The notes below the pieces were generated by a model. That model made no database searches and was not told the origin of the DNA. It saw only the letters and a list, made by a program, of their open reading frames with translations. Of a stretch of 64,000 nucleotides of DNA, positions 1-64,000 are shown in pieces (positions within the stretch are counted from its first letter, which is position 1; each line of letters begins with the position of its first letter). The stretch is from NCBI RefSeq assembly GCF_900177655.1, contig NZ_FXWK01000002.1, forward strand, positions 1,113,510 through 1,177,509, written 5' to 3'. Source of the stretch: Devosia lucknowensis. Lineage in GTDB: Bacteria > Pseudomonadota > Alphaproteobacteria > Rhizobiales > Devosiaceae. The position numbers were made by a program, and so were the translations under genes.

Positions 1-1
1 G

Positions 2-202
2 GAGAACGTGGTGGCGGCCTGCGCGCCGTGCAATCTGAAAAAGGCCAACAGATTGCCCAGCGAAATCAAGATGTTCCCGCATCAGACGCCGTATGCGCCG
101 ACGGTGCACGACCTGCATAACAATGGGAGGGCGTTTCCGCCCAACCACTTGCACCAGAGCTGGCTCGACTATCTCTATTGGGATATCGAGCTCGAGCCCT
201 AG
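2..202 (+). CDS. HNH endonuclease, C-terminal part (start outside window)
   Basis: Only the last 66 or so residues are present; the frame runs in from the left edge. The fragment opens with the ENVVAACAPCN stretch, the tail of the HNH fold in which a CxxC pair binds a structural zinc with a second Cys pair upstream (not visible here), followed by the basic KKANR segment. Such small HNH proteins are widespread in Alphaproteobacteria, usually single copy, and their substrate is mostly unknown. Its TAG stop overlaps the TAG stop of the convergent dsbB-like gene in a shared CTAG. Class is fairly sure; function is not. Confidence 0.7.
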   Translation, partial: ENVVAACAPCNLKKANRLPSEIKMFPHQTPYAPTVHDLHNNGRAFPPNHLHQSWLDYLYWDIELEP

Positions 203-744
203 GCTTTGTTGCGGCGATACTGGAACACGATCGCGCTCAGCAGCAGCACGACGATGGCAGCCGAGATCAGGGCGTTGTAGCCGGCCAGCGAGATACCGAG
301 GAAACGGAACTGCACGGCTTCGCAGCTGATGACCGGTTGCAGATTGGTCAGCGAATCCAGCGAGATGCTGTCGCCCGAGCCTGTGCCCGAACAGGTCGTG
401 GGGCCGGGCCAGAAACCCCATTCGACGCCGGAATGGTAGATGCCGAGATAGGTGCCCCAGGCGAAGAGCGCGGTCACGATGCCCATGCCTGCGTACCAGG
501 CGGGCAGCGGCAGGCGGTTCGACAGCACCAGGATCAGCGCGAGGAGCGGCAGACCGACGTAGTAGGGCATGCGCTGCTCAAGGCAAAGCTCGCACGGGTA
601 AAGGCCGCCCAGATATTGCGAGCCGAGGGCGCCGAGAATGGTGGCAAGTCCAAGAATGAAGGCAAGACCGGAGGCGATCTTGTCGAGGGGGCGAACGGAG
701 GTCATGGGAAGGAAACTCAGGTGACGCTTGGTGAGCAACGGCAT
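199..744 (-). CDS. dsbB: Disulfide bond formation protein B (DsbB family)
   Basis: An inner-membrane protein of up to 181 residues with four hydrophobic helices. DsbB re-oxidises the periplasmic thiol oxidase DsbA and passes electrons to ubiquinone. The sequence shows both required Cys pairs: CELC at residues 51-54 in the first periplasmic loop, and Cys118 plus Cys141 in the second loop. The QRMPYY stretch just after CELC carries the conserved Arg near the quinone site. No good ribosome-binding site is seen; Met14 (base 705) is an equally likely start and gives a more typical length. No dsbA lies nearby. It stands alone between two convergent or same-strand neighbours. Confidence 0.85.
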   Translation of the reverse strand: MPLLTKRHLSFLPMTSVRPLDKIASGLAFILGLATILGALGSQYLGGLYPCELCLEQRMPYYVGLPLLALILVLSNRLPLPAWYAGMGIVTALFAWGTYLGIYHSGVEWGFWPGPTTCSGTGSGDSISLDSLTNLQPVISCEAVQFRFLGISLAGYNALISAAIVVLLLSAIVFQYRRNKA

Positions 745-789
745 TAGGCCCAGCTTACGGCAAAATCCAGACGGTAAACACGTCCGTGA

Positions 790-1620
790 TCAATCGCCCG
801 GCAGCGCGATGCCCAGAGCCTTGCGCAGGGCAATGGCATTTGACGGGGCATGCAGTTTGTCCTCGTGGACGAAATAAGCGTAGACGTCCTTGCCGCCGTC
901 ACGCCAGGTGCCGATGGTGTGCGCCCAGTCGTCGATATCGGCGTCGCCATAGCCTTCTGCCCCGGGGCGCGACGGTCCCTGAAGCCGGAGGTAGGCAAAA
1001 TCCGCGGTCAGGTCGCGGGAGGGGAATTCCTCGGTATCGGCGATGACGCGAGCGACGTTGTGTTGCCGGAGCAAGGCGTCGGCTTCCGCCGATTTGAAGC
1101 TTGGGTGCCGCGGCTCGATTGCGTGGCGAATGGTCTGAACGCCGGTCGGGTCGAGGAACGGCTCCTGCCGCGTTCGGTCGGCCTTGTCTGCCAGCGCCAC
1201 ATAGTCGTCGACGGTTTTGGGGAGAAGCTCGAGAAACGCAGCAAGACTTTGCGGGTCGAAGGCCAGGTTGGGCGGGAGCTGCCACACAAAGGGCCCTAGT
1301 CTGTCGCCAAGGGCCAAGGGTCCCGAGGCAAAGAAGTTCGCCAGGGGTTCGGCGCCGCCTTTCAAGCGCTTGATATGGGTGACGAGCTGCGGTCCCTTGA
1401 CGGAAAATTGAAAGCCTTCCGTGGTCTCGCTTGCCCAACGCTGAAAGCTGGCCGGCTTTTGATTGGCGCGAAACGTCGCGTTGATTTCGATGCTGGTCAG
1501 GCGGCTCGCCGCGTAGGAGAGTTCCTTTTTCTGAACCAGTCCTTCCGGGAAAAACGTCCCGCGCCACGGCTCGTAGACCCATCCGGCAGTGCCCGTTCTG
1601 ACGATTCCCGCGCGACCCAT
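790..1620 (-). CDS. DUF72 (YecE-like) family protein
   Basis: About 276 residues of the DUF72 family, a TIM-barrel-like fold of unknown biochemical role found across bacteria and archaea. The N-terminus VRTGTAGWVYEPWRGTFFPE is the family hallmark, followed by the EINATFR and FQFSVKGPQLVTHIKRL core blocks and, near the C-terminus, FAYLRLQG and VYAYFVHED. The start is placed at the ATG at 1620 because a GGGAGG lies seven bases upstream; the frame stays open to 1731, but that longer form would run into the start of the divergent SNase gene. No function is proposed. Confidence 0.85.
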   Translation of the reverse strand: MGRAGIVRTGTAGWVYEPWRGTFFPEGLVQKKELSYAASRLTSIEINATFRANQKPASFQRWASETTEGFQFSVKGPQLVTHIKRLKGGAEPLANFFASGPLALGDRLGPFVWQLPPNLAFDPQSLAAFLELLPKTVDDYVALADKADRTRQEPFLDPTGVQTIRHAIEPRHPSFKSAEADALLRQHNVARVIADTEEFPSRDLTADFAYLRLQGPSRPGAEGYGDADIDDWAHTIGTWRDGGKDVYAYFVHEDKLHAPSNAIALRKALGIALPGD

Positions 1621-1720
1621 GTCATGTCCTCCCGACCTGCCGAGCTTGGCCGCATGCCGGCGGCTTGGCAATGGAAAGTCCGAGGCATGCTGGTAATCTT
1701 TTTTTGCCTCATTTGGGTGC

Positions 1721-2566
1721 ATGGTGAACAAGTTGTTTCAAAGGGTCGACCGCGTGCGCCGCTCCACCATCGCCACCGTTACCGCCGCCATGCTGGTGGG
1801 TCTGGAGCCAGCCGCTGCGCAGGCCTGCGCGGAACTGCGCCTGGTGCCCGGTGGGGTGGTAACCCAGGTCACCGACGGCGATACCGTCGTTCTTGATTCG
1901 GGTCTGGTGGTGCGGCTGATCGGAACCCAGGCCCCGAAACTGCCGCTCGGGCGCGAAGGCTTCCCGACCTGGCCGCTGGCCCCGGAGGCGCAAAAGGCTC
2001 TCGAAGACCTGGCCCTCAACCGTCCCGTTACCCTTGGCTATGGTGGCGAGGAAGTCGATCGCTACGATCGTGCGCTGGCCCATGTCTTTGTGGCAACAGA
2101 AGAAAACACCACAGTCTGGGCTCAGCACCATATGGTCAGGCAGGGTCTGGCGCGCGTCTACTCGTTTCCCGACAATCGGCACTGCCTCGAGCAGCTGTTT
2201 GCCGCCGAAGCTACGGCGCGCACCGAACGGCTTGGCATCTGGACTGATCCCTATTACAGCGTGCGGGCGGCGGATCGACCAGCGGAAATTCTGAAGCGGA
2301 TAGGCCAGTACGAACTGGTCGAAGGCCGGGTTCTTCTGGCAGACCGCAGCGGTTCGCGGGTCTTTCTCAATTTCGGCCGGCACTGGAAGGAAGACTTCAC
2401 CGCCGTCATCGAGGCGCCGGCGCTGCGGATTTTTGCCGATGCGGGCTTGGATCCGCTGACATTGGATGGCGCCCTCGTGCGGGTGCGCGGCTGGGTGGAC
2501 GATCGGGATGGTCCACGCATCGAAGTAACCCATCCCGAGCAGATTGAGGTTCTCGCGAGGCCATGA
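1721..2566 (+). CDS. Exported SNase-like (thermonuclease fold) protein
   Basis: A 281-residue protein with an N-terminal signal sequence (hydrophobic residues about 15-34 ending AAAQA) and a staphylococcal-nuclease OB fold: VTDGDTVVL, then VRLIGTQAPKLP, then DRYDRALAHVFV. In active SNases the middle motif carries an Asp and a Glu (as in IDAPE) that bind calcium and act in catalysis; here these positions are Gln and Lys, while the DGDT Asp and the DR..R arginine are kept. It may therefore not be a nuclease. The C-terminal third is a separate small domain. The stop overlaps the start of the M48 protease gene in ATGA, so the two are probably co-translated. Confidence 0.75.
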   Translation: MVNKLFQRVDRVRRSTIATVTAAMLVGLEPAAAQACAELRLVPGGVVTQVTDGDTVVLDSGLVVRLIGTQAPKLPLGREGFPTWPLAPEAQKALEDLALNRPVTLGYGGEEVDRYDRALAHVFVATEENTTVWAQHHMVRQGLARVYSFPDNRHCLEQLFAAEATARTERLGIWTDPYYSVRAADRPAEILKRIGQYELVEGRVLLADRSGSRVFLNFGRHWKEDFTAVIEAPALRIFADAGLDPLTLDGALVRVRGWVDDRDGPRIEVTHPEQIEVLARP

Positions 2567-4041
2567 CGGCGCGTTCAGGCAAAAAGCTATTGCGGATCGG
2601 ATTGCTGGGCATCAGCCTTCTGGCGCTGTCGGCCTGTACCTCGCTGGTCGGGACAGGCGTGAACGTGGCACGCACGGGCGACAATCCCGCTCCCACGGTC
2701 ATACCGGAGGGGACCGACCCGGATGATGCCGTGCTCGGCCTGCGCGAGCATCCGCGGATCGTGGCCGCCTATGGTGGCGTCTACGAGGATCGTCCCGCCG
2801 AAATCATGGTGGCGCGGATCGTCGGGCGGCTTCTCGCCGCCGCCAACCAGCCCAATGCGAAATTCCAGGTGACGATCCTCGATACGTCCGAGGTCAACGC
2901 CTTTGCCCTCCCCGGCGGCTATATCTACGTGACCCGCGGCATCCTCGCGCTGGCATCTGATACCAGCGAACTGGCCGCGGTGCTCGCGCACGAGATCGCG
3001 CACGTCACCTTGCGGCACGCACGGGCGCGGACCGACCGGACGCGTCAGACGCAAATCGTCGACCGCGTGATCACCGGCATTTTCGGCGGCGACACCTCGA
3101 CCGATGCAACGGCAAACCGCACGCGCGAGCAGCTTGCCGCCTTCAGCCAGAACCAGGAACTCGATGCCGACAAGGAAGGCATCAAGTTTGCCGGAAAGGC
3201 CGGCTTTGACCCGCAGGCCGCCGCACGGTTTCTCGGCGTCATGAGCCGCTTCGCGGCCTTCTCCGCCGGCGCGGCCGCGGGCAATGAAGGTTTCCTGTCG
3301 TCGCATCCGTCGACGCCGGCGCGTATCGAGACCGCGCTGTCGACAGCGCGCAGCATGTTCGGATCGGCGCAGGCCGGCGAGTCGGACCGCGAGGCCTATC
3401 TGTCCGCCATTTCCGGCCTCAGTTTCGGCGACAGCCCGGCCCAGGGCTCCGTGGTCGGCCAGCGCTTCATCCACCCGGCCAACAAGTTCACCTTCACCGT
3501 GCCGCAGGGCTATTCCCTGCAGACCTCGCAAAGTGCGGTCGTCGGTGTCGCCGGAGACGGCGAGGCGGTGCGCTTCGACAGCGCCCAGGTGCAGCCCAAC
3601 ATGTCGCTGACCGACTATCTTAAGTCGGGCTGGATCGCGGGCCTCAAGGCCGAGACGGTCACGGCGGCGCAGTATAACGGCCTCGAAATGGCGTCCGGTC
3701 TCGCGCAGACGGACCAGTGGTTCTTCCGCGTCGCGGTGATGCGTCTTGACGGGGAAGTCTATCGCTTCATTTTCGCTGCCAAGAGCGACAGTGCGCGGTT
3801 CCAGCAAGGTGCCGATGCGACCATCCAGAGCTTCCGGCGCACCACGCAGGCCGACCTGTCGCAGATTCGTCAGCTCGCAATCCGACTGGTGACGGCGCGC
3901 GCGGGCGACAGCGCTGATCGCCTGGCGGCCCAGATGGCCGATATTTCGGGTGCGCGCGACCTGTTCTACATCCTCAACAACCTCTACCCCGGCGACCCTG
4001 TGGTGCCGGGACAACGTTACAAGATTGTCGGTCGCCCCTGA
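2563..4041 (+). CDS. M48 family metalloprotease, lipoprotein (BepA/LoiP-like)
   Basis: A 492-residue zinc metalloprotease. The N-terminus has a lipoprotein signal with lipobox LSAC (Cys25). The zinc motif HEIAH is at residues 143-147, and the ELDADKEG motif about 55 residues later supplies the third ligand. The BepA/YfgC group acts in the periplasm on misassembled outer-membrane proteins. After the protease domain come about 230 residues of a second module, ending in a segment (NNLYPGDPVVPGQRYKIV) that resembles the end of a LysM-like or TPR-linked domain; this part is not assigned. It overlaps the SNase-like gene by four bases, so a shared envelope role is plausible. Confidence 0.85.
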   Translation: MTARSGKKLLRIGLLGISLLALSACTSLVGTGVNVARTGDNPAPTVIPEGTDPDDAVLGLREHPRIVAAYGGVYEDRPAEIMVARIVGRLLAAANQPNAKFQVTILDTSEVNAFALPGGYIYVTRGILALASDTSELAAVLAHEIAHVTLRHARARTDRTRQTQIVDRVITGIFGGDTSTDATANRTREQLAAFSQNQELDADKEGIKFAGKAGFDPQAAARFLGVMSRFAAFSAGAAAGNEGFLSSHPSTPARIETALSTARSMFGSAQAGESDREAYLSAISGLSFGDSPAQGSVVGQRFIHPANKFTFTVPQGYSLQTSQSAVVGVAGDGEAVRFDSAQVQPNMSLTDYLKSGWIAGLKAETVTAAQYNGLEMASGLAQTDQWFFRVAVMRLDGEVYRFIFAAKSDSARFQQGADATIQSFRRTTQADLSQIRQLAIRLVTARAGDSADRLAAQMADISGARDLFYILNNLYPGDPVVPGQRYKIVGRP

Positions 4042-4053
4042 TGCGGGATGCGG

Positions 4054-4251
4054 CTAGAGCCGGCCGACGGCGTTGTCCAGGGTTGCCTGGGCGCCGTCGT
4101 CGCCGCCGCTGAACAGGTTGGCCACGCCGTCGCCGAGAAGGGCGAAGGTGCCAACGAGTGCAATGGCGATGATGGTGCCCAATAGGGCATATTCGATGGC
4201 CGTCGTGCCGTTTTCATCGGCGGAAAAGCGCTGCAACATCTGCGCCAGCAT
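4054..4251 (-). CDS. Flp family type IVb pilin
   Basis: A 65-residue small pilin. The FSADENGTTAIEYALLG block is the class IVb prepilin processing site (Gly before a TTAIEY mature start with the essential Glu at +5), followed by one hydrophobic helix IIAIALVGTFALLG. The ATG at 4251 is chosen because GGAG sits six bases upstream; a GTG twelve codons earlier keeps the frame open. Flp subunits normally form Tad pili with the cpa/tad export genes, none of which is in this window, so this is a lone copy next to mutT on the same strand. It may be an extra subunit for a Tad system elsewhere. Confidence 0.85.
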   Translation of the reverse strand: MLAQMLQRFSADENGTTAIEYALLGTIIAIALVGTFALLGDGVANLFSGGDDGAQATLDNAVGRL

Positions 4252-4297
4252 GGTGGCTCCGTGCTTCCTGGCCTTCTGGCCAAACACCCGTCGTCGT

Positions 4298-4705
4298 CTA
4301 GAGCAGATCGCAGAGTGCCGCGATCAGCGGTTCGTCCGCGGGTGGCATGGGATAATCGCGCAGCGCTTGCGGCCTGACCCATTTGAGGGCGGCATGCTCG
4401 CGCGCTTGTGGTGTCCCCTGCCATTTGCGGCAGACGTAAAGTGGCATCAACAGATGAATGCTTTCGTAAGCGTGGCTGGCAAATGAAAGCGGGGCCAGGC
4501 AGGCTTCCTTTGTCTCGATGCCGAGCTCCTCGTCGAGCTCGCGGATCAGCGCCGCCTCCGGCGTTTCACCCGCTTCCAGCTTGCCGCCGGGAAATTCCCA
4601 TAGGCCGGCCAGGGATTTGCTCTCCGGCCGCTGGGCAATGAGGACGCGCCTGTCGGCGTCGACGAGCGCGCAGGCGACCACGAGCAGCAGCGGTTTATCG
4701 GTCAC
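4298..4705 (-). CDS. mutT: MutT-type Nudix hydrolase (8-oxo-dGTP diphosphatase)
   Basis: A 135-residue Nudix protein. The Nudix box spans residues 40-63 with all signature positions (GGKLEAGE, then REL.EELGI). The length, the LLVVACALVD start and the FPGGKLEAGET context fit MutT, which removes 8-oxo-dGTP from the nucleotide pool and so prevents A:T to C:G transversions. Its start overlaps the stop of the GNAT gene by four bases (ATGA), placing it third in an argJ-GNAT-mutT operon. Substrate is inferred from the family; other Nudix substrates cannot be excluded. Confidence 0.88.
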   Translation of the reverse strand: MTDKPLLLVVACALVDADRRVLIAQRPESKSLAGLWEFPGGKLEAGETPEAALIRELDEELGIETKEACLAPLSFASHAYESIHLLMPLYVCRKWQGTPQAREHAALKWVRPQALRDYPMPPADEPLIAALCDLL

Positions 4706-5451
4706 TTCGGCGCTCCGGGTACGCGGTACGAGTAGTCATACTGATAGGTGTAGCCGAGGGAGGCATAGAGCGCCTTGCCCGCCTCATTGTCGGCCTGCAC
4801 GTTGAGCGCCGCGAAGCGCGCGCCTTCGCCCCTGGCCCAGCTCAATCCTGATCGCATCATCGCCGCGCCCAGGCCCTGCCGCCTGCGTGCGGGCTCGGTG
4901 ACCACATTGCCTGTTATGACGATACCGTCGGCGACAGCCATGATCGACGAGGCCACCGCCTCACCCTCGCGGGTCAGCACCACCCCGGTGGCCGGCACCT
5001 TGAAGGCGGCGAGCAGCTTGCCCATGGCGGCCATGGCAGCATCGTCATAGCCTTGCAGCCTCTGGGCCGCGGCCAGGAATTTCGGATCCAGCACCGGCAG
5101 GAACTGTGCCTCAGGGTCGGCTTTGTGCTCGTCCAGCTCCATGGCCAGCAACTGGCTGGGGTCGATGGCCTGCCAGCCGGATTCATCGAGCGTCGCGTTG
5201 AGTTCCGGGCTCGACAGGGGTGTGATGCGGAAGACCGGCTTGATCTTGCGGATCACCATCCAGCTGCTGGCCGAGATGACCCTGAGATCGGCATCTTCGT
5301 GGTCATCGGGACTGAAGCACTGGGTCGAATTGGCGCGTTTGGTGTAGCCGCCCGCGGCGCGGCGCACCCACTGGCCATCCCAATGTTCCTCGATACCGGG
5401 CCAGGCCTTGAGGCCGGCCCGTTCGAACGCTTCGACGCTGGGCAGGGTCAC
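4702..5451 (-). CDS. GNAT family N-acetyltransferase
   Basis: About 249 residues. The C-terminal half is a GNAT domain: the acetyl-CoA pyrophosphate loop is the VVTEPARRRQGLGAAMM segment (R/Q-x-x-G-x-A type), followed by LNVQADNEAGKALYASLGY. The N-terminal half is a divergent, possibly GNAT-like domain. A GTG at 5451, with GGAG five bases upstream, is preferred as the start because it lies just past the argJ stop; an ATG at 5490 would lie inside argJ. Overlap with mutT (ATGA) and near contact with argJ show one operon. The substrate is unknown; position beside argJ does not prove a role in arginine synthesis. Confidence 0.85.
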   Translation of the reverse strand: MTLPSVEAFERAGLKAWPGIEEHWDGQWVRRAAGGYTKRANSTQCFSPDDHEDADLRVISASSWMVIRKIKPVFRITPLSSPELNATLDESGWQAIDPSQLLAMELDEHKADPEAQFLPVLDPKFLAAAQRLQGYDDAAMAAMGKLLAAFKVPATGVVLTREGEAVASSIMAVADGIVITGNVVTEPARRRQGLGAAMMRSGLSWARGEGARFAALNVQADNEAGKALYASLGYTYQYDYSYRVPGAPK

Positions 5452-5452
5452 A

Positions 5453-6688
5453 TCAGCTCCGATAGTCGCCGTTGATGGTGATGTAGCCATGCGTCAGATC
5501 GCAGGTATAGACCGTCGCCTTGCCCGCGCCGAGGCCGAGGCTGACCGTCAGCTCCAGGTCCTCGCCCTTCATGTAGGCGCTGGTCGCGGCCTCGTCGTAG
5601 CCGTGCGCGCGTTCGCCGTCCTTTGCCACCAGCAGGTCGCCGAAGCGGATGGAGAGCTTGTCGCGATCGGCCGGTTCGCCGGCCTTGCCGACGGCCATGA
5701 CCACGCGGCCCCAATTGGCGTCTTCGCCGGCGATGGCGGTCTTCACGAGCGGGCTATCGGCGATGGCCTTGGCAATGCGGAAGGCGGAGGCGTCAGTGGT
5801 CGCGCCCTCGACATGCACCGAGACCTGCTTGGTCGCCCCCTCGCCGTCGCGGACGGTGAGAATGGCGAGCTCGAACAATACGTCGAACAGCGCCTGCCCG
5901 AAGATTTCGGCGCGCGGATCGTCGAGGCTGGTGATCGGGTCAACCTGTGCCTTGCCGGTGGCGAAAGCCAGGAGTGTGTCGGACGTCGAGGTGTCGCTGT
6001 CGACGGTGATCGCATTGAAGCTTTTCTGAACGTGCTTCGAGAGCAGCGCCTGCAGCACGTTGGCTGCGATCGGCATGTCGGTGACGACGAAGGACAGCAT
6101 GGTCGCCATGTCAGGGGCGATCATGCCGCTGCCCTTGGCGATGCCGTTGATCTTGATCTCGACCCCGTCGATGTCCAGCACGGCGCCGGACAGCTTGGGA
6201 AAGGTGTCGGTGGTCATGATCGCCTTGGCCGGCTCGATCCAGGGCGCATCGACGAGGCGCGTTGCGGCCTCCTCGAGCTTGCCGTCGAACTTGCTCGCAT
6301 CGATCAGTTCGCCGATGACGCCGGTCTGGGCGATAAAGACTTCCGAGGGCGCGCAGCCGAGCGCTTCGGCCGCCACCTTGGTGATGTAGCGAACGTTTTC
6401 GCGACCCTTCTGGCCGGTAAAGGCATTGGAATTGCCCGAATTGACCACGAGCCCGCGCGCGAGGCCGCCCGGCAGGTTTTCGCGGCAGAGCTCGACGGCG
6501 GCCGACGACGTAGCCGACGTGGTCAGCACGCCGGCAACGCTTGTGCCTTCCTCGAACGTCATCAGCAGCACGTCGGTGCGGTTCTTGTACTTGATGCCCG
6601 CTTCGGCGGTCGCAAAGCGCACGCCGTCAATGGCCGGCAGGTCCGGGTAGGTTTTCGGTGCGAGGGGGGAAACCGGATGGGCAGCCAT
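5453..6688 (-). CDS. argJ: Bifunctional glutamate N-acetyltransferase / N-acetylglutamate synthase ArgJ
   Basis: A 411-residue ArgJ, which moves the acetyl group from N-acetylornithine to glutamate in the cyclic arginine pathway. The self-cleavage site is present in the [14 protein letters not shown] block: the precursor is cut before the Thr of ATM, which becomes the nucleophile of the beta chain. Other family blocks are [12 protein letters not shown] and [10 protein letters not shown]. The ATG at 6688 is preferred over a TTG two codons earlier, with AGAAGG nine bases upstream. It heads the operon with the GNAT and mutT genes. Whether it also uses acetyl-CoA (bifunctional) cannot be told from sequence. 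Confidence 0.95.
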
Positions 6689-6762
6689 GAGCAAGAACCT
6701 TCTGGGCGGCGAATACTGGCCTTGGTGTGCCCCAAAGGTGTGACGGACGCAAGGCGGCGTCC

Positions 6763-8757
6763 TTAAGTGCCCCCACCATGCTCCGGCGCCCCCTGGAGGA
6801 TCTGCACTTCAGGAGTCTTGACCAGGCGAAGATAGCGTTCGAACTGCATCAGCACATCGGCGATGATCTGGTCCCGCCCCATGCCCATGATGTCGTAGCC
6901 CCGGTTGCCGCTCGAAAAATAGCTGCGCGCCTCGTAGCCCTGTTCCGGCTTGGTTGACGCACGGGGTGAGAGAACCGGAAGGGGGTGGCTTGCCAGCGCA
7001 ACGCCATAGACGAAGTCGCGCACGCCTTCCGCCGGTGCTCTTAGGGCGATCGCCCCGTTCTCGCCATCCTCGACGTCTGCCTGCCGCCCGCGTGCCGAGA
7101 GTTCGCTGGCGACCTGCTTGAGGGCCGGCCGCACTTCACTTTCGATAAAGCGCTCGACCTCGGCCTTGCGCGGCGCGCGCAGCATCAGGGCGAGGCGCCG
7201 CTGCCAGGTGTCCCCGGCTGCGGGCTGCGCCGGGACCGAGCCGACACCCGCGCGATGCGCTTCAAGCTGGGCAAGGTCGGCCCGCATGCCGGCTAGAAGC
7301 GACCACATCAGAGCCAGAATGACGAGGACGAAGGGCAGGGCGCTGGCAATGGTTGCCGATTGCAACGCGCCCAGCCCACCGGCCAGCAGCAGTCCTGCGG
7401 CCACCGAGCCCGACATGGCGCACCAGAACACGCGCTGCAAGGTGGTCGTTTCCGTCTCGCCGCCGGCGGCGATGGCATCGACTACGAGCGAACCGGAATC
7501 GGCCGAGGTCACGAAGAAGATCGCCACCAGGATGACGGCCAGGGTCGAGGTGAGCATCGGGAAGGGAAGGTAGTTGAAGAATTCGAACAGGCCCACCGAA
7601 AGGTCGCGCGCAATGGCATCGCCCAGCGCTCCGGCTGCGACCGTGGTGTCGATGAAGATCGCGGTGTTGCCGAAGACGGTCATCCAGATGAAGGTGAAGC
7701 CGGCAGGGATGAACAGAACGGCGGTGATGAATTCGCGCACCGTGCGGCCACGCGAAATGCGGGCGATGAACATCCCCACGAACGGCGACCACGAAATCCA
7801 CCAGGCCCAATAGAACAGCGTCCAGGCATCGATCCAGGGTGTTGGCTCATATGCGTAGATGTTGAACGTGCGCAGCACCAGGCCATCGAGATAGAGACCG
7901 ATATTCTGCACCAGGTCGCGGAAGAGTTCGCCCGTCGGTCCCACGACCAGCACAAAGAGCATCAACAGGATTGCGACTGCCAGATTGAGTTCCGACAGAA
8001 TGCGGACGCCCTTGTCGAGGCCGGAGACGACCGAGAGGGTGGCGGCGAAGGTGATGCCGGCGATCAACGGCAACTGGATCTGCGGCCCCACCGGGATGCC
8101 GAGCAGGTAATTGAGGCCCGAATTGATCTGGCTGACGCCGACGCCCATCGATGTCGCCAGGCCGAATACGGTTCCCCCGATGGCGAAGATGTCGACCGCG
8201 TGCCCGATCGGGCCATTGATGCGATCCTTGAGCAGTGGGTAGAGGCCCGAGCGTATCGTCAGGGGCAGGTTGTAGCGGTAGCCAAAATAGGCCAGCGACA
8301 GACCGACAATGGCGTAGATGGCCCAGGCATGAATGCCCCAGTGGAAGAAGGTGACCGCCATCGCCTCGCGTACTGCCGCCACCGAGCGAGGCTCGGCCGT
8401 GGGCGGCAGCATGTAGTGGGTCATGGGTTCGCCCACGCCGTAGAACATGAGGCCGATGCCCATGCCGGCCGCAAACAGCATAGCGATCCACGACAGGAAG
8501 CCGAAATCGGGCGTTGCGTCGTCGGGCCCCAGCTTGAGCTGCCCATAGCGGCTGATACAGATCAGCAGGACGCCGATGACAACGACGGCTACCGCGAGGA
8601 GGTAGAGCCAGCCGAAACTTTGCAGGATGCCGGCCTGCAGACCGCCAAAGATCTCGTCTGCCTGATGCGGGAATACGACTCCGACCGCAAGAAACAGACC
8701 GATGATCGCGAGGGATCCGAAGAATACGGGGCGGTTGATAACGAATGGCTTGAGCAC
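6763..8757 (-). CDS. betT: BCCT family betaine/choline/carnitine transporter
   Basis: A 664-residue sodium- or proton-coupled transporter of the BCCT family with about 12 membrane helices. The glycine-rich [14 protein letters not shown] segment of the substrate/ion site and the signature [20 protein letters not shown] with the following RGRTVREF are clear. A long cytoplasmic C-terminus of about 150 residues (from about 515) fits BetT-like members in which this tail senses osmotic stress. Likely substrate is choline or glycine betaine, inferred from the family. It lies 73 bases downstream of a small membrane protein gene, and both are divergent from a TetR gene, so TetR control is likely. No bet genes are nearby. 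Confidence 0.88.
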
Positions 8758-8830
8758 GCTGGACCTGGTGACGCTGATAGTTCGTCACCAAAACAGGACG
8801 GTGTGGGCTCCGGTTCCATCGTCAGCCGCA

Positions 8831-9055
8831 TCAGGAGGCCTTGCGGCCGGCGATGAACGCACCGAAGCGGGCGGTGATGAAGGGCACGATGAAGAAGACG
8901 ATGGTGGTTGCCATCAACGGCACGATGATGAAGCTGCGCTGCCAGAATTCCCAGCCGGGTGTCATCGCACTGACGATCGATGCGTAGACGACCACGACCG
9001 GATAGACCGCGAACGTCATGAGGAAAGCCATGCGGGCTCGAGCGGAGTAGGACAT
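8831..9055 (-). CDS. Small two-helix membrane protein (DUF2798-like)
   Basis: A 74-residue protein made of two hydrophobic helices (about residues 9-31 and 41-64) with a positively charged end. Size, two-helix plan and pairing with a TetR gene resemble DUF2798 proteins, but the match is by eye only. It is the first gene after the shared regulatory region and is followed by the BCCT transporter on the same strand. It could be an accessory subunit or an unrelated membrane protein under the same repressor. Role unknown. Confidence 0.6.
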   Translation of the reverse strand: MSYSARARMAFLMTFAVYPVVVVYASIVSAMTPGWEFWQRSFIIVPLMATTIVFFIVPFITARFGAFIAGRKAS

Positions 9056-9089
9056 GTTGCACCTATTGAAACGGGACGTAACGATACAT

Positions 9090-9110
9090 AACGAAACGAT
9101 CCGTTTCGTT
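9090..9110. promoter_or_regulatory. Perfect inverted repeat, probable TetR operator
   Basis: Two 9-base arms, AACGAAACG and CGTTTCGTT, are exact reverse complements around the 3-base spacer ATC. The site sits between the divergent small membrane protein gene and the TetR gene, where TetR repressors commonly bind. A further GAAACG lies at 9068-9073. Binding by the adjacent regulator is inferred from position. Confidence 0.75.
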
Positions 9111-9151
9111 CAAGTCTTTTCTTTGCATTTGTTTTCGCCGATAGTGCAGCC

Positions 9152-9760
9152 ATGACCCAGGACACAGAAGACACTGTCCGGCGCTCCATCGGCGCGCGGC
9201 GCAATCCGGCGAGCCAGGAAGCAATTCTTGACGCCGCCGAGGCGGTGTTGCGCGAACTGGGGATCGCCGGATTTTCGATCGAAGCCGTCGCTCGCCGGGC
9301 CAAGGCCGGCAAGCCCACGATCTATCGCTGGTGGCCGCATCGCACCGGCCTCATGCTCGATGTCTATAAGCGCTTCAAGACGGCGCGGGCGTTTCCGGAT
9401 ACGGGCAGCCTGCGGGGGGACCTGATCGGCTTTCTCGACAACCAATTGGTGGGCTTCTGGAAGAACAGCCTTTGCGGCACCGTTTATCGCGCCGTCATCG
9501 CCGAGGCGCAGACCGACGCTGGTGCTGCGGAGGCGCTTCAGGCCTATCAGGCCGAGCGCAAGGCGGTCGCCAGGCAGATGGTCGAGCGGGCCAGGGCGCG
9601 TGGCGAAGTGCCGGAAGATGCGGATGCGACGCTGATCATCGACCTCGTCGTCTCCTACGCCTGGCATCAGCTGTTGCTGGGCCATCTTGAAGAAGCCTCC
9701 ACCAAGACCGAGGCGGTGGTCGATACTGTCCTCAGGGGCGTGCCCGGCTATCGGGCGTGA
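9152..9760 (+). CDS. TetR/AcrR family transcriptional regulator
   Basis: A 202-residue one-component repressor. The N-terminal helix-turn-helix domain (about residues 20-66) has the family pattern: AILDAAEAVLRELGIAGFSI, then EAVARRAKAGKPTIYRWW. The C-terminal part is a ligand-binding helical domain. The gene is divergent from the small membrane protein and BCCT transporter genes, with a perfect palindrome between, so it probably represses itself and that pair. The inducer is unknown; an osmolyte, a metabolite of it or a drug-like molecule are all possible. Confidence 0.9.
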   Translation: MTQDTEDTVRRSIGARRNPASQEAILDAAEAVLRELGIAGFSIEAVARRAKAGKPTIYRWWPHRTGLMLDVYKRFKTARAFPDTGSLRGDLIGFLDNQLVGFWKNSLCGTVYRAVIAEAQTDAGAAEALQAYQAERKAVARQMVERARARGEVPEDADATLIIDLVVSYAWHQLLLGHLEEASTKTEAVVDTVLRGVPGYRA

Positions 9761-9761
9761 A

Positions 9762-9787
9762 AAAGCCCGGCGCGGCGGCCGGGCTTT
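9762..9787. terminator. Bidirectional hairpin terminator between tetR and the PPIase gene
   Basis: A 10-bp perfect stem, AAAGCCCGGC and GCCGGGCTTT, with a 6-base loop. A-rich and T-rich flanks allow it to serve both convergent genes. Confidence 0.8.
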
Positions 9788-9807
9788 CCGTGATCGGATA
9801 TTGAGCG

Positions 9808-10761
9808 CTACTGCTCGGTCGCCGCTTCGCCTGCGGCCGCGGCTTCTTCAGCGGCTTCCTGGGCGTCGAACTTGGCCTTGAGCTCGGGGTCGGTGATTTC
9901 CACGGTAGTGCCGCTCATCAGCTCGTCGACCTTCTGGGTGAAGTTGGTCATCAGCAGCTGGTTCTGGATCTGGGCGGCCACCTGTTCGAAAGTTGGCGGT
10001 TGGGACTGGCGCTTTTCCTCGAGCTTGATGATGTGCCAGCCGAACTGGGACTGAACCGGGGCCGAGATGTCGCCCGGCTCGGCCAGCGCGAAGGCTGCTT
10101 CCTCGAAGGGCGCGACCATCATGCCCTTGCCGAAAAAGCCGAGATCGCCGCCATTGGCTGCACCCGGATCGATGGAATGTTCCTTGGCCAGGGTGGCGAA
10201 ATCGGCGCCGCCGTCGAGCTGGGCCTTGAGGTCGTTGGCTTCTTCTTCGGTCTCGACCAGGATGTGGCTGGCGCGCACTTCGTCGGCGGGCACGAAGTCG
10301 GCAACGAACTTTTCGTACTCGGCGCGAACCGCTTCTTCGGTGATCGATGCCGCAATGGCGTCGGCGAAATAGGCCCGGCGCAGGGCGCGTTCCTCGAGAT
10401 ACTTCTGGCGCTGGGCGAAGATCGGGGTCTGGTCCATGCCGGCATCACGCGCGGCCTTGGACATGACCTTCATGTCGATGAGGATCCGCACGAGGAAGGC
10501 GCGGCGCTCTTCGGGCGGCATCTGTGCCAGATCCTGTGCCATATCCTCGGCGGCAAAAGCGAGATCGCCTTCGGTGATGGTCTCATCGCCGACGGTGGCC
10601 ACGACGGTCGCCGGGTCCACGGCTGCAGCTTCCGGTGCCGCGGTGGCCGCATCCGCTGCAGGCGCGGCGGCGTCCTGCGCGAAGCTCGATACCGCCGGGG
10701 CGGCGAGCAGGAGGGCGGCGAGGCTGGCGGCGCGCAGAAGGCGCTGGGTCGGGTAGAACAT
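9808..10761 (-). CDS. Periplasmic parvulin-type peptidyl-prolyl isomerase
   Basis: A 317-residue exported foldase. The N-terminus is a signal peptide (hydrophobic run about 10-28 ending SFAQD) followed by an Ala-rich linker. The parvulin domain runs from about residue 160 to 260: ASHILVETEEEA, DLGFFGKGMMV, then FGWHIIKLEEKR. The helical N-terminal part resembles the SurA/PrsA chaperone region. The acidic Ala/Glu tail is low complexity. It is divergent from secA, a pairing common in this group, which fits a role in folding newly secreted proteins. The frame stays open far upstream, antisense to secA, but the signal peptide fixes the start at 10761. Confidence 0.9.
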   Translation of the reverse strand: MFYPTQRLLRAASLAALLLAAPAVSSFAQDAAAPAADAATAAPEAAAVDPATVVATVGDETITEGDLAFAAEDMAQDLAQMPPEERRAFLVRILIDMKVMSKAARDAGMDQTPIFAQRQKYLEERALRRAYFADAIAASITEEAVRAEYEKFVADFVPADEVRASHILVETEEEANDLKAQLDGGADFATLAKEHSIDPGAANGGDLGFFGKGMMVAPFEEAAFALAEPGDISAPVQSQFGWHIIKLEEKRQSQPPTFEQVAAQIQNQLLMTNFTQKVDELMSGTTVEITDPELKAKFDAQEAAEEAAAAGEAATEQ

Positions 10762-11169
10762 GAGAAAGACGTGCTCCTTGGCCGGCCCGAGGGAATGGAG
10801 CCGGCATGGTCTGATTTGCTCTTGCACCCGCTCGCATGGCAACGGGGCCAAAATGTGCCGGCCGGGTCGACGATCATCCGCTTGTGAAGCGGGCTGAAAC
10901 GATGCTTGCGCCTGAAGTGCGCAAAGGTGTGGCCGATTTCGGATACGTTGACAAGCCAGACCCCCACTCTTACATCTCAGCCGCTTTTCAATTGGCATGG
11001 GGAAGCTGTGCGCTCCAAAGGTGCATCGCGACCATGCAATACTTCCGCGCTCGGGAACCGAGAAGGATTCCCCAAGTTGTGACGAGGCGAAACGGGGCCC
11101 GCCAGCGCCCGCATCTGCAGGCCGCCCGCTCCACCAGCCCCGCCGCTCACAAACAAAGGACCACAAAAC
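10762..11169. other. Intergenic region between PPIase gene and secA
   Basis: This 408-base divergent region has no convincing gene. A TTGACA at 10948-10953 and TACATC at 10971-10976, spaced by 17 bases, could be the secA promoter, which would give a leader of about 190 bases. I see no SecM-like arrest peptide. Confidence 0.4.
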
Positions 11170-13866
<2,697 letters not shown>

Positions 13867-13880
13867 GGCAGAACCGAACA

Positions 13881-13909
13881 GGGCGACCCCGGGGTCGCCC
13901 TTGTTTTTT
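13881..13909 (+). terminator. Rho-independent terminator after secA
   Basis: A perfect GC palindrome, GGGCGACC / GGTCGCCC with loop CCGG, is followed by TTGTTTTTT. It begins 15 bases past the secA stop. Confidence 0.9.
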
Positions 13910-13914
13910 AGGGG

Positions 13915-14595
13915 TCAGCAGGTCACGCGGATTTCGGCATAACCGGTCAGGCCCTCGTCGCCGCCCGATGTCACCGCGATGGTGCAGGCCGGGTTGCCCG
14001 GCAGCGGGGATGTGCCGCCCGAGGCAACCGACGTCCCGTCGCCCAGCGTGATATAGCCATTGTCGACGACGCTGACCGCCACTTCGGCATTGTGCTCGCA
14101 AATGGGGTAGCGGTCGCCCGACGCCACGAGGAGCCGCATGCCCACGGGCAGGCAATCGGCATCGGCATCGGCGCTGGCCGTCGCGGCCGGTGCCGGCGGC
14201 GGAGCGACGCCTTCCGCAACTGCCGCGGTGGCAGGCATCGGCACGCCTGACCCGAGAGCACCCTGCTCCAGCGCGCTGAGGCGCGTGTCGATCGTCGTCA
14301 GATCATCTGCCGAGGTGGCCGTCCGGGCATAAAGGTCGAGGCTGACCCGCAGCTGCGCCAGTTCGGTCGACAGGCGCAGGATTTCCCGCTGACCTTCCAT
14401 ATGGACATAGGAGGCGGCGCCGATCGCGGCCACGCCAAGGACGAGCCCGCTTGCGGCAAGGATCAGCGGCCATCGATTGCCGCGCTGGCGTCGCACCCCG
14501 CGCGATGCGGGGGCTTCGTCCGCAACCGGACGCTGATCCGGGGACAGCGTGATCGAGGCAGCGTCCGGCTTGGGTGCGCTTTCAGGCTGATCCAC
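13915..14595 (-). CDS. Hypothetical single-helix anchored protein
   Basis: About 226 residues, not recognised. From the GTG at 14595 (GGAGAG upstream) there is an acidic/Pro N-terminal cytoplasmic part, one membrane helix (WPLILAASGLVLGVAAIGAA), a coiled-coil-like stretch (about 70 residues), an Ala/Pro linker, and a C-terminal extracytoplasmic domain of about 80 residues with three Cys (in DADCLPVG, YPICEHN and NPACTIAV) plus a fourth as the last residue, suggesting two disulfides. The gene follows the L,D-transpeptidase-like gene on the same strand. An envelope role is likely but nothing more can be said. Confidence 0.65.
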   Translation of the reverse strand: MDQPESAPKPDAASITLSPDQRPVADEAPASRGVRRQRGNRWPLILAASGLVLGVAAIGAASYVHMEGQREILRLSTELAQLRVSLDLYARTATSADDLTTIDTRLSALEQGALGSGVPMPATAAVAEGVAPPPAPAATASADADADCLPVGMRLLVASGDRYPICEHNAEVAVSVVDNGYITLGDGTSVASGGTSPLPGNPACTIAVTSGGDEGLTGYAEIRVTC

Positions 14596-14695
14596 AATCC
14601 ACTCTCCGGTTATGCCGCATTGCCCTCCCACCCAAGTGGGGCGGAAGCAGGGCAGGGGCAAAGCCCTGCCGCAAGGCAGTCGCTCCGGCCGCCGC

Positions 14696-15739
14696 TTAGG
14701 GCCGCTGCGCGACCGGCGTGGGCAGCGTCGCAGGCTTGCCGGAGATCACGGGCGCAACATTGGGACTCTGCCCGGGATTGCCGCCGAACATGGTGCCAAA
14801 GCCCGAGAAGAAGCCGCTGACGGCGGCCCCGCGCTCCTTGATGGCCAGTTCCTCGGCCGCCTTGCGCTCGGCTGCGGTCTGGGCGGCGGCGGCCTTGTTG
14901 GCGAAGTCCGCTTCGTCGGCCTGCAGCTTGGCGCTGAGGGCCGGGTTCTGCACCGAGGGCGGGCAGGGGCCGGCCGCGTCCAGTGCGCCCGAGGAGGCCG
15001 GGTTGAAGATGTACTGCTTTTCGCAGACGTCCCACACCGGAGGGGTCTTGGTCAGCTCGAAATAGTCGTGGCCTTCCTTGATGTCCTTCCAGAAGTCCAT
15101 GTGCGGGCTTGTGGCATGGCGAGCCATGTTGGCCGTGTTCATGCGGAAGGGGAAAATCTGCAGCTGGAAGCTGGTATTGCCACCCTTGAAGGTCTCGCGG
15201 GCCAGCGCATAGATTTCGGCGATGCCTTCGTCGGTCATGGCGTAGCAGCCGCGCGACGAACAATCGCCGTGCACCATAAGGTCGGAGCCGGTACGGCCGT
15301 GGACACGGTCGAACTTGTTCGGAAAGCCGGTGTTGAACGAGAGATAGTAGCTCGAGCGCGGGTTCATCAGGCCGGGCGTGATCGTATAGAAGCCCTCGGG
15401 GCTCTGACGGTCGCCTTCCTTGAATTTTGGTCCGAGGTCGCCCGAATAGGCGCAGATTTCGTAGGACTTGAAGTGCTTGTAGGTGCCGGTGGCGGTCTTT
15501 TTCCAGACTTCGAGAACCGACTCCTCCTTGAAGATGCGGATTACCATGCCTTCGGATGGGGATGATCCCATGCTGCGCAGGCCCTGCACTACGCCACCGG
15601 ACAGGGGCTGGTTGTGGCGGTTGTCGCCGCCCTTGACGAAATTGGAGCAGGCGGCCAGGCCCACGGCCAGCCAACACAGGATGATGATCGCGCCAAGGCG
15701 ATGAAAGAAGTTCGCAGTCAAGACAATCCAGCCCGTCAC
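14696..15739 (-). CDS. L,D-transpeptidase (YkuD-type) family lipoprotein
   Basis: A 347-residue protein with a lipoprotein signal (lipobox LAAC near residue 31). The catalytic motif is HGDCSSRGCYAMT from His157, with Cys165 as the probable nucleophile of the YkuD fold. Blocks YEICAYSGDLGPKFKEGD and SPEGFYTI precede it, typical of the murein L,D-transpeptidase subgroup related to ErfK/YafK proteins. Such enzymes form 3-3 cross-links or attach proteins to peptidoglycan, or in the YafK group cut such links. The C-terminal third is Ala-rich and low complexity. Exact activity is not decided by sequence. Confidence 0.85.
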   Translation of the reverse strand: MTGWIVLTANFFHRLGAIIILCWLAVGLAACSNFVKGGDNRHNQPLSGGVVQGLRSMGSSPSEGMVIRIFKEESVLEVWKKTATGTYKHFKSYEICAYSGDLGPKFKEGDRQSPEGFYTITPGLMNPRSSYYLSFNTGFPNKFDRVHGRTGSDLMVHGDCSSRGCYAMTDEGIAEIYALARETFKGGNTSFQLQIFPFRMNTANMARHATSPHMDFWKDIKEGHDYFELTKTPPVWDVCEKQYIFNPASSGALDAAGPCPPSVQNPALSAKLQADEADFANKAAAAQTAAERKAAEELAIKERGAAVSGFFSGFGTMFGGNPGQSPNVAPVISGKPATLPTPVAQRP

Positions 15740-15897
15740 TGAAGCGCGCCCGCATGGGGCAATAGGTTAGCGCAATATGAGCCCATGCAGTGAACGAAGC
15801 CTTTACCACGCCGCCGACAGGGCCGGAAGCGGGGGCAGTTCACGCGCATGTGTAGGGAAAGGATGGCCGGGCAAATGCCCGGCGCCTTGGGGCAGAA

Positions 15898-16851
15898 CTA
15901 GAGATTGGTGCCGATGGCGAGGAATTTTTCGCGACGGTGTTCGCGCGTTTCGAGGCGCGACTTGCCGGCGAAATCCTTCAGGAAGGTATCGAGGGCGCCA
16001 CGGGTGGCATCCATCACGGCCGCCTGATGGCGATGGGCGCCGCCGGCCGGCTCGTGGATGATGCCGTCGATGACGCCGAAGCCGAGAAGGTCCTGCGCCG
16101 TGATCTTCTGGGCGGTTGCCATGTCCTGCGCGCGGGCCGCGTCGCGGAACAGGATCGAGGCGCCGGCTTCGGGCGAAATCACCGAATAGATCGCGTTTTC
16201 CAGCATCAGCACGCGGTTCGCCGTGGCGATGGCGATGGCACCGCCCGATCCGCCTTCGCCGATGATGATGGCGATGTTGGGAACGCCAAGTTCCAGGCCT
16301 TTTTCGGTCGAGCGGGCGATGGCCTCGGCCTGGCCGCGTTCTTCCGCGCCGATGCCGGGATAGGCGCCGGCCGTATCGACAAACGATATGACCGGAATCG
16401 AGAAGCGGTCAGCCATGTCCATGATGCGGACGGCCTTGCGATAGCCCTCGGGATTGGCCATGCCGAAATTATGCTTGAGACGGGTCTCGGTCGAGTTGCC
16501 CTTCTCCTGTCCGAGCACGGCAACCGGCATGCCGTTGAAGCGGCCGAAGCCTGCCTGCAGGGCTGCGTCTTCGCCGTACTTGCGATCGCCGGCCAGCGGC
16601 GTCCATTCCGTGATCAGCGAGCGCACATAGTCCGAAAAATGCGGGCGCTGCGGGTGGCGCGCGACCTGCGTCTTCTGCCAGGGCGTGAGCTTGCGATAAA
16701 TCTCGACCAGCGCCTCGTCGGCGCGGGCGGACAGCCGGTTGACCTCTTCGTCGATGGACACGGCCTGGTCGGTCTGTGCCAGCGATTTCAGTTCAACGAT
16801 CTTGGCTTCAAGATCGGCGACCGGCTTTTCAAAATCGAGATAAGACTGCAT
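15898..16851 (-). CDS. accA: Acetyl-CoA carboxylase carboxyltransferase subunit alpha
   Basis: A 317-residue AccA. With AccD it moves the carboxyl group from carboxybiotin to acetyl-CoA, the first step of fatty-acid synthesis. The start MQSYLDFEKPVADLEAKI is the family N-terminus and sets the start at 16851; an ATG seven codons upstream keeps the frame open. Core blocks are GRFNGMPVAVLGQEKG, FVDTAGAYPGIGAEERGQAE and IIGEGGSGGAIAIATANRVL. The subunit lacks the zinc finger, which sits on AccD (not in the window). It lies downstream of xerD on the same strand, an order common in Rhizobiales. Confidence 0.96.
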   Translation of the reverse strand: MQSYLDFEKPVADLEAKIVELKSLAQTDQAVSIDEEVNRLSARADEALVEIYRKLTPWQKTQVARHPQRPHFSDYVRSLITEWTPLAGDRKYGEDAALQAGFGRFNGMPVAVLGQEKGNSTETRLKHNFGMANPEGYRKAVRIMDMADRFSIPVISFVDTAGAYPGIGAEERGQAEAIARSTEKGLELGVPNIAIIIGEGGSGGAIAIATANRVLMLENAIYSVISPEAGASILFRDAARAQDMATAQKITAQDLLGFGVIDGIIHEPAGGAHRHQAAVMDATRGALDTFLKDFAGKSRLETREHRREKFLAIGTNL

Positions 16852-17004
16852 CCCACCGCCCGTAAGGGTCATTGTTCCGGCAAGGCCATGCGGCCCATGC
16901 GTGATGGCCGCTGCTCTTGCCCTTTAAAGTGGCCGGAAAGTGGCGACGGAGCAATGGCAAGTCAAGCTCTGGGCGCGAAATGGTTGGTATTTCGTTCGCC
17001 CGGG

Positions 17005-17910
17005 TCAGCCTTCGGCCAGCGGATGGTGGCTTTCCACGAGGCTGCGCAGCTTTTCGTCCAGAACGTGGGTGTAGATCTGGGTTGTGGAAATATCGGCGTG
17101 TCCGAGCAGCATCTGTACGACGCGAAGGTCGGCGCCGCCGGACAGCAGATGACTGGCAAAGGCATGGCGAAGCACATGCGGGGCCACGCGTGACGACGAA
17201 ATTCCGGCACGGCCGGCCAGTCCCTTGAGGTCCCGTGCGAAGACCTGGCGCGACAAATGTCCGTCTTCGCCCTTGGCCGGGAACAGGTAGGGGCCCGGCT
17301 CCAGCTTGGCCACCCAATGACGCACAGCGTCCCTGGCGCGGTCGTTCACGGGCACCACGCGATCCTTGTTGCCCTTGCCTGTCACAGTCAGGAAGGCGCC
17401 TTCCCGCATCACGGCGGCGCGCTTGAGGCCAACCAGCTCCGACACGCGCAGGCCCGATGCGTAAAGCAGTTCGAGCAACACATAGAGCCGTTGCGCGGCC
17501 ATTTGTTTGGCAGGGTCGGCGTCGGCATTGGCTTCCGCTTCGGCCAGGGTCAGCAGGCGATCGACTTCGGCAACCGACAGAATTTTGGGAAGGGCGCGCC
17601 GCGCCTTGGGACTGGCGACGATGCGCGTCGGGTCGTCGCTGCGCAGGCTGTCGGCACAGAGAAACTTGTGGAATTGCCGGACTGCCGACAGGTGGCGCGC
17701 CGTCGACGAGGCCGAGAGGCCTTCGTTGTCCAGGTCCTCGAGCCAGGCGGTTACGGTATCCCGATCGGCAGTCAGCAGGGTCTTGCCCTTGTGCGCGACG
17801 AAATCGGCGTAGTGGGTCAGGTCGCGGCGATAGGCTTCAATCGTATTGGCCGCGGCGCCGCGTTCGGCGCTCATCATTTCGAGAAAGCTCGATACCAGGT
17901 GTCCGCTCAT
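17005..17910 (-). CDS. xerD: Site-specific tyrosine recombinase XerD
   Basis: A 301-residue tyrosine recombinase that resolves chromosome dimers at dif with XerC and FtsK. The N-terminal SAM-like core-binding domain covers about residues 1-90. Catalytic residues are visible: Arg in ASGLRVSEL, Lys in TGKGNKDR, HVLRHAFASH, LLGHADIS and the nucleophile Tyr in TTQIYTHV. XerD is preferred over XerC because of gene context (next to accA and divergent from aroKB). The ATG is fixed by ATGA overlap with the upstream small membrane protein gene. No dif site was recognised here. Confidence 0.93.
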   Translation of the reverse strand: MSGHLVSSFLEMMSAERGAAANTIEAYRRDLTHYADFVAHKGKTLLTADRDTVTAWLEDLDNEGLSASSTARHLSAVRQFHKFLCADSLRSDDPTRIVASPKARRALPKILSVAEVDRLLTLAEAEANADADPAKQMAAQRLYVLLELLYASGLRVSELVGLKRAAVMREGAFLTVTGKGNKDRVVPVNDRARDAVRHWVAKLEPGPYLFPAKGEDGHLSRQVFARDLKGLAGRAGISSSRVAPHVLRHAFASHLLSGGADLRVVQMLLGHADISTTQIYTHVLDEKLRSLVESHHPLAEG

Positions 17911-18125
17911 TGCCCGGTGCTGGGCTGGGATGTGACATTGGGCTGCGGAAGGTTGTTGGCGCCGGGCCGCGCCGCCTCCGTCTCGCCAAGCAATTCGCGG
18001 GTCGGAATGCGCTGATTGACTTCCTTGGGCGTCGGCTCGACGAAGGTCACGAGTGCAAACATGCCCGCGTAAACCAGACCGCCTAGAAAGAGCAGGGTGA
18101 TGAGAAGGCGGATGAGCGAGGGCAT
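17907..18125 (-). CDS. Small conserved membrane protein upstream of xerD
   Basis: A 72-residue protein with one N-terminal membrane helix (MPSLIRLLITLLFLGGLVYA and on to about residue 27) and a hydrophilic tail with the PTPKEVNQRIPTREL block. I recall similar small proteins upstream of xerD in Rhizobiales, but I cannot name a function. The ATG at 18125 is chosen; a TTG ten codons upstream is possible. Its stop overlaps the xerD start by four bases, so the pair is translationally coupled. Confidence 0.7.
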   Translation of the reverse strand: MPSLIRLLITLLFLGGLVYAGMFALVTFVEPTPKEVNQRIPTRELLGETEAARPGANNLPQPNVTSQPSTGQ

Positions 18126-18292
18126 GGCAAATTCCCGGCGTGTCTTGAAAGGCAAAACCTAGCGGCAAATGGTTGCCGTTCTGTTGTGCCCAGTGTCGCC
18201 CAATGCCTTGCACGGGATCAACCACCGCGCTCCAAGCTTGACAGCTTGGGCCGCGCCCGGTTGATAGCGGCCAAGAGCGGAGGGCGCGGCAG

Positions 18293-18874
18293 GTGAGCAA
18301 GACCGATGGCGGTGGACGGCAGGGCCGGGCCAAGGCGCTGGCCAACCGGCTGGGCGGTCGGCCGCTCGTTCTCGTCGGCATGATGGGGGCCGGTAAGACC
18401 ACAGTCGGGCGCCGGCTGGCGGCGCGCCTCGGACGCCAGTTCATCGACAGCGACGAGGAAATCGAGCGCGCAGCGCAGATGAGCATTCCCGAAATCTTCG
18501 AGCAGCGCGGCGAGGGCGAGTTTCGCGCCGGCGAGATGCGGGTCATTGCCCGGCTGCTCAAGGAACAGGACATCGTGCTGGCCACCGGTGGCGGTGCCTT
18601 CGTCAACCTGGATACCCGCGCCCTGGTCAAGGCCGAGGCGATTTCGGTCTGGCTCAAGGCCGATCTCGACGTGCTGTTCGAGCGCGTGTCGCGGCGATCG
18701 AACCGGCCCCTGCTCAAGACTGCCGACCCCAGGGGCACGCTCGAAAAGCTGATCGAGGATCGCTATCCCATCTACGCCGAAGCCGACGTCACCGTCCTCA
18801 GCCGTGACGTGCCGCAGGACAATGTCGCTGCCGACGTCATCGGCGCGCTGCTCGACCACCTCAAGACCCGATAG
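18293..18874 (+). CDS. aroK: Shikimate kinase
   Basis: A 193-residue kinase that phosphorylates shikimate with ATP in the aromatic amino-acid pathway. Walker A is GMMGAGKTTVGRRLA (about residues 29-43), then FIDSDEEIE with the substrate-binding Asp, RGEGEFRAGE, and the ATGGGAFV loop. The N-terminus has a 20-residue basic extension before the fold. Start is a GTG. Eight bases separate it from aroB, which catalyses an earlier step; the aroK-aroB operon is very common. The divergent gene is the small xerD-linked membrane protein, with about 167 bases between. Confidence 0.95.
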   Translation: MSKTDGGGRQGRAKALANRLGGRPLVLVGMMGAGKTTVGRRLAARLGRQFIDSDEEIERAAQMSIPEIFEQRGEGEFRAGEMRVIARLLKEQDIVLATGGGAFVNLDTRALVKAEAISVWLKADLDVLFERVSRRSNRPLLKTADPRGTLEKLIEDRYPIYAEADVTVLSRDVPQDNVAADVIGALLDHLKTR

Positions 18875-18882
18875 GCAAGTTC

Positions 18883-19998
18883 ATGGCCCAGATCGACCAC
18901 ACAGTCCACGTTGCCCTGGGCGAGCGCGCCTACGACATCCTGATCGGGCCCAGGCTGATCGACGAGGCCGGGGCGATCCTGGCTGAAAAGTTTCCCGGAC
19001 GCCGCTATGGCATCGTCACCGACGAGACCGTGGCCGAGGCGCAATTGCCGCGGCTCGTGGCTGGTCTCGAGGCCGCCGGTCTCTCCTATGGCACCATAGT
19101 GCTGCCAGCGGGGGAGGCGACCAAGTCCTATGCCATGCTCGAGCGCGTGGTCGAAGGCCTCCTCGCGGCCAGGCTCGAACGCGGTGACCTCGTCATCGCT
19201 CTGGGGGGCGGGGTCATCGGCGATCTTGCCGGCTTTGCCGCGTCGATCACCCGCCGCGGCATGGATTTCGTGCAGATTCCCACCTCGCTGCTGGCCCAGG
19301 TGGACTCGTCGGTGGGCGGCAAGACCGGCATCAATTCGCCGCATGGCAAGAATCTCGTCGGCGCCTTTCACCAGCCCAAGCTGGTGCTGGCCGACCTTTC
19401 GGCCCTCGATACGCTCAGCGCCCGCCAGTTCGCCGCAGGCTATGCGGAAGTGGTCAAGTACGGGCTGATCGACGATCCTGATTTCTTCGAGTGGCTCGAG
19501 GCCAACAGGGCCGAAATCTTTGCCGGTGGCCCGGCGCGCGGCGAGGCCATCGCCCGCTGCTGCGCCCACAAGGCGCGGGTGGTGATCGAGGATGAGAAGG
19601 AAATGGGTGTTCGCGCCCTGCTCAATCTCGGTCACACATTCGGGCATGCGCTGGAAAAGGACACGGGCTATTCCGACCGCCTGCTGCATGGCGAAGGCGT
19701 CGCCATCGGCATGGTGCTGGCGCACGGCTTCTCCTGCAGGCTGGGCCTCGCGCCGGGCCAGGACAGCGGCCGGGTCGCGGCACACTTGAAGCTGGCGGGC
19801 CTGCCCACCACATTGGCTGATATCCCCGGAACGCTCGGCTCGACCGATACCCTGATGGCGGCGATCGCGCAGGACAAGAAGGTTTCGCGCGGGGCGCTGA
19901 CCTTCATCCTCACCCGCGGCATCGGGCAGGCGTTCATCGAGAAGAACGTCGATCCCGACCAGGTTCGGGGATATCTCGAAGAGATGCGTGCGCTCTAG
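18883..19998 (+). CDS. aroB: 3-dehydroquinate synthase
   Basis: A 371-residue enzyme that converts DAHP to 3-dehydroquinate using NAD and a divalent metal. Family motifs are GGGVIGDLAGFAA (nucleotide binding), FVQIPTSLLAQVDSSVGGKT, AEVVKYGLI with metal and substrate residues, and LNLGHTFGHALE with metal-binding His. Length is normal. It is second in the aroK-aroB operon. Its TAG stop shares a CTAG tetranucleotide with the stop of the convergent bolA gene. Confidence 0.97.
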   Translation: MAQIDHTVHVALGERAYDILIGPRLIDEAGAILAEKFPGRRYGIVTDETVAEAQLPRLVAGLEAAGLSYGTIVLPAGEATKSYAMLERVVEGLLAARLERGDLVIALGGGVIGDLAGFAASITRRGMDFVQIPTSLLAQVDSSVGGKTGINSPHGKNLVGAFHQPKLVLADLSALDTLSARQFAAGYAEVVKYGLIDDPDFFEWLEANRAEIFAGGPARGEAIARCCAHKARVVIEDEKEMGVRALLNLGHTFGHALEKDTGYSDRLLHGEGVAIGMVLAHGFSCRLGLAPGQDSGRVAAHLKLAGLPTTLADIPGTLGSTDTLMAAIAQDKKVSRGALTFILTRGIGQAFIEKNVDPDQVRGYLEEMRAL

Positions 19999-20258
19999 GC
20001 GGCCGGCAAAACCTCGATGGCCAGGGCGTGCACCCGGGCCTTCAATTCTGCTTCAAGCGCATCCATCACCGCACGGTGTTGCGCAACGCGGCTCATCCCG
20101 TCAAAATTGCGGGTCGCGATTCTGACACGAAAATGGGTTTCACCACCCTCCCGCCAGCCGGCGTGACCATGGTGGGACATGGATTCGTCGATCACCTCCA
20201 GTTGGGTGGGCGCGAATTTTTCGGTGAGCTTGGCGTGGATCGTGTCCGTCATGGACAT
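19995..20258 (-). CDS. bolA: BolA family protein
   Basis: An 87-residue BolA-like protein. The fold is seen in IHAKLTEKFAPTQLEVIDES, the central SHHGHAGW.EGGETHF stretch with invariant His, and the family block FDGMSRVAQHRAVMDAL. BolA proteins pair with monothiol glutaredoxins in iron-sulfur handling and stress responses. AAGG lies nine bases before the first ATG; a second ATG two codons in is possible. It is divergent from a J-domain protein gene, with 47 bases between, and convergent with aroB. The monothiol partner is not in the window (the grxC here is dithiol). Confidence 0.92.
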   Translation of the reverse strand: MSMTDTIHAKLTEKFAPTQLEVIDESMSHHGHAGWREGGETHFRVRIATRNFDGMSRVAQHRAVMDALEAELKARVHALAIEVLPAA

Positions 20259-20305
20259 GGGCTTTCGCCTTTCAAAAACGTCTGTAAAAGAACTAGCTAG
20301 GCACG

Positions 20306-20932
20306 ATGAAACTGCAATCCAAGCTCTTCGACAACATTCGCATCCGTTCGCGCCGGGATGAAAAGCCCGAGCCTGTGGACGCGGTCTGCGATTGGGAAGG
20401 CTGCGAGGAACCCGGTGAGTTCAAGGCGCCCAAGGGCGTGCGGTCGGAGGGGCAATATCACACCTTCTGCCTCGAGCATGTGCGTCACTACAACAAGGCG
20501 TTCAATTATTTTGCCGGCATGAGCCCGGATGAGCTGGAAGAAGCGCTGCATGCCCCGCCCAAGGCGGAGTCGCGGTCGAGCTTTGCCACCGGCAATCCGA
20601 ATACGGCGCGTGCCGCCGCTGGCCGTGGCAACGCGCAACTGGGCGACAAATACGGTGATCCCTTCGGCGTTTTCGCCCGCTACCGCTATCAGCAGTCCAA
20701 GCGTCCGGCTGCCGAACGCGTCAAGCCGCTCAACGAGCCGGACCGCCGGGCGCTGGAAACGCTGGGCTTCACGCGCCATGCCAAGTCCGACGAGATCAAG
20801 GCCGCCTACAAGGATCTGGTCAAGAAGCACCATCCGGACGTCAATGGCGGCGATGCTTCGTCCGAAGAGCGCCTGCGTTCGGTGATCGCCGCCTATACCC
20901 ACCTCAAGAAGCAGGGCTTCGTGGTGCGCTGA
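20306..20932 (+). CDS. J-domain (DnaJ-like) protein
   Basis: A 208-residue protein whose C-terminal 65 residues form a J domain, with the HPD signature in LVKKHHPDVNGGD, the motif that stimulates the ATPase of Hsp70 partners. The first 130 residues lack the Gly/Phe and zinc-finger regions of DnaJ. Two Cys pairs are seen near the N-terminus (VCDWEGCEEPGEF and FCLEHVRHYNKAFNYF), possibly a small metal site. The gene order bolA, this gene, cobS, cobT recurs in Rhizobiales. The client is unknown. Placing the J domain at the C-terminus is typical of this subgroup. Confidence 0.9.
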   Translation: MKLQSKLFDNIRIRSRRDEKPEPVDAVCDWEGCEEPGEFKAPKGVRSEGQYHTFCLEHVRHYNKAFNYFAGMSPDELEEALHAPPKAESRSSFATGNPNTARAAAGRGNAQLGDKYGDPFGVFARYRYQQSKRPAAERVKPLNEPDRRALETLGFTRHAKSDEIKAAYKDLVKKHHPDVNGGDASSEERLRSVIAAYTHLKKQGFVVR

Positions 20933-21047
20933 AACCCGCTGCGGCGGCTAGTGCGTCACGCCATCCCCAGGCTACCCGGCTCGTCACAATGCTGCTATAG
21001 AGCCACCGCCTTTCAGAATTTCTTTCCGACCTTCCAAGAGCCCGACC

Positions 21048-22031
21048 ATGACCGAATTCGCCAATCTGCCCGACCACGAATACAGCGCGCGGGAAATCTT
21101 CGGCATCGATACCGACATGAAGGTCATGGGCTACAAGGATCGCACCGACCACGTGCCGCCCGTCGACCCCGACTATCTGTTCGATCGCAATACCACGCTG
21201 GCCATCCTCGCCGGCTTTGCCTTCAACCGTCGTGTCATGGTCCAGGGCTACCACGGCACCGGCAAGTCGACCCATATCGAGCAGGTCGCGGCGCGCCTCA
21301 ATTGGCCGCTGGTCCGCGTCAATCTCGACAGCCACGTGTCGCGTATCGACCTTGTCGGCAAGGACGCCATCGTTCTCAAGGACGGCAAGCAGATCACCGA
21401 ATTCCGCGACGGCATCCTGCCCTGGGCCGTGCAGAACAATGTCGCGCTGGTCTTTGACGAATACGATGCCGGCCGTCCGGACGTGATGTTCGTGATCCAG
21501 CGCGTTCTGGAGCAGTCGGGTCGCCTGACCCTCCTCGACCAGAACCGCGTGATCGTGCCGCATCCGGCTTTCCGCCTGTTCTCGACCACCAATACCATTG
21601 GTCTGGGTGATACGTCGGGTCTCTATCACGGCACGCAGCAGATCAATCAGGGCCAGATGGACCGCTGGAGCATCGTGACGACGCTCAACTACCTGCCGCA
21701 CGACAAGGAAGTCGGCATCGTCCTGGCCAAGAACAAGGCCTATGGCGAGAGCGAGAAGGGCAAGAAGCAGGTCGCCAACATGGTGCGCCTGGCCGATCTC
21801 ACGCGCTCGGCCTTCATCAATGGCGATATCTCCACGGTCATGTCGCCGCGCGGTGTCATCACCTGGGCCGAAAATGCCGTGATCTTCGGTGGCGATATCG
21901 GCTTTGCCTTCCGCCTCACCTTCCTCAACAAGTGCGACGAACTCGAACGCCCCGTCGTGGCCGAGTTCTACCAGCGCGTGTTCGGCGAAGACCTGCCGGA
22001 ATCGTCCGCTAACCTCGCCGTCATGGCTTAG
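21048..22031 (+). CDS. cobS: Cobaltochelatase subunit CobS (AAA+ ATPase)
   Basis: A 327-residue AAA+ ATPase of the MoxR type. With CobN and CobT it inserts cobalt into hydrogenobyrinic acid a,c-diamide in aerobic cobalamin synthesis. Walker A is GYHGTGKST near residue 67; Walker B is [15 protein letters not shown]; sensor-type residues lie in [11 protein letters not shown]. Length and the N-terminal [19 protein letters not shown] block match CobS. cobT follows, after a 150-base spacer that holds a palindromic repeat. cobN is not in the window. Confidence 0.96.
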
Positions 22032-22039
22032 TGTCGTAA

Positions 22040-22157
22040 GGCCCCCTCATCCGGCCTTCGGCCGGCCTCTCCCCCAAGGGAGAGGTGAAGGGGGCACCGA
22101 GTTTCTTGCCTTTCCCTTGGGGGAGAGGTCGCCGCGCAAGCGGCGGGTGAGGGGGCC
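22040..22157. repeat. Palindromic repeat between cobS and cobT
   Basis: An AGGCCCCCTCA / TGAGGGGGCCT pair (bases 22039-22049 and 22149-22159) encloses a second exact pair, CTCTCCCCCAAGGG / CCCTTGGGGGAGAG, and a smaller CCGGCCTTCGGCCGG hairpin. The whole insert can fold into one large structure. Related, shorter elements lie at 25063-25178 and inside prmC. It looks like a dispersed palindromic element of the kind common in rhizobial genomes. It also separates cobS from cobT within their operon. Confidence 0.8.
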
Positions 22158-22182
22158 TTCCTCACAATCGGCGAGCGTAATC

Positions 22183-24072
22183 ATGGCAATTCCTCCGCGC
22201 AGCAAGCCCAACAAGCCCGACCAGACCCAGGCCTTCAAGTCGGCCATGGGCGCCACGGTGCGTGCGATCGGTGGCAAGGCCGACCTGGAAGTGACCTTCA
22301 CCGCCGATCGGCCGTTGCTCACCTCGGATCGGGCGCGCCTGGCAAACCTGCCGCGCCTGCCCACCAGGCGTGACATCGCCATTGCCCGCGGCCAGGGCGA
22401 CGCCATGGCCATGCGCCTTGCCAGCCACGATGCCGATGCTCACCGCAAGCGCAGCCCGATGGATCCGCAGGCACGCGCGGCATTCGACGCGCTGGAGCAG
22501 GCGCGCGTGGAGTCGCTCGGCTGCATCCGCATGCCGGGCATGGTGGGCAATATCCATGAAATGCTGGAAGACCGGCTGTTCCGCGCCAATTTCGCCGAGG
22601 TCGATGCCAAGGACGATGCGCCGCTGGCCGAGGCCCTGGGCCTGATCCTGCGCGAGAAACTGGCCGGCGTGGAGGTCCCGCCCTCCGGTCACGCGCTTGT
22701 CGACCTGTGGCGCAAGGAAATTGAATCCAAGGCCGGCACCTCCATCGATGCGCTGATCGACACCTATGAGGACCAGGACGCCTTCTCGAAGGCCGCCCGC
22801 AAGGTGCTGCGCGACCTCAACCTCATCGCCGAAAGCGATATGCAGGATCCTGCCGACAGCGACGAAGAGGCGGCCGAGGACAGCCAGCCCGAGCAGGCGC
22901 AGGGCGCCGATCAGGCTCAGGAGCAGGGTGACGGCGAAAACGAGCAGTCGGAAAGCGAAGAGGACCAGCAGGCCGGCGAAAGCGAAGAGACCGGCGACGT
23001 CGAAGGCATGGAGGCCGACATGGCCGACAGCGACGACGATGCCGAGGCAGAGGCCGGCGAAGATGCGCCGATGCCACCGCCCGCCAAGGACGGCGGCGAA
23101 CGTCTCTCGAACCAGTTCAACTACAAGGTCTTCACGCAGAAGTACGACGAGATCGTCAAGGCCGCCGAACTCTGCCCGCCCGACGAACTCGACCAGTTGC
23201 GGGCGCTGCTCGACAAGCAGCTCGAAAACCTCGCCGGTGCAGTGGCGCGGCTTGCCAACAAACTGCAGCGCCGCCTGATGGCCAAGCAGAACCGGAGCTG
23301 GCAGTTCGATCTCGAGGAAGGGCTGCTCGACACCGCGCGCCTCACCCGCGTTGTCACCGATCCGTTGCAGGCCCTCAGCTTCAAGGTCGAGAACGACACC
23401 GATTTCCGCGACACCGTCGTGACCCTCCTGATCGACAATTCCGGCTCCATGCGCGGCCGCCCGATCACCATCGCGGCGATCTGCGGCGACATTCTCGCGC
23501 GCACGCTCGAGCGGTGCGGCGTGAAGGTGGAAATCCTCGGGTTCACGACGCGCGCCTGGAAGGGCGGCAAGTCGCGCGAAGCCTGGCTCGAAGCCAATCG
23601 CCCGGCCAATCCCGGCCGCGTCAATGATATCAGGCACATCATCTACAAGGCCGCCGACGAGCCCTGGCGCCATGCCCGCCGCAATCTGGGCCTCATGATG
23701 CGCGAAGGTCTCCTCAAGGAGAACATCGACGGTGAGGCGCTCGAATGGGCGCGCAAGCGCCTGATGGCACGGCCCGAGCAGCGTCGCATCCTCATGGTGA
23801 TCTCCGACGGCGCTCCGGTCGATGACTCGACCCAGAGCGTCAATGCCGGCAACTATCTGGAAGCGCACCTGCGCCAGGTGATCGAGGACATCGAAACCCG
23901 CTCGCCGATCCAGCTGGTGGCCGTCGGCATCGGCCACGACGTGACGCGCTATTATCGCCGCGCCGTGACGCTGCTCGATGCCGAGGAGCTGGCCGGCGCG
24001 CTCACTGACGAGCTGGCAGCGCTCTTTGACGAGGAAATGCCCGCTCAGGCCCGGCGTCGGGGCCGGGGATGA
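22183..24072 (+). CDS. cobT: Cobaltochelatase subunit CobT
   Basis: A 629-residue CobT, which forms a ring complex with CobS and works with CobN to insert cobalt. The C-terminal von Willebrand A domain has the MIDAS motif [11 protein letters not shown] and the later [11 protein letters not shown]. The middle (about residues 215-310) is a very acidic Asp/Glu/Gln linker, normal for CobT. The ATG at 22183 is chosen by the family N-terminus; the frame is open further upstream through the repeat and into cobS, but that part is not coding. The stop overlaps the next gene by ATGA. Confidence 0.96.
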
Positions 24073-25058
24073 TCTGCCGCGTCGCGCTTGTCGCTGCCCT
24101 GCTGCTTCCGGTGGTCCCCGCGGGGGCCGTGGATGCGACGGTCAGCGCCGCGCCGGTGACGCGGTTCAGGGGTGCCGATCTCGACCAGCCGGTGGATAGG
24201 CTCATCTTCCGCGGCGGCATGACGCTGCAAAGCCCCGACGATACGTTCGGCGGCTTGTCGAGCGTATCCCAGACGGGCGCCGATCAGCGCGTCAGTTTCG
24301 TCACCGACAGGGGCAATTTCGTTGCCGGACAACTGGCCTATGACGAGGCCGACCGTTTGATCGGCTTCATCGGCGTCACCATCGAGCCCATGCGCAACTC
24401 GGCCGGCGACGTGCTGCCCCGTCAGTATGCGCGCGATGCCGAGGGCATGGACACGATCTGGCGCGACGGCGTGCCCGTGGCGGTGCGCGTGGGGTTCGAG
24501 CACCTGACGCGGGTTGCCGATTTCGCCATTACGGACGGGCGCCCGGGCGGTGCGGCGCGTGAAGTGCCCATTCCGCAGTGGCTGACCGACCTGCGCACCA
24601 ATGAGTCCATCGAGTCGGTCTGCATCGCGCCCGAGGCGTCGCCGATTGCCGGATCGACGCTCCTGCTCACCGAAGAGGCGCTGGACGAGGACGGCAATCA
24701 TCGCGGGGAATTCCTGGGCGTCAACGACAAGGGGCCCGTGACCTATGTCAATAGCCCGATCGTCAATCCTACCGACTGCAAGTTCCTTCCCAACGGCGAC
24801 CTGCTTGTGCTCGAGCGGGGGGTGTCACTCTTCGCCTTCGTCATGAACCTCCGGCGCGTTCCCGCCGATCAGGTGAAGCCGGGCAATCTGATGAAGGGCG
24901 AGCTGCTGCTCTCGGCGCAGGGCGGCGAGATCGACAACATGGAAAGCCTCATGGTGCATCAGACGCCCGGCGGCGAAACGCGCATCCTCATCGGCTCGGA
25001 CAATAATTTCAACGACTGGCAGCGCACCCTGATCCTGGAATTCGCGCTGCCCGAGTAG
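24069..25058 (+). CDS. Exported esterase-like / phytase-like beta-propeller protein
   Basis: A 329-residue protein with a signal peptide (residues 1-20, ending PAGA). The family is the esterase-like activity of phytase group (a beta-propeller): [23 protein letters not shown], then [39 protein letters not shown] and [24 protein letters not shown]. These proteins act outside the cytoplasm on unknown phosphate or ester substrates. It overlaps cobT by four bases and is often the last gene of the cobS-cobT operon in this order, but no link to cobalamin is known to me. Confidence 0.82.
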
Positions 25059-25062
25059 TTCC

Positions 25063-25178
25063 CACCGGGCCTCCCCCCGAAAGGCGGGGAGCGGCCGGCC
25101 CGTGCGTAAGCAAAATATCGAGACGAACGCGATGCGCTCCTCCCCCTTCGTCAGGGGGAGGTTGGGTGGGGTCCTGCG
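25063..25178. repeat. Two adjacent palindromic repeats after the esterase-like gene
   Basis: First unit: TCCCCCCGAAAGGCGGGGA within nested GGCC-rich arms (about 25067-25105). Second unit: a perfect 9-bp stem CCTCCCCCT / AGGGGGAGG at 25139-25161 followed by the tail TTGGGTGGGGTC. The second unit is the close relative of the element inside prmC. They lie between convergent genes and may also act as terminators. Confidence 0.7.
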
Positions 25179-25179
25179 A

Positions 25180-25815
25180 CTACGCCGCCACTGGAATCCG
25201 CTTCAGCACGAGATCGCGGACGGTCTTGTAGGGCGCGAGCATCAGCACCGCCATCACCAGCTTGACCAGGAAGTCTCCGAGGGCGAGCGACTGCCAGAGT
25301 TCCACCTCGGGGCCGACGCCGAGCAGCGGAGCGGGGAAGGCAAGCGAGGAATCCTCGAGCCCGAAGAAGCTGTCGATGCCGGCAAAGGCCGGCGCCATGG
25401 CCAGCGAAAAGAAGATCGCCGTGTCCAGCGCCGACGAGAACAGCGACGAGAACATCGGCGCGTGCCACCAGGCGCCATTGCGCAGCCGGTGGAAGATCGA
25501 AATGTCGAGCATCTGCGCGACCAGGAAAGCCGAGCCCGAAGCAATGGCAATGCGCGGCGTCGCCAGCCAGATCGAGAGGATCACCGCAACCACAAAGCCT
25601 GCCACGACCACGAGGCGGGCCCGTTGCGGCCCGAAGGCGCGATTGGAGAGGTCGGTGACGAGAAAGGCCACGGGGTAGGTGAAAGCACCCCAGGTGAGGA
25701 TGTCACCGAGATTGATGCCCCCCAGCGTCACACCGACTGGAAATTGCACGAGAACGTTGGAGGCGGCGACCACGGCCACCATGGCGGCAACGGCCACCAG
25801 GAAACGAGACAGCAT
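25180..25815 (-). CDS. Queuosine precursor transporter (YhhQ/VUT family)
   Basis: A 211-residue membrane protein with about six helices of the VUT/YhhQ (ECF-like) family, which imports preQ0/preQ1 for the tRNA base queuosine. Family blocks are GDILTWGAFTYPVAFLVTDLSNR, FLVAQMLDISIFHRLR with the polar in-membrane residues, and a C-terminal DFLVKLVMAVLMLAPYK. I looked for a preQ1 riboswitch upstream and found no match to the class I consensus. A short GGAC/GTCC stem (25819-25839) encloses the AAAGGT ribosome-binding site. It is convergent with the esterase-like gene. Confidence 0.88.
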   Translation of the reverse strand: MLSRFLVAVAAMVAVVAASNVLVQFPVGVTLGGINLGDILTWGAFTYPVAFLVTDLSNRAFGPQRARLVVVAGFVVAVILSIWLATPRIAIASGSAFLVAQMLDISIFHRLRNGAWWHAPMFSSLFSSALDTAIFFSLAMAPAFAGIDSFFGLEDSSLAFPAPLLGVGPEVELWQSLALGDFLVKLVMAVLMLAPYKTVRDLVLKRIPVAA

Positions 25816-25889
25816 CGGACTGTACCTTTAATTGTCCGCGGCCGGCAGGAGACCGGTGCGGATGTCGTCATTTAGCAGGAAATTCCCGC

Positions 25890-25975
25890 CATCGTCACTA
25901 CCCGGCTTGACCGGGTAGTCCAGGGGGCGCTGTCGCATCGTCTGGATTGCCCGGTCAAGCCGGGCAATGACGAAG
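25890..25975. repeat. Long imperfect inverted repeat
   Basis: Two 34-base arms, at 25890-25923 and 25942-25975, are reverse complements except for a few bases; the core is CCCGGCTTGACCGGG facing CCCGGTCAAGCCGGG. The loop is 18 bases. Each arm is itself a near-palindrome, so this looks like two head-to-head copies of a short dispersed element of the GGTCAAGCCGGGCAATGAC kind. It lies between yhhQ and rpmB. Confidence 0.75.
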
Positions 25976-25986
25976 GTGGAGACCCC

Positions 25987-26022
25987 AAAACAAAACCGCG
26001 CGGCGGTTGCCCGCCACGCGGT
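25987..26022 (-). terminator. Rho-independent terminator after rpmB
   Basis: On the minus strand a stem ACCGCGTGGCGG / CCGCCGCGCGGT (one mismatch) with a GCAA-type loop is followed by TTTGTTTTG. It begins about 20 bases past the rpmB stop. Confidence 0.8.
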
Positions 26023-26044
26023 CGAAACTGGTCTGGAAAACCGC

Positions 26045-26329
26045 TTAGCCGGCGAGAGCGGCGCGGACTTCCTTCTTGATGCCCAGAGCCAGCGGCGACA
26101 GGTCGGCGTCGTCCTGCTTGATCAGGAAGGCATCGAGGCCACCGCGGTGCTCGACGGTGCGCAGTGCTGCAGCGGAGACGCGCAGCTTGACCGGACGGTT
26201 CAGCGCTTCGGAGAGCAGCGTGACGTTGATGAGGTTGGGAAGAAAACGGCGGCGGTGACGGTTGAGGGCGTGCGAAACGGTGTTGCCCATCAAAACGCCC
26301 TTGCCGGTAAGCTCGCAGCGACGTGCCAT
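26045..26329 (-). CDS. rpmB: 50S ribosomal protein L28
   Basis: A 94-residue ribosomal protein L28. [33 protein letters not shown] and the C-terminal [20 protein letters not shown] are diagnostic and of the alphaproteobacterial form, which keeps one Cys and no zinc ribbon. It is a single-gene unit with its own terminator; about 237 bases of upstream sequence separate it from the divergent DUF3108 gene. Confidence 0.97.
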
Positions 26330-26566
26330 TGGTGATATCCTTGTTTGTGTAAAGGTCCTGCGTGGCGGGATCGTCCCGCTACGGGCCTCGATTGTGATGA
26401 AATCCCGCGCTCTTTAGAGAATTGGGGGCTGCGCGTCAACCCGAGCGCCGATTCAAGCGCCCGCGAGCGCCTTGCTTCAGCCCCGAGGGAGCGGCACCTT
26501 CTGACGATCCAGTGATTCGTTTGCCCGCCGGGATGCGCGGGCATCCTGCAGCCGAGAAGACCCAAC

Positions 26567-27340
26567 GTGATCCGACCCGCCCTCGCACTCTTCACCGTGC
26601 TCGCCCCGCTCGCCGTCCACGCAGCCGAGGTGGACGCGCGCGCCAGTTACGTCGTCACCGTGGGTGGTATCAACGTGGCGCTGGTCGATGTCGGGCTCAC
26701 CGACAATGGGCGGCAATACGGGCTGGATGTGTCGGCGCGGGTCGCCGGCCTCGGAACGGTCGTCGCGAGCGGCACCGCCAATGCCAAGGCGACCGGCTCT
26801 TCCTCCGGATCGACGCTGCAGTCGGAGACGTTCGCGCTCGAGACCAAGGCCAATGGCGAGACCTTCAACGTCAATGTCGGTTATGACGGCCGCAATGTCA
26901 GCACGTTCCAGGTCAATCCGCCGGTGCTCGATTCCTACGACCGGATCCCGCTCGAGCGTCGCCACCTCAATGGCGTGGGCGATTTTCTGTCGGCTTTCGT
27001 GATCAAGGGGACGGCCCTCGACCGCAGCCTCTGCGACCGCACGCTCAAGATTTTCACCGGCGTCGAGCGCTTCGACATCAAGATGGGCTTTCTCGACAAT
27101 GACGAGGCCACGTCACCGCGGACCGGCTACCAGGGTCCCCTCGTTGCCTGCTCGGTCGATTACCAGCCGATCTCCGGCCATTTCGAAAGCTCGGAAATGA
27201 CAACCTACATGGCTGAGACCAGCCGGATGATCCTGTGGTACGCGCCGCTCGGGCAGACCGGTTACTTCATTCCCTACCGCGTCAACATCGGCACCAGCAT
27301 GGGCGACCTGTCGATCGTCCTGACCCGCGCCCAGAGCTGA
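26567..27340 (+). CDS. DUF3108 domain protein, exported
   Basis: A 257-residue protein with a signal peptide (GTG start, hydrophobic residues 2-19, ending VHAAE). The DUF3108 family is a periplasmic beta-rich fold of unknown function common in Alphaproteobacteria. Blocks include ASYVVTVGGINVALVDVGLTD, FNVNVGYDGRNV, CDRTLKIFTGVERFDIKM and a C-terminal YVPYRV-like segment (YFIPYRVNIGTSMGDL). It is divergent from rpmB, often next to it in this order. Role unknown. Confidence 0.85.
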   Translation: MIRPALALFTVLAPLAVHAAEVDARASYVVTVGGINVALVDVGLTDNGRQYGLDVSARVAGLGTVVASGTANAKATGSSSGSTLQSETFALETKANGETFNVNVGYDGRNVSTFQVNPPVLDSYDRIPLERRHLNGVGDFLSAFVIKGTALDRSLCDRTLKIFTGVERFDIKMGFLDNDEATSPRTGYQGPLVACSVDYQPISGHFESSEMTTYMAETSRMILWYAPLGQTGYFIPYRVNIGTSMGDLSIVLTRAQS

Positions 27341-28246
27341 CGCTCGACCCACTGTCCCGTAATCGGACGGTCAAAAGCTTTTTTGACAATTTTGCAGTTT
27401 TAGGTGGCCGCAGCACGCGGGGCCAAAGGTTAACCTATGGTCAGCAAGTACCCGCGCAGACGCTAAGTTTCCGTCAGCATCTGACCGGTAAACGTCAAAT
27501 TTAACCGCATATTCATGGGTTTTAACCGGTTTCCTACCTAGGACGCTGGCTGTGCCGCGCCATAGCCCCGTGGCCGGTCGAGACGTACCATATGTGGTGG
27601 AGAACAAACCTGCATTGGTGATTCAGGCCCGATTCTGTCTCCGTTCGTTCCGGGTTTGGTTCAATGGTAAAGGTCCGCGCCGGTCCGGGAACATTAATGT
27701 TCCAAAATGATTCAAGGACTTACACTCTCACCTGGTGTGGCCGGGTACGCATATCATTCGTGGATCCCGTCATGGGAACGAGGGGTCTTGCGCTGAAGGC
27801 AGCGACGCCGGAAGCTTCGCAGATGTGCCAATCCGAGACGTCAACCGGATTTATCGTCAATGCCCGCAGCAAAAGCCCAGGCGGTCCTGGGCGGACCGAA
27901 TAAAAATTCAAAAAATGTCGGTGTGCGAGAGGTTTACCTCCTGTTCAGGTTTGCGTCTCCCAGCGCCAGTTTAACCCATTAGCAATCAATCTGAAGCATT
28001 TGGCCCCCTCAAGGACGAACTGCTGGCACCATTAGGCGTGAGTTGCGTATTGCCTTGGTTTCTCACCACCATATCTAGCCGTGAACAAAACAGGATTGCG
28101 CGCTTCGCGTCGATTCGGTTCTGTTTCGTTCCTATTTCGTTCTGTCGTTGAATTGTCGTGGCGATTTGGTGACAAAACTGTCCTTTGCTGGGACAAGTCC
28201 GTGATGCCCCTCGCAAGCGTGGCGCGGACATCCTAGATAGGAAGCA
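27341..28246. other. Long non-coding region with palindrome and TTAACC sites
   Basis: No ORF here looks like a real gene: all are short, lack family features and use unusual codons. Seen instead: an AT-rich inverted repeat GTCAAAA / TTTTGAC at 27370-27387 that could end the DUF3108 transcript; four TTAACC sites (27430, 27501, 27522, 27971); a perfect palindrome GGAACATTAATGTTCC at 27688-27703; and TTCGTT repeats at about 28125-28150. The stretch is lower in GC than its neighbours. It may hold the helicase promoter and possibly a small RNA, neither proven. Confidence 0.5.
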
Positions 28247-31219
<2,973 letters not shown>

Positions 31220-31222
31220 CGA

Positions 31223-31633
31223 TTGGCAGGGCCGGGCGACATACCGCTTCGCAAGGAGCGGCTCGACCGGTTCCTGTTCTTCTCGCGCGCCGTCAAGTCG
31301 CGCACCCTGGCGCAGAAAATCATCGAAGGCGGTGCGGTCCGTGTCAATTCAGAACGCACCGATCGTACCGACCATAAGGTTGGCGCGGGTGACGTGCTCA
31401 CCATGTCTATCCATGGACGCATCGTCGTCTGGCGCATACTCGATCCCGGCACGCGGCGGGGACCCGCCAGCGAAGCACACGGCCTTTACGAGGACATGTC
31501 TCCGGCTCCGATGCCGCGTACTGCGCTTTCCCCCTACGATGCGACCATTGCCGAACGCTCTCCAGGCGCCGGACGGCCGACGAAAAAAGAGCGGCGCGAG
31601 GTCGATCGCCTGCATGGATCCGACGAGGAATAG
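31223..31633 (+). CDS. S4-domain RNA-binding protein (Hsp15-like)
   Basis: A 136-residue protein with an S4 domain: RLDRFLFFSRAVKSRTLAQ, then IIEGGAVRVNSERT and the GDVLTMSIHGRIVVWRIL end. S4 proteins of the Hsp15 type bind free 50S subunits carrying stalled nascent chains. The C-terminal 60 residues are extended and charged, with a GRPTKKERREVDRL block seen in alphaproteobacterial members. The start is a TTG four bases after the helicase stop; I see no other fitting start. The tight spacing links it to the SUV3-type helicase in RNA or ribosome work. Confidence 0.85.
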   Translation: MAGPGDIPLRKERLDRFLFFSRAVKSRTLAQKIIEGGAVRVNSERTDRTDHKVGAGDVLTMSIHGRIVVWRILDPGTRRGPASEAHGLYEDMSPAPMPRTALSPYDATIAERSPGAGRPTKKERREVDRLHGSDEE

Positions 31634-31786
31634 GCAGTCGTTTCCCGGCGGCGGCCAGATGCGCCAAACCGTCTCCCTCGACAGCCTTGCGAGTGCGAAG
31701 AAAACGGTTTAGCACCGAACGCGTTGAGACAGGTGGGCTGACCTGCCCCAAGGGTCAGGCCGCGCACAAACGGGATCGCCTCCTAG

Positions 31787-32125
31787 ATGACCTACATCGT
31801 CACCGACAATTGCATCGCCTGCAAATATACCGACTGCGTGGAAGTGTGTCCGGTGGACTGCTTCTATGAGGGCGAGAACATGCTGGTGATTCACCCGGAC
31901 GAGTGTATCGACTGTGGTGTCTGCGAGCCCGAATGCCCGGCCGAAGCCATCAAGCCCGACACCGAAAGCGGTCTGGACGAGTGGCTCGAACTCAACCGCA
32001 AGTTCTCGGTGGCATGGCCTAATCTAACGGAACGGCGCGATCCGTTGCCCGAAGCAAAAGACCGCGATGGCGAGGCTGGAAAGCTTGAAAAGTATTTCTC
32101 CGAGGCCCCCGGCGAAGGCGACTGA
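31787..32125 (+). CDS. fdxA: Ferredoxin FdxA (two-cluster type)
   Basis: A 112-residue ferredoxin. The first 60 residues carry two Cys clusters: [14 protein letters not shown] and [12 protein letters not shown], the arrangement of 7Fe (3Fe-4S plus 4Fe-4S) ferredoxins, with Cys9, Cys17 and Cys21 plus the second set. The C-terminal tail ([20 protein letters not shown]) is typical of the FdxA group. It is a small electron carrier with an unknown partner. The gene sits between the S4 gene and carD, an order seen in other Rhizobiales. Confidence 0.95.
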
Positions 32126-32483
32126 TGCGCCTCAACTAACGCGAAAAATCCAGACGTGACAATCTGTTGTCACTGTCTCACCACATATGGCCGTCCGCCG
32201 GGCGGCCCGTTCGCACTGGTGTGATTCGTTCTTTTTGATTCTGCTGAAAAATTGTGCTATGGTCTCACCATATGCAGTTGAGCCCGTCACCCAGCACGTG
32301 CCGTAAGGCACGATTTTTTTGACACCAGACAGTGTGGATGCATGACGTTCCGGCAAAGCGGTTCCGGAGCGACATGGGGTTTGACTGCGCGATGCGCCCG
32401 GGTTGGGCGCCAAACGAGTAGGAATGGCAGGTCCTTGCCGCAAGGAACCGGCCATTTGGGGCGTCAATAAGGAGTTCCAGCAT
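32126..32483 (+). promoter_or_regulatory. carD leader with promoter and terminator-like hairpin
   Basis: No gene in these 358 bases. A promoter-like pair TTGATT (32235) and TATGGT (32258) with 17-base spacing would start RNA near 32270. A hairpin CGTGCC-GTAA-GGCACG at 32297-32312 followed by ATTTTTTT is a textbook terminator just downstream of that start. Further stems follow at 32376-32416 (GCGCCCGGGTTGGGCGC) and 32429-32452 (GGTCCTTGCCGCAAGGAACC). GGAG before the carD ATG is the ribosome-binding site. The hairpin could end fdxA transcripts or regulate carD. Confidence 0.55.
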
Positions 32484-33050
32484 ATGGTAGCCAAGAAGCA
32501 GCAGCAGCGGCTCGGGTTCAAGACGGGTGAACACGTGGTTTATCCCGCCCATGGCGTCGGCATGATCACCGCCATTGACGAGCAGGAAGTCGCTGGCCTG
32601 GTTTTGGAGCTGTTCGTCATCAGCTTCGAGCAGGACAAGCTGACCCTTCGCGTACCCGTGGCCAAGGTCAAATCTGTCGGCATGCGCAAGCTGGCCGAGG
32701 AAGACGAAGTGAACAAGGCTCTCGACACGGTCACCGGCCGTGCCCGCGTCAAGCGCACCATGTGGTCGCGCCGCGCCCAGGAATATGAAGCCAAGATCAA
32801 TTCAGGCGACCTGATCGCCATTTCCGAAGTGGTCCGCGATCTGTACCGTTCCGAAGAGCAGCCCGAGCAGTCCTATTCGGAACGCCAGCTGTTCGAGCAG
32901 GCCATGGATCGCATGAGCCGAGAGATCGGCGCCGTGCGCAAGTTGACGCTGACGGAAGCTGTGCAGCTGATCGAAAAGCAGCTCGCCAAGAGCCCCAAGC
33001 GGACCAAGGCCGATGCGGCCGAGGCCGAAAGCGACGAGGAAGCTGCATAA
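32484..33050 (+). CDS. carD: CarD family transcriptional regulator
   Basis: A 188-residue CarD/CdnL protein, which binds RNA polymerase beta subunit and stabilises open promoter complexes. The N-terminal Tudor-like RNAP-interaction domain is FKTGEHVVYPAHGVGMI through LTLRVPVAKVKSVGMRKL; the C-terminal helical domain has TMWSRRAQEYEAKINSGD and SYSERQLFEQAMDRM. The C-terminus is acidic. The start is set by the family N-terminus and by AAGGAG nine bases upstream. In Alphaproteobacteria CdnL affects rRNA and biosynthesis gene expression. It has its own promoter-like site and terminator. Confidence 0.94.
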   Translation: MVAKKQQQRLGFKTGEHVVYPAHGVGMITAIDEQEVAGLVLELFVISFEQDKLTLRVPVAKVKSVGMRKLAEEDEVNKALDTVTGRARVKRTMWSRRAQEYEAKINSGDLIAISEVVRDLYRSEEQPEQSYSERQLFEQAMDRMSREIGAVRKLTLTEAVQLIEKQLAKSPKRTKADAAEAESDEEAA

Positions 33051-33073
33051 GCAGCCTCCAACGCGAATTGGAG

Positions 33074-33100
33074 AGGCCGGTGGAAACACCGGCCTTTTTT
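33074..33100 (+). terminator. Rho-independent terminator after carD
   Basis: A 9-bp perfect stem AGGCCGGTG / CACCGGCCT with a GAAA loop and a run of six T. It reaches the end of the convergent iron-binding-protein gene. Confidence 0.93.
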
Positions 33101-34061
33101 ATCGTCTAGTCCGTCCCTCCAGAGCGGCCGCCAGCTTGGGCGCGAAATGCTCGGCCGCGTAGCCGATCGAGAGCGGCGTATAGAACCAGAGCGCAGCCGC
33201 CAGGGCGTCCTCGCCTTCGCCCGGGAACACCGAGCGGCCTTCTTTGAAGAGACGCGTGTTCGCGTAGGTGGAAATGTCTTCGATCTCCGCCTGCTTTCCA
33301 TTGGGCCATACGACCACGTCGAGGCGGTCCAGCTCGTCGGCCTTTTCGGCGCTGAGATAGATCCAGCCAGCGTCGTCGGCCATCTCGTCCAGTTCCCCGG
33401 GGAAGCTGAAGCCCAGGCTCTCGAGAAACCGCGTCGGGGCGTGCTGGCTGGCCCACAAGGTAAATTGCCCGTCCCGCAGGTCGGCCATCGAGGCGGTGTG
33501 CCCGGAAAATTGCGGATACTTGGCCCGTAGGGCGGCCAGCCGGGCATCGAGATCGGCGGCGATGGCATCGGCCTTGTCGGTGGTGCCTGTCGTTGCCAGC
33601 GCGATCAGTTCGAGCTGCTCCTGCCAGGGCGCGCCGTAATCGTCGAAGCCCTGGGGCGTGGCGAGGACAGGCGCAATCTGGCTCAGCAGCTCATAGGTCG
33701 CTACATCGAGCTCGTAATAGGTCGCGACAATCAGGTCCGGGTTCTGGCTGGCTATCCATTCGAGATCGACTTCATAGCCCATCAGGACCGCCGGCTCGGC
33801 GCCCACTGTGTCCCGTGCCGCTTCAGCCCAGGGCCAGGTCGCGTAGGGTTGCTCGCCCCACCATTCGTGCACGGCAACCGGTGCCACGCCCAAGGCATAG
33901 AGGAAATCCTGGTCGTTCAGGCCCAGCGAAAGTACGCGCTGCGGCGCTTCGCTTATGGTGATCTCGCCCTTGGCGTGGGTCAGGGTTACGGGGAAAGGCT
34001 GGGAAAGAGCCGGGCTCGCCAGCACAAGCGTGGCGAGGGAAATAAGCATGGAGTGACGCAT
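33099..34061 (-). CDS. Iron-siderophore ABC transporter substrate-binding protein (FepB-like)
   Basis: A 320-residue periplasmic binding protein of the FecB/FepB/FhuD type (cluster A-II, with one linking helix). The signal peptide is residues 1-20. Blocks are PQRVLSLGLNDQDFLYALGV, PDLIVATYY and LATPQGFDDYGAPWQEQLELIA. The ATG at 34061 has GGGAG six bases upstream; the frame is open 13 codons further. No permease or ATPase gene is adjacent, so it probably serves a transporter elsewhere. A TGA-N9-TCA iron box lies about 45 bases upstream, supporting an iron role and control by RirA. Confidence 0.85.
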   Translation of the reverse strand: MRHSMLISLATLVLASPALSQPFPVTLTHAKGEITISEAPQRVLSLGLNDQDFLYALGVAPVAVHEWWGEQPYATWPWAEAARDTVGAEPAVLMGYEVDLEWIASQNPDLIVATYYELDVATYELLSQIAPVLATPQGFDDYGAPWQEQLELIALATTGTTDKADAIAADLDARLAALRAKYPQFSGHTASMADLRDGQFTLWASQHAPTRFLESLGFSFPGELDEMADDAGWIYLSAEKADELDRLDVVVWPNGKQAEIEDISTYANTRLFKEGRSVFPGEGEDALAAALWFYTPLSIGYAAEHFAPKLAAALEGRTRR

Positions 34062-34103
34062 GTGAGCTCCCACGATAACAGTCGGAGCGATGTATCCCAT
34101 ATT

Positions 34104-34124
34104 ACATGACTATCGCAATCATGT
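34104..34124. promoter_or_regulatory. Iron-responsive operator (RirA-type box)
   Basis: The sequence ACATGA, nine bases, TCATGT is a perfect 6-bp inverted repeat containing TGA-N9-TCA, the rhizobial iron-responsive operator bound by RirA. It lies just upstream of the siderophore-binding-protein gene. Binding is inferred. Confidence 0.65.
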
Positions 34125-34185
34125 TAAATTCTGTGTCGTCAGGCGAAGGCGGGAAGGGCGGCGCCGGAAGCACCGCCCTTTGTGG

Positions 34186-36189
34186 TCAGAACTCGTCCCA
34201 ATCGGCGGAGATGGCAGCGTTTCCGGCGCTGAGATAGCGCGCCACGCTGGGTGACTTGGCAATGGGTCGCGGCGCCGGCTGCGCCTTGGCCTGGGGGGCG
34301 GCTTCGTGTCCACCCAAGCGGAAGATATCGACAATCCGGTCCAGTTCGCTGGCCTGCCCCTCGGTCTGCTCGATGGCGGCGTTGGTTTCTTCCACCAGCG
34401 CTGCGTTGTGCTGGGTCATCTCGTCCATCTGCCGCACGGCGATGGCGACTTCGTCGATGGCGGAGGCCTGCTCCCGACTGTCGCGGGCGATGCCGTCCAT
34501 GAGAGCGTGGCTGGAGCGCGCCATGTCCAGCATCAGGGTCAGCTTCTCGGCCGCATCGACCACCAGGCGCGAGCCGCTCGCCACTTCGCTGGCGCTCTGC
34601 TCCACCAGTTGCTTGACTTCGCGCGAGGCCTCGGCGGTGCTCTGTGCCAGGCGGCGGACTTCCACCGCCACCACCGCAAAGCCCTTGCCGGCTTCGCCGG
34701 CACGTGCCGCTTCCACCGAGGCATTGAGCGCCAGCAAGTTGGTCTGGAAGGCGATATCGTCGATCAGCCCGATAATGTTGGAGATCGAGGCCGAGGATGC
34801 GGAAATGCGTTCCATGGCCGCGGTGGTGTCGGCCATGACCTGTCCACCGTGTTCGGCTTCACGCGTCAGATCACCCGATGCCTTGCTGGCGTCGCCGGCA
34901 CGCTTGGCGTTCTGCTGCACGGTGCCGGCCAGCTGTTCCATGGCGGCGGAGGTTTGTTCGATGGTTGCCGCCTGGCGCGTGGTGCGCTCGGCAAGGTCGT
35001 TGGCGCCCGACAGGATTTCTCCCGTTGCCGTCTTGAGCGTGCGTGAGGTGCCACGCAGGCGGGTGACGATTTCCGTCAGCCGGTCCGCGACTGCGTTGGT
35101 ATCGTCCTTGAGACGGGCGAATGCGCCCTCGTAGTGGCCGTCGACTCGCGGTTCGAGATTGGCATGGGCCAGGGCCGACATGACCGCGCCACTTTCCTGC
35201 AGGCCGCGATCGACGGTCTCGATCAGGCCGTTGACGCTGGTGGCGATTGCCTTGAAGCCAGCGTCGTCGAAACTCTCGGAGACCCGATAAGAGAAGTCGC
35301 CCTGTCCGGCAGCGCTGACCGCGGTATGCACCTCGGTCGCGAGGCGGTCCATGACCTGCGCGCGATCGGCCAGTGCCTTGGCGCGGTCCTTTTCCTCCGC
35401 GCTCAAAGCGGCGATCTGGCGAGCGTTCTCGCGGAACACTTCGACGGCGCGTCCCATGTTGCCGATTTCGTCGCGGCGCGCGGCTTCGTCGATTGAGACG
35501 TCGAGGTTGCCTTGGGCCAGCAGCGCCATCTTCCCGGTCAGCGCCTTGACCGGGACGACGATGGCCCGGCGACCGATCAGAATGGAGAGCACCAGCCCCA
35601 GCGCGATGCCGATGCCAGCGGTCGTCACGACGATCACCAGTGCAATATTGGAGCCGGCCTCGGCTTCGGCACGCATGCTGCCCATGCGCTCGCCCGAATA
35701 GGCGCTGTAGAGCTTGACGGTGTCGGTCACCACCTTCTGGGCCGCCAGGGCCTCGTCAAGGGCCGCGGTGATACGCGTCGCATCGCCCGAAGGGGTGACT
35801 GCCAGCATGGCGTCGATCTTGCCGAAATAGCTGTCCATCACCGGCTTCACATCCGAGAGCAGACGGAGCTCCTCGGCATCGGCCGCGGCCTCGATAAGGG
35901 GGAAGCGAGCGCGCATTTCTTCGGTGCGGCGCGCGGCTTCTGCGACGAAGTCTTCGGTGCGCTCCGGCGCGCGCGCCAGCTGATAGGTCATGCGCGAGAT
36001 CGCGATGATGTCCATGCGCAGGTCCATGGCTTCGCGCGCGGCTTCTTCCTTGGCACCGACGGTCAGCATGGTGTCGCGCAAACTGGTGATTTCGCGCCAG
36101 GACACGCCACCGAGCGCAAGCGCAGCGATGGCCATAACCAGAATGGTCAGAAGGAACTTATGGAGGATGGGGAGGTCTTTGAGCGACAT
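34186..36189 (-). CDS. Methyl-accepting chemotaxis protein
   Basis: A 667-residue chemoreceptor. One membrane helix (about 12-30), a periplasmic four-helix-type sensor domain (about 31-185), a second helix (about 186-208), HAMP segments after it ([15 protein letters not shown] and [13 protein letters not shown]), and a signalling coiled coil with the hairpin tip [20 protein letters not shown], which binds CheA and CheW. The C-terminus lacks a CheR-binding pentapeptide of the NWETF kind. The ligand is unknown. It stands alone without che genes in the window. Confidence 0.95.
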
Positions 36190-36308
36190 GACAGCCTTGA
36201 TCCGCTTCTGCGGGCAATTGGAGATCGGTACCGACGTCCACTTCGGCCGGGTCTGTCTAGCTTTACGTGGCTAATTTTCCGTTAGTCGACGCCTGCCCGC
36301 CAAGCGCT

Positions 36309-36845
36309 TCACAGTCTGAAACGACCGGAAAGGATGGCGTCCCTGACCCGTTCGAGAGCCGCATCCCGGCCAAGGCCGCCAACATCGAGCACAGACCTCT
36401 CATGCGCACCGAGATCGGCGAATTCGGCATGAAGGGACGCGACCACATCGGCGTCGCTGAGGCTGTCGCCGGCGCGCAGGGTGCAGCGTGCCACCGCTTC
36501 TCCGACACTGGTCCGAAGCACCAGATAGTGCAGGGGCGTGCCGTGCGCGGCGAAGGCTTCGAGCGCCCAGGGGCGGATTACCCCATCGAGCAGCACGCAG
36601 TAGCCGTTGCGCGCATAGGTGGCCGCGACACCTGCGGCGATCTCCATGATCATTCGATTCTGCCGGTGCGCCTGCGGCAGCCACGGGTCGATCTTGCCGG
36701 TTTTGATGTAGCCCCAGAAATCGTCCGAATGCAGATGCACCTTCGGACCGCCCTGCATGTGGGCCAGTGCCTCGGCGGTCGTGGTCTTGCCCGAGCCGGG
36801 ATGGCCCGAAACGATCACGATCTCGCCTTTGGGAAGATCTTTCAT
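36309..36845 (-). CDS. P-loop ATPase, zeta-toxin/AAA_33-like kinase
   Basis: A 178-residue P-loop protein. Walker A is VSGHPGSGKTTTAEALA near the N-terminus; HLHSDDFWGYIKTG follows, the acidic site of small-molecule kinases, and a LVLRTSVGEAVARC strand, then a lid-like helix. The plan matches AAA_33 proteins such as gluconate or chloramphenicol kinases and zeta toxins. No antitoxin gene is next to it. ATG at 36845 is chosen (AAGGA just upstream); an ATG five codons earlier is possible. Substrate unknown. Confidence 0.75.
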   Translation of the reverse strand: MKDLPKGEIVIVSGHPGSGKTTTAEALAHMQGGPKVHLHSDDFWGYIKTGKIDPWLPQAHRQNRMIMEIAAGVAATYARNGYCVLLDGVIRPWALEAFAAHGTPLHYLVLRTSVGEAVARCTLRAGDSLSDADVVASLHAEFADLGAHERSVLDVGGLGRDAALERVRDAILSGRFRL

Positions 36846-36893
36846 GTGTCCTTCACCCATTGCAGAAGATTTTCAGTGCCCAGACCGTCAACG

Positions 36894-37724
36894 TCATGAT
36901 GAGCCTCCAAGGGCGTCCTTCATGCTCACCGTGGCGCTGCCCGGCTTGAGCGGCTTCTGTTGGCTTTCATGGGGCACCCAGCCTGCCAGCCAGATGATTT
37001 CGAGCGTGGCCCGGACGCGCCCGTCGGCATCGGCATCGCGTTCCGCGTAAGCCTGGGTGGCTGCGGCCAGAAGGGCGCGCGTCGCCATACGGCGTGGCCG
37101 GTCTGAGAGCGGATTGGATGCGCCGAGTGCCTTGAGTTCGGCCATGAGCGCAAAGGGCGTCGCATAACGCACGCGATGGGTTTCGACATCGGCCACCGGC
37201 AGGGCAAACCCGGCGCGCTGCAGGAGGGCGCCGGCGTCCCGAACCTGTGCCATGGGAGCCACGCGCGCGGACGCGCCGCCCGAGACCTGAAGGTCGGCGG
37301 TGAGGAATGCTTCGCGCAACTCGCTGAGGCTGTCGCCGCCCACGAAAGCGGCCATCAGCAGCCCATCCGGTGCGAGCAGGCGGCGCAACCGAGCCAGATG
37401 CCCCGGCACGTCGTTGACAGCCTGCAGGTGCAGCAACGTCACGATCAGGTCCTGCTGTCCCTCGGGTAGCTGGGGGAAGTCTTCGCCGCTGAACGCGTCG
37501 ACGCGCTGGGCCCTCACCGGGCCGTTGGCGGTGAACAGCGTTTCGGGCAGCGTGGCCGCGTCCGGGCCGATGATGATCGCGCGTGAAAAGTCGCGCATAT
37601 AGGCACTGAGGCGGTCTGCCAGGTCTTCGAGCACCAAGTCGCGTACGAAGTTTTCGCCATTCTTGCGGCGTCGCAGGTTGCGGATGATCTGGAGATCGTC
37701 GAAGAGGCGGGGCGGAGTGGTCAT
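36894..37724 (-). CDS. SAM-dependent methyltransferase (BioC/NDUFAF5-like)
   Basis: A 276-residue class I methyltransferase-like protein. Blocks are FDDLQIIRNLRRR, DLVLEDLADRLS, AIIIGPDAATLPETL (the degenerate motif I, lacking the GxGxG), DLIVTLLHLQAVNDVPGHL and LLMAAFVGGDSLSELREAF. These match the mitochondrial complex I assembly factor NDUFAF5 group more than true BioC. Note the loss of the Gly-rich loop. NDUFAF5 hydroxylates an Arg of a complex I subunit; whether this bacterial protein does so is not known. Divergent from comF by 45 bases, an order common in this group. Confidence 0.8.
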   Translation of the reverse strand: MTTPPRLFDDLQIIRNLRRRKNGENFVRDLVLEDLADRLSAYMRDFSRAIIIGPDAATLPETLFTANGPVRAQRVDAFSGEDFPQLPEGQQDLIVTLLHLQAVNDVPGHLARLRRLLAPDGLLMAAFVGGDSLSELREAFLTADLQVSGGASARVAPMAQVRDAGALLQRAGFALPVADVETHRVRYATPFALMAELKALGASNPLSDRPRRMATRALLAAATQAYAERDADADGRVRATLEIIWLAGWVPHESQQKPLKPGSATVSMKDALGGSS

Positions 37725-37769
37725 GGAGGGGGCTTTCGCCAAGGCCGTCTTGAGGGCAATATCGCCCTT

Positions 37770-38567
37770 ATGGACACGGGGGCAGGGGAAGTCAAAGCGG
37801 CCGGGCAGGGATTGCGGCTGGGGCAGGGGCTGATGGGCCTCGGGCGTCAGCTGCTCGACCAGCTCTATCCGCCTGCCTGCATCGCGTGCCAGGCGCCCCT
37901 GGCTGCAAGCAATGCGCTCTGTCCATCCTGCTTTGCTGGCCTCAAACAGATTTCGATGCCGTTGTGCCCGGTTCTGGGCATTCCCTTCGATTCCGACATC
38001 GGCGCCGAGGCGCGGTCTGCCGAGGCCCTCGCCGATCCCCCGCCGTTCCAGGCCGCAAGGGCAGCGGTTCGCTATGGCGACATAGCAGGCACGCTTGTCA
38101 GCCGCCTCAAGTATGGCGACCGGCCGGAACTGGCCCAATTCTGTGCCCGGCTGATGCAGTCGGCGGGAAGCACATTATGGGAGGCGAGGCCTATCATCGT
38201 GCCGGTGCCTTTGCATGCGAGCCGCCTGCGGCTGCGTCGCTACAACCAATCGGCATTGCTTGCCTTGGAACTCGCTACGCTCACGGGGCTCCCGGTCGAT
38301 GCGCACCTGGTGCGACGCCACCGCAACACGCTTCAGCAGGTCGGTCTTTCCGGGGATGGCCGCCTGCGCAATGTTCAGGGCGCCTTCTCGGTCCATCCGC
38401 GCTTCATGGAGCGGCTGCAGGGACGCCCGGTGGTGCTGGTCGACGACGTCTACACGACGGGCGCGACAGTCAAGGCGGTCACGCGGGTCCTCCAGCGCGC
38501 GGGTGCTTCCGAGGTGAACGTTCTCACCTTTGCCCGCGTTGTCATCGGCGATGAACTCCCCATATAA
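37770..38567 (+). CDS. ComF family protein (amidophosphoribosyltransferase-like)
   Basis: A 265-residue ComF protein. The N-terminal zinc ribbon has Cys37, Cys40, Cys51 and Cys54 in CIAC...CPSC. The C-terminal phosphoribosyltransferase domain shows the PRPP motif VVLVDDVYTTGAT and the IIVPVPLHASRLRLRRYNQS segment. ComF proteins are linked to DNA uptake or replication-restart in some bacteria; here no competence genes are near. It leads a same-strand run with grxC, the amidase, DUF1178 and MmcQ. Confidence 0.92.
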   Translation: MDTGAGEVKAAGQGLRLGQGLMGLGRQLLDQLYPPACIACQAPLAASNALCPSCFAGLKQISMPLCPVLGIPFDSDIGAEARSAEALADPPPFQAARAAVRYGDIAGTLVSRLKYGDRPELAQFCARLMQSAGSTLWEARPIIVPVPLHASRLRLRRYNQSALLALELATLTGLPVDAHLVRRHRNTLQQVGLSGDGRLRNVQGAFSVHPRFMERLQGRPVVLVDDVYTTGATVKAVTRVLQRAGASEVNVLTFARVVIGDELPI

Positions 38568-38601
38568 AGGGACACTCAATGACTTCCGGAGCCTGATGCA
38601 C

Positions 38602-38856
38602 ATGGCCAAGGTCGAAATCTACACCACCCCCACCTGTCCTTATTGTCATGCCGCCAAGGCGCTGCTGAACGACAAGGGCGTGGACTATACCGAGATCACA
38701 GTTCTCGATCCCGCGCTGCGCGAAGGCATGACGCAGCGCGCAAATGGTCGTCGTACCGTGCCGCAGATCTTTATTGGCGAGACCCATGTCGGCGGTTATG
38801 ACGATATGGCCGCGCTGGACCGGCAGGGCGGTCTAGATCCGCTGCTTGCCCTGTAG
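38602..38856 (+). CDS. grxC: Glutaredoxin 3
   Basis: An 84-residue dithiol glutaredoxin with active site CPYC at residues 12-15 and the glutathione-binding RTVPQIFIG and GGYDDM motifs. It reduces disulfides with glutathione. The start MAKVEIYTTPTCPYC fits the family; an ATG two codons upstream (38596) is also in range of the GGAG. It lies 34 bases after comF and 6 before the amidase gene. Confidence 0.95.
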   Translation: MAKVEIYTTPTCPYCHAAKALLNDKGVDYTEITVLDPALREGMTQRANGRRTVPQIFIGETHVGGYDDMAALDRQGGLDPLLAL

Positions 38857-38862
38857 GCACCC

Positions 38863-39690
38863 ATGAAGATCGCCGCCATCCAGATGCGTTCGGGGCTCGA
38901 TCCCGACGCCAATCTTGCCGCACTCAAGCCACTGCTGGCCGAGGCTGCTGAGCAGGGTGCCACCTATGCCCTGACCCCCGAAGTGACCCTGATCTTTCCC
39001 GAAAACCGGGACCAATTGCGATTGGCGGCAGCCCCTTTCGAAGGGCACAGGCATCTGGCCGAAGTCGGCGATCTTGCCCGCCAGCACGGCATGTTTGTGC
39101 ACGTGGGCTCTCTCCCCATCCCGCTCGAGGATGGCCGGTTTGCCAACCGCTCCGTACTGTTCGGGCCGGATGGGCAGCAGCTCGGCACGTATGACAAGAT
39201 CCACCTTTTCGATGCCGATATCGCCGGGCTCGACGCGTATCGCGAAAGTGCGACCTACAAGGGCGGCGACGAGGCGGTGGTCGCGGCGGTCGCGGATTTC
39301 CGGCTCGGCTTTTCGATCTGCTACGACATGCGCTTTCCAAGGCTCTATAATGCGCTCGCCAATGGCGGAGCGACGCTGATCGCTGTACCGGCCGCGTTCA
39401 CCGTGCCGACGGGGCAGGCGCATTGGCACGTCCTGCTCCGGGCGCGCGCCATCGAGACTGGCTCCTATGTGATCGCGGCGGCGCAGGGCGGCGTGCACCA
39501 GAATGGCCGCGCGACCTATGGGCATTCGCTGGTGGTCGACCCCTGGGGACGCATCATCGCCGAGCTCAACCATGACGAACCGGGCGTGCTCGTTGTCGAC
39601 ATCGATGCGGCAGCGGTTGCCGAAGCTCGGCAGCGGATACCGGCACTGGCAAACGCCCGGGACTTTGCTCCGCCGGGTTTGCAGAGCTGA
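38863..39690 (+). CDS. Nitrilase-superfamily amidohydrolase (Nit2-like)
   Basis: A 275-residue carbon-nitrogen hydrolase. The catalytic Glu-Lys-Cys triad is Glu40 (in TPEVTLIF), Lys112 (in YDKIHLFD) and Cys153 (in SICYDMRFP). The YDKIHLFDAD and YVIAAAQGG blocks match the Nit2 / omega-amidase branch, which deaminates alpha-ketoglutaramate and deaminated glutathione. The gene follows grxC closely; repair of deaminated glutathione would fit this glutathione-linked neighbour, but that is inference. Confidence 0.9.
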   Translation: MKIAAIQMRSGLDPDANLAALKPLLAEAAEQGATYALTPEVTLIFPENRDQLRLAAAPFEGHRHLAEVGDLARQHGMFVHVGSLPIPLEDGRFANRSVLFGPDGQQLGTYDKIHLFDADIAGLDAYRESATYKGGDEAVVAAVADFRLGFSICYDMRFPRLYNALANGGATLIAVPAAFTVPTGQAHWHVLLRARAIETGSYVIAAAQGGVHQNGRATYGHSLVVDPWGRIIAELNHDEPGVLVVDIDAAAVAEARQRIPALANARDFAPPGLQS

Positions 39691-39753
39691 GGAGAGCGCC
39701 TATATGCTCTTCCAAGAGGCTCGTATCCGCCACACTACAGATCGACTACGCCC

Positions 39754-40176
39754 GTGATCCAGTATTCGCTTCAATGCTCGAACGGCCATCGCTACGAAGC
39801 CTGGTTCAAGAGCGCTTCGGCCTATGACGAGCAGCAGGCCCGTGGGATTGTCACCTGTGCACAGTGTGGCGACGCGCACGTCGAAAAGGCTCCAATGGCG
39901 CCCAATGTGGCGCGCACCGACAGGGATCGGGTTCCGCTGAGCGCTGCTCATCCCGATGCAGCCAAAATGCGCGACATGCTGCGGCTCTACCGCCAGAAGG
40001 TGATCAGCGAGGCCGAAAATGTCGGCGACCGCTTCGCCGACGAGGCCCGTAAGATCCATTTCGACGAAGCCGAGGCCCGCGGCATCTATGGACAGGCCAC
40101 GCATGACGAAGTCGCTGGACTGATCGAGGATGGCGTCGCGTTCCTACCGCTCCCCGATGTGAGCGACGACAATTGA
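39754..40176 (+). CDS. DUF1178 family protein
   Basis: A 140-residue DUF1178 protein. The N-terminus MIQYSLQCSNGHRYEAWF and the CAQCGD pair form a rubredoxin-like zinc knuckle with three visible Cys plus His12 as likely ligand. The C-terminal block NVGDRFADEARKIHFDEAE and RGIYGQATHDE is family-specific. The start is a GTG. The function is unknown; its place after the amidase gene is well kept in Alphaproteobacteria. The stop overlaps the next start by four bases. Confidence 0.9.
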   Translation: MIQYSLQCSNGHRYEAWFKSASAYDEQQARGIVTCAQCGDAHVEKAPMAPNVARTDRDRVPLSAAHPDAAKMRDMLRLYRQKVISEAENVGDRFADEARKIHFDEAEARGIYGQATHDEVAGLIEDGVAFLPLPDVSDDN

Positions 40177-40523
40177 GCGTTTCCACCAGATCGGGGTTCG
40201 ACGCCGCATTGGGCGCGCTTGGCGGCGTGACCTTTGTCGATCAGTGGGAAGCGCGTGTTGCCAAGGTCGGCGGCAAGGTGTTTTGCCTCCTCTCCGATGC
40301 GGCTCCGCACCGGATGACCCTCAAGTGCGGTGAGAACAGTTTCGATATCCTGACGGCGCTGGAGGGGATCGATCAGGCGCCTTACTTTGCCAAGCGCCAA
40401 TGGGTGTCGGTGACACCAGGCGCTTTGCCCGATGACGATCTTCTGGCCTATGCCGCGCGCTCGCATGCAATCGTCGCGGCAGGCCTTACGAAAAAACTTC
40501 GGACGGAACTGGGCATAGCCTGA
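40173..40523 (+). CDS. MmcQ/YjbR family protein
   Basis: A 116-residue protein of the MmcQ/YjbR fold (CyaY-like, DNA-binding type). Blocks are WEARVAKVGGKVFCLL, MTLKCGENSFDILTALEGI and AKRQWVSVTPGALPDDDLLAYAARSHAIV. The start is TTG, overlapping the DUF1178 stop as TTGA. The molecular role is unsettled; a DNA-binding role was proposed from structure of relatives. Last gene of the comF-to-here run. Confidence 0.88.
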   Translation: MSVSTRSGFDAALGALGGVTFVDQWEARVAKVGGKVFCLLSDAAPHRMTLKCGENSFDILTALEGIDQAPYFAKRQWVSVTPGALPDDDLLAYAARSHAIVAAGLTKKLRTELGIA

Positions 40524-40571
40524 CGTCTTACGTCCTCCGAACCCCATACTATCTCAGTGGAGACATCTGAC

Positions 40572-41438
40572 ATGACCACACTCGACGCTTCCCAGTCGGG
40601 CAGCTTTGCCATCGGCGGCGATCTCACGGTCAACCGCCTCGGTTTTGGCGCCATGCGTATTACAGGCGAGGGCATATGGGGCCCGCCGAAGGATCGAGAC
40701 GAAGCCATCCGCGTGCTCAAGCGCCTGCCCGAGATCGGGGTAAACTTCATCGACACGGCCGAGAGCTACGGCCCCTACATCAGCGAAGAGCTTATCGGTG
40801 AGGCGCTGGCGCCCTATTCCCAGGGAACGATAGTTGCCACCAAGAGCGGATTGACCCGCACCGGGCCGAACGTCTGGCCGCCTTTGGGTCGACCGGAGTT
40901 CCTGCGTCAGGGCGCGCTCATGAGCCTGCGTCGACTGAAGGTAGAGAGCATCGATCTCTGGCAGCTTCACCGCATCGACCCGAAGACGCCGCGCGTCGAG
41001 CAGTTCGAGGCCATCGCCGAACTGCAGAAGGAAGGCATCATCCGCCATGCCGGCCTTTCCGAGGTCAGTGTCGAGGATATCAAGGAGGCCCAGAAGTACT
41101 TCAAAGTGGCCACGGTTCAGAACCTCTACAACTTCGCCAATCGCAAGAGCGAGGACGTGCTGGACTATTGCGAAGCGAATGGCATCGGCTTCATTCCCTG
41201 GTTCCCGCTGGCCGGCGGCGATCTCGTCGAGGGTCATGAGAAGGCGCATGAGGTGATGAACCGGCACGGCGCCAGCGGCAGCCAGATCGCTCTGGCCTGG
41301 CTTCTGCGTCGTTCGCCGGTCATGCTGCCGATCCCCGGCACGGGCAAGGTCAAGCATCTGGAGGACAATGTCGCTGCGGCTACGATCAAGCTCAGCGACG
41401 AGGATTTCGAGACGCTCGACGCCATCGGCCGCCGCTAG
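40572..41438 (+). CDS. Aldo/keto reductase
   Basis: A 288-residue NADPH-dependent aldo/keto reductase, TIM barrel. Blocks are [36 protein letters not shown] (catalytic Asp and Tyr), LIDLW-type strand with LHRID in place of the common QxHRxD, and [20 protein letters not shown], which binds the phosphate of NADPH. The ATG at 40572 has GGAG nine bases upstream. The substrate is unknown. It may belong to a short insert between the MmcQ gene and ubiG. Confidence 0.92.
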
Positions 41439-41446
41439 CGGACCAG

Positions 41447-41515
41447 AGTTTGCCTCGCTACCAATCCAGCGCCGCTCCCCGGACGTAGTTTCCGGGAAGC
41501 GTCAGAAGGCAAACT
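41447..41515 (+). promoter_or_regulatory. Nested hairpins over the ribosome-binding site of the macA-like gene
   Basis: Outer arms AGTTTGCCT (41447-41455) and AGGCAAACT (41507-41515) pair exactly. Inside, GCTCCCCGGA and TCCGGGAAGC (41474-41483, 41491-41500) pair with one mismatch. The AGAAGG ribosome-binding site (41504-41509) overlaps the outer right arm, and the GTG start follows three bases later. The structure could block translation or stop read-through from the upstream gene. Confidence 0.6.
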
Positions 41516-41518
41516 GAA

Positions 41519-42610
41519 GTGGCCAAGTCCGAAACCTCCCCCCGTCCGGTTACCCGGCGCCGCAAGTGGCGCTGGGGCTGGATCGTCCTGTTCCTGATTG
41601 TCGCGGGTGCTTGCGCCTACGCGCTGGTCGAGCGGCCCTGGGAGCCGAAGCCAAAGGCGGTTGCCACCGAAACGATCGCGCCCGCGCCGGTCACTCAGGT
41701 CCTGGCGGTCAACGGCCGGATTGCGGCACGGAAGTCAGTCACCATTCGGTCGGCCGTTTCAGCGCAGGCTCTTTCCGTCAATGCCGATGTTGGGGATGTG
41801 GTCGAGGACGGCGAAGTGCTCGTGGCCCTTGATGCCTCTGTCGTCCAGGCCCAGGTGCAACAAGCCCGCGCAGCGCTCGATGCGCAGCAGGTTAAGCAAC
41901 GCCAGGCGGAAGCAACCGCCTCCCGCAGCCAGGCCCTCGGCGACAATGCCACGCGCGCCAGCCGCGAAGAGGCTGAACTGGCGCTCGCCGCGACCGTCAA
42001 CGAAACCGCAAGACTGCAGGCTGCGCTGGAGCAGGTGGAACGTCAGGTCGCGCAATATTCGGTTCAGGCGCCCATGAGCGGCGTTGTGCTGTCGCGCGGC
42101 TTCGATCAAGGGCAACTTGTCGATACCCAGACCGAACTCTTCGTGATTGCCGATACGGCCGACCTCGTGGTCGAAACCGATGTCGACGAACTCTATTCCT
42201 CGCGTGTCAGCACCGGGCTCAAGGCCATGCTGAAGCCCGTTGGCGCCAGCATTGCACAGGAAGGGACCGTAACCTTCGCTGCTCCCACCGTCGATCCGTC
42301 GACCGGTGGGCGGGCCATCAAGATTACCTTCGACGATCAGGTGACCCTGCCCATCGGCCAGACGGTCAATGCCAATGTCATCGTCGATGAAGTGCCCGAT
42401 GCGCTCTCGGTTCCGCGCAGCGCCATCATCACCAATGGGGCGCAGAGCCACGTACTGGTGGTGGACGGCGGCGTCGCAAGTGAACGCTCCATCGTCTTCA
42501 ACGACTGGCCGGCCGAGCGTGTCATCGTCACCGAGGGCCTGTCGACGGGTGATGTCGTGATCGTCGATCCCACGGCCCTCAAGTCAGGTGACCTGGTGAC
42601 GGCGGAGTAA
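41519..42610 (+). CDS. macA: MacA-like periplasmic adaptor of an ABC efflux system
   Basis: A 363-residue membrane-fusion protein. After a short basic N-terminus comes one membrane helix (WIVLFLIVAGACAYALV, about 19-35), then the lipoyl half-motif, a helical hairpin rich in Ala/Gln (about 105-180), the second lipoyl half (YSVQAPMSGVVLSRGFDQGQLV) and a beta-barrel/MP domain. It fits MacA/HlyD adaptors that link an inner-membrane ABC transporter to an outer-membrane channel. The start is GTG. The permease begins four bases after its stop. TolC is not in the window. Confidence 0.88.
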   Translation: MAKSETSPRPVTRRRKWRWGWIVLFLIVAGACAYALVERPWEPKPKAVATETIAPAPVTQVLAVNGRIAARKSVTIRSAVSAQALSVNADVGDVVEDGEVLVALDASVVQAQVQQARAALDAQQVKQRQAEATASRSQALGDNATRASREEAELALAATVNETARLQAALEQVERQVAQYSVQAPMSGVVLSRGFDQGQLVDTQTELFVIADTADLVVETDVDELYSSRVSTGLKAMLKPVGASIAQEGTVTFAAPTVDPSTGGRAIKITFDDQVTLPIGQTVNANVIVDEVPDALSVPRSAIITNGAQSHVLVVDGGVASERSIVFNDWPAERVIVTEGLSTGDVVIVDPTALKSGDLVTAE

Positions 42611-42614
42611 GGCC

Positions 42615-43820
42615 ATGATCTACGGCATCAAGATCGCATGGCGCTATCTTACCTCCAGCAAGACCCAGACCGGTCTGCTCGTCGCGGGCGTGGCCACAGG
42701 TGTCTTCGTCTTCATCTTCATGAGCGCCCTGATCGGCGGGCTCGCGATCTATCTCGTGCAGCAGACGGTTGGCGATATCGCCCATGTGACGCTCGAAGCG
42801 CCGAGCCGCGATGCCGGACTGCTGCTATCAGACGGCAGCGAGGCGCTGCTGGTTCAGCAGAAGTCGAGCGGACAGCGTGATACGCTGCGAACCGCCGATG
42901 CCTTCCTTCCCGGCGTCGAGGCCATGCCCGGGGTCAAGGCCATATCACCGCAGATCGTGGGCAATGGCTTCGTGATCAGGGGCCAGTCGCGCGCACCGGT
43001 TTCGGTTACGGGCGTCGAGGGCGACAAGGTCTCGGTCATCGCCGATATCGCCGGACGGCTGGTCGGCGGCGATACGATACTGACCAACAATACCGTCATC
43101 CTGGGTAAATCCCTCGCCGATGACCTCGGCATCAGCGTGGGACAGGTCATCCGGCTGCAGTCCGACCGCAATGTCGAACGTGCCCTCGTGATTTCGGGAA
43201 TATTCGAGCTCGGCGTCGAGGCACTCGATGCGCGTGCGGCCTTCGTCAGCACGGCGACAGCGCGGACGTTGTTCGAGCTGCCGCAGGGTATCAGCCGGGT
43301 CGAAATCAAGCTGGACAACCTTGATGATGCCGATGCATTCGCCCGTCGCATTGCCGCAGAAACTGGCCTCAAAGCCACCCCCTGGACCGAAGGGAATGCG
43401 CAACTGCTCAGCGGCCTGCGCGCGCAGGCCAATTCCGGTAATCTCATCAAGGGTTTTGCGCTGGTCACGATCATCATCGGCGTCGCCAGCGCGCTGCTGC
43501 TCTCGACCTATCGCCGGCGGCCCGAAATCGGGATCATGCGGGCTTTCGGCGCCTCGCGGGCCTTCGTGGTCGGCGTCTTCGTGCTGCAGGGCACGCTGAT
43601 TGGGCTGCTGGGCGGCCTTCTCGGCGCGGGGCTGGGCTATCTGGCGCTGTCACCTTTTCCCTTGCCCGAAAATGCTTCGGCTGGCGGATTGCCCATTGAT
43701 GTCCGGCAAGGCGCCTATGGGCTCGCCATCACGCTCACCACCGTGGGTGCCATTCTCGCGTCGATCCTCCCGGCTCGCTCCGCTGCCCGGGTCGACCCAG
43801 TTTCCGTGATCGGCCAATGA
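42615..43820 (+). CDS. FtsX/MacB/LolC-type ABC transporter permease
   Basis: A 401-residue permease with four helices: one at about residues 20-45, a large extracytoplasmic domain (about 50-270), then three near the C-terminus (LIKGFALVTIIIGVASALLL and on). LAIYLVQQTVGDIAHVTLEAP and RRRPEIGIMRAFGASR (the coupling segment) mark the FtsX family. The ATPase is a separate gene, as in LolCD or FtsEX, not fused as in MacB. With the MacA-like adaptor it probably exports a peptide, lipid or drug. Confidence 0.88.
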   Translation: MIYGIKIAWRYLTSSKTQTGLLVAGVATGVFVFIFMSALIGGLAIYLVQQTVGDIAHVTLEAPSRDAGLLLSDGSEALLVQQKSSGQRDTLRTADAFLPGVEAMPGVKAISPQIVGNGFVIRGQSRAPVSVTGVEGDKVSVIADIAGRLVGGDTILTNNTVILGKSLADDLGISVGQVIRLQSDRNVERALVISGIFELGVEALDARAAFVSTATARTLFELPQGISRVEIKLDNLDDADAFARRIAAETGLKATPWTEGNAQLLSGLRAQANSGNLIKGFALVTIIIGVASALLLSTYRRRPEIGIMRAFGASRAFVVGVFVLQGTLIGLLGGLLGAGLGYLALSPFPLPENASAGGLPIDVRQGAYGLAITLTTVGAILASILPARSAARVDPVSVIGQ

Positions 43821-44497
43821 GCACGCTCGTCGAAGTCACCGACCTCATCAAGACCTATGGTGAGGGCGAGGCCGAAACCCGCGTGCTCAAGGGCCTCGAC
43901 ATGGCGTTGCAAGAGGGAGACCTGGCCGCACTTCTGGGACCATCGGGGTCAGGCAAGAGCACCCTGCTGACCATTCTCGGGACGTTGATGCAGCCGACCA
44001 GCGGGCGCCATGTCATGCTTGGTGAAGACCTGACGCGGGCCAAGGACACGGCGCTCACCGAGTTCAGAAACCGCCATATCGGCTTTGTCTTTCAATTTCA
44101 CCACCTTCTGCCCGACTTCACGGCGCTGGAAAACGTCATCTTCCCTACCGCCATCGCCGAGGGGCGCGAAACCGCCAAGGCCAGGTCGCGTGGTGAAGAA
44201 CTGCTGGAGCGTGTCGGTCTGGGGCACCGCATGGATTTCCGGGCCACTCAGCTCTCGGGCGGGCAGAAGCAGCGCGTCGCTATTGCCCGTGCGCTGATGA
44301 ACCAGCCCGAACTGGTTCTCGCCGACGAACCCACCGGCAATCTCGATCGCGAGTCGGCCGAGCAGGTGATGGAGCTGATCGGCGAAATCAATGCGCAGGA
44401 GAAAACTACCTTCCTGATCTCGACACATGACGAGAAAATCGCAGCGGCCTGTCGCCGCCAGATCAAGGTAGTGGACGGCAAGACCGTATCGAGCTGA
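43817..44497 (+). CDS. ABC transporter ATP-binding protein (LolD/MacB type)
   Basis: A 226-residue ATPase. Walker A is LLGPSGSGKSTLL, the Q loop sits in FVFQFHHLLPDFTALENV, the signature is QLSGGQKQRVAIARAL and Walker B is LVLADEPTGNLD, with the H loop in ISTHDE. The group is LolD/MacB/FtsE. It overlaps the permease by ATGA and completes a three-gene exporter operon. Confidence 0.93.
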   Translation: MSTLVEVTDLIKTYGEGEAETRVLKGLDMALQEGDLAALLGPSGSGKSTLLTILGTLMQPTSGRHVMLGEDLTRAKDTALTEFRNRHIGFVFQFHHLLPDFTALENVIFPTAIAEGRETAKARSRGEELLERVGLGHRMDFRATQLSGGQKQRVAIARALMNQPELVLADEPTGNLDRESAEQVMELIGEINAQEKTTFLISTHDEKIAAACRRQIKVVDGKTVSS

Positions 44498-44716
44498 TGG
44501 CGATTTCGGGGGGTTAGGGTCGGCCCGATAGGGAGGGTGGAATCCCCGCTATCGAGCCTGACCAGTTCAGCTGTCTTGGCAGACCGCTGAGTGGCTGGGC
44601 GCGTACTAGCACCGTATGCAGGGCTTGTCACGCGTTTGTCGCAATAACGCTTTGACGCATACCGGATGGTACCGTCCTCGGGTCGAGCCCGGGGGCGGAC
44701 CTGTGATGCGGTGCCC
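44498..44716. other. Spacer between exporter operon and ilvD (convergent)
   Basis: No gene. A weak stem CGATAG / CTATCG (44526-44554) and a GC-rich stem around CTCGGGTCGAGCCCGGG (44678-44694) may end the two convergent transcripts; neither has a T run. Confidence 0.4.
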
Positions 44717-46570
44717 TCAGTTCCAGAGCTTGTCGATCGCGGCCGTGTCGCGCACGGCGCCCTTGGCTGCCGACGTCACCAACGCAGCGTATGCCTTAAG
44801 TGCCGTCGTCACCTTGCGCTTGCGCGGGTGTGCGGGCTTCCAGCCGAGCTTGTCCTGCTCGGCACGGCGGGCAGCCAGTTCGGCGTCCGAAACGAGCACG
44901 TTGACGGTGCGGTTAGGGATGTCGATCTCGACCATGTCACCTTCACGCACGAGGCCGATGGCGCCGCCTTCGGCCGCTTCGGGCGAAGCGTGACCGATGG
45001 ACAGGCCCGATGTGCCGCCTGAGAAGCGGCCGTCCGTCAGAAGGGCGCAGGCTTTGCCCAGGCCCTTCGATTTCAGGTAGCTCGTGGGATAGAGCATTTC
45101 CTGCATGCCGGGACCGCCCTTGGGGCCTTCGTAGCGGATGACGATCACGTCTCCTTCCTTGATCTCGTTGGAGAGGATCGCCTTGACGGTGGAATCCTGG
45201 CTCTCAAAGACGCGGGCCGGGCCGGTGAACTTGAGGATCGATTCATCGACGCCGGCGGTCTTCACGATGCAGCCATCGAGCGCGATATTGCCCTTGAGGA
45301 CTGCCAGTCCGCCATCTTTGGAGAAGGGGTTTTCGGCCGAGCGGATAACGCCATTGGCGCGGTCCGTGTCGAGATCGGTCCAGCGGTTGGACTGCGAGAA
45401 GGCTACAGTCGTACGCACGCCGCCGGGTGCGGCCATGTAAAAATTGCGCACGGCTTCGGAATTGGTGCGGGAGATATCCCATTTGTCGATCGCATCGCCC
45501 ATGGTCGCGGCGTGGACTGTCGGTTCCTTGCGATTGATGAGACCAGCGCGATCGAGCTGGCCGAGGATGGCAAAAATTCCGCCGGCGCGGTGGACGTCTT
45601 CCATATGCACGTCGTTCTTGGCCGGAGCAACCTTGGACAGGACCGGGACGCGACGGCTGAGGGCGTCGATGTCGTCCATGGTGAAATCGACGCCGCCTTC
45701 ATGGGCAGCAGCGAGGATGTGGAGCACCGTATTGGTCGAGCCGCCCATGGCGATATCGAGAGCCATGGCGTTTTCGAACGCTTGTTTCGTGGCGATCGAG
45801 CGCGGCAGCACGCTCTCGTCTTCCTGCTCGTAGTAGCGGCGGGCGAGGTCAACGATCAGGTGGCCGGCTTCCTGGAACAGGCGCTTGCGATCCGAGTGCG
45901 TCGCGAGCGTCGAGCCGTTGCCGGGCAGGCTGAGACCCAGGGCTTCGGTGAGGCAGTTCATCGAATTCGCAGTGAACATGCCAGAGCACGAACCGCATGT
46001 GGGGCAGGCGGCTTCTTCGACGGCCTGCACTTCCTCGTCGGTGTAATGATCATCGGCAGCCATCACCATGGCATCGACGAGGTCGAGCGCCTGCAGCTTG
46101 CCCTTGACGATGGCCTTGCCCGCTTCCATCGGCCCGCCGGACACGAAGACCACCGGGATGTTGAGACGCATGGCAGCGTTCAGCATGCCGGGCGTGATCT
46201 TATCGCAATTGGAGATGCAGACCATGGCGTCGGCGGTGTGGGCGTTGACCATGTATTCGACCGAGTCGGCGATGATGTCGCGGCTCGGCAGCGAATAGAG
46301 CATGCCGTCGTGGCCCATGGCGATACCGTCGTCGACGGCGATGGTGTTGAATTCCTTTGCCACACCGCCGGCTGCCTCGATCTCACGCGCCACCAACTGG
46401 CCCAGGTCCTTGAGATGCACATGGCCTGGCACGAATTGGGTGAAGCTGTTCACCACAGCGATGATCGGCTTGCCGAAATCGCCGTCCTTCATGCCGGTCG
46501 CGCGCCACAGGCCACGTGCGCCGGCCATGTTGCGACCATGAGTGGTTGTGCGGGAACGATAGACGGGCAT
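44717..46570 (-). CDS. ilvD: Dihydroxy-acid dehydratase
   Basis: A 617-residue IlvD, which dehydrates dihydroxy acids in valine, leucine and isoleucine synthesis. The Fe-S Cys residues lie in [11 protein letters not shown] and [21 protein letters not shown] and the C-terminal [20 protein letters not shown] are family blocks. The ATG at 46570 follows GAGG at eight bases; the frame is open 25 codons further. It is a single gene, convergent with the exporter operon and divergent from a YciI-like gene. Confidence 0.96.
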
Positions 46571-46765
46571 GACCAAATCCTCGGAATGCTGCCAGTGGGG
46601 CCGGTGTGTTGCGCCTTCATTAAACCCATTCCGCACAGGCGGCAAGAATAACCGTACCGTCGGGTACGGTCAGCGGCAGGGGAAAAATTCACGATCCCGT
46701 GTCGAAATTGGCGTTCATGCTTCGTCGTTGTGATTGAGTACCGTCGCAGACACAGGAGACATCAG

Positions 46766-47131
46766 ATGCGCTACTTTATGAGCATCATTCCACCGGCCGA
46801 CCTCAAGCCCGAGGATATTTCGCAGGGATTGATGGATGCGATGAGCCCCTGGATGGAAAAGCGTCTCGCTGACGGCAAGCTGATCTCCACTGGCGGGCTG
46901 AAGTCAGCGGATGAAGGACGCCGGCTGGTCGGCCAGACCGGTGAGCCCGTGATCACCGACGGCCCCTATGCAGAGGCCAAGGAGGTCATCGGCGGCTATG
47001 CGGTATTTGAAGCTGCCGATCTCGACGGAGCGACCGAGCTGGCGCGCGAATTCATGCAGATGCATATTGAAAACGGCATACCGGGCCTCGTGCTTGAACT
47101 GCGCGAAATTGCAGGCGGCGCCAACTTCTAA
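46766..47131 (+). CDS. YciI (DGPF) family protein
   Basis: A 121-residue YciI-like/DGPF-domain protein. Block TDGPYAEAKEVIGGYAVFEA holds the DGP[FY] motif that names the family; the fold is a ferredoxin-like dimer. Many are linked to sigma factors of the ECF type, but none is beside it here. The ATG at 46766 has GGAG eight bases upstream. Function unknown; some relatives are dehydrochlorinase-like. Confidence 0.85.
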   Translation: MRYFMSIIPPADLKPEDISQGLMDAMSPWMEKRLADGKLISTGGLKSADEGRRLVGQTGEPVITDGPYAEAKEVIGGYAVFEAADLDGATELAREFMQMHIENGIPGLVLELREIAGGANF

Positions 47132-47725
47132 CTAGAACTTGTAGCGCAGTCCCACAGTCAGGGCATTCGTGCCGTCAATATTGGCAATCGTGCCAAATCC
47201 GCCGGATCGGTGCTGCAATCGCCCGAAGGCTTCCCACTGGGGATGGTCATCGTGTGACACCGCAATCTCGGGCGCGAGATAATAGAGGATGGCGGCACTT
47301 TGGCCTGCTGCCGCCGTCCGCTCGGTTTCAACGCCGATCGTATCGGTCACGGCCGAAAGGCCAAAGGTGACCGATGGCACGATGTTCATATCCCCGAGCT
47401 CGATCTCGGTGAGGCGCCCGACGAAGCCTGCCCAGGCCTCGGCAGAACTCGGCGTGCCAAGGCGCAGGCCGAGACCTGCTTCCAGGCCGAGTTGAAAGCT
47501 CTGATAGCCATAGATGAAACGCTGATAGCCGGCGCCCACGAACACATTGGATTCCAGCTCCCACCGCCAGGGCTGGATCGCATCGCTGAAATACCCTGCC
47601 GTGAGCGGGCCGCCGAATACGAAAATGCTCTCGTCCGAGGCTTCGTCTGCCTGTTCGGCGGCCACCGGCGTGGCCAGCAATCCCATAGCGCACAGGGCGA
47701 TCAGCGCAAATTTTGTTTTCTTCAT
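47132..47725 (-). CDS. PagL-like outer-membrane beta-barrel protein
   Basis: A 197-residue exported protein with a signal peptide (1-23, ending PVAA) and alternating hydrophobic strands ending in a C-terminal Phe, the mark of an outer-membrane barrel. The C-terminal RLQHRSGGFGTIANIDGTNALTVGLRYKF-region resembles PagL lipid A 3-O-deacylases, whose catalytic His and Ser sit as HxS (here His and Ser in QHRSGG) with an acid about 12 residues on; here Asp rather than Glu is found. It could trim lipid A or be a relative without activity. Convergent with the YciI gene, with adjacent stops. Confidence 0.55.
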   Translation of the reverse strand: MKKTKFALIALCAMGLLATPVAAEQADEASDESIFVFGGPLTAGYFSDAIQPWRWELESNVFVGAGYQRFIYGYQSFQLGLEAGLGLRLGTPSSAEAWAGFVGRLTEIELGDMNIVPSVTFGLSAVTDTIGVETERTAAAGQSAAILYYLAPEIAVSHDDHPQWEAFGRLQHRSGGFGTIANIDGTNALTVGLRYKF

Positions 47726-48172
47726 AGTTCGCCATCTTGCCCCAAACTGAACGGACCAATGGTCCGGGTAGCAGATGGTTCCGCTGTCACCTCATCACAA
47801 TCGCCAATTTCCGATCACAAATTGCCATTGAGAATCATGGAGATGCGCAAAGCCGCAACAAATGGCAGGTTTGCGGTGTTACAGCGGTCGAAGTTCTGGT
47901 GCAGCCGCATCGAACTTTGTCTTTTCCGCGCAATTGCTACGCAACAATGCGAATGGCGCTTCGCCAAGTGACGGTGTGAAACTGCCCGTGCCCGATGATT
48001 TTAGGCCAGATAAACAACGCGAAAACAACGAAGTATATTGTGTTTAACCAAGGCGGTTTACGGGGCGAATACGCTGATTTCAGAGGCTAAGTATTAGTTC
48101 TGATTTCTGATTCTCCGATCCGCCCGATCATCATTTCACGGTGGCAGTAGCCATCGCTTCAGGGAGATGATG
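47726..48172. other. Divergent intergenic region
   Basis: About 445 bases between the PagL-like gene and the repeat protein gene; no gene supported. It holds one TTAACC site (48043), an AT-rich part after 47990 that may carry the rightward promoter, and a short direct repeat TCTGATT (48099 and after). Confidence 0.4.
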
Positions 48173-48985
48173 ATGTTGTACAAGCGTATGATTGCCGCGG
48201 TGATGGTTTCGGTCGTCCTGGTTCCGGCCGTGGCTTCAGGACAGGGGCTTCTCGATGGCGTACTGGGCGGCGGCTCGGGCGGGTCGGTTCTCGGTCTGGT
48301 TGGTGGCGGCGATAGCGGTGCTTTGATCACGGTGGAGTCCGGCAATGCCGGCACATCAGGGGCCGTCAACCTCGGTCTTGGCGGCAGCCAGGGCGTGGTA
48401 ACGGCCAATGTCGGCGCCAATGAACCGGTCATCGGAGCGCAGGTGCTCGGACCGCAGGGCGTGGTCGATGTCGACCTCGACCTTGGCGACGTCCGGGGCA
48501 ATGTCAATGTCGGCGGGCCGAACCTGATCGACGTCAACCTCGGCCTGCCCCGCAGCGGAAATGGTGGAAACGGGGGTAATGGCGGCAATGGCGGGAATGG
48601 TGGAAACGGTACGGGCCAGAACGGCATGAACGGAACCAATGGCAACAATGGTAACGTCATTAACCGCAACGCCTCCTCGGGCGCACCCGGGATGGCCGCC
48701 TGCTCGGGATACAACACCAACCAATTGGTTTCGCTCTTCAGCAGGAGCACGACGCGCGGCTGGAACCGGGCGACCGGCATTCAGCTCGTGCCGATAAAGG
48801 TCTGCGCCGATCTTCGCCGCCAAGTGGCCGGCTGGCTCGCATCCAATCGCGACTACCACAACCTGCTCGGCGCGGTATCCCAGGATCCGCTGGTCAACGC
48901 GGCACTGAGCCGGACCCAGTACCAGCCCGGTCACGTGCTTGGCGTCGAAAAGCAGGGTTCGACACTCGTGGTCTACGTGTTCTGA
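48173..48985 (+). CDS. Exported Asn/Gly-repeat protein of unknown function
   Basis: About 270 residues, not recognised. A signal peptide (to VASGQG) leads to a Gly/Val/Asn-rich region with beta-repeat character (VNLGLGGSQGVVTANVG, VDVDLDLGDVRGNVNVGG), then a tandem (NGG)n tract of five or six triplets and an NGxNG run, then a C-terminal domain of about 100 residues with two Cys (one in AACSGYN, one in IKVCADL), likely paired. The third ATG (48173), six bases after AGGGAG, is taken as the start. The plan suggests a secreted surface protein. The next gene is convergent. Confidence 0.7.
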   Translation: MLYKRMIAAVMVSVVLVPAVASGQGLLDGVLGGGSGGSVLGLVGGGDSGALITVESGNAGTSGAVNLGLGGSQGVVTANVGANEPVIGAQVLGPQGVVDVDLDLGDVRGNVNVGGPNLIDVNLGLPRSGNGGNGGNGGNGGNGGNGTGQNGMNGTNGNNGNVINRNASSGAPGMAACSGYNTNQLVSLFSRSTTRGWNRATGIQLVPIKVCADLRRQVAGWLASNRDYHNLLGAVSQDPLVNAALSRTQYQPGHVLGVEKQGSTLVVYVF

Positions 48986-49042
48986 TCCTGCCTCCGATCG
49001 GACCCGTACGGGCCGGCCGCCTCCCCCGGGCTGCCGGCTCGT

Positions 49043-49786
49043 TCATTGCCGAGCAGGCCGCGCAGCAAGCACCATGTAGTTGATGGCCATGTCGGGCGAC
49101 ATCCGCCACTCGTCGGCGATCGGGTTGAACGTCACCCCGGTGTGGTCGATCACCCGCAGGCCGTTGCGGCGCAGTTCGGCGCCGATTTCTTCCGGCGTCA
49201 GGAATTTCTTCCAGTCATGCGTGCCACGCGGCAGCCAGCGCAGGACATATTCGGCACCGATGATGGCCAGCGCCCAGGCCCGCGCCGTGCGGTTCAGCGT
49301 GGCCGTGAACATGAGGCCGCCGGGCGACACCAGGTCGGCACAGCTTTTCATGTAGAGCGGCACATTATCGACATGCTCCACCACCTCCATATTGAGCACG
49401 ACGTCGAAGCGTTCGCCCGCCGCCACCAGCGCCTCGCTGGTGGTCACCCGGTAGTCGACTGCCAGCCCGGATTTTTCGGCGTGAATGCGCGCGATGGCGA
49501 TGTTGCGCTCGGCGGCGTCGACGCCGGTGACGGTCGCGCCCAGCCGGGTAAGCGGCTCGCACAGCAATCCACCGCCGCAACCGACATCGAGAATGCGGAG
49601 CCCTTCAAACGGCCGGATCGATTGGGAATCGCGGCTGAAATGCCGGATCAGGTTGTCGCGGATATAGGTCAGGCGCACCGGGTTGAATTTGTGCAGCGGC
49701 TTGAACTTGCCCTTGGGGTCCCACCACTCTTCGGCCATGGCCGTGAACTTGGCGATTTCGGCGTCGTTGACGGTGGTCTGGGTCAT
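49043..49786 (-). CDS. ubiG: Ubiquinone biosynthesis O-methyltransferase UbiG
   Basis: A 247-residue SAM methyltransferase that does both O-methylation steps of ubiquinone synthesis. Blocks are [20 protein letters not shown], motif [34 protein letters not shown] and a C-terminal [17 protein letters not shown]. These are diagnostic. It is divergent from lysC across the exported 420-residue gene, near the usual place of ubiG next to lysC in Rhizobiales. Confidence 0.95.
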
Positions 49787-49852
49787 GGGAGGCTCCTTGC
49801 GGTGACATATGACCCAGCCAGGGTGGCGCGGGCAAGGCGCTGCCGCGTCGCA

Positions 49853-51115
49853 TCAGAGGCCGGCCTCGAGCATGTCCCTGCGATAGACCGCCTTGTAGTT
49901 CCAGCCGCTCTGGATGCGCGGGTCCTCGGGAATCGTGTCAAAGCCGTCCGGCTGGTCGCTGAAGTAGAAGCGGTATTCGGTGCCCGACGGTGCTCGGGAA
50001 AGCGCTTCGAGAAAGGCGGTCGGCAATGCAAAGCAAGGGCCGCCGAGGCAGGTGTCGATCACCAGCTCGCCCTCGTAGCGCGTGGCGCCGTCCCACCATT
50101 CCTGCGAGCGGACCAGGTCGTATCCCTGTATCGCCACGCCTTCCTTAGGCGGATGGAGCAAGAAAGTGACGGTGCCATCGCGCATCCGGTCGGCGCCCTC
50201 GCCGAATGTCATCAGCCGCACTTCGTCGCCCATGCTGACTCCAAGCACGGCGTAGAACCGCGTCCCCATGCCGAGCGCCTCGTAGCGGCCGGGCAGGTCG
50301 AGCAGATCAAACACCGGTTCGAAGGTTGGCGTGGCGAGCTGGTCTCGGAACCAGTTCTCGCCGGGTGTAGACGATTCAATGCGTCGATAGCCGAATTGCT
50401 GTGCGATCATTTCAAAGACGATCGTATCGGTGACCCCAAGCGAGCTATCGATCAGCGACTTCAGGTAGAAGCCGCTTTCTCCATCAGCGTAAATACCAGA
50501 GGGGTCGCCGTCGCCGATAAGACCGCCTGTGCCTCCAAGGCCGCCGAGACTGCCGTCCCCAAAAATGCTGTAGCCAGTATCTCCTACATTGGCCTCATCG
50601 ATCAGCGTGCGGGCCAACTGGCTGGCAGATTGAACGAAGCCGGGCCAGTTCGCCTCGCCATAGAGCGGGCTGATCATGTTTTCGTACGCCATGGCGGCAT
50701 TCTGCTGTTCAGCGCTGATCTCACCAAGCTGGTAGGCGATCATCAGGTCGGCATAAACCTGAAGCGCGATTTCGCCACGCAGGGGCACGATCATGCTGGC
50801 GGTGCGCGCGGGATCCGCGCAGTCGATCTCTCCAGCTACGGCACTCGCCTCAGTATCGATGCCGTCGAGCTGGGCATAATACTGTTCGTCCGTGAGCTTG
50901 CCGGACTTGTAGGCCTCGTAGAAGGACAGTGGTTCAAGCAGCTTTTCCTCGATGGTGCCGAGGCGGTGCCGTTCGAAAAATGCTAGAAAATGGCATCTGT
51001 CGTCCAGGGCAACGGCGGTCCGAAAATCGGTGAAGGCCTGCATCTGAGCGTCTTGGGCAAAGCCGGGCGAAGAAAACAACGACAGAATAATCGACAACGT
51101 CACGACACGGCGCAT
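49853..51115 (-). CDS. Hypothetical exported protein
   Basis: A 420-residue protein with a signal peptide (residues 1-21, ending GFAQ). I recognise no family. The first 140 mature residues are helical and Ala/Leu-rich with Cys residues in DDRCHFLAF and EIDCADPA; a Gly-rich linker (SLGGLGGTGGLIGDGD) follows, then a mixed alpha/beta domain with Cys in IDTCLGGPCFALP that could form a disulfide. It sits between ubiG and lysC. Codon use looks like that of its neighbours, so no recent transfer is evident. Confidence 0.7.
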   Translation of the reverse strand: MRRVVTLSIILSLFSSPGFAQDAQMQAFTDFRTAVALDDRCHFLAFFERHRLGTIEEKLLEPLSFYEAYKSGKLTDEQYYAQLDGIDTEASAVAGEIDCADPARTASMIVPLRGEIALQVYADLMIAYQLGEISAEQQNAAMAYENMISPLYGEANWPGFVQSASQLARTLIDEANVGDTGYSIFGDGSLGGLGGTGGLIGDGDPSGIYADGESGFYLKSLIDSSLGVTDTIVFEMIAQQFGYRRIESSTPGENWFRDQLATPTFEPVFDLLDLPGRYEALGMGTRFYAVLGVSMGDEVRLMTFGEGADRMRDGTVTFLLHPPKEGVAIQGYDLVRSQEWWDGATRYEGELVIDTCLGGPCFALPTAFLEALSRAPSGTEYRFYFSDQPDGFDTIPEDPRIQSGWNYKAVYRRDMLEAGL

Positions 51116-51301
51116 GTGGCTCTGCTTCCCCGATACAGCTGCTCACAAGTCTATTGAAATAGAACGCTCGTCAATATTGCTTGCAGTGCGCGCGCGCTCC
51201 GCCGCTGCGGTCTTGCCCATTGATCGCCCACGCGCTTTGTGGCATGTCCCGCGCAACAACAAGCGTACCGCCGGGTTCGGCCCGGTCAGCGGGGAAAAGC
51301 A

Positions 51302-52567
51302 GTGGCCCGTATCGTCGTCAAGTTTGGCGGAACATCCGTCGCCAGTGTCGAGCGCATCCGCAATGCGGCGCGCCACGTGAAGCGCGAGGTCGAAGCCGGC
51401 AACGAAGTTGCCGTCGTGGTTTCGGCCATGTCGGGCAAAACCAATGAACTCGTGGGCTGGGTCAACGAAGCCAGCAAATTCCACGACGCGCGCGAATACG
51501 ACGCGGTGGTCGCTTCGGGCGAACAGGTCACCGCCGGGCTCATGGCCATCGTGCTTTCGGAAATGGGCATCCAGTCGCGCAGCTTTGCCGGCTGGCAGGT
51601 GCCGATCCACACCGACGATGCGCACGGTGCGGCGCGGATCACAGATATCGATCCGACCGAGCTCGACAAGCGCATGGCGGATGGCTGGGTCCCCGTGATC
51701 ACCGGCTTCCAGGGCGTTTCTCCGCATGGGCGCATCACGACGCTCGGGCGCGGAGGCTCGGATACCTCGGCCGTAGCGGTGGCCGCCGCCGTCAAGGCGG
51801 ATCGGTGCGATATCTATACGGATGTGGACGGCGTTTACACGACCGACCCGCGCATCGTGCCCAAGGCTCGGCGCCTCACCAAGATTTCCTTCGAGGAAAT
51901 GCTGGAAATGGCCTCGCTCGGCGCCAAGGTGCTGATGATCCGCTCGGTGGAAATGGCCATGGCGCACAAGGTGCGTCTCACCGTACGCTCCAGTTTCGAT
52001 GACCCGGACGCGCCGCAGATCGCGCCCGACGGCACGCCCGGCGTTCCGGGCACTCTCGTCTGCGATGAGGAAGAGATCATGGAAAAGCAGATCGTTTCGG
52101 GCGTGACGCTCGCCAAGGCCGAGGCCAAGATCACCCTGCGCGACGTCAAGGACAATCCCGGTGTCGCCGCTGCCATCTTCGGGACGCTGGCCGACAAGGG
52201 CATCATCGTTGATATGATCGTGCAGAACATCGCCGATGACGGCGCCACCACAGATATAACCTTCACCGTGCCCGACAGCGAATACGACAAGGCCGTCAAG
52301 GCGCTGGAAGACAATGGCGGGCGCTTTGAATATGCGCGCCTGTCCGGCTCGAAGGGCGGGGCGAAGGTCTCGGTCGTCGGCGTGGGCATGCGCAGCCATG
52401 CCGGTGTGGCTTCCTCGATGTTCAAGGCCCTTGCCGACAAGGGCATCAATATCCAGCTGATCACGACGTCGGAAATCAAGACCTCGGTTCTGATCGATGA
52501 AGAATATGCCGAGCTTGCGGTTCGCGCTTTGCACACCTATTACGGTCTGGACAGACAGGACGCCTGA
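51302..52567 (+). CDS. lysC: Aspartate kinase
   Basis: A 421-residue aspartokinase, the first step of lysine, threonine and methionine synthesis. VVKFGGTSV at the N-terminus, then FQGVSPHGRITTLGRGGSDTSAVA and a C-terminal pair of ACT domains (from about 265) that bind feedback inhibitors. The start is a GTG with GGGGA upstream, fixed by the family N-terminus; the frame is open before it. It starts the lysC-ptsP-prfA-prmC run. Confidence 0.96.
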   Translation: MARIVVKFGGTSVASVERIRNAARHVKREVEAGNEVAVVVSAMSGKTNELVGWVNEASKFHDAREYDAVVASGEQVTAGLMAIVLSEMGIQSRSFAGWQVPIHTDDAHGAARITDIDPTELDKRMADGWVPVITGFQGVSPHGRITTLGRGGSDTSAVAVAAAVKADRCDIYTDVDGVYTTDPRIVPKARRLTKISFEEMLEMASLGAKVLMIRSVEMAMAHKVRLTVRSSFDDPDAPQIAPDGTPGVPGTLVCDEEEIMEKQIVSGVTLAKAEAKITLRDVKDNPGVAAAIFGTLADKGIIVDMIVQNIADDGATTDITFTVPDSEYDKAVKALEDNGGRFEYARLSGSKGGAKVSVVGVGMRSHAGVASSMFKALADKGINIQLITTSEIKTSVLIDEEYAELAVRALHTYYGLDRQDA

Positions 52568-52638
52568 TCCTTTTCGAGGGGAATAGGGCCGCGTCCTGAA
52601 ACAAGGGGGGCGGCTGTGCGGGCCGCCATTGACGAGGC

Positions 52639-54906
52639 ATGGTCACGACCATTGGCGGCCCACGGGTGCTGCTGAGGCAATTGCGCGAGACGATGGCGGA
52701 GCCGCTGGCTTCGCAGGCACGTCTCGACAAGATCGTCGACCTGATCGCCGACAATATGCGGGCCGACGTCTGCTCGTTCTACGTGCTGCGCGACGACGGC
52801 GCGCTCGAGCTGTTCGCCACCCACGGCCTCAAGGCCGAATCGGTCCACCTCACGACGCTTCGCCTCGGCGAGGGCCTGGTCGGCCTGATCGCAGCCGAAG
52901 CCGAGCCGCTTAGCCTCGACGATGCGCCCACCCATCCCGGCTTTGCCTATCGCCCGGAAACTGGCGAAGACCGGTATAATTCCTTTCTCGGGGTGCCGGT
53001 GCTGCGGGCCGGCCAGACGCTGGGCGTGCTCGTCGTGCAGAATGCCGAGCGCCGCCACTACGGCGAGGACGAGACCGAAGCGATGCTGACCACGGCCACA
53101 ATCCTGGCCGAGATGATCGCTACCAGCGACTTCGACAACCTCATCAAGCCGGGGTCCGATATCGACCTCAGGCGGCCTCGCATGTTCAACGGCGTCAGCT
53201 TCACCGACGGAATCGCCCTGGGAAAAGTGGTCCTCCACGACCCGCGCGTCGTCGTGACCAATTTCATCGCCGATGACACCGATGCCGAAAAGCAGCGGCT
53301 CGACGCGGCACTCGAGACCATGCGCGTGTCGATCGATGCCATGCTCGACCATGGCGACATGGCCGGCGGCTCGGACCACCGCGAGATTCTCGAAACTTAC
53401 CGCATGTTCGCCAATGACCGTGGCTGGGTGAACCGGCTCATGGAGGCGATCGACAACGGATTGTCGGCGGAAGCGGCAGTCGAGCGCGTGCAGAATGATA
53501 CGCGCGCGCGCATGCTGCGCCAGACCGATCCCTACATCCGCGACCGGCTGCACGATCTCGACGATCTGGCCAATCGGCTGCTGCGGGTGCTGACCAATAC
53601 CAGCCAGCCGGCGCAGCGCGAACTGCCCGATAACGCCATTCTCGTCGCCCGCAACATGGGGCCGGCGGAACTGCTCGAATACGATCGCACCAAGCTGCGG
53701 GGCGTGGTGCTGGAAGAAGGCGGCGCGACCGCGCATGTGGCCATCGTGGCGCGCTCGCTGGGCGTCGTTGCCGTGGGGCAGGCGCAGTCCATCGTCTCCA
53801 TGTGCGAGACCGGCGACGACATCATCATCGATGGTTCGGCCGGGCAGGTGCATCTGCGGCCTACGCCCGAGGTCGAACAGACCTATGTCGACAAGGTGCG
53901 CATTTCGGCCAAGCGCCGGGCACACTATGCGGCGCTCAAGAAAAAACCGAGCGTCACCCGTGACGGCGTGGAGATCACGCTGCTGCACAATTCGGGGCTG
54001 GTCGCAGACCTGCCGATGCTCGACGATACCGGGGCGGCCGGGGTGGGGCTGTTCCGCACCGAGCTGCAGTTCATGATCGCCAGTCGGCTGCCGCGCCTCA
54101 GGGAACAGGCCGACCTCTACGCCGAAGCGATGGCCATCGCCGGCGACCGGCCGATCGTGTTCCGTCTGCTCGATATCGGCGGCGACAAGGTCTTGCCCTA
54201 TCTTCGCGCGACGGCCGAGGAGAACCCGGCCATGGGTTACCGCTCGATCCGGCTCGGCCTCGACCGGCCCGGCCTCCTGCGCACGCAGGTGCGAGCGCTG
54301 TTGCAGGCCGCCAATGGCCGGGCGCTCAAGGTGCTGGTCCCCATGGTCACCGAGACCTTCGAGTTCGTGCTCACCCGGCAGGTGATAGACAAGGAAGTCG
54401 AGCGGATGAAGCGGGCGGGCCTGCCAGTGCCGTCGCGGCTCGAAGTGGGCGCCATGGTCGAGGTACCATCGCTGCTGTTCGAGCTCGACCAGATCCTGCC
54501 CGAAGCCGATTTCGTTTCCATCGGCTCGAACGATCTCGTCCAGTTCCTGACTGCGGCCGACCGCGCCAACCCGCGCGTTTCCAAAGCCTATGATCCCATC
54601 GCCCTGCCGCGTCTGCGAGCCATCCGGCTCGTCGTCGATGCGGCGGCGCGCCACAATGTGCCCGTCACCATGTGTGGCGAGCTTGCCGGCAAGCCCATGG
54701 AAGCGCTGGCGCTCATGGCCATCGGCATGACGCGGCTGTCCATGGGGCCGGCCTCGATCGGGCCGATCAAGGAAATGATCCTTAATCTTGATCTCAAGCC
54801 CATTCAGGACGCTGTCGCCGCGGCGCTTAGCGTCGGCGCCGACGGGCTCACGATCCGCAAATTGCTCACCCAATGGGTGGGAAAGCAGAACCTGCCGATG
54901 GGCTAG
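52639..54906 (+). CDS. ptsP: PTS-Ntr enzyme I (phosphoenolpyruvate-protein phosphotransferase)
   Basis: A 755-residue EI-Ntr. An N-terminal GAF domain (about 1-165) senses a small molecule, which in known cases is glutamine. The phosphohistidine domain has GGATAHVAIVARSLGV with His366, and the C-terminal PEP-binding barrel has FRTELQFM, RLLDIGGDK and GSNDLVQF. It passes phosphate from PEP to NPr and on to EIIA-Ntr, which control nitrogen, potassium and carbon stress. The start follows the lysC gene by 71 bases. Confidence 0.95.
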   Translation: MVTTIGGPRVLLRQLRETMAEPLASQARLDKIVDLIADNMRADVCSFYVLRDDGALELFATHGLKAESVHLTTLRLGEGLVGLIAAEAEPLSLDDAPTHPGFAYRPETGEDRYNSFLGVPVLRAGQTLGVLVVQNAERRHYGEDETEAMLTTATILAEMIATSDFDNLIKPGSDIDLRRPRMFNGVSFTDGIALGKVVLHDPRVVVTNFIADDTDAEKQRLDAALETMRVSIDAMLDHGDMAGGSDHREILETYRMFANDRGWVNRLMEAIDNGLSAEAAVERVQNDTRARMLRQTDPYIRDRLHDLDDLANRLLRVLTNTSQPAQRELPDNAILVARNMGPAELLEYDRTKLRGVVLEEGGATAHVAIVARSLGVVAVGQAQSIVSMCETGDDIIIDGSAGQVHLRPTPEVEQTYVDKVRISAKRRAHYAALKKKPSVTRDGVEITLLHNSGLVADLPMLDDTGAAGVGLFRTELQFMIASRLPRLREQADLYAEAMAIAGDRPIVFRLLDIGGDKVLPYLRATAEENPAMGYRSIRLGLDRPGLLRTQVRALLQAANGRALKVLVPMVTETFEFVLTRQVIDKEVERMKRAGLPVPSRLEVGAMVEVPSLLFELDQILPEADFVSIGSNDLVQFLTAADRANPRVSKAYDPIALPRLRAIRLVVDAAARHNVPVTMCGELAGKPMEALALMAIGMTRLSMGPASIGPIKEMILNLDLKPIQDAVAAALSVGADGLTIRKLLTQWVGKQNLPMG

Positions 54907-55086
54907 GCCGGGCAATGGCCGCTTGATGTTGGCGGTCAGCCTCATTAAACGCTCGGTGTCACCCCGGCGACGCTCGGGGTCCATGTTTTGAATTACCTGC
55001 AAGTCTGGCGTGTCGCGCCTGGATTTCGGCCAGCGCCGTAATGACTTGGTAGGTGTGACGAGGGCGTTGGCCCGCAGGAATAAACG

Positions 55087-56163
55087 ATGCCCAGCCTGCC
55101 CCAGGACAAGCTCGATGCGCTCGAAACCCGCTTCCAGTACATCGAAGCGGCACTGTCTGGCGGCGCCAGTCCGGACGAGTTGGCCAAGCTTTCCAAGGAA
55201 CATTCCGACCTCAGCGAGATCGTGGGCCAGATCACAGCCTACAAGAAGGCCCAGCGCGACCGGGCTGAAGCAGAGACGCTGCTCAAGGGCGGCGACAAGG
55301 AAATGGCCGAGATGGCCGAGGCCGAAATCGAGGCCCTCGACGAGGCTCTGGAAGGGCTCGAACAGTCCATCCGCATTCTGCTCCTGCCCAAGGACGAAGC
55401 CGACGAAAAGTCCATCATCCTCGAAATCCGCGGCGGCACCGGCGGCGATGAGGCCGCGCTGTTCGCCGGCGATCTCTTTCGCATGTACGAGCGCTATGCG
55501 GCGACCCGGGGCTGGAAGGTCACGGTCATGGAAGAGAGCCCCGGCGAAATGGGCGGCTTCAAGGAAATCATCGCCAATGTCTCGGGCAGGGGCGTTTACG
55601 CCCGCATGAAGTACGAGAGTGGCGTTCATCGCGTCCAGCGCGTTCCAGCCACCGAAGGATCGGGCCGCATTCACACGTCTGCGGCCACCGTGGCGGTGCT
55701 GCCCGAAGTCGAGGACATCGACATCGAAATCCGCAACGAGGATATCCGCATCGACACGATGCGCGCCTCGGGCGCGGGCGGGCAGCACGTCAATACGACG
55801 GACTCGGCGGTGCGTATCACCCATATCCCGACCGGCATCGTCGTGACGTCGGCGATGAAGTCGCAGCATCAGAACCGCGCGCAGGCCATGATCGTGCTGC
55901 GCTCGCGGCTCTACGAAATGCAGCGCGAGGAACGCGACAGCGCGCGTTCGGCAGAGCGCAAGGGGCAGGTGGGGTCGGGCGACCGGTCCGAGCGCATCCG
56001 CACCTATAATTTCCCCCAGGGTCGCGTCACCGATCACCGGATCAACCTCACGCTTTACAAGCTCGACAAGGTGGTGGCCGGTGAAGCGCTGGACGAGCTG
56101 ATCGAAGCGCTGATCACGGAGAACCAGGCGGCGCAGCTCGCGGCCATGGAGCAGGTCAACTGA
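55087..56163 (+). CDS. prfA: Peptide chain release factor 1
   Basis: A 358-residue RF1 that ends translation at UAA and UAG. The GGQ motif (residues 231-233, in [10 protein letters not shown]) enters the peptidyl transferase centre, and the PAT motif in [15 protein letters not shown] reads the stop codon. The Gln of GGQ is methylated by PrmC, whose gene begins two bases past its stop. Length is normal. Confidence 0.98.
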
Positions 56164-56165
56164 GC

Positions 56166-57092
56166 ATGGATCCGAGCATAGGCGCGCTCTGGCGCGGCTG
56201 GCGTGACGTCCTTTCCCGTCTCGGTTTTCAAACCGCAGCGCTCGATGCCAAGCTGCTGGCCGGTCATGCTCTGGGTCTGGATGCGCTGGGCCTCGCCACG
56301 CGCGAGGGAGATGCCGTGTCGGATGCCGACGCGGCCCTGGTTGCCGCCTTGATGCAGCGCCGCATGAGTGGCGAGTCGGTCGGCCGCATCATCGGCATGC
56401 GCGAATTCTACGGATTGCCGTTTGCGCTCAGTCCAGCAACGCTCGAGCCACGCCCCGATACCGAACTGCTCGTCGATCTGGCGCTGAAGCAGTTGCCGCA
56501 AGGCGGGCATCTGCTCGATCTGGGCACCGGCAGCGGCTGCATTCCCATTGCGGTGCTGGCGAACCGCAAGGATGCGCGCGGCCTCGCAACCGATCTCAAT
56601 CCCGACGCGCTGGCGATGGCACGGGCGAATGCCGAGCGGAACGGCGTGGCGGATCGGCTGGATTTTGCGCAAGGAAACTGGTTCGAGGCGTTGGCCGGGG
56701 AAGGGGCCCAACAGCCGATGCTTTTTTCTCCTTCCCCTGCTTCAGCGGGAGGCCGGGTGGGGGTGTCGGAGGATGCATTTGACCTCATCCTCTCCAATCC
56801 CCCCTATATCGCTTCATCCACCGTCGACACCCTCTCACCCGAGGTCAAGGACTTCGACCCCCGCCTGGCACTCGATGGTGGTCCCGATGGGCTTGCGCCC
56901 TATCGCATCATCGCCGCCGAGGCGAAGGCCCATCTCTCGCCCTCTGGCGTCGTGCTGGTCGAAATCGGCTACGACCAGGCGGGGGATGTCGCGGCTTTGT
57001 TCGAGCATCACGCATTTGCCGGGATTGCCGTTCACAAAGACCTCAATGGCCTTGATCGTGTGATTTCGGCGCACCACTTGAAGGACAAGTAA
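56166..57092 (+). CDS. prmC: Release factor glutamine methyltransferase PrmC, with an unusual internal insert
   Basis: A 308-residue PrmC that methylates the GGQ glutamine of RF1 and RF2. Motif I is LLDLGTGSGCIPIAVLA; the catalytic NPPY is at residues 211-214. Ordinarily a stretch like GNWFEAL is followed within a few residues by FDLIxSNPPY. Here about 24 extra residues (179-203, including QQPMLFSPSPASAGGRVGVS) lie between. Their DNA matches a palindromic repeat found elsewhere in this window. The frame stays open and other motifs are intact, so the enzyme is probably functional with a surface loop. The gene follows prfA by two bases. Confidence 0.93.
   Translation: MDPSIGALWRGWRDVLSRLGFQTAALDAKLLAGHALGLDALGLATREGDAVSDADAALVAALMQRRMSGESVGRIIGMREFYGLPFALSPATLEPRPDTELLVDLALKQLPQGGHLLDLGTGSGCIPIAVLANRKDARGLATDLNPDALAMARANAERNGVADRLDFAQGNWFEALAGEGAQQPMLFSPSPASAGGRVGVSEDAFDLILSNPPYIASSTVDTLSPEVKDFDPRLALDGGPDGLAPYRIIAAEAKAHLSPSGVVLVEIGYDQAGDVAALFEHHAFAGIAVHKDLNGLDRVISAHHLKDK
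56728..56768. repeat. Palindromic repeat copy inside prmC
   Basis: Bases CTCCTTCCCCTGCTTC and AGCGGGAGGCCGGGTGGG align closely with the intergenic element at 25137-25173 (CTCCTCCCCCTTCGTC and AGGGGGAGGTTGGGTGGG). The stem is weaker because of drift. It is translated in frame. Confidence 0.65.
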
Positions 57093-57436
57093 ATCGTCCG
57101 AACGGCCACATTACAATTTGTGCTGGCCAAGCCCGGGCGAAGCGGCTAATTTAGCGATGCTGTCAATGGCGCATCATGGGCGCCGCGGCGATCACACCCG
57201 ATCCAGATGTATGCAGCTGCGAAGAGCAGCGCGGTTCCGGCGATCCGGAACGACGCGAGGGACGGGACGGAACTTCCGTAGGTTGCCGCCGACCGCATTC
57301 GGTCTTCATGAAGCCAGACCAATCCCCGCACGGTGCGCAGTTATCACCGCCGGGGTCGCGGGACGGATCGGGCCAAATTGCACCGATCGACCCCATGATG
57401 TGACGCTTAACTTCTAGAGTTAGACAAAGCGACCCG
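57093..57436. other. Intergenic region after prmC
   Basis: No sure gene in 344 bases. A 61-residue minus-strand frame (57146-57331) has one hydrophobic stretch but no other support. A near-palindrome TAACTTCTAGAGTTA lies just before the next gene and may hold its promoter. Confidence 0.4.
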
Positions 57437-58039
57437 ATGAGACCTAACCAGAACAAGAACCGGCAGCGTGGCCGGAACGGCGGACGCAAGCATGTCAATC
57501 CGCTGTCGCGCAATTACGAAAGCAACGGCCCCGATGTGAAGGTGCGCGGCAACGCCGCCCATGTCGCCGAAAAATACCTGCAGCTGGCGCGCGATGCCCA
57601 ATCTTCGGGCGACTCGGTCATGGCCGAGAATTACCTCCAGCATGCCGAGCATTATTTCCGCATCGTTTCTTCCGCCCAGCAGGCCCTGAATGGCCAGCGG
57701 GACGGACAGAACCCGGACGAAGTCGATTTCGACGACGACGCCAACGACGTCAATTCGCGCTTCTCCTCGCCCCAGCCGCAACACCAGGTTCAGCAGGGTA
57801 ATGAGAACGAGATCGAATCGGCCAAGCCCGAAGTGCAGCAGCAGCCCCAACCGGCCGATGAGCCGGTCGCCGCTGCCCCGGTGGACGGCGATGCCGAGCA
57901 GGCACCGCGCAAGCCGCGCGAACGGCGTCCGCGACGCCGCCGGCCGGCTGGGGGTGAAGGTGCTGCCGATCCGGCGAGCGCCGAGCAACCCGATGTTCCG
58001 GGCCTGCCGGCTTTCCTCACTGGAAACGCTGCCGAGTAA
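57437..58039 (+). CDS. DUF4167 domain protein
   Basis: A 200-residue protein. The first 85 residues form the DUF4167 domain, rich in basic residues at the N-terminus (MRPNQNKNRQRGRNGGRKH) and with the SRNYESNGPDVKVRGNAAHVAEKY block. The rest is Gln/Pro/Ala-rich low complexity ending in Arg-rich and Ala/Glu segments. The family is alphaproteobacterial and of unknown function; RNA binding is likely by charge. It is nearly always located between prmC and clpB. Confidence 0.9.
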   Translation: MRPNQNKNRQRGRNGGRKHVNPLSRNYESNGPDVKVRGNAAHVAEKYLQLARDAQSSGDSVMAENYLQHAEHYFRIVSSAQQALNGQRDGQNPDEVDFDDDANDVNSRFSSPQPQHQVQQGNENEIESAKPEVQQQPQPADEPVAAAPVDGDAEQAPRKPRERRPRRRRPAGGEGAADPASAEQPDVPGLPAFLTGNAAE

Positions 58040-58043
58040 ACAG

Positions 58044-58069
58044 AAGCCGGGCCAAGTGCCCGGCTTTTT
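58044..58069 (+). terminator. Rho-independent terminator after the DUF4167 gene
   Basis: A perfect stem AAGCCGGGC / GCCCGGCTT with loop CAAGT and a T run. It starts four bases past the stop. Confidence 0.92.
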
Positions 58070-58244
58070 CGTTTTCCGAGCGCGTGCCCTGGGACCGACT
58101 TTTTGTGCCTCTCCCCTTTTGTTCGGCCCGCCAGCACTTACATAATCGGGCGAAGGAATGTGCCGATCCGGGCATTCCTCAAACGACGCTTCCGCCGCTC
58201 TCTGGCGCTTCGGGCCAGGGGACGGGCGAGACAAGGAGAGTTGC

Positions 58245-60860
<2,616 letters not shown>

Positions 60861-60876
60861 GGCTCTGTTCAAACAT

Positions 60877-60908
60877 GAAGGCCGGTCTAATGACCGGCCT
60901 TCTTCTTG
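60877..60908 (+). terminator. Rho-independent terminator after clpB
   Basis: An 11-bp perfect stem GAAGGCCGGTC / GACCGGCCTTC, loop TAAT, followed by TTCTTG. Confidence 0.88.
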
Positions 60909-60961
60909 TGTTCATGCCGATTCTGTAATAGAACAAAAACAGAACTTAGGTGGAGGGCGTG

Positions 60962-61300
60962 ATGGCCGACAAGCTTGACTACATCGAGTTTCCCTCGACG
61001 GACCGTGCCGCGAGCAGTGCGTTCTTCGAGGCCGCCTTTGGCTGGGGTATCACCAGCTATGGTCCGATCTACGATGGCATCGAGGGAGCGGGGATCGATG
61101 GCGGTGTCGATGCCAGTGCCGATCGCGTCGCGACGACCATGGCCATCGTGCGCACCAGCGATCTCGATGCGGCCGAGCAGAGGGTGCTGGCGGCCGGTGG
61201 CATCATCACGCGAGCGCAATTCGATTTTCCGGGCGGGAGGCGCTTTCACTTCCGCGAGCCGGGCGGCAACGAGCTCGCCGTCTATGTTGCCCGCGACTAG
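60962..61300 (+). CDS. VOC (glyoxalase/bleomycin resistance) family protein
   Basis: A 112-residue single VOC module. LDYIEFPSTDRAASSAFFEAAFGW and FREPGGNELAVYV are the two conserved ends; the Glu in GGNELAVY is a usual metal ligand. Active enzymes are dimers of such modules. The ATG at 60962 follows an AGGTGGAGG. The substrate is unknown. Its stop directly abuts the stop of the convergent M23 peptidase gene. Confidence 0.88.
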   Translation: MADKLDYIEFPSTDRAASSAFFEAAFGWGITSYGPIYDGIEGAGIDGGVDASADRVATTMAIVRTSDLDAAEQRVLAAGGIITRAQFDFPGGRRFHFREPGGNELAVYVARD

Positions 61301-63277
61301 TTATTGCGCCTGAGCAACCGTGACCGGGGCGGGTTCACGCGCCATGAGGTCGTTGATCTGGGCGATCGTCTGGTCGAACTCGTCCCGATACTGGGCGGCC
61401 AGAACATTGTCCTTAGGCAGTTTGACGCTGAGCGGGTCGACCAGGTTGCCGTTGATCAGGATCTCGAAATGCAGGTGCGGGCCAGTCGACTGGCCGGTCG
61501 AGCCGACATAGCCGATCACCTGGCCCTGGCGGACGCGACTGCCGGCGCCGAGGCCGTCGACAAAGCGCGACAGGTGCCCATATGCCGTCTCGTAGCCGTT
61601 CACGTGCTGAATTTCGATCTTGTTGCCGTAGCCCGACTGCCATTTGTAGTAGCTGATGACACCATCGCCGGCTGCGTAGATCGGGGTGCCGGTGCGGGCC
61701 GCGAGATCGACGCCGGTATGGAGCTTGCGGGTCTTGAAGATAGGGTGGATGCGATAGCCGAAGCGCGAACGGAGCGTACCGCCGCCTTCCAGAGGGCGAC
61801 GGTTGAGGAAGCGCTTGCCGGTCTCGCCATCCGGATCGTAGAAATCGACGGTGCCATCGTCGGTGGAGAACCGGTAAAGCTCGCGCTTGCTGCCCGAGAG
61901 GTTGAGGCTCACATAGAGCAGCTCGTCCTCGCCGCCCGTGCCCGTTTCACCGGCTTCCAGGATCTCGATCGTGTCGCCCGCGGTGATGCGCTTGGTCATG
62001 TCGATATCATAGGCAAACATGCCGATAATGCGCTCGATGGTCTCGTCGCTGAGGTCGTGCTTGCGGCCCGTTTCCCAGATGGACCGGTAGACGGTGGGCA
62101 GGTTGCCCACATTGATCTGCTCGACGTCCTCGGTCGGAAATTCGACCCAGTCCGGCTGCAGGCCGACGACATACTGGCCGTTGTCGCTCAGGGCGACGGT
62201 CGCGATATGACGCTCACCGGGCGCGCCGTCGGGCCGGTAGATCGACATGCGATAGGGGACCAGGCTGTCCCCCGACTGCGACAGCGGCCCGTAAAGGATG
62301 CGCAGGCGCAGGCCCGTCGGGAGGCCGCCAGCCGGAATGAGATTGGCCAGTGTATTTTCCACCATGCCGACCTGCGCGGCGGTAAAGCCATTGCGCAGCA
62401 GGCTGTCGCGCAACGGTCCTTCCTCCCGAACGGTCAGAAAGCGTTCGGTGCGGCCCATGCCTTCACCGGATGCCTGGGTCGATTTGGGAACGACGGTGAC
62501 GTTCTCGGCCACGCCGCTGACAGCGGAGGCAGAAGCGGAAAGATCCTGAACGCTTGGCGCCAGCGACGCATACGCAAGCGCCGGGATGCCGCCATCGACC
62601 GAAACGTCCGCGATCGCCATGGTGCGCACGAATTCGGCGGCACTCTGATCGGTCACGGCGCGGGTCGGCACGAAATTGGCTGGCATGCCGGACTGGCTGA
62701 CGGCCACCTCGCCGTCGACATCGGTGCCATAGACGTCGGTGGCGATATCGAGCGCTGCACTGGTAATAGGCTGCGTCTTGTTCAGAATGGCCACCGGATC
62801 ATAGGCTGGGACATCCGCGGAGAGTGATGTGCCCGTGGTCGCGAGGGTGGCGCGAATGCGAACGAAAGGCTGGTTGCGGATGATCTCGCGACCATCGACG
62901 GTCTGGCGGGTCGAGGCTTCAATGATTTCCTTGTCGGACCGTGTGGCGGCGACCGGGCGCAGCCGGGACGTCTTGGACGTCAGATCCGTCGCCATCTGCT
63001 GGTTGACTTTGGGGGCGGCCAGATTGAGCGCCGCATAGGCAGTAGAGAACGTGTCCTGGCCCTGGAAGGATACATAGAGCGCAGCGCCCATCAGCAGGAC
63101 GCTGGTCAGGCCTGTCATAACGGTGCCGCTGAGCCAGGCGAAGCTGAGTTCGCGCCCTTGCGGGATTTCACCGTCGGTGGACTGTACGGTCAGAGCCGGG
63201 CTGTCCTCGAAACCGGTGGAATGCAGCAGTGCTACATGGCGTCGTCTTTGCGTTGCGTTCAACGCTTCATCCTTCAA
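61301..63277 (-). CDS. M23 family peptidoglycan metallopeptidase
   Basis: A 658-residue membrane-anchored peptidase. One helix (about 50-70, in WLSGTVMTGLTSVLLMGAALY) places the rest in the periplasm. The C-terminal lysostaphin-like domain has HTGVDLAA (His520, Asp524), GHLSRF and HLHFEI (His601, His603), the zinc ligands. The middle has LysM-like or OapA-like modules (AQVGMVENTLANLI and GDTIEILEAGE). It should cut peptide cross-links during cell growth or division. Close relatives exist in most Rhizobiales. Confidence 0.92.
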   Translation of the reverse strand: MKDEALNATQRRRHVALLHSTGFEDSPALTVQSTDGEIPQGRELSFAWLSGTVMTGLTSVLLMGAALYVSFQGQDTFSTAYAALNLAAPKVNQQMATDLTSKTSRLRPVAATRSDKEIIEASTRQTVDGREIIRNQPFVRIRATLATTGTSLSADVPAYDPVAILNKTQPITSAALDIATDVYGTDVDGEVAVSQSGMPANFVPTRAVTDQSAAEFVRTMAIADVSVDGGIPALAYASLAPSVQDLSASASAVSGVAENVTVVPKSTQASGEGMGRTERFLTVREEGPLRDSLLRNGFTAAQVGMVENTLANLIPAGGLPTGLRLRILYGPLSQSGDSLVPYRMSIYRPDGAPGERHIATVALSDNGQYVVGLQPDWVEFPTEDVEQINVGNLPTVYRSIWETGRKHDLSDETIERIIGMFAYDIDMTKRITAGDTIEILEAGETGTGGEDELLYVSLNLSGSKRELYRFSTDDGTVDFYDPDGETGKRFLNRRPLEGGGTLRSRFGYRIHPIFKTRKLHTGVDLAARTGTPIYAAGDGVISYYKWQSGYGNKIEIQHVNGYETAYGHLSRFVDGLGAGSRVRQGQVIGYVGSTGQSTGPHLHFEILINGNLVDPLSVKLPKDNVLAAQYRDEFDQTIAQINDLMAREPAPVTVAQAQ

Positions 63278-63731
63278 ACCATGGTCAGGGTCGGTTCTGC
63301 AGCCGGTCTTGGCCAGCTCTGGTGCTCACGCGCCGCGCGTAACCTACGTAGGCGCGCGCATGTTCGCAATACTTGCGCCTATCGACCACAAATGCGGCAA
63401 AACTGGGAGTCGCGGCCTTTTCCCTGCATGCCGCTGCGGGGTGCACCGAAAAGGCGGTCGCCACCAAAATCTATCCCCAGGCGCGGCAAAGCCCTTTAAT
63501 CTCCGGCGCCTTGGTCGAGTTATCCACATTGCGGACTGAGCCCGAACAAGAAAAATGGCATTTTTTCATGAGGGGGCTTCCCAAGCGAAAAGCCTGCCCC
63601 TATAACCCGCCCATCGCTAAAGAGCGCGGCGCCAAACGGCGGCGAACTTGGAAGCAAACCATTGAAACGAAATGAAAATTTGGTTTCGGGTTTTCGAGTT
63701 TCGGATCAAAACGAAAAACGAAAATAGGGTG
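63278..63731. other. Non-coding region upstream of the rRNA operon
   Basis: No gene is supported. It contains a perfect DnaA-box sequence TTATCCACA (63520-63528) and a weaker CTATCCCCA (63472-63480), a palindrome CCTACGTAGG (63343-63352) flanked by GCGCG arms, and an AT-rich stretch from about 63660 that could be the UP element of the rRNA promoter. Confidence 0.5.
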
Positions 63732-63760
63732 TTGACAGACGAAAACGTCTCGATTAAAAC
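63732..63760 (+). promoter_or_regulatory. Strong rRNA operon promoter
   Basis: A consensus -35 TTGACA at 63732-63737 and a -10 near 63754-63760 (TTAAAA or TAAAAC, 16-17 base spacing), preceded by AT-rich DNA. Position and the downstream leader show that it serves the ribosomal RNA operon. Confidence 0.7.
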
Positions 63761-64000
63761 CCGCCACGCTGACGACGCCGAGCGGTTTCGCTCCCACTGT
63801 TCAGCGGATCTCTGAAAGGGCAGATATGCTGCCGGGCAACCGGATGGGGTATCTTGTTCCTTGAAGGAATACGGAAGTTTTGCTTCCAAGTGACGTTTCT
63901 GCCGGTGACGGCGATGGGTCAGCTCTTTGACATTGTGAAGAAAAGAAGAAAGAGAAACGTGGACGGCGAGGTTCTTGCGAACTGGTCTAGATGCAAATCC
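63761..64000 (+). ncRNA. Leader of a ribosomal RNA operon (16S gene beyond window)
   Basis: The AGCTCTTTGACA at 63921-63932 matches the boxA antitermination site (consensus TGCTCTTTAACA), followed by CATTGTGAAGAAAAGAAG and AGAGAAACGTGG as in rhizobial rrn leaders. The mature 16S sequence is not reached. The window edge cuts the operon. Confidence 0.75.

Follow-up and report, generated by a model that had tools for sequence, protein, structure and literature searches.

The stretch of DNA analysed here, referred to as the window, is 64,000 nucleotides of the Devosia lucknowensis genome (genome G000, with contigs C1 and C2). It contains prmC, with prfA as its upstream neighbour (Table 1). The product of prmC scores 256.9 bits against the NCBIfam equivalog model TIGR03534 (cut-off 199.1), and both the NPPY motif and the PrmC fold are present. 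The whole genome gave one match only to this protein at an E-value of 1e-20 or better. Approximately 27 extra residues were found between GNWFEAL and FDLILSNPPY, which bears out the initial annotation, where some 24 residues (179-203) had been noted between a GNWFE-type block and FDLIxSNPPY, with the frame kept and both sides normal.

Table 1. Coordinates of the features discussed, in the window and (G000) in the genome of D. lucknowensis.
Feature	Position	Strand	Basis or remark
prfA (RF1), upstream neighbour of prmC, presumed substrate gene	55087..56163	+	ORF; length control
prmC (peptide chain release factor N5-glutamine methyltransferase)	56166..57092	+	ORF, 308 aa; TIGR03534
In-frame insert, residues ~178-204	56697..56777	+	WFEAL helix/strand beta-4 loop; borders by eye
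Decayed F1 palindromic unit	56734..56765	+	Weight matrix, 39.9 bits; 30/32 identity to nearest genomic copies
FDLILSNPPYI, strand beta-4 and NPPY motif, intact	56778..56810	+	Invariance in alignment
Intergenic F1 element, inverted pair of palindromic units	about 25057..25174	+	Weight matrix hits on both strands
DUF559 ORF between two F1 pairs (the prmC family)	G000 C2:360872-361544 (L026 1500-2172)		
DUF559 ORF between elements of a non-F1 family	G000 C2:468484 to about 469105 (L211 1385-2006)		
DUF559 gene (C1:556020-556325) with pairs of another family on both sides	G000 C1:555852-556491		

The predicted structure revealed an intact PrmC fold in which the insert is a disordered loop, the mean pLDDT being 53 and 47 for residues 181-190 and 191-200, respectively. 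Residues S210-Y214 are without variation across 70 aligned PrmC proteins. The insert had been described as lying next to the catalytic motif. This is true of the sequence; in the model, strand beta-4 (205-210) separates the insert from NPPY, which comes after that strand, and the fold would presumably place the loop and NPPY at opposite edges of the sheet.

Ungapped comparison of prmC DNA (56728-56762) with an intergenic stretch (25137-25171) revealed 29 identical bases out of 35. This likeness had been noticed before, and it stands, but the intergenic copy is paired with an inverted second arm. A weight matrix for this family (F1), trained on 67 other copies in the genome, gave the prmC copy the top score within the window (39.9 bits), ahead of the intergenic copy (37.4 bits at 25143) and its second arm (16.5 bits at 25057, minus strand). 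The maximum was 8.4 bits over 20 Markov-1 sequences of 64 kb (one strand) and 8.2 bits over 1000 codon-shuffled versions of prmC. The match in prmC is far above chance, and these scores against random and shuffled sequences rule out a fortuitous likeness. The extra stretch of prmC belongs to the dispersed palindromic family F1, as a decayed copy that is translated in the sense that its frame is open. The decay shows in RNA folding, where the prmC copy did no better than shuffles (z = +0.62). The intergenic pair folded better than its shuffles (z = -2.68). Across the genome the F1 core, with at most one mismatch, was matched 79 times, versus three times with the reversed pattern, and our own scan located 85 units in 60 clusters, many of them inverted pairs approximately 97 bp apart. 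No Rfam family matched in the window at gathering scores. A separate palindrome at 22053-22084 on the minus strand, CTCTCCCTTGGGGGAGAGG, looks like a unit of another family, F3, which is described below.

The distance from DxGTGSG to NPPY was used to compare PrmC proteins. It is 60-68 residues (usually 60) in the 51 measurable of 58 named loci from outside Devosia, and 61-105 residues in the 18 nearest named loci (L080-L097), comprising 17 from Devosia and one from an "Alphaproteobacteria bacterium". The insert had been expected to be absent or different outside close relatives, and none of such size was found in the 51 measurable non-Devosia loci. A loop common to the whole order is ruled out, since all 51 fall within 60-68 residues. 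An order-wide search of 397 genomes likewise revealed, by eye, no large gap in the non-Devosia alignments among the matches listed. In prfA the length from GGQ to the stop is 130 residues in 43 of 44 genus loci, the gene not being found in the remaining one.

A search of the genus covered 75 Devosia genomes. The prmC loop was readable in 71 of these and partly in G050, and none was obtained from G072, G077 and G080. Elements were found in the loop of 28 of the 72 genomes (24 clear, three stubs and one degenerate, as classed by eye). We grouped them, also by eye, into about six palindromic families, of which F1, F1b and F2 are alike in outline. The 27 inserts among the 71 fully readable loops comprise F1 (1), F1b (4), F2 (5), F3 (8), F3 stubs (3), F4 (3), F5 (1), F6 (1) and a degenerate one, with the stubs and several insert borders judged by eye. 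In G050 prmC is broken at contig ends inside the element (L182, L183, L292), so fragmented genomes may hide more inserts. Loop lengths in the remaining genomes are about 12-20 residues, and by eye some of these loops resemble further scars (G074, G086). The inserts add from a few to about 100 residues, and their peptides are unrelated. The coding frame is open in all 27 inserts, as against 13, 3, 14, 18 and 10 of 27 for the other five frames. Among the best 120 of 7714 PrmC proteins, 42, including that of the window, have loops of at least 26 residues.

We constructed a tree from the prmC codons with the loop taken out. Parsimony on this tree requires at least 24 changes of loop content over nine states and at least 16 for insert versus none, these counts being blind to gain as opposed to loss. 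Sister genomes with unlike content include G015/G010, G003/G018, G070/G059 and G000/G001, and G073, which carries F3, stands beside G057 and G079, both of which have 12-residue loops. The loop between the WFEAL helix and beta-4 is a genus-wide Devosia site at which the content has changed many times, with about six families involved and the frame kept. In several clades the F3 inserts share, by eye, a starting point directly behind one particular leucine codon. Where prmC contains F3, the genome has a median of 45 F3 copies (n=11), versus 5 in the other genomes (n=61; p = 1.1e-5), in a comparison that covers 72 of the 75 genomes, counts the prmC copies and is uncorrected for kinship.

The site in prmC has a counterpart. 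The cobN gene of D. lucknowensis (C1:215678-220000, L306) carries in-frame palindromic elements at three sites, and at one of these the pair is complete and measures about 120 bp, all as judged by eye. We searched with the CobN of G048 and considered the best 120 of 7100 proteins. Many Devosia members of this set have translated palindromes at one site, and the other CobN proteins differ in length in the regions matching the three sites of D. lucknowensis. In 20 of the 120 the insert contains a whole DUF559 (Vsr-like) endonuclease domain, and this is bounded by palindromic peptides on both sides in 18 and only downstream in two (P0174, P0230), again by eye. Pfam analysis of one such protein (P0151) found only DUF559 and MTES_1575 beside CobN. 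DUF559 was present in none of the best 120 of 7714 PrmC proteins. CobN has element sites comparable to that of PrmC. The single insertion seen in the initial annotation is part of something larger, a hotspot for several families throughout the genus, with CobN as a second target.

Elsewhere, elements are rarely found inside genes. Our in-gene caller, which recovers 26 of the 27 prmC inserts used as controls, placed two of the 60 F1 clusters of D. lucknowensis in genes, these being prmC and a chance match without a hairpin; the other 58 were not called in-gene. A genome search for additional in-gene copies had been proposed at the outset, and for F1 it yielded nothing further. An apparent second in-gene F1 copy at C1:2158535 was taken as intergenic, its ORF being antisense to two real-looking long ORFs, and the core matches at C2:1027748 and C2:507608 lie in coding DNA but have no hairpin. 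In samples of 20 regions each, hand-picked among the matches listed, none of 20 F2 clusters was in a gene in G015, and one of 21 was in G048, namely in cobN. A contiguous 1.2 Mb of D. lucknowensis sequence contained 44 inverted repeats, 11 of them called in-gene; by eye, ten of the 11 look like ordinary coding sequence, and one is the cobN element. The sequence GAYCTCATC follows both the prmC and the cobN sites. It was absent from the flanks of the other elements of this genome (0/72 and 0/67), and no general target motif was found. In G048 an 11-mer, CGATCTCATCG, occurs once each in L290 (~2576) and L291 (~4360), a short distance downstream of the respective inserts in cobN and prmC, and its core is missing from the other elements examined in D. 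lucknowensis.

The DUF559 domain is also encoded by standalone genes. The window has none, and all three DUF559 genes seen in the D. lucknowensis genome lie between palindromic pairs. At the first C2 locus the start and stop of the ORF fall within the element ends, the terminal inverted repeats have 35-nt arms that are 89% complementary (L026 1500-1610), and the second F1 pair contains a nested hairpin, a sign of insertion of one element into another. At the second (C2:468484) the left element is a reported pair and the right one is a pair by eye, with arms that match those of the left. Two of the three loci were fetched for their element matches, and that sample is therefore biased. The third, on C1, is the sole DUF559 gene in the same 1.2 Mb, which had been chosen regardless of elements and in which only three of 20,000 random intervals were flanked on both sides by pairs. 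The three ORFs score 105.1, 129.4 and 121.7 bits against PF04480 and one CobN protein scores 103.1 (cut-off 20.6). A pattern that we defined by eye, DFx(6-10)hhhEhDGxxH, appears in 20 of 20 CobN-embedded and 81 of 120 standalone copies.

DUF559 genes are associated with palindromic pairs, and they may mobilise them. Our reading, to which we assign a probability of roughly 0.6, is that non-autonomous palindromic elements have come to occupy a permissive loop again and again and that the DUF559 cassette is the candidate mobiliser. The elements would land widely, and genes would nearly always lose them. In prmC and cobN they are probably tolerated because the loops there are disordered and lie at the surface, and since composites and stubs are seen, a resident element probably aids the insertion of others or its replacement by them. 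With less assurance, a DUF559 gene of the Vsr-like PD-(D/E)XK type and the palindromic pairs on its two sides may form a cassette, of which the short pairs would be non-autonomous relatives. As in homing, the nuclease might cut or nick DNA, and the break might then receive a copy of the element. The insert would be a tolerated and presumably harmless passenger, without known benefit to PrmC.

A stronger form of this proposal is put forward tentatively, at somewhat less than an even chance. Here the DUF559 gene and its two palindromic pairs would be an autonomous mobile system with the short pairs as its non-autonomous offspring. It would home to a small number of places in conserved genes (prmC, cobN), where it would persist as a peptide that is translated but not spliced out, at times with the entire nuclease in the host protein. 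If so, the DUF559 system would be to the REP-like repeats of RAYT-poor Alphaproteobacteria what RAYTs are to classical REPs. DUF559 is a concrete suspect for the spread of hairpin repeats in bacteria mostly without the known REP transposase, and the origin of such repeats becomes testable at the bench. The prmC site is in addition a natural replicated experiment, in which mobile DNA lengthens an important translation enzyme with the frame kept, at a single position and across dozens of species.

Perhaps tolerance alone is at work, with insertion random across the genome by some agent, the prmC and cobN loops accepting extra residues and everything else being purged. The disorder of the PrmC loop in the predicted structure and the lack of a common target sequence at the D. 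lucknowensis elements agree with this, and the rarity of in-gene copies otherwise (0/20, 1/21 and 2/60 in the three genomes) points to strong purging. However, permissive loops exist in many proteins, yet in-gene copies recur in prmC and cobN within a few codons, although the gene samples are small, and the shared leucine codon of the F3 inserts, seen by eye in several clades, is also at odds with random landing. We regard tolerance alone as unlikely.

Equally improbable in our opinion is a single ancient insertion into prmC, perhaps of F3, the content of which was later swapped by gene conversion or nested insertion while deletions left stubs. The stubs themselves (G055, G063, G068) and the composites (G004, G023) are what such a history would leave. 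G003 and G073 have internal or linker sequence in common, and some F3 inserts may on that account be inherited. All of these were recognized by eye. Against descent from one insertion, the palindrome itself differs among families, and the tree calls for 16 changes between insert and none, as with G073 beside G057 and G079, with gains and losses indistinct. Repeated occupation by elements of different families, with DUF559 as the candidate mobiliser, remains our preferred reading.

Known palindromic repeats provide a background for this. Rickettsia palindromic elements (RPEs) are dispersed palindromic DNA translated in frame within unrelated genes (PMC10969869), and RPEs together with intragenic REPs have served as models (also PMC2635572). 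The resemblance to RPEs proposed initially holds for behaviour, as the prmC inserts would likewise be translated in frame within a protein gene. It does not extend to family: the RPE1 model TIGR01045, which covers RPE1 only, had no match in G000 and none in 14 control genomes, and matched four of 385 genomes of the class (two over the cut-off). None of 30 loci at TIGR01045 matches holds the PrmC motif, so that a link of RPE1 to prmC was discarded. Moreover, RPEs are described as spread over many genes, whereas here several families share one loop of one gene in one genus.

Of the intragenic GTAG/CGTC REPs more than half occur as dimers or groups and code for 20 to 30 residues, and in recB of two Xanthomonas species nearly the same position is occupied by different REPs (Di Nocera et al. 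2013, PMC3733652). The latter is a direct precedent for one site used twice by different REPs. The text parts examined do not name prmC, and in contrast to that case about six families have used the Devosia site, in ~28 of 72 genomes. REPs have also been described in Bradyrhizobium (PMC5082802).

The F1 repeats resemble REPs in being short palindromes, often in inverted pairs and mostly outside genes, 58 of 60 clusters not being called in-gene. They resemble REPIN/RAYT systems and MITEs as inverted pairs of short palindromes that are plausibly non-autonomous, and MITEs also in having terminal inverted repeats. It might be supposed that they are REPs moved by the tyrosine transposase RAYT (PF01797), but this domain is absent from G000 and was found in only three of 75 Devosia genomes by a model that matches five of 14 control genomes, and the gene between the full pairs encodes a DUF559 nuclease, not a RAYT, all of which makes that explanation very improbable. 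No more credible is a useful insert, kept by selection because it alters the partner choice or stability of PrmC or the folding of its mRNA, for although inserts occur in many species, many others have none, the peptides are unrelated and differ widely in length, and the copy in the window has no mRNA structure beyond chance.

The preferred reading, with DUF559 as candidate mobiliser, also has a close parallel in Vsr-like (EDxHD) homing endonucleases and inteins, in which a nuclease is embedded in a host protein. Judged from the translated sequence, a Vsr-like nuclease domain would similarly lie in frame within the conserved CobN. It differs in that the CobN nuclease comes with translated palindromes, and P0151 offers otherwise only MTES_1575. 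A literature search, in which few subscription journals were covered, found no description of the prmC site or of DUF559 with palindromes.

Plasmids were used to look at DUF559 more widely. Of 42 matching records we picked 17, and 16 of these are from Alphaproteobacteria. Paired palindromes no more than 160 bp away were found upstream of the gene in 13 of the 17 loci (versus 1/68 control intervals in the same loci), downstream in three (4/68) and on both sides in three (0/68), leaving four without an upstream and 14 without a downstream pair. Six of the 13 loci with an upstream pair are from Azospirillum; counted per genus the figure is 7/9. Sphingomonas had a pair in one of three loci, and Deinococcus and Sphingobium had none. 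Outside Devosia, the plasmids of L337 (Sphingomonas), L338 (Sinorhizobium) and L349 (Qipengyuania) carry DUF559 with paired palindromes on both sides.
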